From positions 69,823,556 to 69,887,555 of the forward strand of contig CM049310.1 of the NCBI GenBank assembly GCA_026874595.1: 64,000 bases of DNA. Reading direction: 5' to 3'. The position numbers and the translations under genes are program-made. The notes under the pieces are model-generated. The model saw only the letters and a list, made by a program, of their open reading frames with translations, searched no databases and was not told the origin of the DNA. Numbering within the stretch: the first letter of the stretch is position 1; every line of letters starts with the position of its first letter. Positions 1 to 64,000 of this stretch are shown one piece after another. The stretch comes from Sipunculus nudus (taxonomy: Eukaryota; Annelida; Sipuncula; Golfingiida; Sipunculidae).

Positions 1-520
1 GCACAAGACTTATGGCGCCATCAACAGCCTGTCCTTAAATATAATTAAGTAATTTAGATTTGAATAACGCCTCAGTTGAAGAAAATGAAATGTTGGTTGT
101 CAAGTTATATACGATGGTTTTATCCATCAATCAAGATTTGTAAGACTCGCTCTCAAATAGAGTGGACCGGACCACAACATACTGGGCTACCGTGAAACAA
201 AAGTTTAGAGGAAGGTTATAATCACCTCGCTGACCTGGTGTCTTCTCGCAGTGGCTATAGAGAAAAGGCGACCCATCGTTAAAATGATTAAATGGTTCAA
301 TTGGTTTATAAATTGGCTTATCATTTTTATTTTTTTATTTATATATATCTCAGAGGTCCGATTTTAAAATGTACGAAATATTTTATTTATCTCTAAAAAG
401 GAAAATTCTTATTTGCTCTGGTGGTATGTTACAAGACTAACAACGGTGCCTCGTGGTATATTAGGTAAATTTGTTCCATTTGATGATGCACCTGACTGTA
501 AGTACACTCTCTCATCGCAG
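1..520. other. Sequence upstream of the NMRAL1-like terminal exon
   Basis: AT-rich sequence without a recognisable exon. If the gene continues leftwards, this is the tail of its last intron. The open frame does extend upstream of 521 to 413, but residues before the 521 splice site show no family similarity. A GTAAGT at 497-502 lies only 24 bp before the acceptor and is too close to be a normal intron. Confidence 0.4.
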
Positions 521-709
521 ATGACAGCAGAGGTATTTGGTCAGCAGGAGTTCCCGGCGGCGGCGGACCTAGGGGTCATGTTCGAGTACTACCAAACGGA
601 AAAGTGTGTCCGTGACGTTGACCTGACCCGGAAGTTGAATCCCGACATTCCGACATTCGAGCAGTGGGTGGAGAACCATAAAGATGCTCTGCTGAACGTA
701 CTTGAGTGA
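521..709 (+). CDS. C-terminal exon of an NmrA-like family (NMRAL1/HSCARG-like) protein
   Basis: A reading frame opens directly after a good acceptor (CTCTCTCATCGCAG, ending at 520) and runs 62 codons to a TGA at 707-709. It contains EFPAAADLGVMFEYY, then RDVDLTRKLNP, then FEQWVENHKDALL. The order and spacing match the C-terminal end of NMRAL1-type proteins (FPGA-x-DLxNMF, R-D-x-x-x-T-x-x-LNP, F-x-QW-x-x-x-K). Those proteins have an NmrA/atypical SDR Rossmann fold, and the human member is an NADPH-sensing regulator of nitric oxide and NF-kB signalling. The NAD(P)-binding part should lie on exons left of the window. No lesion is seen in this exon. A polyadenylation-like AATAAA occurs at about 1553; its use is uncertain. 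The family call is from memory of conserved motifs. Confidence 0.7.
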   Translation: MTAEVFGQQEFPAAADLGVMFEYYQTEKCVRDVDLTRKLNPDIPTFEQWVENHKDALLNVLE

Positions 710-3589
710 AGCTTTTATCAAGCCCAGGGCCAAATCATTCTGTCTTGTATCTGACGTAGCCACAAGTTTGGGTACCTTGACTTCGTTCATATTTTTCTTC
801 TCTGGCGCACAAAAGTCGGAACAAGCTATTCGTATTTTGTTTACACGGACACAATGTGTTCTTAGTGGGACGTTATAGTATTGGTGAATGTCAGGTATGT
901 TCTCAGTCTGGTAATTATGACGTTTTTAGACAGAAAGATTGTTTTCTAGGGAAATTAGGGGATATCGGAGGTTACGATAAGGACTGTAACCACGGTTACT
1001 GTAACCACTGGGTACACAGTTTGGGGCGTCCTGCAGTTTTCAGCTAACAGACGTGGGTCCATAGCAGTACAAGGATTACCGGAGATACCATGTCACGTGA
1101 CTGGAATTAGCCATGAATTTTATTATCCGTGTTAGAAACAAGAAACTTGTTTTGTCCCTAGGTAGTGATTGCGAAGCGGGTGTCACGTGGAGTCTTTCGC
1201 TGGACACTGATTATTGCCTTTTTGACATACTTTTGGGCACTAAGTGTTGCCTGGCGATTTAATCGGCAGGTTATGTAATCAGATGTACATATTCACAACA
1301 ATGTTGTAAGGATATTTTGTCATTCTCAAATGTTTAATTTATACCGTTTGGAACGAATTAACAAAACTGTTATAATTATGATCATATTAAATGAACCCTT
1401 TGTGGTATTTATACAGATATTCTCAAGATCCTCCCTTAAACGTTTCGTGCGTCATATACATTTTTATACTTTTGATGTGACTCTCAACTGGAATATTATT
1501 ACGTAAAATATGCCAACAATGTTGGTTGCATCTTTAAAACGGCTTAATGTTCAATAAAATGTCATTCTCCAGCAAGGGTAATTAAACACATTCAAATTAT
1601 GTAAGAAGAGGATATTTTATATTAGAAAAAAATGTCTGCAGTAGTAGGAAGGCAGTTTTGGTATCAACGGTGACCGCCACACATTTATTCAATGTCATAA
1701 GTATGTATGTTTGTATATATTACGGTATAGTGAACTGTGAAGCAGCACAATTTGTGAAAGGTGTCGCATATATATGCAATTTTATGTTGGCCTTAATCTC
1801 TATCATTGCATTTTACCTTGAGTTACACAAGGTCCCGGATGTATGGCCTTTGACCTGGACGGATATGCACCGTTCGTTTCTGTGTTTTGAAGCATTAACC
1901 CCCAGCAGTCACCTTTCCGTGCCTGGTCTGCTCTTTGCATGAGTGTTCGATAACCACCTAATGGCCAAACGTCACATAGGTTACATCATCTGTGACGTCA
2001 TACTGAAGATACACTGATTCCGTGGTTTCAGTAGATAAAGTGTCTGGGTTCCAGGTTTTGTATTTTGCCCACAGACTATGTATCTGTGAATACTAGATTT
2101 CTGTGTTATATATATGATTATATGTGGAGCATTTTATATACACGAGTGATTGTTTGAACTCAGAATATAATTGCTGATACTCTTTTTATTAGTTTATGTA
2201 CAGAAGGCTTGTCATAGGCGGGCATGACAATGTATATACTAGGAAATGTGTTCTGTAGAATTTACAGTGACATGTTGCTCAAATTTAAATGCATTGTTAA
2301 GTAAATATTGGGAAAAAAAGTAAATACGTGATATATTAAAAATGTGATTTCCATGGTTCCCTTAACCGAATGTTATATTAATATGAGTAATGTATTTGGA
2401 TTTTGTATATATACTAAACGAGAGGTGAATATAGGGGTCCTCGGAATATTTCTCTGTGTCATCAAGATTGTAGTTAACAGAAACCAAAATTAAATGTTAA
2501 TGAAACAGTATAGGGACAAAAAAAACAAAGATATTGCTTGGCCAAACCTACCTAGTAGGACATCTATTCAGAGGTACATTCTTTAGAAGACATGTCTTTG
2601 TGATTTGATATCAGCTATGTACGTCTGTGTCTTGTACAGCTTAAGGTTAGCGGCACTTGAACTTTAACAATATATTTATGTGTAATAGATAAGTAGAATC
2701 AGAATGACCAGTGCCAATTACAATACCTTTCATTATGACAATGATACCTGCTGTTTCTCTAGTGACAATACAGTTGTACCACGGTGTACGACAATCATAT
2801 TACACATTTGAACATCCGTGTCGGTTGAATTAGAGGCCTTGCTTGCCAGCTTAGTATTTATACAAATTATTTTTTATCTTTGTATGGCCAAAGTTTTAAT
2901 TAGAATTTTATACAGCGTTTTCTTGGCGATTTTCGGCCTCTGGGACGGTGGGTTTTACATGGTGATATGGGGCCCTGTTTCATATTCTAAGTCTGTAGCT
3001 TGAACCGTTTCTTTTGTATTTGTTTACTCGACATGACCGCGTGGACAAGCATCTGCCAATTCATATTGATGTATGTGATAATAGTACTGGGAAAATAAAT
3101 GCTACGTCAAGTGAGCTGTTTTTGTGTTACTAGACGTTCCACCCGTTCATCTTTGTGTAGTTTGTCAAAAGTCTCTTCGCAAAAATATGTCAATTTCCAG
3201 AGCTAATTCATATATGTAAAATGTTACCCTTTGACATGCTTGGCATCTATTCTACAGAGACTAAACATACTTTTCGCGGAGGCCTGTTCTGGTTGATGCT
3301 ATAGAGAGGTTAAGATGGGGAAAAAAGTGTTGCCTTTGTGTAGTGAGCCAACAAAATAATCTTCAGCGAATTCATTTTCAATTTTTTTAAAATTAAAAAA
3401 AAATATATTTTTTATTCAAGTTTTTACGGGTGTTTGGTCTCAATGCAAGCTAAAAACCCCATCGCAGATAATTATATTCTTCTTAAAATATCAAAAACAA
3501 TACCCACTCGTACTTCCATGTTTTTGTGTAAACAACAAATCAAATTTGCTTATTTTTTTAAATGTGTGTTTATTTCTAATGTAACTGTC
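710..3589. other. Noncoding sequence, nothing recognised
   Basis: 2.9 kb of AT-rich sequence with only short open frames (for example 1658-1942 and 2818-3003, plus strand). None shows a family motif, a codon pattern or consistent splice sites. It probably includes the 3' UTR and downstream flank of the exon ending at 709. Confidence 0.5.
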
Positions 3590-4060
3590 TTCTTAACTTC
3601 CAAACAACCTACCTACCTGATTTCATACCTGACTACCTATCTGACTACCTCTCTGACTTATCTACCTACCTACCTACCCACTATCCTACCTACTTATCTG
3701 ACTACCCACCAACCTACCTACTTATCTGCCTACCCACCAACCTATACCTGTCTTACTGCCAATCTACCTAATTGACTACCCACCAACCTACCTACATATC
3801 TCACTGCCCACCGCTAAACCTACTTATCTGACTACCCACTAGTCTACCAACTAATCTGACTACCCACAAACCTACCTAACCGACTTCCTATCTACCTATC
3901 TGACTACCCACCAACCTACCTACTTATTTGACTACCCAATAACCTGCCTATATATCTGACTACCCACCAACTAACATTCCTGACTGCGTACCTACTTATC
4001 TGACTACCCACCATCCTACCTATATCTGACTATAACCACCAACCTTACTACTTATCTGAC
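3590..4060. repeat. Degenerate CTAC/CTGA-rich repeat, left shoulder of the minisatellite
   Basis: Irregular runs of CTAC, CTGA and CCACCAAC tetranucleotide-like motifs, for example TATCTGACTACCCACCAACC recurring at variable spacing. It looks like the unhomogenised edge from which the regular 44-bp unit to the right arose. Confidence 0.8.
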
Positions 4061-6640
4061 TACCCACCCACCGACCTACCTGACTGCATTTCTACCTGTC
4101 TGACTACCCACCCACCGACCTACCTGACTGCATATCTACCTGTCTGACTACCCACCCACCGACCTACCTGACTGCCTATCTACCTGTCTGACTACCCACC
4201 CACCGACCTACCTGACTGCCTATCTACCTGTCCGACTACCCACCCACCGACCTACCTGACTGCCTATCTACCTGTCCGACTACCCACCCACCGACCTACC
4301 TGACTGCAGATCTACCTGTCTGACTACCCACCCACCGACCTACCTGACTGCCTATCTACCTGTCTGACTACCCACCCACCGACCTACCTGACTGCCTATC
4401 TACCTGTCTGACTATCACCCACCGACCTACCTGACTGCCTATCTACCTGTCCGATTACCCATCCACCAACCTACCTGACTGCCTATCTACCTGTCTGACT
4501 ACCCACCCACCGACCTACCTGACTGCCTATCTACCTGTCCGATTACCCACCCATCGACCTACCTGACTGCATTTCTACCTGTCTGACTACCCACCCACCG
4601 ACCTACCTGACTGCATATCTACCTGTCTGACTACCCACCCACCGACCTACCTGACTGCCTATCTACCTGTCTGACTACCCACCCACCGACCTACCTGACT
4701 GCCTATCTACCTGTCCGATTACCCACCCACCGACCTACCTGACTGCCTATCTACCTGTCCGACTACCCACCCACCGACCTACCTGACTGCCTATCTACCT
4801 GTCCGACTACCCACCCACCGACCTACCTGACTGCATATCTACCTGTCTGACTACCCACCCACCGACCTACCTGACTGCATATCTACCTGTCTGACTACCC
4901 ACCCACCGACCTACCTGACTGCCTATCTACCTGTCTGACTACCCACCCACCGACCTACCTGACTGCATTTCTACCTGTCCGATTACCCACCCACCGACCT
5001 ACCTGACTGCATTTCTACCTGTCTGACTACCCACCCACCGACCTACCTGACTGCCTATCTACCTGTCCGATTACCCACCTACCGACCTACCTGACTGCAT
5101 TTCTACCTGTCTGACTACCCACCCACCGACCTACCTGACTGCCTATCTACCTGTCTGACTACCCACCCACCGACCTACCTGACAGCCTATCTACCTGTCC
5201 GACTACCCACCCACCGATCTACCTGACTGCCTATCTACCTGTCCGATTACCCACCCACCGACCTACCTGACTGCCTATCTACCTGTCCGACTACCCACCC
5301 ACCGACCTACCTGACTGCCTATCTACCTGTCCGACTACCCACCCACCGACCTACCTGACTGCCTATCTACCTGTCCGACTACCCACCCACCGATCTACCT
5401 GACTGCCTATCTACCTGTCTGACTACCCACCCACCGACCTACCTGACTGCCTATCTACCTGTCCGACTACCCACCCACCGACCTACCTGACTGCCTATCT
5501 ACCTGTCCGACTACCCACCCACCGACCTACCTGACTGCCTATCTACCTGTCCGACTACCCACCCACCGACCTACCTGACTGCCTATCTACCTGTCCGACT
5601 ACCCACCCACCGACCTACCTGACTGCCTATCTACCTGTCCGACTACCCACCCACCGACCTACCTGACTGCCTATCTACCTGTCTGACTACCCACCCACCG
5701 ACCTACCTGACTGCCTATCTACCTGTCCGACTACCCACCCACCGACCTACCTGACTGCCTATCTACCTGTCCGACTACCCACCCACCGACCTACCTGACT
5801 GCCTATCTACCTGTCTGACTACCCACCCATCGACCTACCTGACTGCCTATCTACCTGTCTGACTACCCACCCACCGACCTACCTGACTGCCTATCTACCT
5901 GTCCGACTACCCACCCACCGACCTACCTGACTGCCTATCTACCTGTCCGACTACCCACCCACCGACCTACCTGACTGCCTATCTACCTGTCTGACTACCC
6001 ACCCATCGACCTACCTGACTGCCTATCTACCTGTCTGACTACCCACCCACCGACCTACCTGACTGCCTATCTACCTGTCCGACTACCCACCCACCGACCT
6101 ACCTGACTGCCTATCTACCTGTCTGACTACCCACCCACCGACCTACCTGACTGCCTATCTACCTGTCCGACTACCCACCCATCGACCTACCTGACTGCCT
6201 ATCTACCTGTCCGACTACCCACCCACCGACCTACCTGACTGCCTATCTACCTGTCCGACTACCCACCCACCGACCTACCTGACTGCCTATCTACCTGTCC
6301 GACTACCCACCCACCGACCTACCTGACTGCCTATCTACCTGTCTGACTACCCACCGACCGACCTACCTGACTGTCTATCTACCTGTCTGACTACCCACCC
6401 ACCGACCTACCACACTGCCTATCTACCTGTCTGACTACCCACCCACTGACCTACCTGACTGCCTATCTACCTGTCTGACTACCCACCCACCGACCTACCT
6501 GACTGCCTATCTACCTGTCTGACTACCCACCCACCGACCTACCTGATTGCCTATCTACCTGTCTGACTACCCACCCACCGACCTACCTATCTTACTACCC
6601 ACCAATCTACCTACTTATCTGACTACCCACCAACCTACCT
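4060..6640. repeat. 44-bp minisatellite array, about 57 units
   Basis: Tandem units of 44 bp, each containing CCACCCACCGACCTACCTGA followed by CTGCCTATCTACCTGTCYGA and CTAC. Forty-four is 11 x 4, and most of the unit is itself a run of CTAC/CTGA/CCAC tetranucleotides, so the unit grew from a microsatellite. The centre of the array is nearly homogeneous. The commonest variants are C or T in CTGTCYGAC, GATTACCC for GACTACCC, and CATATC, CATTTC or CAGATC for CTATC. The last units before 6640 are shorter and diverged. No long reading frame is maintained. Confidence 0.95.
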
Positions 6641-8826
6641 ACCTGACTTCTCTCGGCAGAAACTAAGGACAGGTTTTATGATGACCTGAACGCTGACATC
6701 AAAAACATCCCAAGAAAGGAGGCACTTATCCTTGGCGACTTCAACGCCAGAGTTTGCCCTTGTGTTTGGGAAGGTTCAGCACTAACAACATGAGTGAAAA
6801 TTGCCAACGTCTCCTTGAGCTCTGCTACCTCCACGACATATTCACCAATAGCACTTTCTTCAGCACCAAGCCTCAACACAGTCTCATGGAGACATCCCCT
6901 ATAGACTAACGAAAGCCATCATCTAAGCCATGGAGAATGCCTTGATTAGTTTAATAACTATTTGTAAAATCCGTGTAAAATAAAAAAATTTAAATTCAAA
7001 CACAGGCATCAGGAATACACGCAGCTACCAGAGTGCTGACTGAGACACGGGCCACTCTCTGGTGTCCAGCACGGTGATAAAGCTTTGACACCAACAGCAT
7101 ACGCAGCCAGCAGAAAGTGAGGAAGTTTGCAACAGCATTTGAAGAATCCCTCCCAGGCCCACCTGGCGCAAGTGCCCACAAAAGATGAGAACACTTCAGA
7201 GACTCTGTCTACAACGCAGCTATATCCACCTTTGGCAAGAAAACCAGCAAATCTGCAGACTGGTTCCAAGCCCACTCTGAGGAAATTATACCCCTCATCG
7301 AGGAGAAAAAGAACGCGCTGATTACAAAGCTAATCCCGGCAAACAAAACCTGTAAACCCTTCTGGCTGCCCCCAGCAAAGCTCAGCAGAATACCAGCCTC
7401 TGTGCCAACAAGTGCTCCAAGATTCAGAATGCAGCTGACACAGGCAACATGAAGGGAATGTATGAATTAAGCAGGCACTGGGCACAGCACAGAAGAAAAC
7501 CGCCCTACTGAAGTCTGCCACAGGTGAAATAATCCAGAACAAAGCACACCAAATGTAGCGCTGGATAAAGCACTACTCTGAGCTGTATGCTTTATCCTGG
7601 AGGAGCTTGACAACGAACCAACCCTCGAAGAGCTCAAGGAAGCACTCAAGTCACTTGCTCCCAGCAACCCCAGGGATAGACGACATCCCCGCCGAGGTCA
7701 TGAAGTGCTGTATCAACAATGCAATCCCAGAACTGCACGACATCCTCTGTCTCTGCTGGAAGGAAGTTGAAGTATCATTCGACATGAGGGATGCCAACAT
7801 AGTCACACTGTATAAGAACAGAGGTGACAGGAGCGCTTGTAACAACTATCGCGGCATTTCCCTCCTCAGCATCACTGGGAAGGTGTTTGCCTGGGTCGCA
7901 CTGAAGAGGTTTAAGGTTTTAGCAGTAAGAATCTACCCAGAATCCAGGGTGGCTTCTGCGCGAAAAGGTCTACAGTCGACATGGTCTTTCCCGTCAGGCA
8001 ACTGCAGGGAAATGCAGGGAACAAAGACAACTCTACAGGCTAAAAGTATAGTCCAAGGTTCAGCTGAAGTGTGTGCGGGACCTCTCTGTAGACGATGCCG
8101 CTATCACAACATATTCTGCTGAAGACCTGCAGAAGCTCATACCCCAATTCAATGCAGCCTGTGAGGCCTTTGGACTCACGATCAGCCTGAATCGCAAGTG
8201 ATGGGGCATGATGTCGTGATTCAACTGGACATCAGAATCTCAGATTACCAGCTCGAAGTCGTGCACGACGATCTCTAACTTCTTCTCCCTTGATACAGCC
8301 ACCACCATGTCCAGGCTGACCAAGAGAATGTGGAACAACAGCAGGTCGACAGATCACACCAAGATCCAGCCTGTGTTGTAAGCACCTTGCTGTATGGCAG
8401 TGAGGCCTGGCCACTACGCGCCCGAAAGGAGCACAAGCTGAATGCTTTCCACATGCGCGGGCTTTGCCGCATCCTGGACATCAGCTGGAAGGATAAAGTG
8501 CCAAACACCGCTTTCATGAAGAGAGCAGAAATCCCCAAAATGTCTGTAAGAGAGACCTGAAGGCCATAGGCATCGAACTGAACAACTGGGAATCCAAGGC
8601 CTCAGAACGAACAATCTGGAGTCAGACAGTACAGAAAGGCCTCACCAAGTTCGAAGAGACCCTTTCTCAGCAATCCAAAGCCAAAAGGCAGAAGGGCAAA
8701 GCCAGAAGCCAAACCGACGGAACAGCATCAGAGTTCCTGTGTACTGTGTGGGAGAGACCCTGTCAGAACATCCATCCAGGAGGCAACTCCATAGTCTTCC
8801 GAGACTGAAACTACTACTACTACTAC
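6641..8826 (+). mobile_element. Decayed non-LTR retrotransposon (endonuclease plus reverse transcriptase)
   Basis: Translating the plus strand in shifting frames gives pieces in the order of a LINE ORF2. An endonuclease piece has KDRFYDDLNADIKNIPR and then LILGDFNARV, with CQRLLELCYLHDIFTNSTFF (6640-6900). A linker has FRDSVYNAAIST (7190-7330). The reverse transcriptase region has GIDDIPAEVMKC, DANIVTLYKNRGD and NNYRGISLLS (7600-7900). The C-terminal region has STLLYGSEAWPLRARKEHKLN and CRILDISWKDKVPNT (8380-8510). Stops and frameshifts are frequent, so it is dead. The 5' end is missing where it meets the minisatellite. The 3' end finishes in an ACT/CTA trinucleotide run (8812-8826), a usual kind of LINE tail. 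The clade was not assigned. Confidence 0.85.
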
Positions 8827-9640
8827 CTTAAGGCCTAACCTTATGTCAACCTTTACTTCCTGCACACCTTTTTCCTCAGGACTGCATCCATCAATCCACA
8901 CTCACACGTGTATAATATCATTAAATTGAATCTTATATCTAAGCGACGCTGGTCAATAAACTACCTGAACTGTATAAGGGCCACAGCCATGGTCAGATAT
9001 GCACAACTGACGCTGAGTTTATATAAAAAAGAAATGATTGGGCCTGAGTTTATAAATATAAAATCACAAAACTGAAGCTGAGTTTAAAAATAAAATATCT
9101 GCCATTTTTAACTGTGGGTTTTGGTTCTGTTCAGAACTATTTGTACCGCAGAACAGCTAGTTTTTACTGTATATACACTTTCATCAGGTAACATGCAGCC
9201 TCATCGGCTATATCCTGGATCGCATCATTAACAATACCCTTCTGCAACTGATAAGAACGTATTTTCTAATTCGTTATCACGACGGAAAGCGTGCAAAATT
9301 TCGAGGAGGGGGGTCACAACATAACGCCCCCTTTCACAAACAGCAAACCGTTGGTCAAGGTTTCTGACAATGGTCACTTTTACAAATGTAATACAACGCC
9401 ATCGATATTCAAAGAAGGTTCAGCATCCTTCGGGGAATTGATTCTTACATGAGGGTGAATAAAGGGTACTGACCTCACACAAGTAAAACATTGAAATAAG
9501 AAAACTTGTTTTTATATCACTATTTTCTCACCCAAAAGCGTTTGCTGAGTATATATATGAATCGTCATCTTATATGTTGCATGTATTTGATTAGCGACCA
9601 GATTCCGGGTCGTTGGTTTTACAATATTCTGACGGACTTG
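8827..9640. other. Noncoding sequence, nothing recognised
   Basis: AT-rich flank to the right of the LINE tail. It holds no convincing exon or element boundary. Confidence 0.5.
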
Positions 9641-11460
9641 AACAGAAGAGTTGGGTACAAAAGTAAATGTATTTGAAGTAACTATATTACCTTTACTTTT
9701 TTCAAGTAATTGTTATAGATTAAATTTTTTAAATACTCGAAAGTATTTGTAATTGTAATCTATCGCTTTTGAAAAGTAATTGTTGAAACAAATACTCTCA
9801 ATTACTTTTGGTATATTTGTCTCATGAACAATTCCATAAAACTTCCTAATTTAGGGAAGCTAGTAGCCTATCACCCAATTTCCTATGGTTGTAACCTGTT
9901 ATTCACTTACTTTAAAGGCTGATATACATTTAAAATAATGTTTATCATCTCAGACTACTATAGTTCATTTTAACTGAATACAAAAGTTTCCCTGGCAAAA
10001 CCATGTAAAGACTTCAGGTTCCCCCTCCCCCACCCCTCCCTTAATTTTAATTCAGGTTACCCCCGGTGTAGTCTTAACTCAGTTTCAGGTTACCCCTGGT
10101 GTAGGCTTATCCTCATGCCAGGTAACTCCTACCTGCACAATTTCAGGTTACCCCCACACTGTTTAGATTACCCCCTCACTGATTTAGTGAAATTACACAT
10201 TATAATGCTTTATCTCATGGTATATTTTTCCAATAAACCACGTGAAAGATACAAGATTCAAAATATAGAATCAATATGAAGTTTATGTTAATAATCTTAT
10301 AGAAACAACTGTATTGAAGGGGCAGTCTAAGATGAACCCGATAAGAAACACTGGTTTGAAATTTCACGATTTGTGAAGTTACGGTGGTATGGCCACCAGG
10401 TGGTGTGCACACTATGTTTATGTTCTGCATCACTGAGTGCGACCGGTACAAATTTATTTTCGTACGTGTAGAGAAGTAAGCAACCAGTTTCAGAAAGAAA
10501 CATTTGCAGACACCATTGTATTTGAAGGCTAAAACACTATACATCATGTTTATCTAACATGCCTTGTATGTGAATAGGTCCCTTCACTGAAAATAATAAG
10601 GAAAGGACTTTTTTTGTTTAGGTAACACTTAAGAGACAACCCAGTAAACTATGGATGTAATCTGGATCACCATAATGTTTTATTTGAAGGATCCCTTACT
10701 ATTTTAGAGACTGAAGCCATTTTCAATCACTAGTTTATCACGTGAAACATTTAGTGTCAGTGTCTGAGTGAGGTTTAAGTTTACACTGCATTGATTAAGC
10801 ACAGGAGTAGTGTAGACAGGCGAAAAATTACGGAAATTGCTTTTCTCATAACACATAACTTCTCGTTAGGTGTCTCTGTCGTCTTTGCATGGCGCATAAC
10901 TCAAATAATTTTTTTTATTGTAATTCATACTACTCGATTTTGTACTGATTTATATATTTGCGGAGATGAGCCTGTAGTTAGACATAAGGCAAAGGTATAA
11001 AGTTATTTTGAAGCCTGTCGTAATTTTTATAAAAGCCTGATTGGAGACGCCTTTGATCCGGCGGGCACAGTGACCTGTGATGCAACAACAGAGTTGAAAT
11101 TGTGACACACATTTTTCCTTGTTTGATTGAGAGATTTCTAGTGCTGACAAACAATATACAGAATGCGATCAGGACTTTGTAAATATTCCGGATCTTGTGA
11201 TCCAAATTGTTGATGGAAGTATGTGTGCGTAGTTGCTTCCTTTATTTTTTTGTTGAAACTGTCACAATTGTTAAGAGCTCACACCAGTTTCTATCCCAGT
11301 TGCTGGTCTTGTTATTTAATGTAAATGGCCTTTAAGCACACAGTAATTTCGAAGGTAATTGCAATAACTTTATGAAGTAATTGTTATTGTAATCGATTAC
11401 TTTTCTGAAAACACAAACGTTATTGTAATTGTAATCGATTACTTTTAATTATCTTTTATT
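9641..11460. repeat. AT-rich repeat debris with repeated GTAATCGATTAC-type motifs
   Basis: Both edges are dense in AAGTAATTGT / ATTACTTTT motifs (9660-9830 and 11340-11455). At the right edge the motif TTGTAATCGATTACTTTT occurs twice about 43 bp apart, with the palindrome GTAATCGATTAC at its centre. Such subterminal repeats are common in hAT-type DNA transposons, so the edges may be ends of an old element; this is a guess. Between them, 10010-10190 holds four or five diverged copies of a CAGGTTACCCC unit. No transposase was recognised. Confidence 0.35.
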
Positions 11461-13190
11461 TTATGATAATATTTGAATGATAACAATTTATCTTTAAAGG
11501 TGGGGATGAATATATAAGAGTTGATTTGAGCAAAATTTTAGTAAACCTATTCCAATATCAAAGTATCTCATAGTTCCATATACATATATGTGTGTGCTTT
11601 TGTATCCTAATATATTTGAAACATTACAACCAAGTATAATATTAAAAAATATGGTAAAGCAAAAAGGCAGAAATATAACAATAGTCTCTTATGCTAAATA
11701 TTGATATATTCTATTTCTAGAATATAAATCTTATTCTGTGAATAGCAGGTGGCTGATTACGTTTATCATCCGAAGATGCCAAAAACGTGGGGGATCCTGA
11801 ACTTGCCTTTTTGTTTGCGAGGGTTTCAAATTCGCGATATTTGCAAAAGGTAATAATCGCGAAAAAAAAACCTTCTTGAATAAGAGGTCCCGCTGTCGAA
11901 GACAAATTTGAAATGTAAATGGTTGACATTATGAATATAAATAGATCGTGTATGCTCAAAGAATGATATTTTAAATGTGTCAGATATTTCCAGTTGTCTA
12001 CTTTTAACAAAAAATACTTTGTTAAGAAGATTTTGTGCACAATTTTTTTATAAAATTAATTCGCAAAATAATGATTGTACTCTGTGTATAGGTCTTTTTT
12101 TTTGTGAGTTCGCGAAAATTAGACTCTCGCGGTACACGCGAAATTGCGAAATCTTAACCCGCGAATATGAAGCCAACCAGAGTATTTTACCCCCATCCCC
12201 CTGTACTGGCGCCACTGACGATACAATTCAATGATACACGCCTCATCTTTTTATTGCACATCATGAGTTTGTTTGACCGCGGTACGCTGAATATAAACAG
12301 TAACCTTACTGTCAATCTGAAATCCCAAGCAGTTATCTTCTCCTTCTTGAATCTCAGGGAACCATAATTTACAAACTGCTTATTACATTTTCTTGCTTGT
12401 GAATAATTATCTGGATGAGGCTGGTTTGACTGAGGCTGGCTCACTGACGCTAGTAGGACTGGGCTTAGCCGTGAATACACAACTCAGTATTGGACTGGCA
12501 AACCTACTTGAGTTGTGACACAAAACATACGGTAAAACGCACTGCAACAGGCCACCCATCGTGGTAAACTGTCTTTAATCTAAACATTAATATACGGCTG
12601 ATGCATTAACACAAATAAATACACGTGAATTCATAAAGCAAAGGGAAAAATACATACAAAACATTTTCTACGTGGTATATTGGCTATCGTCCGGTACCTG
12701 TTCCTGCTATTCATGCGGCCAATGGAGGAAGATTTACCGATAAGCTGAGTTACAACGGATTTTTTTTTTTAGCACATGGTAGGTATAATTATAAAGTACA
12801 AACACATATTTAACGATTGGTTAGGTTTATTTGAAGTTAAAGTGTACCTATATGCCATGGGCGGTGACAAAAAGAGCGAAAATATTTGCATACGACTTAA
12901 TTTTACTTACGTTAAAAATTTATATCTCACTAAATATGAGCATCAGGCATAAAAAAGCATTAATTCCAAAAATTATCTGATATATTTTCTTGGAAGCTTA
13001 ATGCTGCAACGATGTCGAAACTTCCTCAAAATCGTATTGTGGCGCCATCTATTAGTCAATGTAAAAAATAATGATCATTGCAGTGTCTGGGTCTGTACAT
13101 TATGGTAACCATTAAAATCAATAATATTACTGAAAACATCATTCTTAGGTAATTTAAAATGCACAATTAAGTATGAAATACCAGCAGGTC
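11461..13190. other. Noncoding sequence with a CGCGAA-rich segment
   Basis: Mostly featureless. 11800-12170 contains several TCGCGAA/CGCGAAT motifs in both orientations. A related CGCGAATTTGAAACC sequence recurs at about 35229, so this is probably a dispersed repeat. Short open frames here are not credible genes. Confidence 0.4.
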
Positions 13191-14363
13191 ACAATTTCAG
13201 TCTTGTCTAGGCCAATTTTAAAATCATCTATGCGAGATTACACTGCTGGCCTGCTCCATGATGGATTAAAATCTCGCCTAAGCGATATTGTGATTGTCAT
13301 CTCGTCTAGGCGAGCTGAAATCCGTTGCTAGGCGAAATCTGTCTAAAGCGGACAGTCAAGGGACTCAATCATATTGTCCTTACTAGTGAGGTGTCCTTAT
13401 TAGGCAGGTCGACTGATCATGCATACATCATGCATTCAATAGTCATATACAAACTGTGATTATTTTTACATATCTCAAGTAGTAAACAATATGAGGAGAA
13501 GGGTCTATGAAATCATCCGTAAAAATAATGTTCATAACTTTTCTGCAAGAGCGCGTACGCTCCTTTTCGCGGATTCACTCAGGCAAATAAGCTCGACTTT
13601 TTCAGATAGCGTAAGCGCCCGCCTGAAGTATGCGGGGTGCCACCTGGAGGCATTGTCTAAATTGATTTGCTTTGATGTTGATGGCACCCGAGATAAAACG
13701 AAACCCGAGGAGCTTGTGCACGGCGCCATGATACGCGTAACTACGGAGTGAGCACATGGTTGACACTGAGCAGATCAGTTTGAAAACTAATTAATTTATA
13801 TCAAACAGCCTGCTACAACAAAGTGGCTAGTTTACAGTAAGATATTGCGTGGTGAAATCTGGGACGCAAGGGTAATCGGCAGCCGTTTAATCATTTTAAT
13901 GACCCCGCGGTCGAGCTAGTAATATGCGGCTTCGCAATGTGTATGATCAACCGTAAAATAAAGTGACAGGATGTTTACCGCTTCACCCTTGCTGTGTTTA
14001 TCCTATGAGCACATCACACCGTGACTTCAACACCTACACGCATTAAGGTAACAACTGGGGATTGCTCAACACTTTGTGTTCCAGTCCCTGGAACAACAGT
14101 AACGGTGGCCTTTGATGTTGTCCGGGGCGAGTGATCAGTGTCCGTCGGAGATGACGTTTCGTGTCCGTATTTGTCAGGTTCATTTACTCTTAGAATGTTA
14201 GAGTTCAAATCTGCTGTCCGTTGTCCGCAGTAGTGAGGTGTCCGCCTTATTGAGGTTCCGCTTATACATAACAAATAGGGAATTTTGAAGTGACTTAACT
14301 ATATTGTCCGTTACAGCCAGTTGTCAGCCTTAGTGAGGTGTCCGTTAGACCAGTTTTCACTGT
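13191..14363 (-). mobile_element. pogo/Tigger-like DNA transposon remnant
   Basis: Read on the minus strand, the right end is TA followed by CAGTGAAAACTGG and AACGGACACCTCACTAAGG. This is the typical form of a pogo/Tigger terminal repeat, which inserts at TA. About 620 bp inside, on the same strand (13729-13532), a frame contains RRALTLSEKVELICLSES and SVRALAEKL. These match the psq/CENP-B-type helix-turn-helix at the N-terminus of Tigger transposases. The frame then breaks. The catalytic DDE part and the opposite terminal repeat are missing. A second copy of the subterminal sequence (ATATTGTCC...GTGAGGTGTCC) lies at 13375-13402 and a third at 14215-14260. The element is fragmentary. Confidence 0.65.
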
Positions 14364-14375
14364 ATATATATATAT

Positions 14376-14467
<92 letters not shown>

Positions 14468-14470
14468 CAT
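14364..14470. repeat. (TA)n and (TAGA)n microsatellite
   Basis: A TA-dinucleotide run with interruptions (14364-14437) is followed by TAGA tetranucleotides (14438-14466). It lies between the Tigger-like terminal repeat and the terminal exon of the OATP pseudogene. Confidence 0.95.
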
Positions 14471-14521
14471 TACTTTCTGTATACACATTGTGTGTCACTT
14501 CCTTATACATGTTTGTATTTT

Positions 14522-14760
14522 TCAAAATGACTTTCCCTTGTTTTCCGTTTCATCATGTGGCGATGGACGGAGTGTAAATAGCGCTAAGACGATTACTACA
14601 ATCGAACCAAGTTTAAGAGCGTTTACGAAAATATAAGTCCGAACTGGAACCTTTGTATAATCGTACACCCAGCAGGAGCCTCGCTCTCCACACTTTTCCT
14701 GCGACTGTAAGCACGCGCTGTCCAGTACAGCTCCGTAGATAATTGGGGCCGCAACTGAGC
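14522..14760 (-). pseudogene. SLCO: OATP pseudogene, terminal exon (last loop, TM12, C-terminus)
   Basis: The acceptor is CTCTCTATTCAG, with the exon beginning at 14760 in phase 1 and ending at TGA 14522-14524. It encodes VAAPIIYGAVLDSACL, EKCGERGSCWVYDY and VRTYIF, followed by the hydrophobic TM12 stretch and a charged tail. The P-I-I-Y-G-x-x-L-D-x-x-C and C-x-x-x-GSC-x-x-Y-D signatures are highly conserved in OATPs. This exon itself is intact. The 3' flank runs into the TA/TAGA microsatellite and no AATAAA is evident before it. Confidence 0.93.
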
Positions 14761-15840
14761 CTGAATAGAGAGAATATGTTAACAGAGCAATATATGGATA
14801 ATGTAAACAAAATCTAATACTTTGGCTAAGGGAACGTACAAGCAATCACATTACATTATCATATAAAACTTAAACATGTTACAGAAACTTCCCTGCCTTT
14901 GAAATACATTAACTCGTAACTAACTAACTAAATAATTTTCCTGCAATAAAATTTTGTAATCCACTGGAGTTTAAGGTTAACTATAACGGAATATTATAAA
15001 AGCTAACAGTACTTAAACATCAAGACATGTTGGTTCAGCTGATCAGAAGTTCTGATCTGTACAATGACTTTCCGTCGGTCCGTTAACAGTAAATCCTTCA
15101 CAGAACCGTTTTTGAAACAGACCTTAATGTTTGCATACTATAGGCAAATGTGTACGCAAAATTTCAGCCCCCATGAGCGGTTTCGAGGGTTCAGGGTCCA
15201 TAAGGACTCAGGTATGGGAAACGAATGTATTTAAAGGAATTAATCTGGGCAGAGAAATAAGCCGCAAGGGAACATGTGTCTATGAACATTTCAACGGAAT
15301 AAGGCCAAAAAAAATAAAAGGTATGGTTCTCAGGCACCGCCCGCGTCTATTTAACCCCCCGCATCAAAAATTCGTATTTTGATTTTCAATAGTCACTTAC
15401 CAATTTTGAGCTCCAGCTGCTCGGACATTTCTTTCAAGATGAAGATAAACTATTTTTTCTATTAAATGTCCTTTGTTATGTAGTGCTTTAAGCTGTTTAG
15501 CAAAAAAAATCTGTTATTATCATGCTTTTTCCTTGATCATATTACATTTTTATCGAGACATACCAAAAAAGGTTAAAAATATTGCCCGCCCGCATTGATT
15601 TCTTAAAAAAGTGCCTGAGAACCAACCCTAATTGTTTTTTTGGCCTAACGTATTTTTTTTACCAAATCCTCTGGTGTGGTTTCGTTTACTTTATCCGTTG
15701 TAGGTATTAATGTCAGAGGTTGTCTGGGATTGTCTATGACATGATTTTCTAATTTGTGATGTTTTAAATATGTACAATCATAATTGTGAAATGTGTGTAC
15801 TGGGCTCTACAATTTGCCAACATATTTGTAAAAAACTTAC
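14761..15840. other. OATP pseudogene, last intron
   Basis: 1.1-kb intron between the two 3'-most exons. It holds AT-rich sequence with no recognised element. Confidence 0.6.
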
Positions 15841-15905
15841 CTACAATTTTGGTCAAAGTGAGTTGAATGCCTATTACGATTGCTCGGTGGTTTTCAGGTA
15901 CAGCC
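15841..15905 (-). pseudogene. SLCO: OATP pseudogene, small exon after TM11
   Basis: This is a 65-bp exon with acceptor TTATTTCAAG and donor GTAAGT (15835-15840). It gives AVPENHRAIVIGIQLTLTKIVG, matching the OATP stretch L-R-x-V-P-x-x-x-R-x-x-A-x-G-x-Q. It enters in phase 2 and leaves in phase 1, which fits both neighbours exactly. No lesion is seen. Confidence 0.9.
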
Positions 15906-16914
15906 CTTGAAATAATAATAATGAAAAATATGTCAGTGTCGTTAGAATAAAACAAGATAGTCAAGACATTCGAGAAATATACTGGCAACAGAAAGGCTTG
16001 TTGTTGTTTATTGAAATTAAAACAATTAGTAATAACAGGTTAAAATGAACATTTGTTTCCTCCATTCCCAATTCTAAAGGGACCTATTGAGATACCAGGT
16101 ATACAACAAAATATGAAATATAGAGTTTTCTCCATAAAATATTATGGTACCTGCTCACCTTACCATCTAAAACCGTGCGCCGACTCCTCTGACAAGCGGA
16201 GGTAAGCTAGCACTGGGCCCGATCAGTCGCGCAATTTAAATAAAGCGCGCACCTAAGCCGCTGGCCGTACCTCACAAATTTACAAATCAAGATTTTTCAA
16301 GCTTCCAGCCCCTGTTTCTTCATTCGAGTTTCTTCACCTCATGCACATGCAGGATCATGCCCTGGGTATGCAGTTTTGTTTTGGTAAACGAACACACTCA
16401 CCCACTGAACCAAAACAAATTATAAAACAGGTGAATGGGAGAGAGTAAGTTCGTGTACCGATGTGGTTTTGTGGGAAACTATTTTATTCAGCTGAAATGA
16501 ATTAACAGCGTGAGATAGTATACATATCATATCAGGTGTTTATGTTCGTTAAGAAACAGTTAAACGGTTTGTGTAAGATATATTCGTAATAAAGAAGGTG
16601 AGAACACAAAACAATATGTATGCGGGCAACATCTTGACTGTTAGGGAAAGTTTTTCAGGTTTCAGACATTCCGTGATATGGCCCTACATTTCATGAAATA
16701 CAGTATCAAATCGTTATAATAGACAAAGTTTAAATCATTACATCCAGCATACTTAAGCCATTTTTGTGAAACTGGCAAAATTCGGTGAAACTTCTTGGTA
16801 TAAACTCCACATATCTTTTGCAAAATGGGAGCAGCTCTAAATTTCTGAAGCGTGTACAGTTTTAGAAAATAATCCTCGGAGACAGTGTATAACACGGTAT
16901 CATAACTAAAAAAA
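15906..16914. other. OATP intron sequence left of the Helentron-like cluster
   Basis: About 1 kb of intron sequence with no recognised feature. It ends in an A-run (16909-16914), which is the left flank of the element that starts at 16915. Confidence 0.6.
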
Positions 16915-17099
16915 CTAGACGACCATAGGTCGAACGCTTGCCGGAAATCGGAAGTGAAACACAGACGGACAGACAGAACATATTGTCGGTTTTCTATTAA
17001 TGGAATGACTCTCAGGGACATTGCTGAGAATATGTGGCCCGTAGAATGTCATATGAGACAAAAGAACAGGCAAGCAGACAAAGCTGACAACAAAAGACG

Positions 17100-18090
17100 A
17101 ACAGACAGACATACTGACTTTGTGAGACAAGATTGACACCAGATGACATAAGCTAGTTATTGAGAAGATTCAAAGGAAGAAAATGAGTTATAATTTATGT
17201 AATTTAGATTTATAGTTTACGAGGTATGGCGAATTAATGATATACTTGGGAGGCTCGACTGTAGCGCCCTCTAGCAGACATATTCCGAAGACGACAAATG
17301 CATTTCGTATTATTAGTGTATGACATGAGATGTCTCAGTTTTAAAAGGATTCCGTCAAAGCTGTGGGCTGTAGAATGCTCTATGTAAGGCGTAAGAACCA
17401 GCTAGCAGGCGACTTTGAGGATAACGGACAAACAGATGGACACACTGACAAAGTGACAGAAGATTGAAACCAGATGCCTTAATCAGGCTATGGAGAGGAC
17501 TCAAAGGAAGAAAATAAGCTATAGCTTATGTAACTGAGGCTTTGGGTGTAGAGTTATGGCCAATACAATGGTATGTGTGTGAGAGTCATGTGCAGCGCCC
17601 CCTAGCGGCCATATCCGGAAAATGAAAAATTGGTTTCGAGATATAAGTGTAAGACTTAAGATGTAATAGTTTCAAAAGGATTCTTTCAAAACTGTGGCCT
17701 GTAGAATGATATATGTGAGACGCAAGAGCAAGCAGGCGAATTTGAGGACAACTGACAAACAGACGGACACAATGACAAAGTGATACAACATTGAGATCAG
17801 ATGACATTAACAGTTTATGGAGAAGACTCAGAGGGAAAAAATAAGCTATAGTTTATGTAATTGAGGCTTTGGGTTTTAGAGATATGGCCAATGTAATGAT
17901 ATCTGTGTGAGGGTCGTGTGCAGCGCCCCCTAGCAGCCATATTCAAAAAATGAAAAAACAATTTCGAGATACTAGTGTAGGACTTATGATATGTCAGTTT
18001 CAAAAAGATTCCTGCAATAATGTGGCCTTTGGCGTAAGATGAATGAAATCTCGAAATATCTCTATTCACGAGATATTTTACGAGATACTG
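17100..18090. repeat. Tandem units of about 328 bp, core of subfamily A
   Basis: Three units are recognised by AGCGCCCCCTAGCGGCC-like sequence at 17261, 17592 and 17921, spaced 328-331 bp apart. Each unit has GACAAACAGACGGACAC, AAGATTGAGACCAGATGAC, ATAAGCTATAGTTTATGTAA, the CGCCCCCTAG motif and then ACTGTGGCCTGTAGAATG. The same unit recurs at 58560-59500. Confidence 0.88.
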
Positions 18091-18518
18091 CAAGACTTGT
18101 AATAAAATCTTGTAGTACTAGTTGAATGCTACCTGATGCAAAAAACTAGATCACTCTAGCTTTAAAACTGACAAAGTTAGAAAAATAAGATCCCTTATTT
18201 TCGAATATCATGACTTTTCCCCCAAAAATTGTAACCATGGTTACGGCAAATTTGAGTCAGTTGCACACCAGATGACAGGCCTTGGAATTACGATTAAAAT
18301 GAGCTATTTTTGAAGTAGATACGACTAATAGTCACAAAGATATGAAGAAAAAAACGTTTTGAGAAGTTTTAACGACCTTGACCTTGACCTTTGACTTAAT
18401 TTAACCAAAAACAATAGGGCACCTAGAAATTATGTTTTCCAACATCCCTGTAAGTTTCAAGGTTATTGTGGCAAAATTGTGGCCAGGAGAGTGGTGACAA
18501 ACAAACAAACAAACAAGA

Positions 18519-20427
18519 CAAGATGACCAGAGGTCACGCGCTTGCCGGAAATGGAAATGATACAGACAGATAGACAGAGAGTGCATGTAGAAAAGACATA
18601 TGAATGAGCAACATTGTGGGGGCAGCAGAAACGGATAATATGTTTATTTATGCATGCTGACCTTTAACAGCTGCATATCTTTCTAGTGTAAAAGGGACCA
18701 AGTTCAAAATTTTTTCATGAAATCCCGTTTATCTCGTTTGACAAGAAGCAGTGAGACGTTTTCAGGTTTGTCATGTCAAGCTGGTCATATGTGACAAAAT
18801 GCCGAAAACTAGAACTACTTTGTTGTAAAAGGCGCCGAGTTATAAGCATTTCAGTGACATCTCGTTTGTTCACGTTGCACAAGATATGGTGCGAGATTTG
18901 GGCAGACTTATGGCTTTATCTAATCAAGCAGTTCATATGTGACACAATGCCGAAAACTAGACCTTCGTACCTTTAAAAATCGCCGAGTTAAAAGCATTTT
19001 GGTGAAATCTCGTGTTTTCTCGTTTGACGAGATACGGTGCAAGATTGTGCCTGACTTGGAGTTCTGTCATGTCAAGCGGGTCATGTGGAACTAAATGCCG
19101 AAAACTAGACCTGTCTAGCTGCAGTTCCGTGAAATGTCGTGTTTTCTCGTTTGACGGGATACGGTGCGAGATTTTGCCTGACATTCATGTCTGTCGTGTC
19201 AAGCTGGTCTAGTGGAACAAAATGCCGAAAACCAGACGTGTCTATCTGTAAAACTCGCCGAGTTATAACCAATGCCGTGAAATCTCATGTTTTCTCGTTT
19301 GACGAGATACGGTGCGACATTCGGCCTGACTTTCATTTCTGTCATGTCCAGCAGGTCATGTGAAAGAAAATGCCGAAAACTAGACCTGTCTAGCTGTAAA
19401 ACTCGCCGAGTTATAAGCATTTCAGTGAAATCTCGTGTGTTCTCGTTTGACGAGATAGGGTGCGAGATTTGGCCTGACTTGCACATCTATCGTGTCAAGC
19501 TGGTCGTGTGGAAGGAAATGCCGGAAACCAGACGTGTCTAGCTGTAAAACTGGCCGAGTTATAAGCATTTCCGTGAAATTTCGTGTTTTCTCGTTTGACG
19601 AGATACGGTGCGAGATGTTGCCAGACTTGCATATCTGTCGTGTCAAGCTGGTCTAGTGGAACTAAATGCCGAAAACCAGACGTGTCTAGCTGTAAAACTG
19701 GCCCAGTTATAAGTTTCCGTGACATCCCGTGTTTTCTCGTTTGACGAGATACGGTGCGAGATTTGGCCTGTCTTGCAGCTCTGTCGTGTCAAGCTTGTTT
19801 GGTGGAACGAAATGCCGAAAACCAGACCTGTCTAGCTGTAAAAGTCGCCGAGTTATAAGCATTTCCGCGAAGTCTCGTTTTTTCTCGTTTGACGAGATAT
19901 GGCGCAAGATTTGGCGTGACTTTCAGTTCTGTCGTGTCAAGCTGGTCAAGTGGAACAAAATGCCGAAAACTAGATCTGCCTAGCTTAAAAACTGACAAAG
20001 TTACAAAAAAATGGTCGTTTTATTTCCAATTTCCATGATTTTTGCCCAAAAAATGTAACCATGGTAACGGCAAATTTAAATAAGCTACATATCAAAAGAA
20101 AGGCCAGGTGATGACGAAAAAAATGAGCTATTGCAGAAGTAGATAAGCTTATGTATGGCAAAGTTATAGTGCGAAAACCGTTAACCACACCTGTCGTGAC
20201 CTTGACCCTTGACCTTGGAGCAATGTTGACCAAAAACAATAGGGTTCCAGGGTGTTCGGTTGTCAATCAACCCTGTAAGGGTCATGTCGATTGCTGCAAA
20301 ATTGTGGCCAGGAGAGCGCAGACAAACACACAAAAAAACAAACAAAAAAACAAAAAAACAAAAAAACAAACAGACAAATGGACATACGCAACTGACCAAC
20401 ATGCTTGCCGGAAATCTTCCGGCAAGC
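18519..20427 (-). mobile_element. Helentron-like subfamily B element, first copy of a head-to-tail dimer
   Basis: The left hairpin is TGACCAGAGGTCA (18524-18536), followed by GCGCTTGCCGGAAATGG. The right hairpin (20403-20427) has a perfect 11-bp stem, GCTTGCCGGAA paired with TTCCGGCAAGC. The body has a GACAGATAGACAGA microsatellite, a 149-bp tandem array, a GTAACCATGGTAAC segment and a GACCTTGACCCTTGACC segment before a CAAAAAAACAAAC run. The CTAG of other copies reads CAAG here. Confidence 0.75.
18720..19990. repeat. 149-bp satellite-like array, about 9 units
   Basis: Units are recognised by TCTCGTTTGACGAGATA at about 19019, 19147, 19296, 19446, 19588, 19738 and 19887, with spacing mostly 142-150 bp and one 128-bp unit. 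Each unit carries three small palindromes: CTAGACCTGTCTAG, AACTCGCCGAGTT and TCTCGTTTGACGAGA. The several short open frames in both strands are by-products of the repeat. Confidence 0.92.
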
Positions 20428-20429
20428 AA

Positions 20430-22937
20430 TGACCAGAGGTCACGCCCTTGCCGGAAATGGAAATGATAGAGACAGATAGACAGAGAGTGCATGTAGAAAC
20501 AGTCATATGAATAAGCAACATTTTGGGGGCAGCAGAAACGGATAATATGTTTATTTATGCATGCTGACCTTTAACAGCTGCATATCTTTCTAGTGTAAAA
20601 GGGACCAAGTTCAAAATTTTTTCATGAAATCCCGTTAATCTCGTTTGACAAGAAGCAGTGAGACGTTTTCAGGTTTGTCATGTCAAGCTGGCCAAATGAT
20701 ATGAAATGCCGAAAATTAGACCTGTCTAGCTATAAAAGCCGCTGAGTTATAAGCATTTGCATGAAATCTCGTGTTTTCTCGTTTGACGGGAAATGGTGCG
20801 AGCTTTGGCGAGATTTCCAGTTTTGTCATGTCAGGTTTGTCAAATATTACAAAATGCCGGAAACTAGACCTGTCTAGCTGCAAAAGTCGCCGTGTTATCA
20901 GCATTTACGTGAAATAATGTTTTTTTTTTCGCTTGACGAGATATAGTACGAAATTTGGCAAGACGAGCAGTTCTATTATGTCAAGACGGCCAAACGTTAC
21001 GAAATGCGAAAACTAGATCCGTCTAGCTGTAAAAGTCGCCGAGTTATAAGCATTTCCGTGTACTCTCGTGTTTTCTCGTTTGACGAGATATGGTGCAGGA
21101 TTTGGCCAGTCTTGTAGATTTGTCATATCAAACTCTCTAAATGTTATGAAATGGCGAAAACTACATCTGTCTAGCTGTAAAAGTCGCCGAGTTATTAGCA
21201 TTTCTGTGAAATCTGCTTTTTTATCATTTGACGAGATATGGTGCGAGATTTGGCCAATCTTGCAGGTTTGTCATATCAAGCCGCCCAAATGTTAATGAAT
21301 GCCAAAAACTAGACCTGTCTAGCCGTGAAAGTCGCCGACTTATATGGATTTCTGTGAATTCTCGTTTTTTCACATTTGACCAGATATAGTGCGAAATTTC
21401 GCCAAGTATCGCAGTTTTACTATGTCAAGTTGGACAAATGTTACCAAATGCCAAAAACTAGACCTGAGTAGCTGTAAAAGTCTCCTAGTTATAAGCATTT
21501 CCATGATATCTCGTTTTTTTTTCTCGCTTGACGAGATATGGTGCGAGATTTGGACTGATTTCTTTTCTGGCGTGTCAAGCTGGTCATATGTTATGAAATG
21601 CCGAAAACTAGACCTGTGTAGCTGTAAAAGTCGCCGAGTTATAAGCATTTCCGTGAAATCTCGTTTTTTCTCGTTTGACGATAAACCGAGCGAAATTTGA
21701 CGAGACTTGCAATTGAATGACTTAGAACCAAGGGGAAGCAGCCTTATGCAAAAAACTAGACCCTTGAAACATAAATATTAACCGACATAGAAGCCAAAAA
21801 CTGCATATTTTCAGATCGTCAAGTTTAACCCACAAATTTGGTAACCATGGTAACGACAGCACAAAGCTACATGTGCGGAGGAATAAGCCAATGTTCCTAG
21901 TTTAAGATACAACGATAAAAATTGTGCCATGTTTAAAATTATTTTAGATATTGCAGAAAAATGATATCTTACAGTGTTTCAGGTACCACGCCCCCTGGTG
22001 GCTATTTCCAAAAAATGAAAAACTGATTTCGAGATATTTATAAATAACACAAAATATATCAATTTCAAAGCCATTGTTAAAAAAATGCAACCTTTAGGTC
22101 ATATTTAATGAAATCTCGAAGACTCTCGTTTGACGAGAAACGGTACGAGATTTTGCAAGATTTTTGATTGGATCACCGAGAACTCACCAAGGGCTACAAG
22201 ATGCAAAAAAATTGACCTCTCCAGCATAAAAACTGACAGAGTTAGAAGCTGAAAACTGCATATTTTCAAAATTCAAAAGTTTTACCCCAAAAATAGAGAA
22301 ATCTGGCAATAGCGCAGTTTGGCACCTATGCGCAAAAATAAGCCCATGGACCCCACTTGAAGGTGCTGTGATGGAAATGGCCCAATGTTTAATAGTTCTG
22401 GAGGTATAGCACCAAAACAAATTTTCATGTTTTTTCATCTGCAACGCCCCCTGGCGGCCATTTCCAAAATCTGAAAAAACAATTTCGAGATATTCTTGTG
22501 TTACATAAAATATCTCAGAATCAGTACGATTGCTGCAAATTTGAAAAATATCACGAAATTCCATGATTTCTCCCCAAAATTGCGTAACCATGGTAACAGC
22601 AAATTCAAGTAAGCTACATGTCAAAAGAAAGGCCAGGTGATGACGAAAAAAATGAGCTATTGCAGAAGTGGATAAGCCTATTTATGGCGAAGTTATAGTG
22701 CAAAAACCGTTAACCATACCTGTCATGACCTTGACCCTTGACCTTGGAGCAATGTTGACCAAAAACAATAGGGCACCTAGAAATCAATTTGTCAATCAAG
22801 CCTGTAAGTTTCAAGTTGATTGATGCAAAAGTGTGACCTGGAGAGTCGTGACAAACAAACAAACAAACAAACAAAAAGACAAACAGACATACGCAACTGA
22901 CGAACATGCTTGCCGAAATCGAAGATTTCCGGCAAGC
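20430..22937 (-). mobile_element. Helentron-like subfamily B element, second copy of the dimer
   Basis: The left hairpin TGACCAGAGGTCA (20430-20442) starts two bases after the right hairpin of the previous copy. The right hairpin (22908-22937) joins GCTTGCCGAAATC to GATTTCCGGCAAGC. The first 250 bp match the start of the previous copy closely, including the GACCTTTAACAGCTGCATAT segment. The body carries a second 149-bp array and two further blocks with CGCCCCCTGGTGGC / CGCCCCCTGGCGGC. Confidence 0.75.
20630..21715. repeat. 149-bp satellite-like array, about 8 units
   Basis: This is the same unit as at 18720-19990. TCTCG-TTTGACG-type landmarks occur at about 20640, 20777, 20929, 21076, 21226, 21374, 21521 and 21669. 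Units here are more diverged from one another, with some reading TCGCTTGACGAG or CACATTTGACCAG. Confidence 0.9.
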
Positions 22938-23012
22938 AACAAACAGACAGACAGACAAACAGACATACGCAACTGACCAATATGCTTGCCGAAATCTTTG
23001 ATTCCGGCAAGC

Positions 23013-25139
23013 AAAAAAATGAAAATGTACAAATTAGTCGCTAGTGAATATTAAGATACTTTTTTAAATTAATAGTACAGGCATTTTACCCGATATAAGT
23101 GGTCAACCTCACACAAATTGCAACAAAAGCAAACGCAACTGATTTTGATTCCTTAGTATGGCCTTAATGTCAGAAAAAAGTCCTAAGCAATTGTGTGGGG
23201 GAAAGTTTGAAAATCATCAAATTTGACAAGATAGAAAATACCTTTTATTTCACCATACATCAGCGTTCAAACGGTGTTGTATGAAAAATCTCTTGGTTAT
23301 CGTCTTATAATCTCATGCTTATTCTTGTTCAAGTAGTTTTGAAATAAAGTGTATTTCATGAACTATAAGACACTATGATACAGATATAAAACAAAATCAG
23401 CAATCTGTGAATTAAAGGGACATCATGACATATCTGAAAATGGCAACAATAACCAAAGATCTCCGGAAAACCTTATCATTGTCCAAAGTGTTGACATACA
23501 TTATAATTTTTAGTTCAGCCGCTTATAAGTCATTTGAGCTATAGTTATGATCCATTGTCTGTCATCCGTCCGTCCGTCTGTCTAGCCGTTTGACTGACAC
23601 GTTTTGGAACGATTAGACCGACAAATCCAAAATATGACATACAATTAGATGCCCAAAAGTTCTCTTACTTCTCCTACCAAGCCCAAAATTGGGCAAATGC
23701 GACTTCGGTCCTTCGAGAAATTAAGGAGAAACCTGTTGTTACACTTCATGACCGCCTTAAATCAAAACCCCTCGTCTGTGTTTGTTCATATTTATAAACA
23801 TTTATAAATTTCCGCTATATATTTCCTATGAACGGGCCAAAAACTAGGTCAATATTACATAATTTTCAAAAATTATGGACCAAAGCATTAATTAGATACC
23901 TTATCAAAATAGAAAGGAATATATTTTTTTGTCTTAACAGGGTAACTGCTATAGTTGGGGATTTTTTTTCAAGTTTACAACTATTTAATCAAGATTTAAT
24001 TGTATGAAAGAAATTGGATCAACTTTTTGTAAATTCTTAAAATTATTAGCATGCGTGTAAAATCAGCAACTTTTGCCCAGCTTTGACCATGGCACATTTT
24101 ATTCTAGTAAGCACTGCTGATTTGATTTTCACAGCACATACACATAAGGATTTAATCGGTTAAAATATGAAATTGTAAATCAAAGCTTACAAACAAGGAG
24201 AGGAAAAATTTGACTGGGGGGGGGGGGGCTCTATTGTATTCACTTGCATTGTCAAGATCCCCCCCCCCCCCCCAGCTGTCGAAGGTGCACGGTTATTCTC
24301 AAATCACTCCCCATACCCCAACAGCAATATACATAAAGTGTAAGGGATTATTGTTATTTTTTAACTGTATTTCCAAAACTGAAACGCTGTATTATCTCCA
24401 ATATAATCTACAAGATATGGCATCGGTATTGTGGCACTATAAAGAAACCCTAATTACTTCTGAATACTTTTAATCAAGTTATAATTCGAAATAAGATTAA
24501 ATCCACCAGTGTGCATAATGTGATGTTATATGAGCAAAATTAGCGATAAATGATGATGATATTTAGAATTTCGAATTGAATTACAATTGAATCTACAAGA
24601 TGCCATGCTGTGGTATTGTGGCACTATAAAGAAACCCTAATTCCTTCTGAATAATTTTAATCAAGTTATAATTCGAAATAAGATTAAATCCATCAGTGTG
24701 CATAATGTGATGTTATATGAGCAAAATTAGCGATAAATGATGATGATATTTAGAATTTCGAATTGACTTATTCATGTATATCCAGATATATATGATATTT
24801 CAAATGTATGAAAATTATAAACTTTAAAAAAATTAATAAAATAAAAAGTGAGGATCTAATGCAAACTTTTGTTCATCAATTTCCTGCCTAAGAAGAATGG
24901 GATATAATGTGATCAGATTTGTTCGTCTACCTGTCTGTCTGTCTTTCCTGTACGAACTGTTGAATTAAATTTCATATCCCATATGTAAATGCAGAGATGT
25001 TGAAACTCCCACTATTCAGCGCCTCAAAATCCCTCCCCCACCATAAGTCCTTGCACCTGTGGACTGGGGACGTTAATTATAAGGCAACTGTATAAAATGG
25101 TATGAACAAAAAAGATTCAGATTTAATTTAACAAAAGTT
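23013..25139. other. OATP intron sequence with simple repeats and a 187-bp tandem duplication
   Basis: No coding signal. It contains a GTCC-type run (23567-23582) next to GAGCTATAGTTATGATC, which resembles the end of the repeat family at 31976-32077 in inverse orientation. A G-run (24217-24228) and a C-run (24259-24273) form a potential hairpin. 24390-24765 holds two copies of a 187-bp sequence. Confidence 0.6.
24390..24765. repeat. 187-bp tandem duplication
   Basis: TTGTGGCACTATAAAGAAAC occurs at about 24429 and again 187 bp later. The following ATTCGAAATAAGATTAAATC and GCATAATGTGATGTTATATG are also repeated almost unchanged. Two units are present. Confidence 0.9.
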
Positions 25140-25290
25140 CCAACTGCTGAGCTGTCAACAACTTATCAACATGTCAACCACAGATCATGGAAATAGTATA
25201 GAATTCATGTTTACAAATTGCTCACATGATCCAGGTTCACCATTAGAAAACACAAGGTCAGATCACAAAGTATTATTTGCAACAATTTTC
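25140..25290 (+). mobile_element. Possible LINE endonuclease fragment
   Basis: The frame at 25171 reads STTDHGNSIEFMFTNC, then SPLENTRSDHKVLFATI. This resembles the C-terminal part of LINE endonucleases (H-G-N-x-L-D, then S-D-H near the end). The match is short and no RT follows, so it is weak. Confidence 0.35.
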
Positions 25291-25544
25291 TTACTTATCA
25301 GTTCAAATCAATCATATCAACCAATATCTAGCTTATACTACCTTTTCCGCTCAGACGTTATCTTTAGTTTATATTTTAGATATGTTTTAATCACCGTATC
25401 AACAAAATCATGTAGATATGTTTTGATCACATGTTAAATCAGACGTCATCTTGTCCATCCTTATCACAAAGTGTCTGCTGTCAGTTACGCACAGGGTTTT
25501 CAGCAGTCAACTCAGATAAAAAATCCCTGACTTTTAAACTTAAA

Positions 25545-25815
25545 CTTTATTTATTTAATATAGCGCCTATACTTTTATACATATATTTATTCAGTGGCAC
25601 TTTACAAAAGTACTAAATTATATTATGACAAGAGTTAAATTTAATAAAAATCTAAGTCGAAAAAAGTACGTTTTCAACTTTCTTTTAAAGTCGTCAATAT
25701 TTTCGCTGCATTTAACATTATTAAAAAGTTCAATCCAAAGAGATCGTCCAAATGTTGAAAATACCCGATCAGCAAACGTTTTGTTAGAATAATCCCGGAC
25801 TTTCAGCTGGTTTTC
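25545..25815 (-). mobile_element. 3' end fragment of a LINE
   Basis: On the minus strand from 25810 the frame reads FADRVFSTFGRSLWIELFNN and then IDDFKRKLKTYFF. This is the usual LINE C-terminus (R-x-F-S-x-x-x-P-x-x-WN-x-LP, then F-K-x-x-LKT-x-LF). Downstream, AGGCGCTATATTAAATAAATAAAG resembles the tail of the LINE ending at 49290. The call is 5'-truncated but in frame over this stretch. Confidence 0.7.
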
Positions 25816-27238
25816 TTGGAAAAAAACTAAGCCACCAAATTCAATTTCTTCTCAAAAAAGTCGTTTTACTGCAAACTTATTTTTTTTTAAATGTAACTGA
25901 AAAGCAAAGCAAAATGAAACTAGAAATTTGGCATTGACAATTCAAAATTGATTATCAATAATATTCAAAGATCCATGCAATCCGTTATCAAGCATATATC
26001 ATGTGTATAAATTTATCCCACAAAAACACAAGCCCTCTGCATGTTTGTTGAATATCTAATTACTACAATATCATTGCAACAGGATTTGTGAGCGCTGTAC
26101 ATTACCAAATTAGGGTTACCTGCTCAACATAAATGCCAACTGAGTCGTGCTACAACTACCACCGCGACCGCACCCCATGCTTTAGACCGTTTCTACATCG
26201 ACCTCCACATATGAGCCTTGAGAATTTTTAAATTAACAAATAAAGACCAGAATTGGATTCTGCGACCCCAAAAAAACCCCGGAAAATGTCGTATTACATA
26301 TAGTTATACCCTTTTGATTAATTAAATTTGATGGATTCTAGGCCTTCTGGCGGCCATTTTGGATTTTCCCAAATTTTACTACTTTCCCCCAGGAGAATAT
26401 CTTAGGACTTTTTATATGTTCAAAAGGATAGCTTCTGGGATTAAAAAAAACAAATAGGATAGCTTTTGTTGTAATTCGTGTGAGGTCATGTTACAAAATG
26501 ACTGTACTATAAAGTGACAGCACAGGCTATCATTCATTTCCTGCATCACGAAATATTCTAGCGTACCAGGCAGAATCAGTATTCCGTTCACATAACATAT
26601 AACTGAAACATTTTGAAGCACTTGAAAACATTTGCAATATTTGGCGAATCATTTATGGAAAGTTTACTGTCCTTTTTATTAAGTGGACAAAACTGTCTTT
26701 TGAAGTATGTGGACACACGTGTATGTTCGGCTTTAAGACAATGTGTATCATGACATCAGCAAACACTTTTAATAAGTTATTTGATCTTATTTATTTCCTT
26801 AACCTTTAGGGTTCATGCACTGACTTTTTAATAAACGCACTGATAGTTAATATTTGAATATATATTTTTGAATTTAGGGAGAATAGAGGATAAGCTTTGA
26901 AAAGAAATAACCCTCCGACATTGAGATTGTGACTCATATTTTAAAGACAATAAGTGATATATATGGTTTGTTGTATTGAAATGATTCCGTCCGAGCTCGG
27001 GAGGTGTCTCGACTTAGGCAATTAATATTGTGTAAGATATATAACAACACAATATATTTGTTTATTTCAGGTCAGCTTTATCATTAGGTACCTTAACGTT
27101 CAGGCGAATATACTATATATACATAACCAAGGGTATATAAATATGTGCGTTTTAAGCTGTAATCCAACGTTCCATACAACTGTTACCTATGGAAAGCATT
27201 ATGAGTGTGTGCATAAAAAATGGTACATATTAAAGTTT
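25816..27238. other. OATP intron sequence, nothing recognised
   Basis: AT-rich intronic sequence with no convincing exon. A GGCCTTCTGGCGGCCATTTT segment at 26340-26360 resembles other CTCF-like motifs in the window but lies outside a recognised element. Confidence 0.5.
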
Positions 27239-27960
27239 AATGACTTATTACCTTAGGATAATGTTCTGGGAAGGTAAATGTGAGTGATAAACCGACACCG
27301 TATAACTTATAACCATAAAATATTGCTCTGGGTAGATACAGGTGAGTGATAAACCGACACCGTATAGGTCACGTGGTCCTATTTATTTACATGACCTGGA
27401 GTCACCAAGCCCTGAACCTGTCTGGCTTTCTCTGGTTGGCTCTAGCCATCATGTGGTGGAGCATCAAAAACACCCCATTGTTTGATTTTTTAGTATGTTA
27501 AGCATAATCTCCAATAAAATTGACAGTAAAGGTCAATTTCTTTTTAATCTGTGGCCAATCAAAGAGATGTTGTCCAAATGCTTGTTTGGGACTGCTTGGT
27601 GGGGTATTTTGGGCTTCACTGCATTCGGGCCAGGATGGTTAAAAAAGGAGATACACAAATTCTCAGGTAAAAAAAGTTTTAATATCAGAATTTATTTTGA
27701 AAATTATTTAAAAGAGGCCCAAACCTCAGGTGTTTTATAGATAGGGGAAAATAAATACAGCCACGTGTCCTATAACTTATAACCATAAGCTAATGTTCTC
27801 GGTAGATATAGGTGAGTGATAAACTGTCGCCATGTTTATTATTACCCTAGGATAATGTTTGGTTAGATATATGCGAGTGATAAACCGACACCGTATAACT
27901 TATTACCTTTAGATAATGTTCTGGGTAGGTATATGCTCCACAAATGTGAGGAAGAAAGTG
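27239..27960. repeat. Tandem units of about 60 bp made from the end of an OATP exon and its splice donor
   Basis: On the minus strand, units read CCCAGAACATTATCCTAAGG, then TAATAAGTTATACGGTGTCG, then GTTTATCACTC. Copies occur at 27239-27390 (spacing about 62 bp) and 27760-27935 (about 59 bp). The last copy is the 3' end of the exon at 27907. About 390 bp of unrelated sequence (27370-27760), edged by CACGTGGTCCTAT and CACGTGTCCTAT, splits the array. Confidence 0.8.
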
Positions 27961-28084
27961 AATGCGGCCGATACAAGGAAGATTGGCATGGCGTTACATC
28001 CGGTTTCACAGCTGCCTCCCAGGCTGATGCTTTCACCAGACTGTGATTACTTGGTATGGTCACGCAAGAGCAGTTGAATTAATG
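27907..28084 (-). pseudogene. SLCO: OATP pseudogene, exon for the loop after the Kazal region and TM11
   Basis: The acceptor is TTTATTTTTCAG and the donor AAAG/GTAATA. It encodes FNCSCVTIPSNHSLVK and, after a frame change, GSCETGCNAMPIFLVSAAF and TFFLTFVEHIPTQNII. NCSC and the GxC-x-x-x-C pair before TM11 are OATP hallmarks. There are three lesions. TAA at 28079-28081 sits where a Tyr-like residue is expected. One base is missing near 28016 (GAGGCAGC where GAGGGCAGC would restore frame). TAA at 27909-27911 sits where Leu is expected. The 178-bp length is one short of the 3n+2 that its neighbours require. Confidence 0.9.
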
Positions 28085-28737
28085 CTGAAAAATAAAGTAC
28101 ACCAACGCCTTGGAAAGTCTACCGTTATATTGTGGCGACTCTCTACATCTATTTACGTCACTGTTAACACTGCGCAGAATTGAACTCACAAGAGAACCAC
28201 TCTGATGTTAAGGGTTTGACGGCGCCACAATCTGACCCCCACAATGCACTGCGGCTTCTAAATGTATACACCGATGGCGTAGGTATAAATGTTGTGGTTA
28301 GGGTAATACAGTCCTTTTAGGTAAGCTGGGTAAGAATTGTGGCAATTTACATAAACATGGATGTGTTGTGGTAAGGTCTTCAAGGAATAAATAATATTTT
28401 GCAAGCATGCGCATGTGAAATGTAACAGAAGATGTTTCCTTGAAATTGAACAAATTTTGATTTTAAAGTTTGACAGTTGAGACAAGTAGTCCCGGCCGTC
28501 CCACAGTGCCCACCAGGAAGAGGTTCGTTTAAAGTAGAAACGACCTCTTGAGGAAGTGTGGTTATTGTTATGAAGTATAGTGTTAACAGTGCATAGATTT
28601 CTGCTACTTCTAGGTTGCTTGTCGTTTGTTGTAGAAAGAGTATTGCTACACCGACCTAACATAACCAATATCTGTTCCATACATGTACGTTAAGGTTTCT
28701 TGAAGCACAAAATAATCTTACTAATGCCTTAGTTTAC
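28085..28737. other. OATP intron between TM11 and Kazal exons
   Basis: 650 bp with an open minus-strand frame (28258-28680) that has no OATP similarity and no matching splice phase. No feature is called. Confidence 0.6.
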
Positions 28738-28877
28738 CTTTATATTGTTGACGGCGGTAAAATCCTGACAGCCTGCATGGCATGGACTGAAGTACTGCAA
28801 GTTGTCAGCGCCGCAGACTGGTTTGTATAAAGTACAAGTGCAGCCACACTCGGCGTTACAGAAACTCGCCAAACCGC
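28738..28877 (-). pseudogene. SLCO: OATP pseudogene, Kazal-like extracellular loop exon
   Basis: The acceptor is TTCTATATCATTAG and the donor AAAG/GTAAAC. It encodes SFCNAECGCTCTLYKPVCG and YFSPCHAGCQDF. The pattern C-x3-C-x-C-x-C...P-V-C-G-x-D...Y-F-S-P-C-H-A-G-C is the SLC21/OATP Kazal-like domain between TM9 and TM10 in the usual numbering, needed for surface expression. No stop is present in this exon, but it must be entered in phase 1 while the upstream exon ends in phase 2. Confidence 0.94.
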
Positions 28878-29494
28878 CTAATGATATAGAACAAAAGAGA
28901 TCCCCACAGGACAGAGCTTAGTAAGGATGAAGAATACACAGAGGCAGCTTAAGGGTATAAACATTTTTATCTGTTGGCTTTACCACATTCATATGACACT
29001 TTTCTATACTATACTCACGCCTTGGTTATACACTAAAGTCGCCCCATATCTCCTTGGCTGTAACCGCTGCTTTGTATGGCAATATTCTCTCTAAATTTAA
29101 ATTGCGTCACCCGGCTTTGTTGGTCTGATAACACCGGTTCTGACACAGGGCAATGAATCAGACCAACGAGAGAGGGCGTCCCATACTGGATGCACAATGC
29201 AATACCGTGCTCTCACTGGTCTGATCACAATTCCGTGCTCCGTGTCGACCCTGGTGGTAGGACCCAGAGAAACGTGCAACAGAAAGCAGCGGTAAAAGCC
29301 AAGAAGATCTGGGACGGCTGCAGTGTAAAGCCGCTGCATGAGAAGCGGGCGATGTTTTATCAATCATATTATTTAAGGGCACTTCTTATCTTATCATACA
29401 TTAAGCCTAGCACACACGATGTTTTCTACAAATGTCAATAACTAGCGTATGTCACGACAGACGACGCTTTAATCTGAATAGCAAGCAAACTCAC
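28878..29494. other. OATP intron upstream of the Kazal exon
   Basis: 600 bp. A minus-strand frame near 29290 reads IFLAFTAAFCCTFLWVLPP and looks superficially like a TM11 segment. It is in the wrong position and has no matching splice sites. Confidence 0.5.
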
Positions 29495-29651
29495 ATGTTT
29501 TCATAATTCACCGTTAATCCAGCAAGTGGCTGAGGGTGACATTTGGCAAATATGAAACCTAAAGTCACCACGGGAAAAATCAAACACGTGATGAGAACAC
29601 TGACGGCACCCGAAACCAATGTAATGCCTTGCACATCATGAAACACACAAT
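29495..29651 (-). pseudogene. SLCO: OATP pseudogene, TM exon before the Kazal loop
   Basis: The acceptor is TATTATTCACAG and the donor GTGAGT. It encodes VSGAVSVLITCLIFPVVTLG followed by CHPQPLAGLTVNYEN, matching the OATP pattern of a TM segment and then C-x-x-x-x-x-A-G-x-x-x-x-Y. It enters in phase 1 and leaves in phase 2 as read. The next exon expects phase 1, so a 1-nt insertion, a 2-nt deletion or a moved splice site is implied. Confidence 0.82.
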
Positions 29652-30089
29652 CTGTGAATAATATACCTAGGTTATGTCAATTCGGAAGTAACATATTTAT
29701 TAATTGGAGGGAGGCATCGGTTTAAAAGTATTTTTATTTCCAAGGTTTGTACAGCAAGAGAGAGAGAGAGAGAGAGAGAGCGGGAGGGAATATATCTCAG
29801 GAACCCACACTTTTCAGACTTGATTCTTCACTGCTCGAACTATAAGTTCATAAGTTGTAGATTGAGACGTCAAATCCCCACCGGAATGATCCTCAACCTG
29901 CCCGTAAATACCGAAATATAGCTTTATAATGAAGAAGCTAGGCCCAGTGGCACAAATAGTTCCCCTAGAATAACTCAAATATGTGGTATTTTCTTTGACA
30001 TGCGCTTCTTGGGATTGGCTGAAACACGATAATTCAGGATCCAAAGGTATCTTGTGTAATGGAGATGAGTAAGCACACAAAACAAGGCA
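29652..30089. other. OATP intron with an AG microsatellite
   Basis: It contains (AG)n at 29757-29780 and otherwise unremarkable sequence. No TM8-like exon (A-G-x-x-x-V-P...G-G) was found here. Confidence 0.6.
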
Positions 30090-32690
30090 CCACCTGTCTT
30101 ATATATGCGATAAATCTAGCCATGATCTATGGCTGTGGAAAAACTACAGGCCACTAGCTTGAACCATTCCTGAGATATGTGGTATTTACCTAAAATGGAC
30201 GCGTATATGGCCATATGGAAAAAAAATATAGGTGGCGCCACCAGAGTTCAGTAAATGATAAAGGATAAAGCTGTCTAAGTGCTTTTCATAGAAATAGGTG
30301 ACCCATGGGTCATGACGCTTAGCTGACATGTATTGCTATGCAAGGAGATGTACCAAGGACCTACCAGGATATCATGCTAAAACGTTTCTACGTCAAGCAG
30401 TTACAATTTGTGTCTTGATAAAAACTGGCTTGCCGTGATTTCTGAATACCACAAGGAACCTTGGACAATGGGTAACATGACCCCTGAAATGCTCGATCAA
30501 AATCATGCATTTTGCTAATAGATCTTAGATATAGAGTACATTGACCTTATTCTACATCCAGCTGCCACCATTTGTGCCCATCTGAAAATAGAATTTTAAA
30601 ATTATGTTCTTTCACACATCTTGCAGAATATAGGTCACAGTGACATTATTTCTGATTTCCAAGGATTTTTACAGGAAACTCCCAGAATATTTATCATATT
30701 ATAAGTTTCTAGGTCCAAGTAACCAGTCATACAAAGGTGTCCTGTAAGATGCTCAAATTATGTTCTTTCACATATTTTGAAGAACAGAGATCATTTTGAC
30801 CTAATTTAAGGTTTCCAAGGATATTTTTCAAGGACTTTCCTGGATGTCTAGTTAGAAGATTCTTGGTCCAACGGTTACGATTTGTGCCCTTTTAACGGAC
30901 TACCGCGTCTTTGAAGGTATCAAAAATAAAGAGAGAAAAATGCGTAAAAATTGGAAAAAAAATACAAGTGGCGCCACCAGTCTCTAAGAACTGATGAAAC
31001 ACTTAATGATCAATATGCATGCAAAACATCATGGTGATCAATGCATTAGTTCAGACATCGAAGCAGAAGGTCTCAAAAATAGAGAAAAAATGCGTAAAAA
31101 TTGGAAAAAAACTACAGATGGCGCCACCGATCTGCAGAACTGTTTATTTTAAATTATTCTGGGGTTACTTACGAGCCCCATAGCTCAGAGGATAAGGGTA
31201 ACAGAGACCTAATTTCAAGTTTCCAAGGAGATTTTTTTATGGGCCAACTAGGATGTCAAGTTAGAAGATTCCAGATCCAGTGATTACGATTTGTGCCTCG
31301 GTTAACGGACGCCTGCTTCTTTGAATGTGTTAAATATAGAGAAAAAAATGTGTTAAAAGTAGAATTATTACAGGTGGCGCCACCAGTCTGCAGGAACTGA
31401 TAAAAAAGCTCCATGAGAAATATGCATGCAAAATATCATGGGGATCAATGCTTTAGTTATTCAGATACTTGAGCTTTTGTATCAATTCTTTAAATATTCG
31501 GGGGGGGGGGGGTACTTAGGAGCCCCATAGCTCAGAGGATATGGATAACAGGGGCCTTATTTTAGGTTTCTAAGGAGATTTTGCATGGACAACCCATGAT
31601 GTCAAGTAAGAAGATTCCAGGGCCAGTGGTTACGAATTGTGCCTGGTTAACGGACGCCTGCGGGTTTGAAGGTATCAAAAAAAAAGAGAAAAAGAATTAT
31701 GTAAAAAGTGGAATAGATACAGGTGATGCCACCAGTCAGCAGGAATTGATGAAACAGTCCATCATCAGTCCAATATCATGGTGATCAATGCGTCAGTTAT
31801 TCAGATACTGGAGATTTTGTATCACATTTTTTTTATTATTCTGGGGGTATACTTACTCGGAGGATATGGGAAACAGAGACCTAATTTCAGGTTTCCAAGG
31901 AGATTTTTCATGGACCTCCCAGGATGTCAAGTTAGAAGATTCAAGGTCCTGTGGTTTCGATTTGTTCCTGGTTAACGGACAGACAGGCAGATTGACAGAA
32001 AAACAGAGAGACGGATGGGCGACGGACAGAGAGTGATCGCTATAGCTCAGATAACTTACAGTCAGTTGAGCTAATAAAAATGGACCAAACTCTTGACGAC
32101 CCCTGATATATATGTGATTTTGTGTAGCATCACCTGTCTTATGTATGCAATGAATCTATCCATTATCTAAGACTGTGCAAAATTTCAGGCCGATAGCTTA
32201 CACATAATGAGAAATATATTATATATGATATATTACCTTTAAAATGACGCAAAGATTGCCTTAACAGAAAAATAATTATAGATGGCACCACCAGCTTTCT
32301 GTACATGATAAAACTATCCAAGAGCTTTCCACAGAAAAAAAACATGAAGCAAAACTGTTGAAGCACTTCTCAGATACAGGTGTTTATATGCAAAGTTCGA
32401 CCTATTTCAAGGTCAAGGTCACTCTTATAGTACAGATCATGACCCTATTATAAACAGGCTTCGTCCTTTGCCCAAAAATCGTTAAACAGAGGTGGTGTCA
32501 CCTGCCGGTTATAATCAATCACATGTCAGTAATGTGCTGAGAAAGTCTGGAAAATTTGATAAAGATAGCAGAAGAATGGGGGGAACGGGGGCGGACCGAC
32601 GGACGGACAGACTGCACGCAGATGGACGGCCCGACAGACGGCGTGACGGACGTGGACCATTTTAAGTCCCTCCTATGGCGGGGGACTAAA
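30090..32690. repeat. Tandem and dispersed family marked by GGTGGCGCCACC
   Basis: The 12-bp palindrome or close variants occur at about 30232, 30966, 31117, 31373, 31719, 32281 and 32489. Surrounding text repeats at about 325-400 bp spacing: GATTTGTGCC...TTAACGGAC, CAAAATATCATGGTGATCAA, and AGGTTTCCAAGGAGATTTTT. Two tails end in GACG/GACA-type runs (31976-32030 and 32592-32650), the second followed by GTCCCTCCTATGGCGGGGGAC. Related copies lie at 44084-45144 and 63220-64000. No coding was seen. Confidence 0.85.
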
Positions 32691-32914
32691 ATTTCGTAAC
32701 AATGTATGGAACAGAATCCTTTGAATTAATATTTATAGTGATCGAGATTATCTCCAAAATTTAATGGAATGTTCCTTTTTTTCCTAACAGTCCAAAACAT
32801 TTTAACAAGGTCTGTTCAGAACTTTCTGCGTGCATTTTCTTACAGACAAAGTGAGGGGTAAAGTATGAAACCTCTCGCCACCTGGCGGATTAATTACATT
32901 AATAGATGACTCAC
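32691..32914. other. OATP intron downstream of the TM7 exon
   Basis: Short intronic stretch without a recognised feature between the donor at 32914 and the repeat block to the left. Confidence 0.6.
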
Positions 32915-33178
32915 TGGCCACAAGGGCAGCCAAGGAAGACGTCTTAGCGCAGAAAGTATTTTGAATATATTTCGAAAAGAACGGAGAGACTCCCGTGACG
33001 GTCATGTCTTGAAACGTCGCCGTGGCAATGACGAGCATGACAGTTGGATTGAAAAATATCGCTTTCATTATCCCGAGAATATTTTTGGAAGTGTTGATTT
33101 GTTGTACATCAGCACTTGATTCCATGGTTGTAATCTTGAGCATCTCTGACAAATTGTACTCATGGGTGCTTCGAGGTT
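32915..33178 (-). pseudogene. SLCO: OATP pseudogene, exon for the central cytoplasmic loop and TM7
   Basis: The acceptor is TTGACTGTTCTAG and the donor GTGAGT. Its 264 bp encode the loop, then ILGIMKAIFFNPTVMLVIAT and FFSKYIQNTFCAKTSSLAAL. This matches the OATP stretch F-x-x-x-l-x-x-x-L-x-N-P-x-f and F-x-x-KY-I-x-x-x-F. It is open, and it enters and leaves in phase 1, consistent with the upstream exon. The expected TM8 exon should follow. Confidence 0.92.
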
Positions 33179-34314
33179 CTAGAACAGTCAATAAGTAATA
33201 CTGATAACATCCATTTGGTATCTAAAACTTATAAAAGGAATTCGGTTCACGTTTGTTCGCAGTGTTCTCTATAACCACGTTGTGTACAATACTGTGCCAT
33301 ACATCATTTTAAAGGTTATTATCCCCGCAGTGACATAGGCGATATGAAAATAAATAATTTTTAATTGACATATAATTTTGAGTGATTTTTCAGTTTTTTT
33401 ACCGAGCACAGCCGAACTGCCTTCGGCAATCACCGGAATGCGTGCATCGTGGTCACTTAACCTCTAACACTAAGGACTATTGTTCATGTGAATAACGCTT
33501 GCTTTTAATGAGGGATTTGACCCACGTGCGTGGTCAGTAAAAGAGAAAAACACATGTTTCACGCTTTATGAAATGGAGAGTTTAACCCAGGAGGATTAAT
33601 GACAAAACCTAATTCAAGGTTCCAGTTTCAGGAACAGGGCTGGGGTGGTTTCGGGGGTTTCAGGCCTCAAAATTTGTCTGATATGATAAAAAAAAAGGTT
33701 GCGGTGGCTGAAAATGGGATACGGACCCACTGCACGGAGTCCGCTTCTGCTACTTATGATGTATGTCTATTTCTGTTTCCTTCTTCAGTAAACATACCGG
33801 GATATGATTTTTGCCACGAGCTCAGCGCCACAAAATAACAGTAAAAATTATTTGTACATATCGTATTCAGTGAGTATCCCACTAAAAATCGATATTTTCT
33901 TAAAACTTTTATAATAAAATTGAGCCAACATTCAATATCTCAGTAAATATATCTCCCAAACCGCGGTAAAAAGCCCGGTATACCGGGTTTATCAGCTAGT
34001 TACAGATAAACATATATAACATACATCATATCCAAGACTTAAAATGGTAACTAGATATCTGCATTCTAACGAATGCAAGCTCCACCATTCATTTATTCGG
34101 CCCACATTATGAGGTTCATGCATAAGTGAATGTACATTTGTAAATATTCCATGATGACGTTCCTGGATCCGGATCATGGGTTGGATCCACATCCAAATCT
34201 AATAGATTCTTCATTGGCTAAATTTCCGAAATGCCCTGAAAACTTCAATGACTGCGTGAGTTATGTTGTTCATAAACACACAAACACACGAACGAATATG
34301 AACATGGCACTTAC
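33179..34314. other. OATP intron
   Basis: 1.1 kb. The palindrome AAGCCCGGTATACCGGGTTT lies at 33970-33989 and a short hairpin CCGAACTGCCTTCGGCA at 33411. No exon was seen. Confidence 0.55.
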
Positions 34315-34436
34315 TTGGTAGCTTTCAAGGGTATCCAGCTATTCCTAATGCCGCTGTTAATCCTAAGACGAGGGATATCACATAGCCTAGACACCATGCT
34401 CCCACCCATCGGGGGTCTTCCGATGGCAACCTGGAC
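34315..34436 (-). pseudogene. SLCO: OATP pseudogene, exon with DPRWVGAWCLG and TM6
   Basis: The acceptor is TCTCGTATGCAG and the donor GTAAGT. It encodes SRLPSEDPRWVGAWCLGYVI, then the rest of TM6 (LVLGLTAALGIAGYP). D-P-x-W-V-G-A-W-W-L-G is the classic OATP signature, with Cys for the second Trp here. TGA at 34325-34327 replaces the basic residue expected before KLP; CGA to TGA would explain it. Phases 2 in and 1 out fit both neighbours. Confidence 0.94.
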
Positions 34437-36748
34437 CTGCATACGAGATTAGATACATTAGGACTCAGGCGTGGATTATTTAGGGATTTATTTATATATG
34501 TATATTTCTATGGATATATGTATATTTCTATATTTGAGTTTTCATGAACTATGAGCTCCGATTGTTTAACTCTGAATGAGGCTCGAATTATGAATAATTT
34601 GATAACAAATAAATAAATTAATATGATATGATATAATACAGAAAAAATACTAGTTAAGGAAAATTTAAAAATGGGCCGAATGTCTTGGCTAATTTTCTAC
34701 ATAGCCAGCTCGAACACAACTACTTGCACACCTTGTCCAGGAGTATGAAAATGATTGATAAATGAACAGCACACTCTGGAACGATGCAAAAAGAACAGAT
34801 GTAAGGCTTACTGTGCATTACTTCATATTCCTCGGCTTATTTTCTCGATTATAACACTATTTGTTTCGCATGGGTACCATGTTCGCAATCTTACAATGCA
34901 GTTATCGGCACATAGTATATCCATTGTCACATTGATTGTTTAATATGCGGGCTAAATCTTAACAATGTGAAGAGGACCTACAAAATTGAGAAGGAATTCT
35001 TGTCCCCTATAGGCAGATATTATGAACGAAAGGATTAGATGTATAACGTCAATCTTAGATATACAGGAAGCGTAGAATATATGTTGTTGTGTATTATTTC
35101 AATCCTTCGTCTTTTATTTCTACTTCTGTACCTTAAGGCGTGGTTGCGTAGATAACATACATAAATGCCCATGAGGTTTCTTGTTCATGGTTTCATTTTT
35201 GTAATAATTTCCCTTTCGTGAGTATCGCGAATTTGAAACCGTCGCGAACAAAAAGCCACCCAATGTATTTTATATACAAGGCCCCAGAGAACTGCTGTCG
35301 TCCTGACACCTTATTCACAACCTCTTCAGTCTGATTTGGTTTCTAGTGTTCCTTCTATCGTTCGTTGTTCATTTTACTTTTTTTTACCATTTACATTTTC
35401 AACTTTTGGCTCACTGAGCAGCAGTTAACCATCTAATTGGTCTATCATTGATCTGGTCGAGAACGAGCTGACTTGATCAGCAGTCCTGATCTTGCTATTG
35501 TTCTCATTTGCATTTTATTTACAAAAAGGCAAAATATGGCTTACACCTCGTTTCATGAAAGATCTAGACATAACTGCAACAATCGTTAATTATGTACGGT
35601 GTTGTAAGGGCTTACATCAAACCAATGATGATATTTATGCTTGATTAATTCGATGTGTGCCATCCTGTAACTGTTAGTGAATTCTAATAACATAAACGTC
35701 ACTGTAGTTCCAAATGATAAAGTGAAAATTCCCAGCAGACTGGCTACATCAGTGAAAAACAGACCTCAGCATCAACAATGAGCTGCTTACTTTTAGGGAC
35801 GGCTTTTCGTCATTTCAGAGAAACTTGAAACTGTACATTGTTACACTGGTTGTCAAGAATCGTCTGTAGGAGTATCGGCAAATCAAATCTTGCATTCATT
35901 AACTCAACAAGATCTTTGTCCTTTTTGTATTTCATTCATTTCTTCCTGTACCTGTAAAGCAGCCTGCCCTGTAGTGTAGAGATATAAATCAAATTCTCTG
36001 GCACATCATCAAATGGATCCTGGCAGAGCGTGAACATATAATCTTTTAATAACATGACGATTTTCCCTTAACTCTAAGAGGTGCAGAGTGTCTTGAAAGT
36101 TTCACCAATTATCTCAGTGGTCTTTTCTTTGTTTCTCATATAAATGTGTATATAAAGAAGACAATGTCGCAAGATTAATTGTTTAAGATATGGTGTACCG
36201 ATTTTCCGCACTGTAAAACAAATGCCCCTGTCACAACCTTATGCGCTCTCATCCCTGCCCCGGTCAACCTTGATATTTTTTTCTGAAATATAGTGACAGC
36301 GACGTGTCCTGTGATATTTCGCATTATAAACAAATAGGTCTCAGTATGCCAACATGCGAACGTGAACGAATGAGTCGGCCTGCCGCCAAAAAATTGGAAG
36401 GCAACTTGATGACTGCAACAAGTAACATCTTTGTACAAAGGTAATTTCTGGGAATCTGAGAAAGTATCTGGCCATTAAGAATCCATGATACATCGAATGC
36501 AAACTTCAGTTGCTCTATGGATGATAACACCAGATAGGTTTAGAAACGGAGGTCAGCGTGACGTGACATAACTATATATTCTCTTAAGGGAGAGTGGGTG
36601 CTTCCTGACCGTAACTATGATTACTTTTCTCTGATTATTATATCAAGTTTAATTCACATCTTCAAAACATCGACAAACGTGCGTTGTTTATATATAAAGA
36701 TGCATAAAGAATGCTTGCTTAAGTGAAGATTAGATGATATGTACGTAC
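34437..36748. other. OATP intron, nothing recognised
   Basis: 2.3 kb of intronic sequence. Apart from a CGCGAATTTGAAACCGTCGC motif near 35227, shared with the 11.8-12.2 kb segment, no element or exon is evident. Confidence 0.55.
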
Positions 36749-36851
36749 CCAGTATCTGCATTCATGTAGAAATCGACGTGAAAAGACAGAAGGTAGCTTC
36801 CAGCGAAGAAGCCTACAGCCGGGCCAAACACTTCCCCTAGATTCACCATAG
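36749..36851 (-). pseudogene. SLCO: OATP pseudogene, exon for TM5
   Basis: The acceptor is CATATGTTTGCAG-like and the donor GTACGT. It encodes MVNLGEVFGPAVGFFAGSYL and LSFHVDFYMNADT. G-P-A-x-G-F-x-x-G-x-x-L is the conserved OATP TM5 motif. It is open, with phase 1 in and 2 out. Confidence 0.92.
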
Positions 36852-37029
36852 CTGCAAACAGGACTGCATTTGCAACATATGTTTGTTTTATGGCATAAAT
36901 CAATCGAAAACTTTGTTTGTATTAAATGTTGCACAAAAAATAACATAATATACAATGTCATTTTATCAAACGGCACACCGCTGGCTACACCGTAGTACCA
37001 CCGGTTATTCCAAATATATGTATTATCAG

Positions 37030-38445
37030 ATTTTGGTAAATTAGGAATAAATCGAGATTCAACCATCACATTCTCTGACGTAATTCAATCATCACAATCT
37101 CTGTCGTGATTCAACCATCTAACTCTCTGTCGTGATTCAACCATTTAACTCTCTGTCGTGATTCAACCATCACATTCTCTGTCGTGATTCAACCATCACA
37201 CTCTCTTTCATGATTCAACCATCAAACTCTCTGTCATGATTCAGCCATCGCACTGTCTGTCATGATTCAATCATCAAATTCTCAGTCGTGATGCAACAAT
37301 CACACTCTCTGTCGTGATTCAACCATCAAATTCTCTGTCGTGATTCAACCATCGCATTCTCTGTCGTGATTCAACCATCAAATTCTCTGTCGTGATTCAA
37401 CCATGACATTCTCTGTCGTGATGCAACCATCACATTCTCTGTCGTGATTCAACCATCGCACTCTCTGTCATGATTCAACCATCACATTCTCTGTCGTGAT
37501 TCAACCATCACATTCTCTGTCGTGATTCAACCATAACATTCTCTGTCGTGATTCAACTATCGCACTCTCTGTCATGATTCAACCATCAAATTCTCTGTCA
37601 TGATTCAACCATCAAATTCTCAGTCGTGATTCAACAATCACACTCTCTGTCATGATTCAACCATCACATTCTCTGTCGTGATTTAACCATCATTTTCTCA
37701 GTCGTGATTCAACAATCACACTTTCTGTCATGATTCAACAATCACACTCATTGTCATGATTCAACCATCACACTCTCTGTCGTGATTTAACCATCACATT
37801 CTCTGTCGAGATTTAACCATAACATTCTCTGTCGTGATTCAACCACTTAACTCTCTGTCGTGATTCAACCATCACATTCTCTGTCGTGATTTAACCATCA
37901 CATTCTCTGTCGTGATTTAACCATCGTACTCTCTGTCGTGATTCAACCATCAAACACTGTCGAGAATCAACCATCACGCTCTCTGCCATGATTAAACCAT
38001 CACACTATCTGTCGTGATTCAACAATCACACTCTTTGTCATGATTCAACCATTACATTCTCTGTCGTGATTCAACAGTCCCACTCTCTGTCGTGATTCAA
38101 CCATCACATTCTATGTCGTGATTCAGCCATCACATTCTCTATCGTGATTCGACCATCAAATTCTCTGTTTTGATTCAACCAACAAACTCTCTGTCGTGAT
38201 TCAACCATCACTTTGTCTGTCGTGATACAACCATCACACTTTTTGTCGTGATTCAACCATCACATTCTCTGTCGTGATTCAGCCATCACATTCTCTGTCG
38301 TGATTCAGCCATCACACTCTGTCATGATTCAACCATCGCACTCTCTGTTGTGATTAAACTAACACACTCTTTGTCATGATTAAACCATCACACTCTCTGT
38401 TTTGATTCACTATCGCACTCTCTGTCGTGATTCAACTAACCCCAC
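37030..38445. repeat. 26-bp minisatellite, about 53 units
   Basis: The unit is GATTCAACCATCACATTCTC followed by TGTCGT. Variation is concentrated in ATCACAT (ATCAAAT, ATCGCAC, ATTTAAC) and in TGTCGTG/TGTCATG. It lies in the intron between the TM5 and TM4 exons of the OATP pseudogene, starting about 180 bp from the former. Confidence 0.95.
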
Positions 38446-39129
38446 ATCGAAAGTACACAAGTTTACATTTGCAAGACTCTTAGTTGAGATAAAAGGTAAT
38501 AGACAGAGGCGTAAACGTGTTTTTTTCTATTCAATTGACTATATTTGTTATGTGGTTGAGTTAATTTATACCCATACGTCTTTATGCATGATGATAATAG
38601 AAAACTGAATAAAAATATTTTTTTATCTCATATACAGCATTATAAATATGGGAAATATGATCGCGTAAACTCTTAGAATTCAATAAGAACCTTTCATAGC
38701 AACCAACATCATCGTCGTATATGCATCATGATTTTTACATGGTGTTTTCTGCGTTAAAGAACATGAATGTTATCTGTATTTACATACAGAAAACGCTATC
38801 GTGGCATGACTGTATATTATAAAAATAAAAGTTTTAGACCGTTCCGGTAATAATTCTTATCTGCATGGCTGGTTCCTCAGTTTCAGTTTATATTTATATT
38901 TTAGGACCAACTTGACTACAGAAGAAATGGGGAAGGTAAACGACTATAAAAAGATATCATTACGGACTTTCCTAAAAACAATAAATAAGCTCCTTCCCAT
39001 CTTTACCCGCTTGTCCACAAATTTCATTTGTTCCGTTACCATATTTAACCAAGGTTGTCGAAGTGCCGTTATTGTACCCTGAGACTTCACTTCATAAAGC
39101 TGAAAGCATATCTTTTACTTATTACATAC
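38446..39129. other. OATP intron right of the minisatellite
   Basis: 700 bp of AT-rich sequence with no recognised feature. Confidence 0.6.
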
Positions 39130-39294
39130 CCTGATATACAGGCGAATCTTTGGCCGGAACATTGGAGTCAATGAAAACGATCGCGAGGCTGTACACCGAC
39201 GTGGCACCGATCCCGTGCAGTATCTGACCCAGGATGATTACGTACAAGTAGACATATAACCCCGAGCTCGTCTGGTCTCACATAGTTGTGTTGC
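39130..39294 (-). pseudogene. SLCO: OATP pseudogene, exon for the first large loop end and TM4
   Basis: The acceptor is TTTGTTCCTCAG and the donor GTATGT. It encodes SSGLYVYLYVIILGQILHGI and GATSVYSLAIVFIDSNVPAK, ending SPVYQ. The G-Q-x-L-x-G-I-G-A-x-x-x-Y-x-L motif is typical of OATP TM4. TGA at 39278-39280, six codons into the exon, interrupts the frame; the exon is otherwise open. Its 165 bp keeps phase 1 to 1. Confidence 0.92.
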
Positions 39295-39855
39295 CTGAGG
39301 AACAAATTGAGGTAGGGTACGCCTTAAATCTGATCTCAAGGGTTAGTACAAGAAAAAGGTTTACATATATTTCTTCTGCATATTACTGTTAGAAAGATAA
39401 TAAACTGAACTAATATATATTAATGATTTACAGAAAACGGTTAATACAAGGATCTTTTCAAGAGGACGTGCGTCAATCGTGGGCGAAGACCAACCATTAC
39501 TGAGAATTCGGACCAAGTACAAAGACATGCAGATGCTTTTGTCTTTTCCAAAGGGAAATACTTATACCATCTATTAACATTTGAAATGTTTGAATATCTG
39601 TAACACATTAAGCCTTTGGAGACAAATCCAGAGATAACTTGTGGTAATTGTACTCAAATAACCCAATATAATGTCAAGTGCAAACTAAGTGCCAAGGCCA
39701 CCTTAAACAAGTCAGATGCTGCAAGCAATGTTTATTCGAAGAAACTTTGCTGAAGTATACAAAATTAACAAGTCAAATGCTTGAGAGTCATTATATTTAT
39801 ATGATATATCAGGTTATATAATCAGTGACACGGTCAGTTGGACCATTTATCATAC

Positions 39856-39960
39856 CTGTGACGTCACAAGTATCCTTAACGACAGACCCATATTCGTACG
39901 AGCCTGAAGTAAACTGGGGTAAAGCCATTAACAGGGATCCCATCGACATGATGAATGCGG
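39856..39960 (-). pseudogene. SLCO: OATP pseudogene, TM3 exon
   Basis: The acceptor is CTTCCTTTTCAG and the donor GTATGA. Its 105 bp encodes AFIMSMGSLLMALPQFTSGS and YEYGSVVKDTCDVT. The G-x-L-x-x-A-L-P-x-F motif with the following Y-E-Y is the OATP TM3 region. It is open and enters and leaves in phase 1. Confidence 0.92.
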
Positions 39961-40264
39961 CTGAAAAGGAAGATCACCTCCAACACTTAATGTCTGCCAG
40001 TGCAATTTTATAAAACAAATTTATAATGATCCTGTCTTCAAGCGGCATATTTTTGTATACTGTATTGTATCGTTACAGTCCTAGGTAAGTACTTTTTACA
40101 TTCAAAAATAACAACATTGACCGCAACACATTCAAATAATTAATAATAACAAGTTTGTATCTATAATAAACAATAAATATAATAAAAAAGCAATAATATA
40201 CGAAAGATTTAATATTCTTTAAACAAGGATTACATGTCTCTGATATGAAAGCATATATGCTTAC

Positions 40265-40440
40265 ATATGGCTATAATGCGTGGTTGGTGGAAATAAGAGC
40301 CGAACATGGTCACTGGTAGAACAAGGAGGCCCATTGAGAGAGGGTAAGCGCTGGGTATAAGACCCGACTGAGAGCTGGACAGATCGTAGCGACGTTCAAG
40401 GTCCGGGATATTCACTTTGTTATCCCATTAACGACGAAAC
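40265..40440 (-). pseudogene. SLCO: OATP pseudogene, exon for end of TM1 and TM2
   Basis: The acceptor is TTTTAATTAG and the donor GTAAGC. It encodes FVVNGITK and, in the next frame, VNIPDLERRYDLSSSQSGLI followed by PSAYPLSMGLLVLPVTMFGS. The V-N-G...E-R-R-x-x-L-x-S-x-Q-S-G-L-I signature is nearly invariant in OATPs. One base is missing in ACAAAGTGAAT (about 40412-40420; ACAAAGGTGAAT would be in frame). The exon is 176 bp where phase 1 to 1 requires 177. Confidence 0.94.
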
Positions 40441-41035
40441 CTAATTAAAACAGAATTGACAAAACAATGTATAAATGATTATGATTATATAAAGATTTAC
40501 CACCAAAGATGGAATGGCCTGTTTACTTTATATTTCACCATATATGATCTTATCGATAAAACTAGTGTCTTCATTTTTATCATGTTTGATATTGATATTT
40601 CACACAAATAACAAAACTATGGCAAAATCGAAACTACGATATAAAATTCGTTATTCGGCAGAGGGACCCGTTCGCTTTATTACAAGGAAAGAGAAACAAA
40701 TATTGCAGGTTTATGGTTTGGCGACACAATCCACTTGATAATAACAAGCTTTAATTTGACGATTGTAAAAAGAAATTATTATGGACTTTATAGCAGAGAA
40801 AGCATTTGAAGAGTTTTACTGTCCATTCAAGATGAAAGCAACTGTCAAATTATCGAAAAAATAAGGTTTTTGCAGCATAAAAATCTAATTTAAAATTATC
40901 TGTTTGTGCAAACACACATTTTGCTTTCATACTCTACAAATTAACTGTGCCTTAAAGAAGTAGACTCGTTTACATATTTATATATCAGCATTCAACGAGA
41001 TGAAAGATTGACAGCATTGCATTTGGTATACTCGC
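40441..41035. other. OATP first intron
   Basis: 600-bp AT-rich intron. Its donor is GC (CAG/GCGAGT at 41030-41035), a form used by a minority of introns, or a decayed GT. Confidence 0.6.
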
Positions 41036-41180
41036 CTGCCACGAACGACATCGAGGCCAGCCACGCAGTCAGCACCTTTGGGTTATTGCAAAACTGTACA
41101 TAACGGGGAGTACACTTGTTGTACCCGTATCTGTGTTGCTGGTTCTCCCCCTCCTCTGTGACTCACGGGATCTCTGACAT
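41036..41180 (-). pseudogene. SLCO: OATP pseudogene, N-terminal exon and start of TM1
   Basis: A frame from ATG at 41180-41178 reads MSEIP, then a TGA (41163-41165), then GENQQHRYGYNKCTPRYVQF, CNNPKVLTAWLASMSFVAG. R-Y-G-x-x-K-C-x-P-x-x-x-Q-x-F-x-N-P-K is the standard OATP entry into TM1. Length 145 leaves phase 1, which fits the next exon. If the true start was upstream of this ATG, or the exon begins after the TGA, then that stop is not a lesion. No promoter was recognised. Confidence 0.82.
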
Positions 41181-42116
41181 GTTCTTGTGAAACTGATGTT
41201 GATAATGCAAGTTCCTAAAACGAGTAGTATGTAATGAGGATACAGTTCCATAAAAAAAATATGTAGATCAGAAATTTTGAAGGATATTGATAGAATACTG
41301 TTAATATTAAACTTCAAACCTCGAATAGCTGGGGCAAACTAGAAAAGCAGTTCAGAAAATTCACTTAGGTTTAAAACATGATAGATTAATAATGATTAAA
41401 TACACTAATTAACGATACATAGCAAGATGTTAAGAGCATCCGTGCCCGCTGAGAAAAGAACAATTAACCTGTAAGATTTTACAGGCCAGGGTGAGTCAGA
41501 GCGATATGGACTTCGAGGTAGAATATAGTACGTGTGATATATCATACATGGTTTATACACCCGACCCTCTCAGGGCAAAGTGAAATATGAGCTATATGTC
41601 AAAGGTCACCCTAGGTAAATGGCCAGCCACGGGTACTCGGTCAGTCGTAACCACATGAAAATGTAGATTAGCTTAAAACTACCCGACCATATGATAGCGC
41701 TATGTCTTGCTTTCATATGAAGGATGTTGACGGTAAGGGAATCGTTTGTACCTCCCGCCTGTCTGTAGATTCAAAGGTCTCAGATTTGTAAATTGAACTT
41801 ATGTAAGTATTGTTTCATGTTTTCCTTAATTTTTAAAAAATTGCTGGTCTGGGACCCCTGAAATACAAATGTTCTATATGCCAGGAATGTGCACAACATT
41901 TTAGTATATATGGAATGTTTGTAATTTCTTATACTGGTTGATTTTACCAATATTTGACTACAAATTCCGCATACTTTTAACAGCAACAGAACATCTCTGT
42001 GCAGCATGGTAAATTTGGGTGAATATTACCTGGTCTAACATTGTAGACATGAAATTTAAAAAAGGTCCGTTTTTTTCTAATTCTTGGCTTCATGGATCTC
42101 ATATGAATATACATAC

Positions 42117-42177
<61 letters not shown>

Positions 42178-44083
42178 ACTATTATTAGACTGATAACTGT
42201 ATTCGAAATATGCAACCATGCCCACAACTTATTATATCCATAAAGATAGTCCTTCTCACGGTGTGTATAAGACTAAATTAGTTGATGAATTACATTCAGA
42301 GTCATACCATTATTAATTTTTTTAATATGCTTGGATTATTATCGGACAGCAAAGTCAGAAGAGTACAATGCACGAAAATGACTGATAACTTGTCAATCAT
42401 TATGCTAAATTTCAAGATGGTCCAAACAGCCCTTAATATAAGAGATATGACCATTATATATATTACATTTTTCTTCAGTCAATTTCCATTTAACCAACAA
42501 ACACATACTCTTTGTTGTCGCTATTGGATGACTAATTTGTAAAGGTAAATAAAGTATAAGAGCAGCTCACCTATTTGTCGATGAACTCTCACTGTGACCA
42601 TAAGATTCTTAAGGAGACTATTGTTTCGCTTGATGGACCACACATGCAAGCCGACTAGAAAGGATGATGAAGGGCACCCTCGAACGAACCCATCAGAAAC
42701 GGCTCAAAGTGTGTCCGCTTTGTTGCGCAGACCGTGTCCTCGCTAACTTGAATTAGGAATGTTTCTCGGTTTGGTTCATAGTATGCGTCCTGATAGAACC
42801 ATCACGGTGTTCTTACCTTAAGACCATCCCCGGTGACCTTGGCCTATAGAATTTATAATAAAGACACGATATGCCTGTATTCGTGAAGCGTTAATGACAG
42901 GTGAAACAATTCTATAGGATTGGTAAACTAAATTTTAGAATGATTCATGAATCTATACCTGAGAGAACAGAATAATCGCAATTTCTGCAACAAGACTGAA
43001 TACTCACAAGGACAGGAGGAGGGGGTTATAAAGAAAGCAAACTCTCATTGGCTGAGTCATTTTAACCTATTTTGCGGAATTAAAGTAAGTTTCGTATTTA
43101 TATCAGCTTCTTTTTCCATTGACAAAACTTTTGTCGGAAACTACAAAGAAATGGAATATAAGCATGTACTAGAACAATATGATATTCAAAACGCACCACA
43201 TCTAGAAGAAAAACTAGAGCTAGATAAAAATTACTTTAAAAAATCATTCACAGGTTGTCCCTGGAGTACCTCACATAATTCATATTTTCTGACTGTGATA
43301 TTTGCTATTTGCTTTTATCAGTTTACATATGACACAACATAGTATTTTGCGAAATGTCCTTCACCTGTTTGACGTGATCAACATTCAATGAACGATAAAC
43401 GTGATTTTTTGTCGCCGTGATCCATTTATATAATACAACTGTATAAGTATTCTACGGCTTAAGCAGTGGCTTAGCAAGGTTCCATGAAATCGTTCATACA
43501 TAGGTATGGGTCACAGAATGAAAACTCTCAAACTCCAGATTATGATCTTTAAGACTGACAATAGCCAGGAATGTGTCAATGGTTACTCCCAGGTTAGTTT
43601 GAAAATCACGCAATGTAATGACTGTCGTAAGTGTAGGCGTGTCCTTCATTCAAAACTTTAAATAGATTTTCTTGTAAATTGAACGATTGCATATTTCGGA
43701 TCATGGATATTTGCTTTCAGATACTTAAGACATGAAAACCCACCCGAAACTCACACGTTGATTATCTAAATGTTCAAATTTCAGCATAATACTTTGTTCT
43801 AAAATTGGTATCCTAAAATTGTTTTTTTTTCGTTGCCCAAGACATGCAGCACCACGTATAACTAATTTTTAGTGACCGTTTCTCCATTGATTATTCTCAA
43901 ATTTAGAACGCCCGGTGATCTTGGATATTTTTTTCCGATGCAGTAGACTTCTGCCGATAACTACAACTTGACTCACGGGATTTGCTTCATATAGATAGAT
44001 TCTTAGAGATAGTTCTATGGATCGTTTTGAAAATGAGTGTACCTAATAAAAAACAAGAAATTTCTGACATCGGAGATGCTTTA
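41181..44083. other. Intergenic sequence upstream of the OATP pseudogene
   Basis: 2.9 kb without a supported gene. 42121-42174 is an (AT)n microsatellite. The plus-strand open frame 42947-43342 (131 codons) has no recognised motif and no splice or codon support, so it is not called. Confidence 0.5.
42120..42175. repeat. (AT)n microsatellite
   Basis: An uninterrupted AT dinucleotide run of about 54 bp. Confidence 0.97.
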
Positions 44084-45144
44084 GTATCCCCAGACAATTA
44101 AGGCATAACCCCTTCTAAAATAGGCCCCTTCTTCAGAAGAATATACTGACATTTGACAAGGGCAAGGCCTCCAGGGTTAAGGTCACAAATGTTTGAACTT
44201 GTCCGACATCTTAGTGGAGACAATTTGTGCATCAGTTCGAAAAAAAAATGTCAAAAGTTAAGGAGTTCCCAATAATTCTTCAAGTTTTATTTTAAAAGCA
44301 AGGTCAAATCACTTGTCTTGAAAAATCCGAGATATTGCCGGAAATTTTGAAGGAAAATGATGCAGCAATTAAAAAAATATGGGGTGAACGAAATCGTTTA
44401 TATTCGCAGATTTAAATTTGTAGACCAATATCAAAGTCACCAGTCTTCAACAATGTCTGAGATCTTTGTGGAAACAATCTCTGTGTCACATTTGAAGAAA
44501 AATGATAGGGTACTTCAGAAGTTATCGGATTCACAAAAATCCTATATATCGGCAGAAAAAAAAACCCTAATGGTTAAGGCCACATGTTTTCAAACTTGTT
44601 AGACAACTTATCATCTGACATATTTTATTTTGATTTTCAGACAATAATCCCATGATCACATGCAAAAGAATGTGGATATATTCAAGATCATTGCCACTCT
44701 CATAATATAGGTAATCCTATAACATATATCTATGCATGTGCATAATAAGAAAAAAAAACAAAGAATGGTCAAGTAAAGGAAAATAGGTGGCGCTATTAAT
44801 ATCCTGTGCTAGATAAAGCTATCCAAGATCTTTGGTCGTCCTAATTTTTGAACAAATCCATGCAATCTGTCGTGAGATATTTAAGATTTTGTGTGATTTT
44901 CACCAACAATGGACTTATTAAAGATCATGGTCACTCACCTTGTAAAGGTCATGACTCCGTTTTAATAAGCCTCTCAACCATGGATATTATTTTCTGAATA
45001 TAAAAATCTATGCACATGTTTATTTTTATAAATATCCATGAAATATTGTTTGAGTTATCTAGCAGACAAGATTTTTCTCCGGCGTCGGTGGTGGTGATGG
45101 GACCGTGCTGAAACCGTAGTATCCCCGACTTTGTCTGGGGACAC
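44084..45144. mobile_element. Non-autonomous element with 14-bp inverted ends
   Basis: The left end GTATCCCCAGACAA (44084-44097) and the right end TTGTCTGGGGACAC (45131-45144) are inverted copies matching at 13 of 14 positions, 1061 bp apart. The right end also forms its own hairpin (ATCCCCGAC...GTCTGGGGA). The interior includes AGGTGGCGCTATTAAT (44786) and CACTCACCTTGTAAAGGTCATGACTC, relating it to the GGTGGCGCCACC family. No transposase frame was found, and no clear target duplication is visible. Confidence 0.6.
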
Positions 45145-46040
45145 AATAAATATATATATATCTGCCTGAATTAAATTCCCAGCATTTACTAATCCGATGG
45201 TCTCATGCAAACTGCCTACCTCCTAGTAATGAATGCTTTAAGCAAAAAATTTACTGATTAAAACAACATGCAATGGCGCATGGATATTATTTTCTGAATA
45301 TAAATATTAACTGGACCTGGTTCTCTGGAAGGCATGACTTCTAACATATTATCCTGCTGGACAAAATATGTTATCGTTATCAAAAGCATATACTTCGTTT
45401 AAAAAAAAAATAACCCACTTTTCAAGTACAGAAATGTAGTTACGGGTATGACCTGCCATCCGTGTTAGATTCAGTAGATGTAAGGGTTCAATTGTTCAAA
45501 ATAAAACTTTGCCCCGTTACATAGTCACGCAGTCAACCGTATCCCTACCCCAAGACATCCCTATTGCCTTGTATGTAGAGCATGGATACCAGTGACCCGA
45601 AAAAGTCTATAATATCATCTTTATAATACAGAAATCATTGAGACAACCGTCGGGCACATATGCATATATGTACGGCCAAATAGGTAAGCTCTTCACATAT
45701 CTTAAAAAGGAAGATATTTCGTAATATGGATAAGAATTTCCATATAAGTTTAAGTAATACTTATCACATGAGAGATTATTGTGATTATAAGTTTCTTTTG
45801 TAACAGGGAAACCAAAGATAAGATATTCAAGGAAGGTAAGCCGGAAAAAATAATATCATTTTTAGATCTAATGATATATTCTAAACAAAATAATAACCCA
45901 TACAAATTCGCAAGTTGAAGACAACGTTTTAGCCTTAAAATTGAATTTTTGTTTATATTAAGTAAAAACGGTAAAGAATAATCCATGATTTAATGAGGGG
46001 TTTCTATATTTCTTTATAGGCACACTGGAAACTGGTAGAA
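45145..46040. other. Intergenic sequence, nothing recognised
   Basis: AT-rich; no supported feature. Confidence 0.5.
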
Positions 46041-46860
46041 AATTCGAACAAAGTCAAATATAATGCTTTACCAAAACACGTAAGCCCAAGGCTTTAACCT
46101 AAAAAGACACTGATATACACGGTCCGAATATTTAAATTCTTTTTAAATGAATACCATATGTTTATTCCAATGACCATATTTTCAATATATATTCGTGACT
46201 GGGAGGATTTATGCTCATTTAGGTCCAGTTTTTCATGATACACTCTAGCAATTCCTACTCCAGCTTTACCATTGGATCTGGGTGGGGGTAAGATTTTATA
46301 TCCAGTTGGCAGAATTGAAGGTGTTAAAATATATTTATCCAAACTTTCTTGTTTATTTTTATCCATGTTTCAGTAAGAGTACATATATCAAATTTATTTG
46401 CTGTTACGTAGTCTTGAAACTGTTCAATCATCCCTCGAATAGATCTTTCATTCACTGTTGCTTGCTTCAACTCGATATTAGAAAAAGAGTTCATTTTGCT
46501 CAGTTTTGGAGTAACGAGGTTTCTTTCATCAATGAATCCTCTCCACTCTCTGTCCCTTATTGCATCAGAGACCAAACTTGTTATCCTGTTAACATGTTAT
46601 TTTCCACCCCTGAAACGCCTATATGGGATGCTTACTGGCACCCTCTTAATATTAAACTGGTTAATAATATTCCTTGTTTGTAAGTCCAAACCAAACCTGT
46701 CTGGGTGACGAAGACTTCGTAGAAAAACTGGACTATACATTTTTTGCGTGTTAATAGAGGATGAATAGTCTCTCTCATGGGTGATAATGGAAGTAGTTAC
46801 TAAAATAGCACATAAAGTAAAACACAGACCTTCTTCTTCTCATTTTTCCAGATGATATTT
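46041..46860 (-). mobile_element. LINE ORF2 N-terminal part, inverted segment
   Basis: On the minus strand from about 46740, frames read MYSPVFLRSLR, VPVSIPYRRFRGGK, then SDAIRDREWRGF and later FDICTLTETWIKIN and TGYKILPPPRSNGKAGVGIA. These are the pre-endonuclease and first endonuclease motifs (D-I-x-x-L-T-E-T-W; G-Y-x-x-x-x-x-P-R-x-x-G-x-x-G-V-G) of a CR1/L2-like LINE. Stops interrupt the frame. Its 5' end faces the sense part of a similar LINE to the right. Confidence 0.75.
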
Positions 46861-47039
46861 CCAGTTCTCACTCAAGATATTAATCTGACAAGTCACAATT
46901 ATAACTAAAATATATAATTGTTGAGGTCTAATTGGCAGCGATGATCTGCGCAGTACGATGGCACATATAAACACAGAAATGGAGTGCTCTGATTTTACAT
47001 TAAACAGAAAATGTGAACAGTTATATATATGTCTGATCT

Positions 47040-49290
47040 AACGACCCCCATCAGGGTCAGTTCCTTTATTTTTGGAGCAGATGGGGAACTATTTGAAATG
47101 AACATTCACATACAAGGAAATCTTATCCTAATATCTTATTGGTGACTTATATAAAAATGGATGTTTCTAGTACAGAAACTATCATATTTAATGATACATC
47201 GGATACATCTCAAGAACAGTGTAACGTTCTCATAACATGTTCAAGGGCATCATTTAGATCTTATTGTTTGTGATAAAACAAAATATCTTTAGTAGACAGT
47301 GTTGTGCCTGGGCACTGGATATCAGATCATTGTTTTGTTGAATGTGTTGTCAATATAAAGTGTGATAAACCAAAAACTAAGTATGTGCAGTAGCGTAAAT
47401 TATACAAGATTGACAAAAGCAAAATCCAGGAAGATATGAGATTAGGTTTCAGTGATATGTCTGAAGCGTTGGTTTAGATGAAAAAGTTTCAAAGTACAAT
47501 TCCATCTTAAGTACCATTCTTGATGCTCATGCCCCCATGAAACTAAAGAGAGTTAGGACAGAAAAGTAATAGTCTTGGAAAGATAAGACCATTGCATCAG
47601 AGATAGGGTTGAGGAGACAGACAGAACGTATATGGCAAAGGAACCAACTTGAATGTGACTTTGCGAGATTTTGCTACCAGCGGAGAGTGACAGCTTATAA
47701 GTTGAAGATTGCAAAAACACAATATTCCAAAGAACTATATGAAGAGAATAAAGTATATTATTAAGAAGTCTTCAAACATGCAAATAAACTTCTATTTCGC
47801 AATGAGTCACTACGTCTGCCATAAAAAAAACAGTTGTCAAGAATTGGCAAACAGTTTTAATGAGTTTTTCAACAGCAAAGTGAACAAGATTATGGTAAAT
47901 TTAAAAGAATGTATTGACAGTGAAACTTCCAAATATTACACAGAACAGGATTATGAAACTGTTTATAGAGCAGGGTCCTTCATAAAATTGACCAGAGATG
48001 ATGTCCAAAAATCGATAATGAATTTCTAAATCTGCCATAATAAGACCATTTTTTTTTTAAATTGGTCTTTCACAGATACATAAAAATCACAGACCTGTTT
48101 CTAATTTAGTATACTAAGGCAAGCTCTTTGAGGCTGCAGTTTGTGAACAGTTGAATAATCTTACAGTTCAGTCAGGAAAAACAGGTCTTCATTTAAGGCA
48201 CTGAGTCAGCACTGTTGAAGGTAAAAACTTATGGCATAGATGCATTTGACCAAAAGCAGGTTGTTTACTAAATATTACTAGATTAAAGTGCAGTATTTTA
48301 TACAGTATCTCATGCAATTTTGTTGAACAGGTCAAAGTATAGATATGGTTTAGGAGGAGTGTTTTATCATGAATAAGGTCTTATCTTACAGAAAAAAAAC
48401 AGTGGTCATTAATGACCTTTACTGGATGGTGCAAAATCAGAGCCGGTCACACTGAAGTGGGGGGGGGGGGGGGGCTCAGGGGTCAGTACTGGGCCCCATT
48501 TAGTTTAATTATGTAGCTCCTATAGGTGGTATCTGTGACAGACACGGCATTCAAATGGAAGAATATGCTAATAACCATCAGACATATCTTACATTAAGCC
48601 GTAATATACCAAATGATCAGGCTGTATGTAAATACAGACTTGAATTCTGTCTTTCAGTTATTAAATTTGATGGCAGTACATGTAGTGAAATTAAATGATG
48701 ATAAAACAGAATTTATAACCCTTGGATTAAGACATAATATCTTTTTCATACATGAACCACCAAATGTTATTAGACAGGACACAATTACTCCAAGTGAATA
48801 TGTTAGAAATTTTGGTTTTAGGTTTGACCTGCACATGGATGGAAAAGCTCACATAAATGATCTGTACAGGAGTGGCTTTTTTACATTAAAGAAAATATCC
48901 AATATAAGAATGAATATTGATGTGACAACTGCAAACACTTTGGTGCAAGCCTTGGTTATGGTCTAAACTAGACCACCATCAGAGTAGCTGGTCCTAGGTT
49001 ATGGAATAAGCTGCCATTCGAAATCAAATGTGCAGACGATACCGTTAAGAAAAAATAAAAACATTTCTCTTGACTCAGTCATGTGGATGAATTTATGAGC
49101 ATGTTATTATCTAGTCATGTTTTTATACACTTACTATCAGTCATGTATATAATATTTCTGTTATGTTTGTGGGAGCTTTTATATGATTAATGTTATATGA
49201 ATAGATTGTTAAGCGCCCTAGGAAAGTCTCTGATACTGTTTAAGTTGCGCCATATAAATAAATATTTGTATTTGTATTTGTATATTCGTG
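47040..49290 (+). mobile_element. LINE endonuclease end, RT and 3' tail, sense segment
   Basis: Plus-strand pieces include NIHIQGNLILI (end of the endonuclease core), QGHHLDLIVCDKT and ISDHCFVECVV (47240-47350), and a decayed RT. They continue with LNDDKTEFITLGLRHN, TPSEYVRNFGFRFDLHMDGK, and ANTLVQALV (48690-48960). The last piece is the usual L2/CR1-type C-terminus before YGISCHSKSN-like sequence. The 3' end is GCGCCATATAAATAAATATT with TTTGTA repeats to about 49290. Many stops are present. Confidence 0.82.
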
Positions 49291-51134
49291 ACTAAACGTA
49301 AAGTCGATTTGAGATATTATTTTGTTTGGTTAGCTACCTAAATATAAAAGAAAATTTATGCTATTTACGAGTGCTAACCACATAAACGCCAGGTCGGTAT
49401 TCAGGTCAGCATGGATAGTTATAGTTAATTAAAAATGTCATCGAAAGCAAACTGTTATATATGAATAAAACAGAACAGACGGAAAATGAACAAACAAAAA
49501 GTACCTCTACACGTTTGACAAATTTGCTGACAGGCATATATTCAAATGATTAGAGGGAAAATGATTGTAAAAAATCTCCCGTCAACTTCGGTCATGTGAA
49601 AGCAACAGTTGGTACAATAAATAGTTGAATAGTTTTGAAGTACCTGTCGTTTTATTGTTACAGCTGTCCAAGTATTTGTAACTGACTTTTGCGGGTGTAT
49701 GACACCTTGGTGGTATGATATATGCTTCTGCTTTGTACTTCCATAATAACCCTCAGAAACGTATATGGTCGTGTAGACTTCTTCGTCGGCCAAGGACACG
49801 AACTTTGGCAATGGAGCCGTCAACATTATAAATTTATAATGTGTAGGGTAGCGGATGAGTTCTTTGATATAGAATAACTGCTTGTCTCGTGATAGACAAA
49901 ATTCTAAAAGAACTTTACATATTCAGTTAAACTGCAAGGTCTCATCAAATTTGCAGAATTAATGGAATGCCATCCATGAAGCCATCACAAGGTTCACATA
50001 GAACCGGAATTAACTGAAATTTCTGTAAAATGTGACTTTTGGTACAATGTAAAAATGTATCTACCGTATTTCCTTGATTAGAAACCCGGACCTTTATTTT
50101 TTCAGACCCTGATTTTGACCCGGCGTCTAAACAAGGCCGGCGTTTATTATAAAATATATTGTCAGGCTAGTTAGAAAAAAAATTAAAAAAGAACACGTCG
50201 AAACATTAAACCCACCGGTCTTAACTTAGGGACACAATTAAAAACAAAGCCGGTACACGGATATGTTAACGAAATTTCCTTAGATGCCACAGTGATATGG
50301 GACACGCGCAATCTCCACAATCACGCACCATAATAAGAATTTACGAGGAATCACAGCGAGAGATTACAGCTGTCCACAAATAACAATCTGTCCGTGCAGG
50401 CCTCTCCAATACAGGTCCCCCGGAAATGATCTTGCTATTTTGTGATAATCAAATACTTAATATATGAATGCAACACAAATACCAGGTGGTACTTTTTGGA
50501 CTACATTAAAATTTAAAATGCAGGAGCTTCTCATGATCAAATATTTGTAAAGCTATCTGTATTTTAACTATGTGAAAGTAATACATGTTTAAAATACCCA
50601 CTAGAAAAATAAAATATGAAAACCTGTAAAATATAGAGTAAGGAAGGAAGTGGAGATCAACTGTTATCTAATAATATACATTTCTTTTATTGACTTAAAT
50701 AAAGTACTGTAAAAAATTAGAATTGCACATCTTCAAATGAGCATAAACAAAATCAAATAAGTATATACTTTACTCTGTAATATACACCTTAAACCATTAA
50801 ATTATGCAATAGGGGAAAAAGCTATTGGGCTAAGAGTTATATCAAAGGATATATTTAATGAAAAAAAATGCGTAAATGTAATTAATAATTTATATACAGT
50901 TTAAAGTTCCAGGAAAGTGTGCCAAAATTCCTGATTGGGTGTATCAGTGTTATGCATGGCAAGAGACATTAATGGAATGCTCAACATTTTTATATCATTA
51001 CATCACTTTCTGGGTAAAAATAAATGTGTACTACTATGTAAAAATAAATGTGTACTACAACATAGTAAAGTACTGGTGGATGCAGAGGGAAAGCCTAGCT
51101 TGGGAAGACAAAGACTTTGTAACCATATTTTTGG
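49291..51134. other. Intergenic sequence, nothing firmly recognised
   Basis: 1.8 kb. 50064-50160 (CGTATTTCCTTGATTAGAAA ... GGCGTTTATTATAAAAT) has the look of the end of a dispersed element, but its partner end was not found. Confidence 0.45.
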
Positions 51135-51978
51135 TATAAAAAGGAAATGTTGAGGACATCTAACTGTATGCAAATTTTGGATTCATATGTCCAATGGTTT
51201 CAAAACCTGTGTTGCAACCACTATTGTAATAACGTTCACTATTGTAATAATTATTACAATAGTGGTTGGTAAGGGCCAGTTTTTGCTAACCACTATTGTA
51301 ATAACGGTCACTATTGTAATAATTATTACAATAGTGGTTGCAAATGCAACCACTATTGTAATAATTTTTTATTACAATAGTGGTTGATGTTGCAGGCGGA
51401 AAATTTTCCTAGATTTGTCGAGATTCTTCCAAACAAATGACATTTCCGAAAAAAAACCCACACAATTCCTACTCTGTTTCCCCAAAAACGCATCACTTTG
51501 TATTTCATATGTTATTACACTACTGAACTTTATTACATAAGTGACCGTGTTTTTGGTATAAAAAGGAAATGTTGAGGACATCTAACTGTATGCAAATTTT
51601 GGATTCATATGTCCAATGGTTTCAAAACCTGTGTTGCAACCACTATTGTAATAACGTTCACTATTGTAATAATTATTACAATAGTGGTTGGTAAGGGCCA
51701 GTTTTTGCTAACCACTATTGTAATAACGGTCACTATTGTAATAATTATTACAATAGTGGTTGCAAATGCAACCACTATTGTAATAATTTTTTATTACAAT
51801 AGTGGTTGATGTTGCAGGCGGAAAATTTTCCTAGATTTGTCGAGATTCTTCCAAACAAATGACATTTCCGAAAAAAAACCCCACACAATTCCTACTCTGT
51901 TTCCCCAAAAACGCATCACTTTGTATTTCATATGTTATTACACTAGTGAACTTTATTACATTAGTGACCGTGTCGAGA
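51135..51978. repeat. 422-bp tandem duplication rich in TTATTACAATAGTG palindromes
   Basis: Two copies (51135-51556 and 51557-51978) are nearly identical, differing by only a few bases. Each contains about eight copies of TTATTACAATAGTG in alternating orientation, including CACTATTGTAATAATTATTACAATAGTG-type perfect inversions. Identical 66-codon open frames at 51187 and 51609 are products of the repeated motif. Confidence 0.93.
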
Positions 51979-52290
51979 AACCACTATTGTAATAACGGTC
52001 ACTATAAAAACTAGCGGCCACCTTTATTTCACCACTGAAGAAATAATTCTATCGTCGTTCATCTTGAAAGCCACCATTGTTTTAAATTTGAGTTCAATTC
52101 TTAAATGCTGCATAATTGTAGTATTCCAAACTTTATAATCCACTCTTACATCATTATTTATAGCAATTACGAAATTTATTACAATAGTGAACGTTATTAC
52201 AATGGTGACCGTGTCGAGCAACCACTATTGTTATAACGGTCACTAATGTAATAAAAAATAGCCGGCTTTATTATCTTACCACTGAAGAAA
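51979..52290. repeat. Tandem units of about 240 bp with the same palindromic motif, left part
   Basis: GTCGAG-AACCACTATTGTAATAAC occurs at 51974 and again at 52213. The unit continues with ACCACTGAAGAAATAATT and ATGCTGCAT...GTATTCCAAACTTTATAATC. The second unit is cut at 52290, right after CCACTGAAGAAA, by the element that starts at 52291, and appears to continue at 60029. Confidence 0.85.
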
Positions 52291-52799
52291 CTAGATGACC
52301 TGAGGTCACGCGCTTGCCGGAAATGATGTAAAGTTAGTCAGATGAACGAGCAGTATAAAAGTGAAAGAAAATAATCCATAGTTTGTGAAGAAAGAACAAA
52401 TATTAACAAAGTTCTAAAGAAAATAAGATTTTGATATATTTTGATCACCTTGTCCTTGACCTTTGACTTATTTGAATAATAAACATAGGACTTCCAGATA
52501 TCATCATGATATATGACAAGTGTAATTTACAAAACGATTCCTTCAAAACTGTCCAGTAGAATGCTACATGTGAGACGCAAACACCTGGAAGCAGGCGAAA
52601 TTGAGGACAACTGACAAACAGACTAGACGACCTGAGGTCGAACGCTTGCCGGAAGTGACCGGAAATAAGACAGCGAAATAGATGGACAGTTACTAGGCAG
52701 ACAGACAGGGAACATTTGGATCTGATCAAATGAAAAACCTCTATCATGGGGAAAACAGTAGCACATATGAATAAGGTCTTGCTGATTTTCAAAAGTCAA

Positions 52800-52823
52800 A
52801 GAGGAGTAGACAGAGAGACAGAC

Positions 52824-52852
<29 letters not shown>
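52800..52852. repeat. (GACA)n/(GAGA)n microsatellite inside the B element
   Basis: GACAGAGAGACAGACAGA-type run, matching the tetranucleotide tracts found near the ends of the other copies. Confidence 0.9.
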
Positions 52853-52854
<2 letters not shown>

Positions 52855-52869
52855 TAGAGAGACATTAAT

Positions 52870-54889
52870 AGTGTTGTTATTAGTAGCCATCCTATACAGG
52901 ATAATCCATTTTTGGACAGAAATAAAAATAAAGGAAGTCCAACTGAATCCTTGGCAGTTCTCCTATTCTTGAGTGCTGGAAATAAGAAAAGCACTGAAAA
53001 AGAAACTTGAAGAGTTGAACGTCCAGAATGCCGAAATGCAAGCGAAGCCGCGTTCGTGTTAGACAGAGACCCGACCTCTGGGTAAGGGAGACGTGACCTT
53101 TCATTCCTGGACAAGCTAGGTGCCTATCTAGACCATCCTTTAAGGTCTCGGCTTAAATAAGGGCTTTCCTTGAAGAAAAAAGGTTAGCCGGTCAGCCTGC
53201 GTCCGGGAATTATAAAATTCCAAGAAGTCCTGCCCATCACGGATTAACTGTAATGTCCCCTTGGTGTAGGTTATCTGTAATGTGAAATTTAATATATTTA
53301 AAAATTGGAATCTTTGGTTAAAAAAGGAGAGACTTTTAAGGAGTCTGAAGTGGTAAGTAATAAGATAAAAAAATTTGAGGCCCTAGTTCCGTGGTGGGTT
53401 AGGACTTCATATATAAAAATATATTCTGGCATGAGAGAGGGGTGCTGTCAAATTTTTTGGCGCCTGCCGCACGTTTGTGAATAAAACGGTACACTTGACA
53501 CGGGCGCGATGGAAATTTAAGAGGAAAGGTAGTAATCCCAAGCCATAGTTGAGTTGTTTTGACCCCAGAGTTTGCAGTCCTCGCTGAAATAGGCATGGGA
53601 CGGGCTCTTTTTTAAACCCGGAACGCCAGAAGAGGCTGGAGATTGAATGAAGGATTGGGCCATTTTTTTTATCCGAAAAACCTGGGAATTGACAATTAAA
53701 AAAAATGACAGGGACCTTCTTAGCCCGTTCCAGCTCAGGGAACGGTCATTAGAATATTGTCGGGAATCCATATTATCCTACCTGTGGGCTGGGACGGTCC
53801 AGAAAACCGCAATTATACGGGTATCCATAAAATTGTATGTCCGTTTTTGTCATTAATAAATACATATACATCTATAACGCGGACAGCTGGAGAATTCGCG
53901 GAGAATTCATCATGATGATGTTATTAAATGTGAGCAAAGGTACAATTTATGTTTTGTATCATATTTCCTTAAGAACCTGTAAATTTGATATCCTGCATGG
54001 TTTTGTTACGGTTTGCACAGTAAACTGTTGAAAAAATATATAGTGTTTAGCGTTTTCGTCTGACGTAAGATCGGTAGTCAATGTTAGCTGGTGATCCAGA
54101 TTGGTGTAAGTGGCAGTCCCACATTGTTTGCGCTGGTTATTATTTCGGTAATTTAACAGTGAATAAATGTCTTTAGAGTAATATAGTGGTAGATTTTAAA
54201 TGAGTTTAACGTGTAATTAAAAGTATCATTGCATATAAAATCTCTCCGTGAATTGTCCGGGAATTCCCCGCGTTTACATATAAACGCATTTACCAGCCGT
54301 ATGAAAGTTTTTGTCCGCTTTCATAATGTTTGCCGTGCCCCGGACACAAATTTAAGACGAGATGGACTAAACCCCGCCCCTGTAGGATTGTTTGGACTCT
54401 GAAGAAACGAACCCTCGCAGGAAATGCGGTGGGACGGGCTCTTTCTTATTCGATGAACGCTCGAAAAGAGTGGTGAATGATTGAAAAAATAGGGTCATTT
54501 TCACTGTCATCTTGAATAACGGAATAAATATTTTTTTTTAAAATTCATAGAGACTTGATCATCCAATAACAGCAGAAAAAAATGTTCTTTCAAATGTTGT
54601 GTGGTGTCCATTGTACCCTCGCCCACCGCCGGGATCCAAAGAGAAGCCTGGATTTTACTGCAAAAAAAAAAAACACAAACACCCCAAAAAAAAAAAAAAA
54701 AAAAAAAAAACTTTTATTCATTTTATTTTTATTTTTTATTACTGGATGTAATTGAATATCATGGTTTATTTATAAAAAAATAAGATGCAATTCATTGGAT
54801 GAAAAGAGATTTTATTAAATATATTGATACATGTTTATAACAGTTTGATATTTGATTTTTTTTAATTTATAGACAGACAATTTGTTACC
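52870..54889. other. Interior sequence of the nested element, origin unknown
   Basis: 2 kb absent from the other B copies. A sequence around TGGGACGGGCTCTTTTTT (about 53597) recurs, diverged, at about 54431 (TGGGACGGGCTCTTTCTT), so part is internally duplicated. Poly-A-like runs lie at 54661-54710. No recognised coding. Confidence 0.5.
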
Positions 54890-56790
54890 TCAAATCTGTA
54901 CTCATGGTCCAACATGCATGTATTTGGTGTTCTTAGACCCATTTCAGGGTGTATATCCATGATAACAAGATAATATTACCTTGTTCCCACCAGCAAACAT
55001 TTCAAGCCCCCAGAAAGCTGATTTCAGCTGAGGACAGTATATGGCTTATTATACACAGGCAAATAGTGTTTTGGACCACCTCATCTCCACCAGACTCATC
55101 ACACACACCTGGTTTGGCTATCATTGCAATCCATTTACACCCACTGGCTGGAATCTCAAAGCATTTGGTTCAAATCCCTCAGAAAAAAAATTAGGGCCAG
55201 TTTGAATTTCCAAATCTGGACACAGTGGACATAGTGATATACAGAAAAAAATCCATTTTTTCCCCTCAAATCTGTACTGATGGTCCCACAAACCTGGTTT
55301 TGGTGTCATTAGGCCCAGTTTAGTGTGTATATACAGGGAAACAAGATAATATTACCCTGTTCCCACAAACAAAAATTTCATGCCCCCAGAAACCTGATTT
55401 CAGGCCAGTTTATGCTTATACACAGTCAAATAGGTTCTGGCCCCCCTCATCCCCACAAAACTCAACACACACTCCTGGTTTGGGTATCATTGCAATCCAT
55501 TTACACCCACTGGCTGGCATCACCAAGCATTTGGCTCAACTCCCTCAGAAAAAAAATTAGGGCCAGTTTGAATTTCCAAATCTGGACACAGTGAACATAG
55601 TGATATACAGAGAAAATCCATTTTCCCCCCTCAAATCTGTACTGATGGTCCCACAAACCTGGTTTTGGTGTCATTAGGCACAGTTTAGGGTGTATATACA
55701 GGGAAACAAGATAATATTACCCTGTTCCCACAAACAAAAATTTCATGCCCCCAGAAACCTGATTTCAGGCCAGTTTATGCTTATACACAGTCAAATAGGT
55801 TCTGGCCCCCTTCATATCCACAAAACTCAACACACACTCCTGGTTTGGGTATCATTGCAATCCATTTACACCCACTGGCTGGCATCACCAAGCATTTGGC
55901 TCAACTCCCTCAGAAAAAAAATTAGGGCCAGTTTGAATTCCCAAATCTGGACACAGTGAACATAGTGATATACAGGGAAAATCCATTTTTTTTTACCTCA
56001 AATCTGTAATGATGGTCCCTAAAACATGGTTTAGGTGTCATTAGGCCCAATTCAAGGTGTATATACAGGGAAACAAGATAATATTACCCTGTTGACACAA
56101 ACAAGAATTTCAAGCCCCCAGAAACCTGATTTCAGGCCAGTTTATGCTTATACACAGTCAGATAGGTTCTGGCCCCCCTCATCTCCACAAAACTCAACAC
56201 ACACACCTGGTTTGGTATCATTGCAATCCATTTACACCCACTGGCTGGTATCTCAAAGCATTTTGCTCAACTCCATCAGAAAAAAAATTAGGACCAGTTT
56301 GAATTTCCAAATCTGGACACAGTGAACATAGTGATATACAGATAAAATCCATTTTTCCCCCTCAAATTTGTACTGATGGTCCCACAAACCTGGTTTTGGT
56401 GTCATTAGGCCCAGTTTAGGGTGTATATACAGGGAAACAAGAAAATATTACCCTGTTCCCACAAACAAAAATTTCATGCCCCCAGAAACCTGATTTCAGG
56501 CCAGTTTATGCTTATACACAGTCAAATAGGTTTTGGCCCCCTTCATCTCCACCAGACTCTTCACAAACACCTGGCTTGGGTTTCATTGCAATCCATTCAC
56601 ACCCACTGGCTGGCATCTCCAAGCATATAGCTCAACTTCTTCAGAAAAAAATATAAACCACTTTAAAGTTTATCAAATCTGGTCATAGTGGTTTATGCAG
56701 AAATCAATTGTTCTGATCTCAAATCTGAAATAGTGGTCATAGAACATTGGTTGGTTCTTGTATGATTTTATTCAATTTACAATCAATTTG
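54890..56790. repeat. Satellite-like tandem array with 365-bp unit, about 5 units
   Basis: Landmarks such as TACAGGGAAACAAGATAATA recur at about 54950 (diverged), 55330, 55695, 56062 and 56427, with spacing 365-376 bp. Units share CCCCCAGAAACCTGATTTCA, TCCATTTACACCCACTGGCT and CAAATCTGGACACAGTGAAC. The outer units are more diverged. Each unit has a similar open frame of about 89 codons, but 365 is not a multiple of 3 and no family is recognised, so coding is not supported. Confidence 0.93.
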
Positions 56791-57179
56791 CAGGAAAACC
56801 TGGCATTTTATTTTACTTCAATACACCAACAATAAACAATCTAAGGACAAGTGAACAGGCTACCATACATATATTAGGGAAAGGAAAACAGCAAAGGTTG
56901 TTTACATTGAGGACACATGGCAACCAGGTGGTTGGCGCTGGTCTGTGAAGCTTACGAAGCAGCAATCAAAGGAAGACGATAACAACACAATAGAAGTCTT
57001 CTTCATGGGCCATCGCACACCCATAGAACACGGCTCCAACTGTCAAGTGTAATGCCCCTGCCGACATTTACTATCACATACTGCCGCCACTTATGGTCAC
57101 GGCAATAGGATGTACTTTTTTATTTGAAGAAAAAACGATCCCAGATTTGACGAAACTTACAATATAAACACATAATGTG

Positions 57180-57660
57180 ACCGAGAGTGTTAGACGCTAT
57201 CGAATGCTGAAAACTAAAGGTCTTCAGCATTAAAATAACAGAATTATAGGCGTATCTTTGAATGGGCGTATCTTTGAATGGTCCCATGTTCTCGTTTGAC
57301 AAGAAATGATGCGAGATATGACGAGATATTCAATTTTGTCACTTCAAACTAGTCAAGTGAATCTTGAACAATAGAAAAATAAAATCTCTGGCATTCAAAT
57401 GGCAGAGATATAGACATTTGTTCGAATTCTCGAATATTCTCGTTTGGCGGGAGATGGTACGAGATGTGGCGAGATATAAGTTATTATCTTGTTAAGCTCC
57501 CAAAACGCAACAAAATGCTGAAAACTGCTCCTCTTTAGCCGAAAAGGTGACCAAGTTATAAGCATTTCTGTGAAATCTCGTAATTTCTCGTTTGACGGAA
57601 AACAGAGCGAGATTCTACGAGACTTGCAATTAACTGCATTAATGGCAAGGGAATGCTACC
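57180..57660. repeat. 149-bp units, three diverged copies
   Basis: TCTCGTTTGACAAG (57292), TCTCGTTTGGCGGG (57439) and TCTCGTTTGACGGA (57584) are spaced 145-147 bp apart, with GAAAACTA...CTGAAAAC between. This is the core unit of subfamily B in its shortest form. Confidence 0.85.
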
Positions 57661-58559
57661 TCATGCAGAAAACTAGACACTTGTAGTATAAATATTAACA
57701 GAGATAGAAGCAAAAAACTTATTATTTTCAGATTGCCAAGTTTTACCCCAAAATTTGGTTACCATGGTAACAGCAGCGCAAAGCTACATGTACGAAGGAA
57801 TAAGGCAATGATCCTAGTTTTAGATGCGACAAAAAAAATTGTTATATGCTAAATATTTTTTTAGATATTGCGGAAAGATGATATGTTACAGTGTTTCCAG
57901 TACCACGCCCCCTGGTGGCTATTTCCGAAAAATGAAAAAACAAGTTCGAGATAATACAAAACAACAGAAAATGTTTCACTTTCAGAACCTTAGCTGTAAA
58001 ACTGCGACCTGTAAATCGTATTTAATGAAATCTCGAAAAGTCCCATTTGACGACACATGGCACGAGATTTTGCGAGACTTACATTAATTTCGCATAGAGC
58101 ATATTAAATGCTACGCATTGCAAAAAACTAGGCCTCTCTAACTTAAAAAATGAGAAATTTGGAGGGAAATTTTCGAATTTTCTGATTTTCCCCCCAAAAA
58201 ACGTTATCATGGTAACCATTGACCGGAAAAATTTGCCAGCACTTGGAAAGCTAACATAGTGAGGAATAAAATGAGCTACATATTATGCGGCTACGATTAT
58301 TATTGACGAAGATATGAAGAAAATAAAGATTTTAGGTTTTTTGGTGACCCTGACCTTGACCTTTGACCGATCATCACCAAAAACAATAGGCTCCGAGGAG
58401 AACAGATCTTACAGTTTATGTATAAGTTTCAGAGCGATTGCTTAAAAACTGTGGCCTCTAGCGCGTGTACATACAGACAAACAGACAGACAAACAAACAA
58501 ACAAACATACGCGGGTGATCAACATGCTTGCGAAAATCGAAGATTTCCGGCAAGCAACA

Positions 58560-59500
58560 AACATACTGACAAACTGACCCAAGATTGAGACCAGTTGACT
58601 TAATCATGTAATGGAGAAACCTCAGAGGAAGATAATAAGCTATAGTTTATGTAAATGAGGTTTATACTTTTGGAGATATGGCCAAAAAATGATATGTTGT
58701 GGAAGTTTGAGTGCACCGCCCCCTAGCGGCCTTATCTGGAAAATGAAAAATTCGTTTCGAGATTTTAGTGTAAGACATAAGATGTAATAGTTTTAAAAGG
58801 ATTCTTTCAAAACTGTGGCCTGTAGAATGCTATATGTGAGACGCAAGAACCGGCAAGCAGGCGAATTTGAGGACAACTGAGAAACAGACGGACACACAGA
58901 CAAAGTAACTCAAGATTGAGACCAAATAAATACACCAGGTTTTTGGAAAGACCCAGAGGAAGAAAATAAGCTATAGTTTATGTAAATGAGGTTTATAGTT
59001 TTGGAGATATGGCCAAAAAATGATATGTTGTGCAAGTTTGAGTGCACCGCCCCCTAGCGGCCAATTCTGGAAAAGGAAAAATCCGTTTCGAGATATTAGT
59101 GTAAGACATAAGATGTAATAGTTTTAAAAGGATTCTTTCAAAACTGTGAGCTGTAGAATGCTATATGTGAGACGCCATAACCGGTAAGCAGGCGAGTTTG
59201 ATGAAAACTGAGAAACAGACGGACACACTGACAAAGTGACTCAAGATTGAGTCAAAATGACTCCACCAGGATTTAGAAAAGACTCAGAGGAAGAAAATAT
59301 GCTATAGTTTATGTAATTGAGGCTCACAGTTTTGGAGATATCGCCAAAACATGATATGGTGGAGAGGTTTGCATACAGCGCCACCTAGCGGCTGCATTCA
59401 AAAAATGGAATAACTGTTTCGAGATAATAGTGTAGGACTTACGCTGTGTCAGTTTCAAAAAGATTCCTGCAAAACTGTGACCTCCAGGGCAAGATTACTG
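58560..59500. repeat. Tandem units of about 328 bp, core of subfamily A
   Basis: CGCCCCCTAGCGGCC-like motifs at 58718, 59046 and 59379 mark three units spaced 327-333 bp apart. GACAAAGTGACTCAAGATTG and ATAAGCTATAGTTTATGTAA are repeated in each. The first unit is the one split by the nested element. Confidence 0.88.
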
Positions 59501-60028
59501 AAATCTCGAAATATCTCGTTTGACGAGATATTATACGAGATATCGCGAGACCTGTAATAAAATCTTGCAGTACTTGTTAAATGCTACCTGATGCAAAAAA
59601 CTAGACCTCTCTAGCTGTAAAACTGCCAAAGTTAGAAAAATAAGGCCCCTTATTTTCGAATATCATGACTTTTTCCCAAAAATTCGTAACCATGGTTACG
59701 GAAAATTTGAGTCAGCTACACACCAGATGACAGGCCTTGGAATGACGTTTAAAATGAGCTATGTTTGAAGAAGATACGACTAATAGTGACAAAGATATGA
59801 AGAAAACACCATTTTGAGAAGTTTTGATGACCTTGACCTTTGACCTATATTGACCAAAAACAATAGGCTTCTTGCATTTTTGATTATCTATAAAGTGTGT
59901 AAGTTTGAAAGTGATTGGTGCAAAATTGAGACCTGTAGAGAGATGACAGACAAACAGACAAACAGACAAACAGACAGACATCCGCGACTGACCAACCAGC
60001 TTGCGAAAATCGAAGATTTCCGGCAAGC

Positions 60029-60290
60029 AATAATTTCCCTCACAGTTAATCTTGAAATGCAACCATCGTTTCATATGTCTGTTTAAGTGTAAAATGCTGC
60101 GTTAATAGTATTCCAAACATTATAATCCACTCTCACGTCATTAATTTCCCCATAACGAAATTTATTACAATAGTGAACGTTATTACAATAGTGAACGTGT
60201 CGAGCAACCACTATTGTAATAACGGTCACTATTGTAATAAAAAATAGCCGTCAGTTTTATCTCACCACTGAAGAAATAATTTTTTTCCCA
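60029..60290. repeat. 240-bp palindrome-bearing repeat, right part of the disrupted target
   Basis: It continues the unit cut at 52290: TAATTTCCC, CTTGAAATGCAACCATCG, TAGTATTCCAAACATTATAA. At 60162-60240 two TTATTACAATAGTGAACG motifs face two inverted copies across GTGTCGAGCAAC, giving a long imperfect inverted repeat. It ends in another CCACTGAAGAAATAATT (60267). Confidence 0.85.
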
Positions 60291-61199
60291 AATTTAACGA
60301 AATTCATAAAAGTAAAAGGTTAGGGATCTTAAATATTCAGAATACATTTGCAATCCTCTCATACGTGTTTATTTATGCCACAAACGACATTTATTACAAC
60401 AGTAACAATTATTGCATTATTAAACGCAAATAGTTCGTCCCATTTTTTAATGTTAAAATTGGAGTTCTTTTATAATTTTGTGGTCTGGGATTTTCATTTT
60501 TTATTTACCAAGCTGAGCCAACTTTATTTTGCTATCTATATCAGTATAATAAAACGCTGGATTAACGCAGTGTTATCTTATCCTCATTATTCATTATAAG
60601 CGAGTAGTTAGAAAATTACAGTTAATGGAAAGTACATTCGTTGTGAGTGAAATGCAATTCTAAAAGGTAATTAAATGTTTAACTAAAAAATGTCCTGAGA
60701 ACTTACTCACACGGCATTAGTGAACGCGAGAAATGTGTATTATGTTGAAATATATTGCAATTGAATGTAAATATATTGTAAGTAATTTAGAAATCTTTTA
60801 TCGAATCAGGGAATAAACGAAGAATCCAGCCAAACCTAATGGACTGAGGAGACTCAATAGATTCACCTGATATGGGGACATGCTGGAGGAAACATTAAAC
60901 CCCCATATGACATATAATATATAAATCTATCTCGCTGGGAAATTTCCGTGTTAGTTTCTGAAGTTAATGAGGACAGATGTTATGGGACCTGTAATTAGAT
61001 TCTTAAGAGGATCGAATCCACTGCGACATAAAAAAAGAGAGAAATGTGTTCCTTAGCTAAGAAAATAGCTTGAGCAGACGTAGAATTAAAACAAACTAAG
61101 TCAACCAAGAATATACAAGGGAAAAGTTGATCTGTGGAACAGATCTAGTATCTCCTCTGCCTGTTGTGGATATACCTGGAAAAAATTGTGAACACCTAT
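60291..61199. other. Intergenic sequence, nothing recognised
   Basis: AT-rich; short open frames only. Confidence 0.5.
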
Positions 61200-61800
61200 T
61201 TGAAATTTAAGATGGGTCAATGTCACCCACTGAGTTTACTGTGAGTTTGAAAACTGCATCAACATCATCCATATTCGAACATGACCTAGCCCTCATGAAG
61301 AAGGTAAATGCTGCGAATTTGGTGACTGTGCTTCATTTTTTACGAATTATTGCGTAACATTTATTTAATCATTATTGCCTCTGTGACCTTGAAAAAATGT
61401 TTCAAGGTCATCAATATTCGAACTCGAATTAGCCCTTAATTAGGCAAAACAATGCTGCAAGTTTGGTGGCTGTAACTGAAACTCTTTTCGAGTTTTAGTG
61501 TTAAAATCATTTCAGCATTATCGCCGCTGTGACCTTGAAAATGGGCCCAGGTCATCTATGTTCGAACTTGACTTAGCCATTGATTAGGTGCATTAAAGCT
61601 GCATATTTGGTGACTGTACCTGAAGATCTTTTCCAGTTATTGTGTTAACATCCTTCTAGCATTATCGACACTGTGATCTTAAAAACGTGTCAAGGTCATC
61701 CATGTCTTACCCTTGATAAGATGCATCAATGCTGCATGTTTGGTGGCTGTATTTGATATTCTTTTTGAGTTTTACCGTTAACATCTTATCTGTGACGGAC
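61200..61800. repeat. Tandem units of about 142 bp with GACCTTGA motifs, 4 units
   Basis: AATGCTGCAAGTTTGGTGGC-like sequences at about 61307, 61449, 61590 and 61728 are followed each time by TGTGACCTTGAAAA and CAAGGTCATC...TTCGAA. Spacing is 138-143 bp. The array ends in GACGGACGAAGGGCACGACG and GGAGGTGGCAGGGGATAATA, similar to the tail at 32592-32690. Confidence 0.85.
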
Positions 61801-63219
61801 GAAGGGCACGACGAACGGACGCTGACCATTTCTATGGAGGTGGCAGGGGATAATAATAACCCAATCATAGGGGGCGTAGCCAAGTAGGCCCACAGGGCCA
61901 CGCCCCAACCCCCGGTCCTACCTTTGGTACTACCAGTTATCCCGGGATTTCACTTTGTATAATCATAAAATTCCTGTGCTTGCGTGGCACTGATGTCAGT
62001 TCACATGCAGATACAATGAGCTACATCCTTAGGATGAAATATCGGAGTTTGCCATGGGACAACCAAGTAAACTTTAACCCCATAACTTATAAGACGGCTG
62101 AGGTGTCTATGAAACATGTACACGCATTGCAATTGCAGTAATTAATACATTATTTATCGATAACGCTAGACAGCATATATAATAAAATATATTTTTTTTA
62201 TTTATTTATTTATCTTGCACAATAGTTCTAAATCTGTACTGGTACAATTGCCAAGCCTACCGGATTGCCATTTGTACCATGATATATATATATATACCAC
62301 AACATACCTCAAACGCAGTTAAACAAAACAAGGTTGAAACCAACCTGGCGGCAATTTTCACATTTACATTTTTACAATGTCTGTCATACGGGGGTGAGAA
62401 AGTAACAAATAAAAGTAATTTCTTGCAATATAAATATAATATAAATATAATCATATAATAATTGATAGGATAAATAAAGACGTATCTGTGTTCACATGAT
62501 GACAATCTAAATGACATTAGATACAACTCGAGTGCACTGGATGTTTGGATGTCTATATACATACTAGTTTGAAGCAACATATGTTGGTCATTTAAAATCA
62601 ACCGCGCATTTATCAGCAGCTTGCCTCAAAGTATCACGTGATCTCATCAAGCACTGAACCCTTGTCAACCATGAAAACACTCTGGTTTTCAGGTGTTTAT
62701 ATCGAGCCGCTTATAAACACCCGGGTGTTTTTACTACTCATGTTATAAGGGCTGATGAATTAATGAATAAACGGAACGGCATTATAAGACCTATTATACC
62801 TCGAATCCCCGATAAATTATTTAACAGCAAATATATATGGTCAAAATCAGTACTCACCCCTGACAATAATGCTTGAAATACGTTTATGTATATTAAATAT
62901 TTTTTCAAAGTCCATTTACACAAACTTGAAACTATTACAATGTATTGAGATTTATTTTGACAGAATTATACTACTTTAAAGGGAACCTTAAACATTTTGG
63001 TAAAAGCACGTCTTGTGTCTATAAGTAGACACCAGTGTTTTCTGCATAAACTCAGACTTTTTTAAACACGTTGGTATTCAAATGTAACACTGGTGTATTG
63101 TACAAAACATTAGATGTGTCTCCATTTTTTACACTGTACTGCATGTGTTCGGGATTCGCTATGATCATTATTGTGTTATATGTTTAATTACTTTTTGTTT
63201 GATTAATTTATACCTTTAA
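61801..63219. other. Intergenic sequence, nothing recognised
   Basis: It contains TATTTATTTATTTATC (62200) and TATATA runs (62282). 61860-61925 is GC-rich with an inverted GGGCGTAGCC / GGCCACGCCC pair. No gene is supported. Confidence 0.5.
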
Positions 63220-64000
63220 AAGGGCACGGTAGGTGGCGTCACCTGACTTGTTGATGAGAAAACTCTCCAAAATAGATGAACATGCCAAATGCAGACCAAC
63301 ACATTGAACCACTCCTGAGATATGAGCAATTTTCACCTAAAACATATGTATGGATGGACGCCACACGAAAACAATTGCAGATAGCGCCACCAGTCTTGAA
63401 TATAAGATGGAGGAATCCCAGGTCAATGATCATGAACAATTTCATTCCAATCTGGCCATTAGTTTTTATACTTTTAATGTTTACAGTATTGCAAAGTGGC
63501 ATTGATGGGATATTAACGGCACATAAAAACAAGAAAAGGACAGAAGATGGCGCCAATAATCTTCCGCAGAAGACAAAACTATCCAAAACCTTTAGTGAAC
63601 TTGATTTTTGGACCATTCCATGCATCACGTATAGAGATATTTATGATTTTATATGATTGTCGCCATATTTGGCAATACTCAAGGTCAAAGCCTATCTCAT
63701 AGGAAAGGTCATGACCCCATGTTAAATATACATCATCCCAAACCCAAATCTATGTATATATGTAATATAATAGAAATTTGTCCATTTGTTTTTTACTTAT
63801 AATCCTTACAGTACTGTCAAGTGGCACTGATAGGGATATTATACGGCACGAAAACAATAAAAGGATAATAGGTGGCGCCACAGGTTTCCGGTATATGACC
63901 ACACTATCCAAGATCTTCGGTCAACTTGATTTTTTGAGCAATCCATGCAAGAATTCTTGAGATATTAAAGAATGAGTGTAATTTTCCCAGAAAAAATGGA
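63220..64000. repeat. GGTGGCGCCACC family, tandem units of about 326 bp, cut by the window end
   Basis: AGGTGGCGTCACCTG (63230), AGATAGCGCCACCAG (63378), AGATGGCGCCAATAA (63545) and AGGTGGCGCCACAGG (63860) mark the family. CAAGTGGCACTGATAGGGATATT (63817) repeats CAAAGTGGCATTGATGGGATATT (63491) at 326 bp. Confidence 0.82.

Follow-up and report, generated by a model that had tools for sequence, protein, structure and literature searches.

Non-autonomous Helentrons of the HINE type have been described from oysters, mites and Drosophila, and the excerpts of the literature drawn on here give them an inverted-repeat hairpin, a microsatellite, tandem repeats and a 3' palindrome, with insertion at T-rich targets and no target duplication. 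In Cg_HINE elements, as far as those excerpts describe them, a 5' subterminal inverted repeat (subTIR) is followed by a complementary inverted repeat and a microsatellite (of GTCY type in several Cg_HINE), then by central tandem repeats, a 3' subTIR and a 3' palindrome, and the elements insert into other repeats at T-rich targets without target duplication; the elements described here share all of this. They also share with the HINE-Mo and DINE-1 Helentrons (PMC4067079, in part) the subTIRs, hairpins, preference for TT, non-coding derivatives, two or more Ts at either end and paralogous empty sites, and with the FoHeli elements of Fusarium (PMC5148889, in part) self-insertion, both nested and tandem. 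Tandem or adjacent Helitrons (sections of PMC4067079) and complex loci in oysters in which one element sits within another (sections of PMC12628747) have likewise been reported. Nesting itself is therefore already in print, and the locus presented here is a well-resolved case of a known element class.

Within the 64,000-base stretch of DNA analysed here (the window), a 5,933-bp element (52623-58555) is nested in a relative that spans 52291-60028, measures 1.8 kb without this insert and itself lies within a host repeat. Both read in the same orientation on the minus strand, the outer element from 60028 (5') to 52291 (3') and the inner from 58555 to 52623, and they are almost certainly two non-autonomous Helentrons (HINE-type) of one family, one inside the other. 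The 3' portion of the outer element (52291-52622, minus strand) includes CTAG (52291-52294), a hairpin (52296-52308), the 3' subTIR (52312-52325) and a partial copy of a 331-bp unit (52521-52622). Its 5' portion (58558-60028, minus strand) contains about 2.8 copies of the same unit (to 59483), then a tail, a microsatellite (59945-59980) and, at the terminus, the 5' subTIR and an inverted repeat that form a hairpin (59999-60028). The first-pass annotation, which had proposed this nest, gave the outer element without its insert as 1.8 kb and the unit as 328 bp; the former agrees with the 1,803 bp measured here, whereas the unit is 331 bp. The inner element (minus strand) has a 3' end at 52623-52657, with CTAG, a hairpin (52628-52640) and a subTIR, and a 5' end hairpin at 58526-58555. 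It contains a 365-bp tandem array of 4.8 copies (54888-56651), for which a search at E 1e-3 gives no second match within the window, and a stretch of about 2.2 kb (52680-54880) that has no match in the rest of the window. Both insertions carry two extra bases, AA (TT on the element strand), at 58556-58557 for the inner and 60029-60030 for the outer. Compared without gaps in blocks of 15 bases, the two elements match at 15 and 15 positions just inside the 5' border and at 8, 5, 4 and 6 outside it, and at 14 and 12 just inside the 3' border and at 6, 2, 3 and 2 outside it.

The inner insertion lies in a GTTTGTCTGT tract of the 331-bp internal repeat of the outer element. When its flanks are joined (52622/58558) and aligned to five 331-bp units (two from this locus, designated A, and three from a second locus, B, described below), none of the 60 columns contains a gap in any of the five, with matches at 21-29 of 30 positions on the left and 22-25 of 30 on the right; shift 0 is the best of 301 right-flank shifts for every unit, and the insertion adds only the two As. 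A gapped two-sided scan of 625 cut pairs is nearly flat, with the exact cut (0,0) tied best in two of the five units and at most 3 points from the best in all five, and thus does not fix the exact base. The alignment proposed in the first pass is continuous as predicted, and because the inner flanks rejoin without gaps in every comparison, an uninterrupted outer element existed first. The order of insertion (outer before inner) and the absence of target duplication are read from the sequence itself. It is highly improbable that 52291-60028, which has a pair of 5' ends and a pair of 3' ends, arrived as one composite element. In Fusarium, FoHeli elements with several 5' termini do seem to move as whole units (PMC5148889, in part), and the segment bounded by the outer 5' end and the inner 3' end could in principle move as one, but we reject a composite unit as the origin on the rejoining of the inner flanks in all five units. 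The nest may have been assembled at another place and later moved as a unit.

The outer element is inserted, also without target duplication, into a T-run (minus strand) of a tandem host repeat. Its left border reads GAAGAAA|CTAG, with the flank ending at 52290, and its right border GGCAAGC|AA|TAATT, with TAATT starting at 60031. The host repeat unit to the left (52038-52290) is 83.1% identical over 255 columns to 60025-60276, the unit to the right occupies 60031-60276, and a weak further stretch lies at 60347-60416 (72.9% over 70 columns). Uninterrupted CCACTGAAGAAATAATT is found exactly at 52032 and 60265 and the interrupted form, CCACTGAAGAAA, at 52279-52290; of the intact copies listed in the first pass, that at 52032 is confirmed and that placed at 60267 is actually at 60265. 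The empty site of the outer insertion is provided by a paralogous host repeat (51935-52043) together with the sequence after 52043. Against this paralog, cut at 52043, the join 52290/60031 matches at 22 of 30 positions on the left, including all 8 adjoining the cut, whereas on the right shift 0 gives 11 matches in 30 and shift +1 gives 20, with 17 for the next best of 301 shifts; in the first 8 bases to the right, 5 match at shift 0 and 4 at +1. The right flank thus differs from the paralog by a 1-bp indel that lies a few bases beyond the cut. Against a second paralog cut, at 60276, the left flank matches at 25 of 30 positions, whereas the right matches only over about its first 6 bases; the best ungapped shift there (+126) is a chance one, and one row scores 6 of 8, which chance shifts equal. 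The gapped two-sided scan (625 cut pairs) places the exact cut outside the eight best listed for either paralog, and a search with the joined flanks matches only the flanks themselves, which carries no information. The proof of the outer empty site is the 52043 paralog; the 60265 copy contributes little on the right-hand side. The proposal that empty sites can be read from paralogs within the window holds for both insertions, the outer through the 52043 paralog (with its 1-bp indel) and the inner through the 331-bp units, as does the placing of the outer junction in a T-run compatible with a TT target. Since two extra Ts are present at each join, the limits of the elements are certain only to within those Ts.

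The host repeat also contains long near-palindromes of the CACTATTGTAATAACGGTCACTATTGTAATAA type, at 51634-52255 and 60161-60241, and is perhaps another mobile repeat. Adjoining it is a tandem duplication of about 420 bp (51119-51973), whose copies are 98.6% identical over 433 columns, which indicates that it is younger than the elements.

The same family forms a second nest, missed in the first pass, at 16915-23012 (locus B). The 3' portion of its outer element (16915-18518, minus strand) has about 2.8 copies of the 331-bp unit and shows, in its empty state, the site that the inner element occupies in locus A. The insert (18519-22937, minus strand) is a head-to-tail pair of related elements (22937-20429 and then 20427-18519, in element order), and beyond it lies the detached 5' terminus of the outer element (22940-23012, minus strand), with a microsatellite and a hairpin. 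Locus B 17106-18521 is 81.6% identical to locus A 58558-59969 (1146 of 1405 aligned bases, not counting gaps), and the 5' terminus is 80.6% identical to 59956-60028 (58 of 72). The blastn match between the loci (80.5% over 1424 columns) begins at 58557/17105, which is the inner junction of locus A, and locus B thus corresponds to the empty site for the insert in A. Locus A, conversely, has no insert at the place where B carries 18519-22937, although the microsatellite blurs the exact base, which the gapped two-sided scan does not fix either. The two members of the pair are 80.4% identical over 1249 aligned bases in one stretch and 88.0% over 375 in another, and the CTAG of the first copy is absent at their junction. 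Outer B sits in a T-run and the insert in a microsatellite, and two 5' termini lie 75 bp apart; FoHeli elements similarly have repeats of the first 31-85 nt of their 5' end, and one FoHeli4 copy is 2 bp from another, which we count as a further likeness (both from PMC5148889, in part), whereas FoHeli differ in being fungal, in being autonomous in some cases and in their end sequences and targets. As judged from the alignments, each locus serves as the other's empty site.

Tandem repeats abound in the region, and even the host flank occurs more than once, as might be expected had tandem repeats been rearranged or misassembled without any transposition. However, both joins in locus A fall at hairpin-bearing element ends and both add AA, we estimate chance agreement in phase at about 1 in 331 for the inner join and 1 in 247 for the outer, and copies that are no more than about 80% alike have diverged too far to stem from collapsed identical repeats. 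We regard rearrangement or misassembly as extremely improbable, and reject it on the position of both joins at element ends and the AA at each.

When as many as 3 mismatches are allowed, the 3' end motif TGACCNNAGGTCNNNCNCTTGCCGGAA has five matches in the window (16920, 18524, 20430, 52296 and 52628) and none in 100 shuffles; the subTIR motif GCTTGCCGGAAATC, found at both ends and searched with a tolerance of 2 mismatches, has nine, compared with a shuffle mean of 0.2 and a maximum of 3. Counting the flanking TT, the sequence at all five 5' ends is TTGCTTGCCGG, and each of these ends forms a hairpin (z -2.8 to -6.8), a feature overlooked in the first pass, which had described the elements as having CTAG plus a hairpin at one end and GGCAAGC at the other; those ends are recovered here as the outer CTAG at 52291-52294, the inner CTAG and the GGCAAGC of the right border. 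A GTCT/GTTT microsatellite tract follows the 5' hairpin in every element. Each of the five 3' ends forms a hairpin of 5 bp (z -2.3 to -2.9), with all 25 cells paired; the outermost pair is T-A in three and C-G in two and the other four pairs are invariant. The covariation score is reached in 44 of 500 shuffles, and the count of changes on both sides in 340 of 500, and with four pairs invariant the covariation is suggestive only. The 3' terminal letters are CTAG in three ends, CTTG in one and neither in the fifth. The 3' hairpin is 5 nt from the end, and the 3' subTIR 21 nt in four elements and 17 in one.

A CTAG (of CTRR form) directly after the 3' hairpin, as in three of these ends, is also the form of canonical Helitrons (Helitron1), in which the hairpin lies 10-12 nt from the 3' end (PMC5148889, in part) rather than 5. 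We give very little credence to such an assignment for these elements and reject it because the 5' ends read TTGCTTGCC, not TC, and insertion is into T-runs or TT rather than at A|T; the inverted subterminal repeats and 5' hairpins also argue against it. The features of HINEs compared here are all present. The ~11-15 bp subTIRs are represented in all five elements by 11-13 contiguous identical bases common to both ends, an inverted repeat adjoins the 5' subTIR and is followed by the microsatellite in all five, each has a palindrome near its 3' end, and the target is T-rich or TT without duplication, with empty sites read for two of the four insertions (inner and outer A). Counting against a HINE assignment are the 3' hairpin and subTIR, which are nearer the terminus than in the mite HINEs (5 nt compared with ~8-35 for the palindrome of HINE-Mo, and 17 or 21 nt compared with ~38-60 for the subTIR), and the three CTAG ends, which are the CTRR form of canonical Helitrons and differ from HINE-Mo/DINE-1 as portrayed in excerpts of PMC4067079. 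The central repeats are 331, 148 and 365 bp here, in contrast to an average of 140-180 bp in Cg_HINE, and the inner element is 5.9 kb; the likeness to Cg_HINE, as excerpted, is one of anatomy.

Under rules given in part of PMC4067079, at least 11 identical subTIR bases define a family and at least 80% identity over the last 60 bases a subfamily. By the first, all five elements belong to one family; by the second, the pair in locus B (0.89) is the sole pair sharing a subfamily, with the other nine pairs scoring 0.64-0.78 (0.74 for outer versus inner A), and the inner element of A is, by this comparison, a same-family member with a diverged 3' end. The Helentron-like identity first proposed holds, and is refined to the non-autonomous HINE type in that no Pfam match to Rep/helicase was found in any of the 34 stop-to-stop ORFs of at least 65 aa overlapping locus A, a scan outside which broken genes in shorter pieces would fall, or in four ORFs of locus B. 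Rfam at the gathering threshold and ARAGORN returned no matches. The end motifs have no match in viral and prokaryote contig collections, which says little as these may omit the window's own genome. A text search of the end-motif letters, a weak one with Repbase and supplements outside its range, did not find the element sequences in print; no transposon title is among the literature matches listed, which we took for primers.

Elsewhere in the window, a 44-bp minisatellite (4048-6588) has 57.8 copies with 96% matches and a 26-bp minisatellite (37052-38436) 53.5 copies. The only Pfam match above its cut-off among 44 ORFs is to an organic anion transporter (OATP; 32805-33221), with five other matches below theirs; this match, on the minus strand (32802-33221, E 1.8e-07), suggests that the window is in or near a gene, probably an animal one.

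As read from the insertion sites, the outer element entered the T-run of the host repeat first, without target duplication, and the inner element then entered the GTTTGTCTGT tract of the outer in the same orientation, adding only two Ts. By analogy with the family, Rep/helicase would have been supplied in trans by an autonomous Helentron at some other genomic location, the enzyme presumably recognising the 5' hairpin and subTIR; copying of a single strand may then have started at the 5' hairpin and ended with the 3' hairpin and CTAG, the copy being joined into a TT site, perhaps as a circle.

The boldest open reading, which rests on two cases and which we think unlikely, is that HINEs carry their own landing pad, such that GTTTGTCTGT-type tracts within every element are a preferred, orientation-specific target for relatives. 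The two nested insertions in the window both fall within tracts of this kind (a 331-bp unit holds one and a 5' microsatellite the other) and share the orientation of their host element, for which the chance of the same orientation twice is 1 in 4. The outer elements account for 3,484 of the 64,000 bases, and the chance of at least two insertions falling there is 0.017 for four insertions and 0.027 for five, figures that are post hoc and ignore a general T-rich bias. If the reading is true, nests and head-to-tail chains would grow inside older copies.

One 64-kb window thus holds two nests of one family that provide reciprocal empty sites, by which the limits of the elements are fixed almost to the base and the insertion order is known with no further genome data needed. 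Together they present a testable case of satellite-carrying rolling-circle elements piling up into complex repeat loci.
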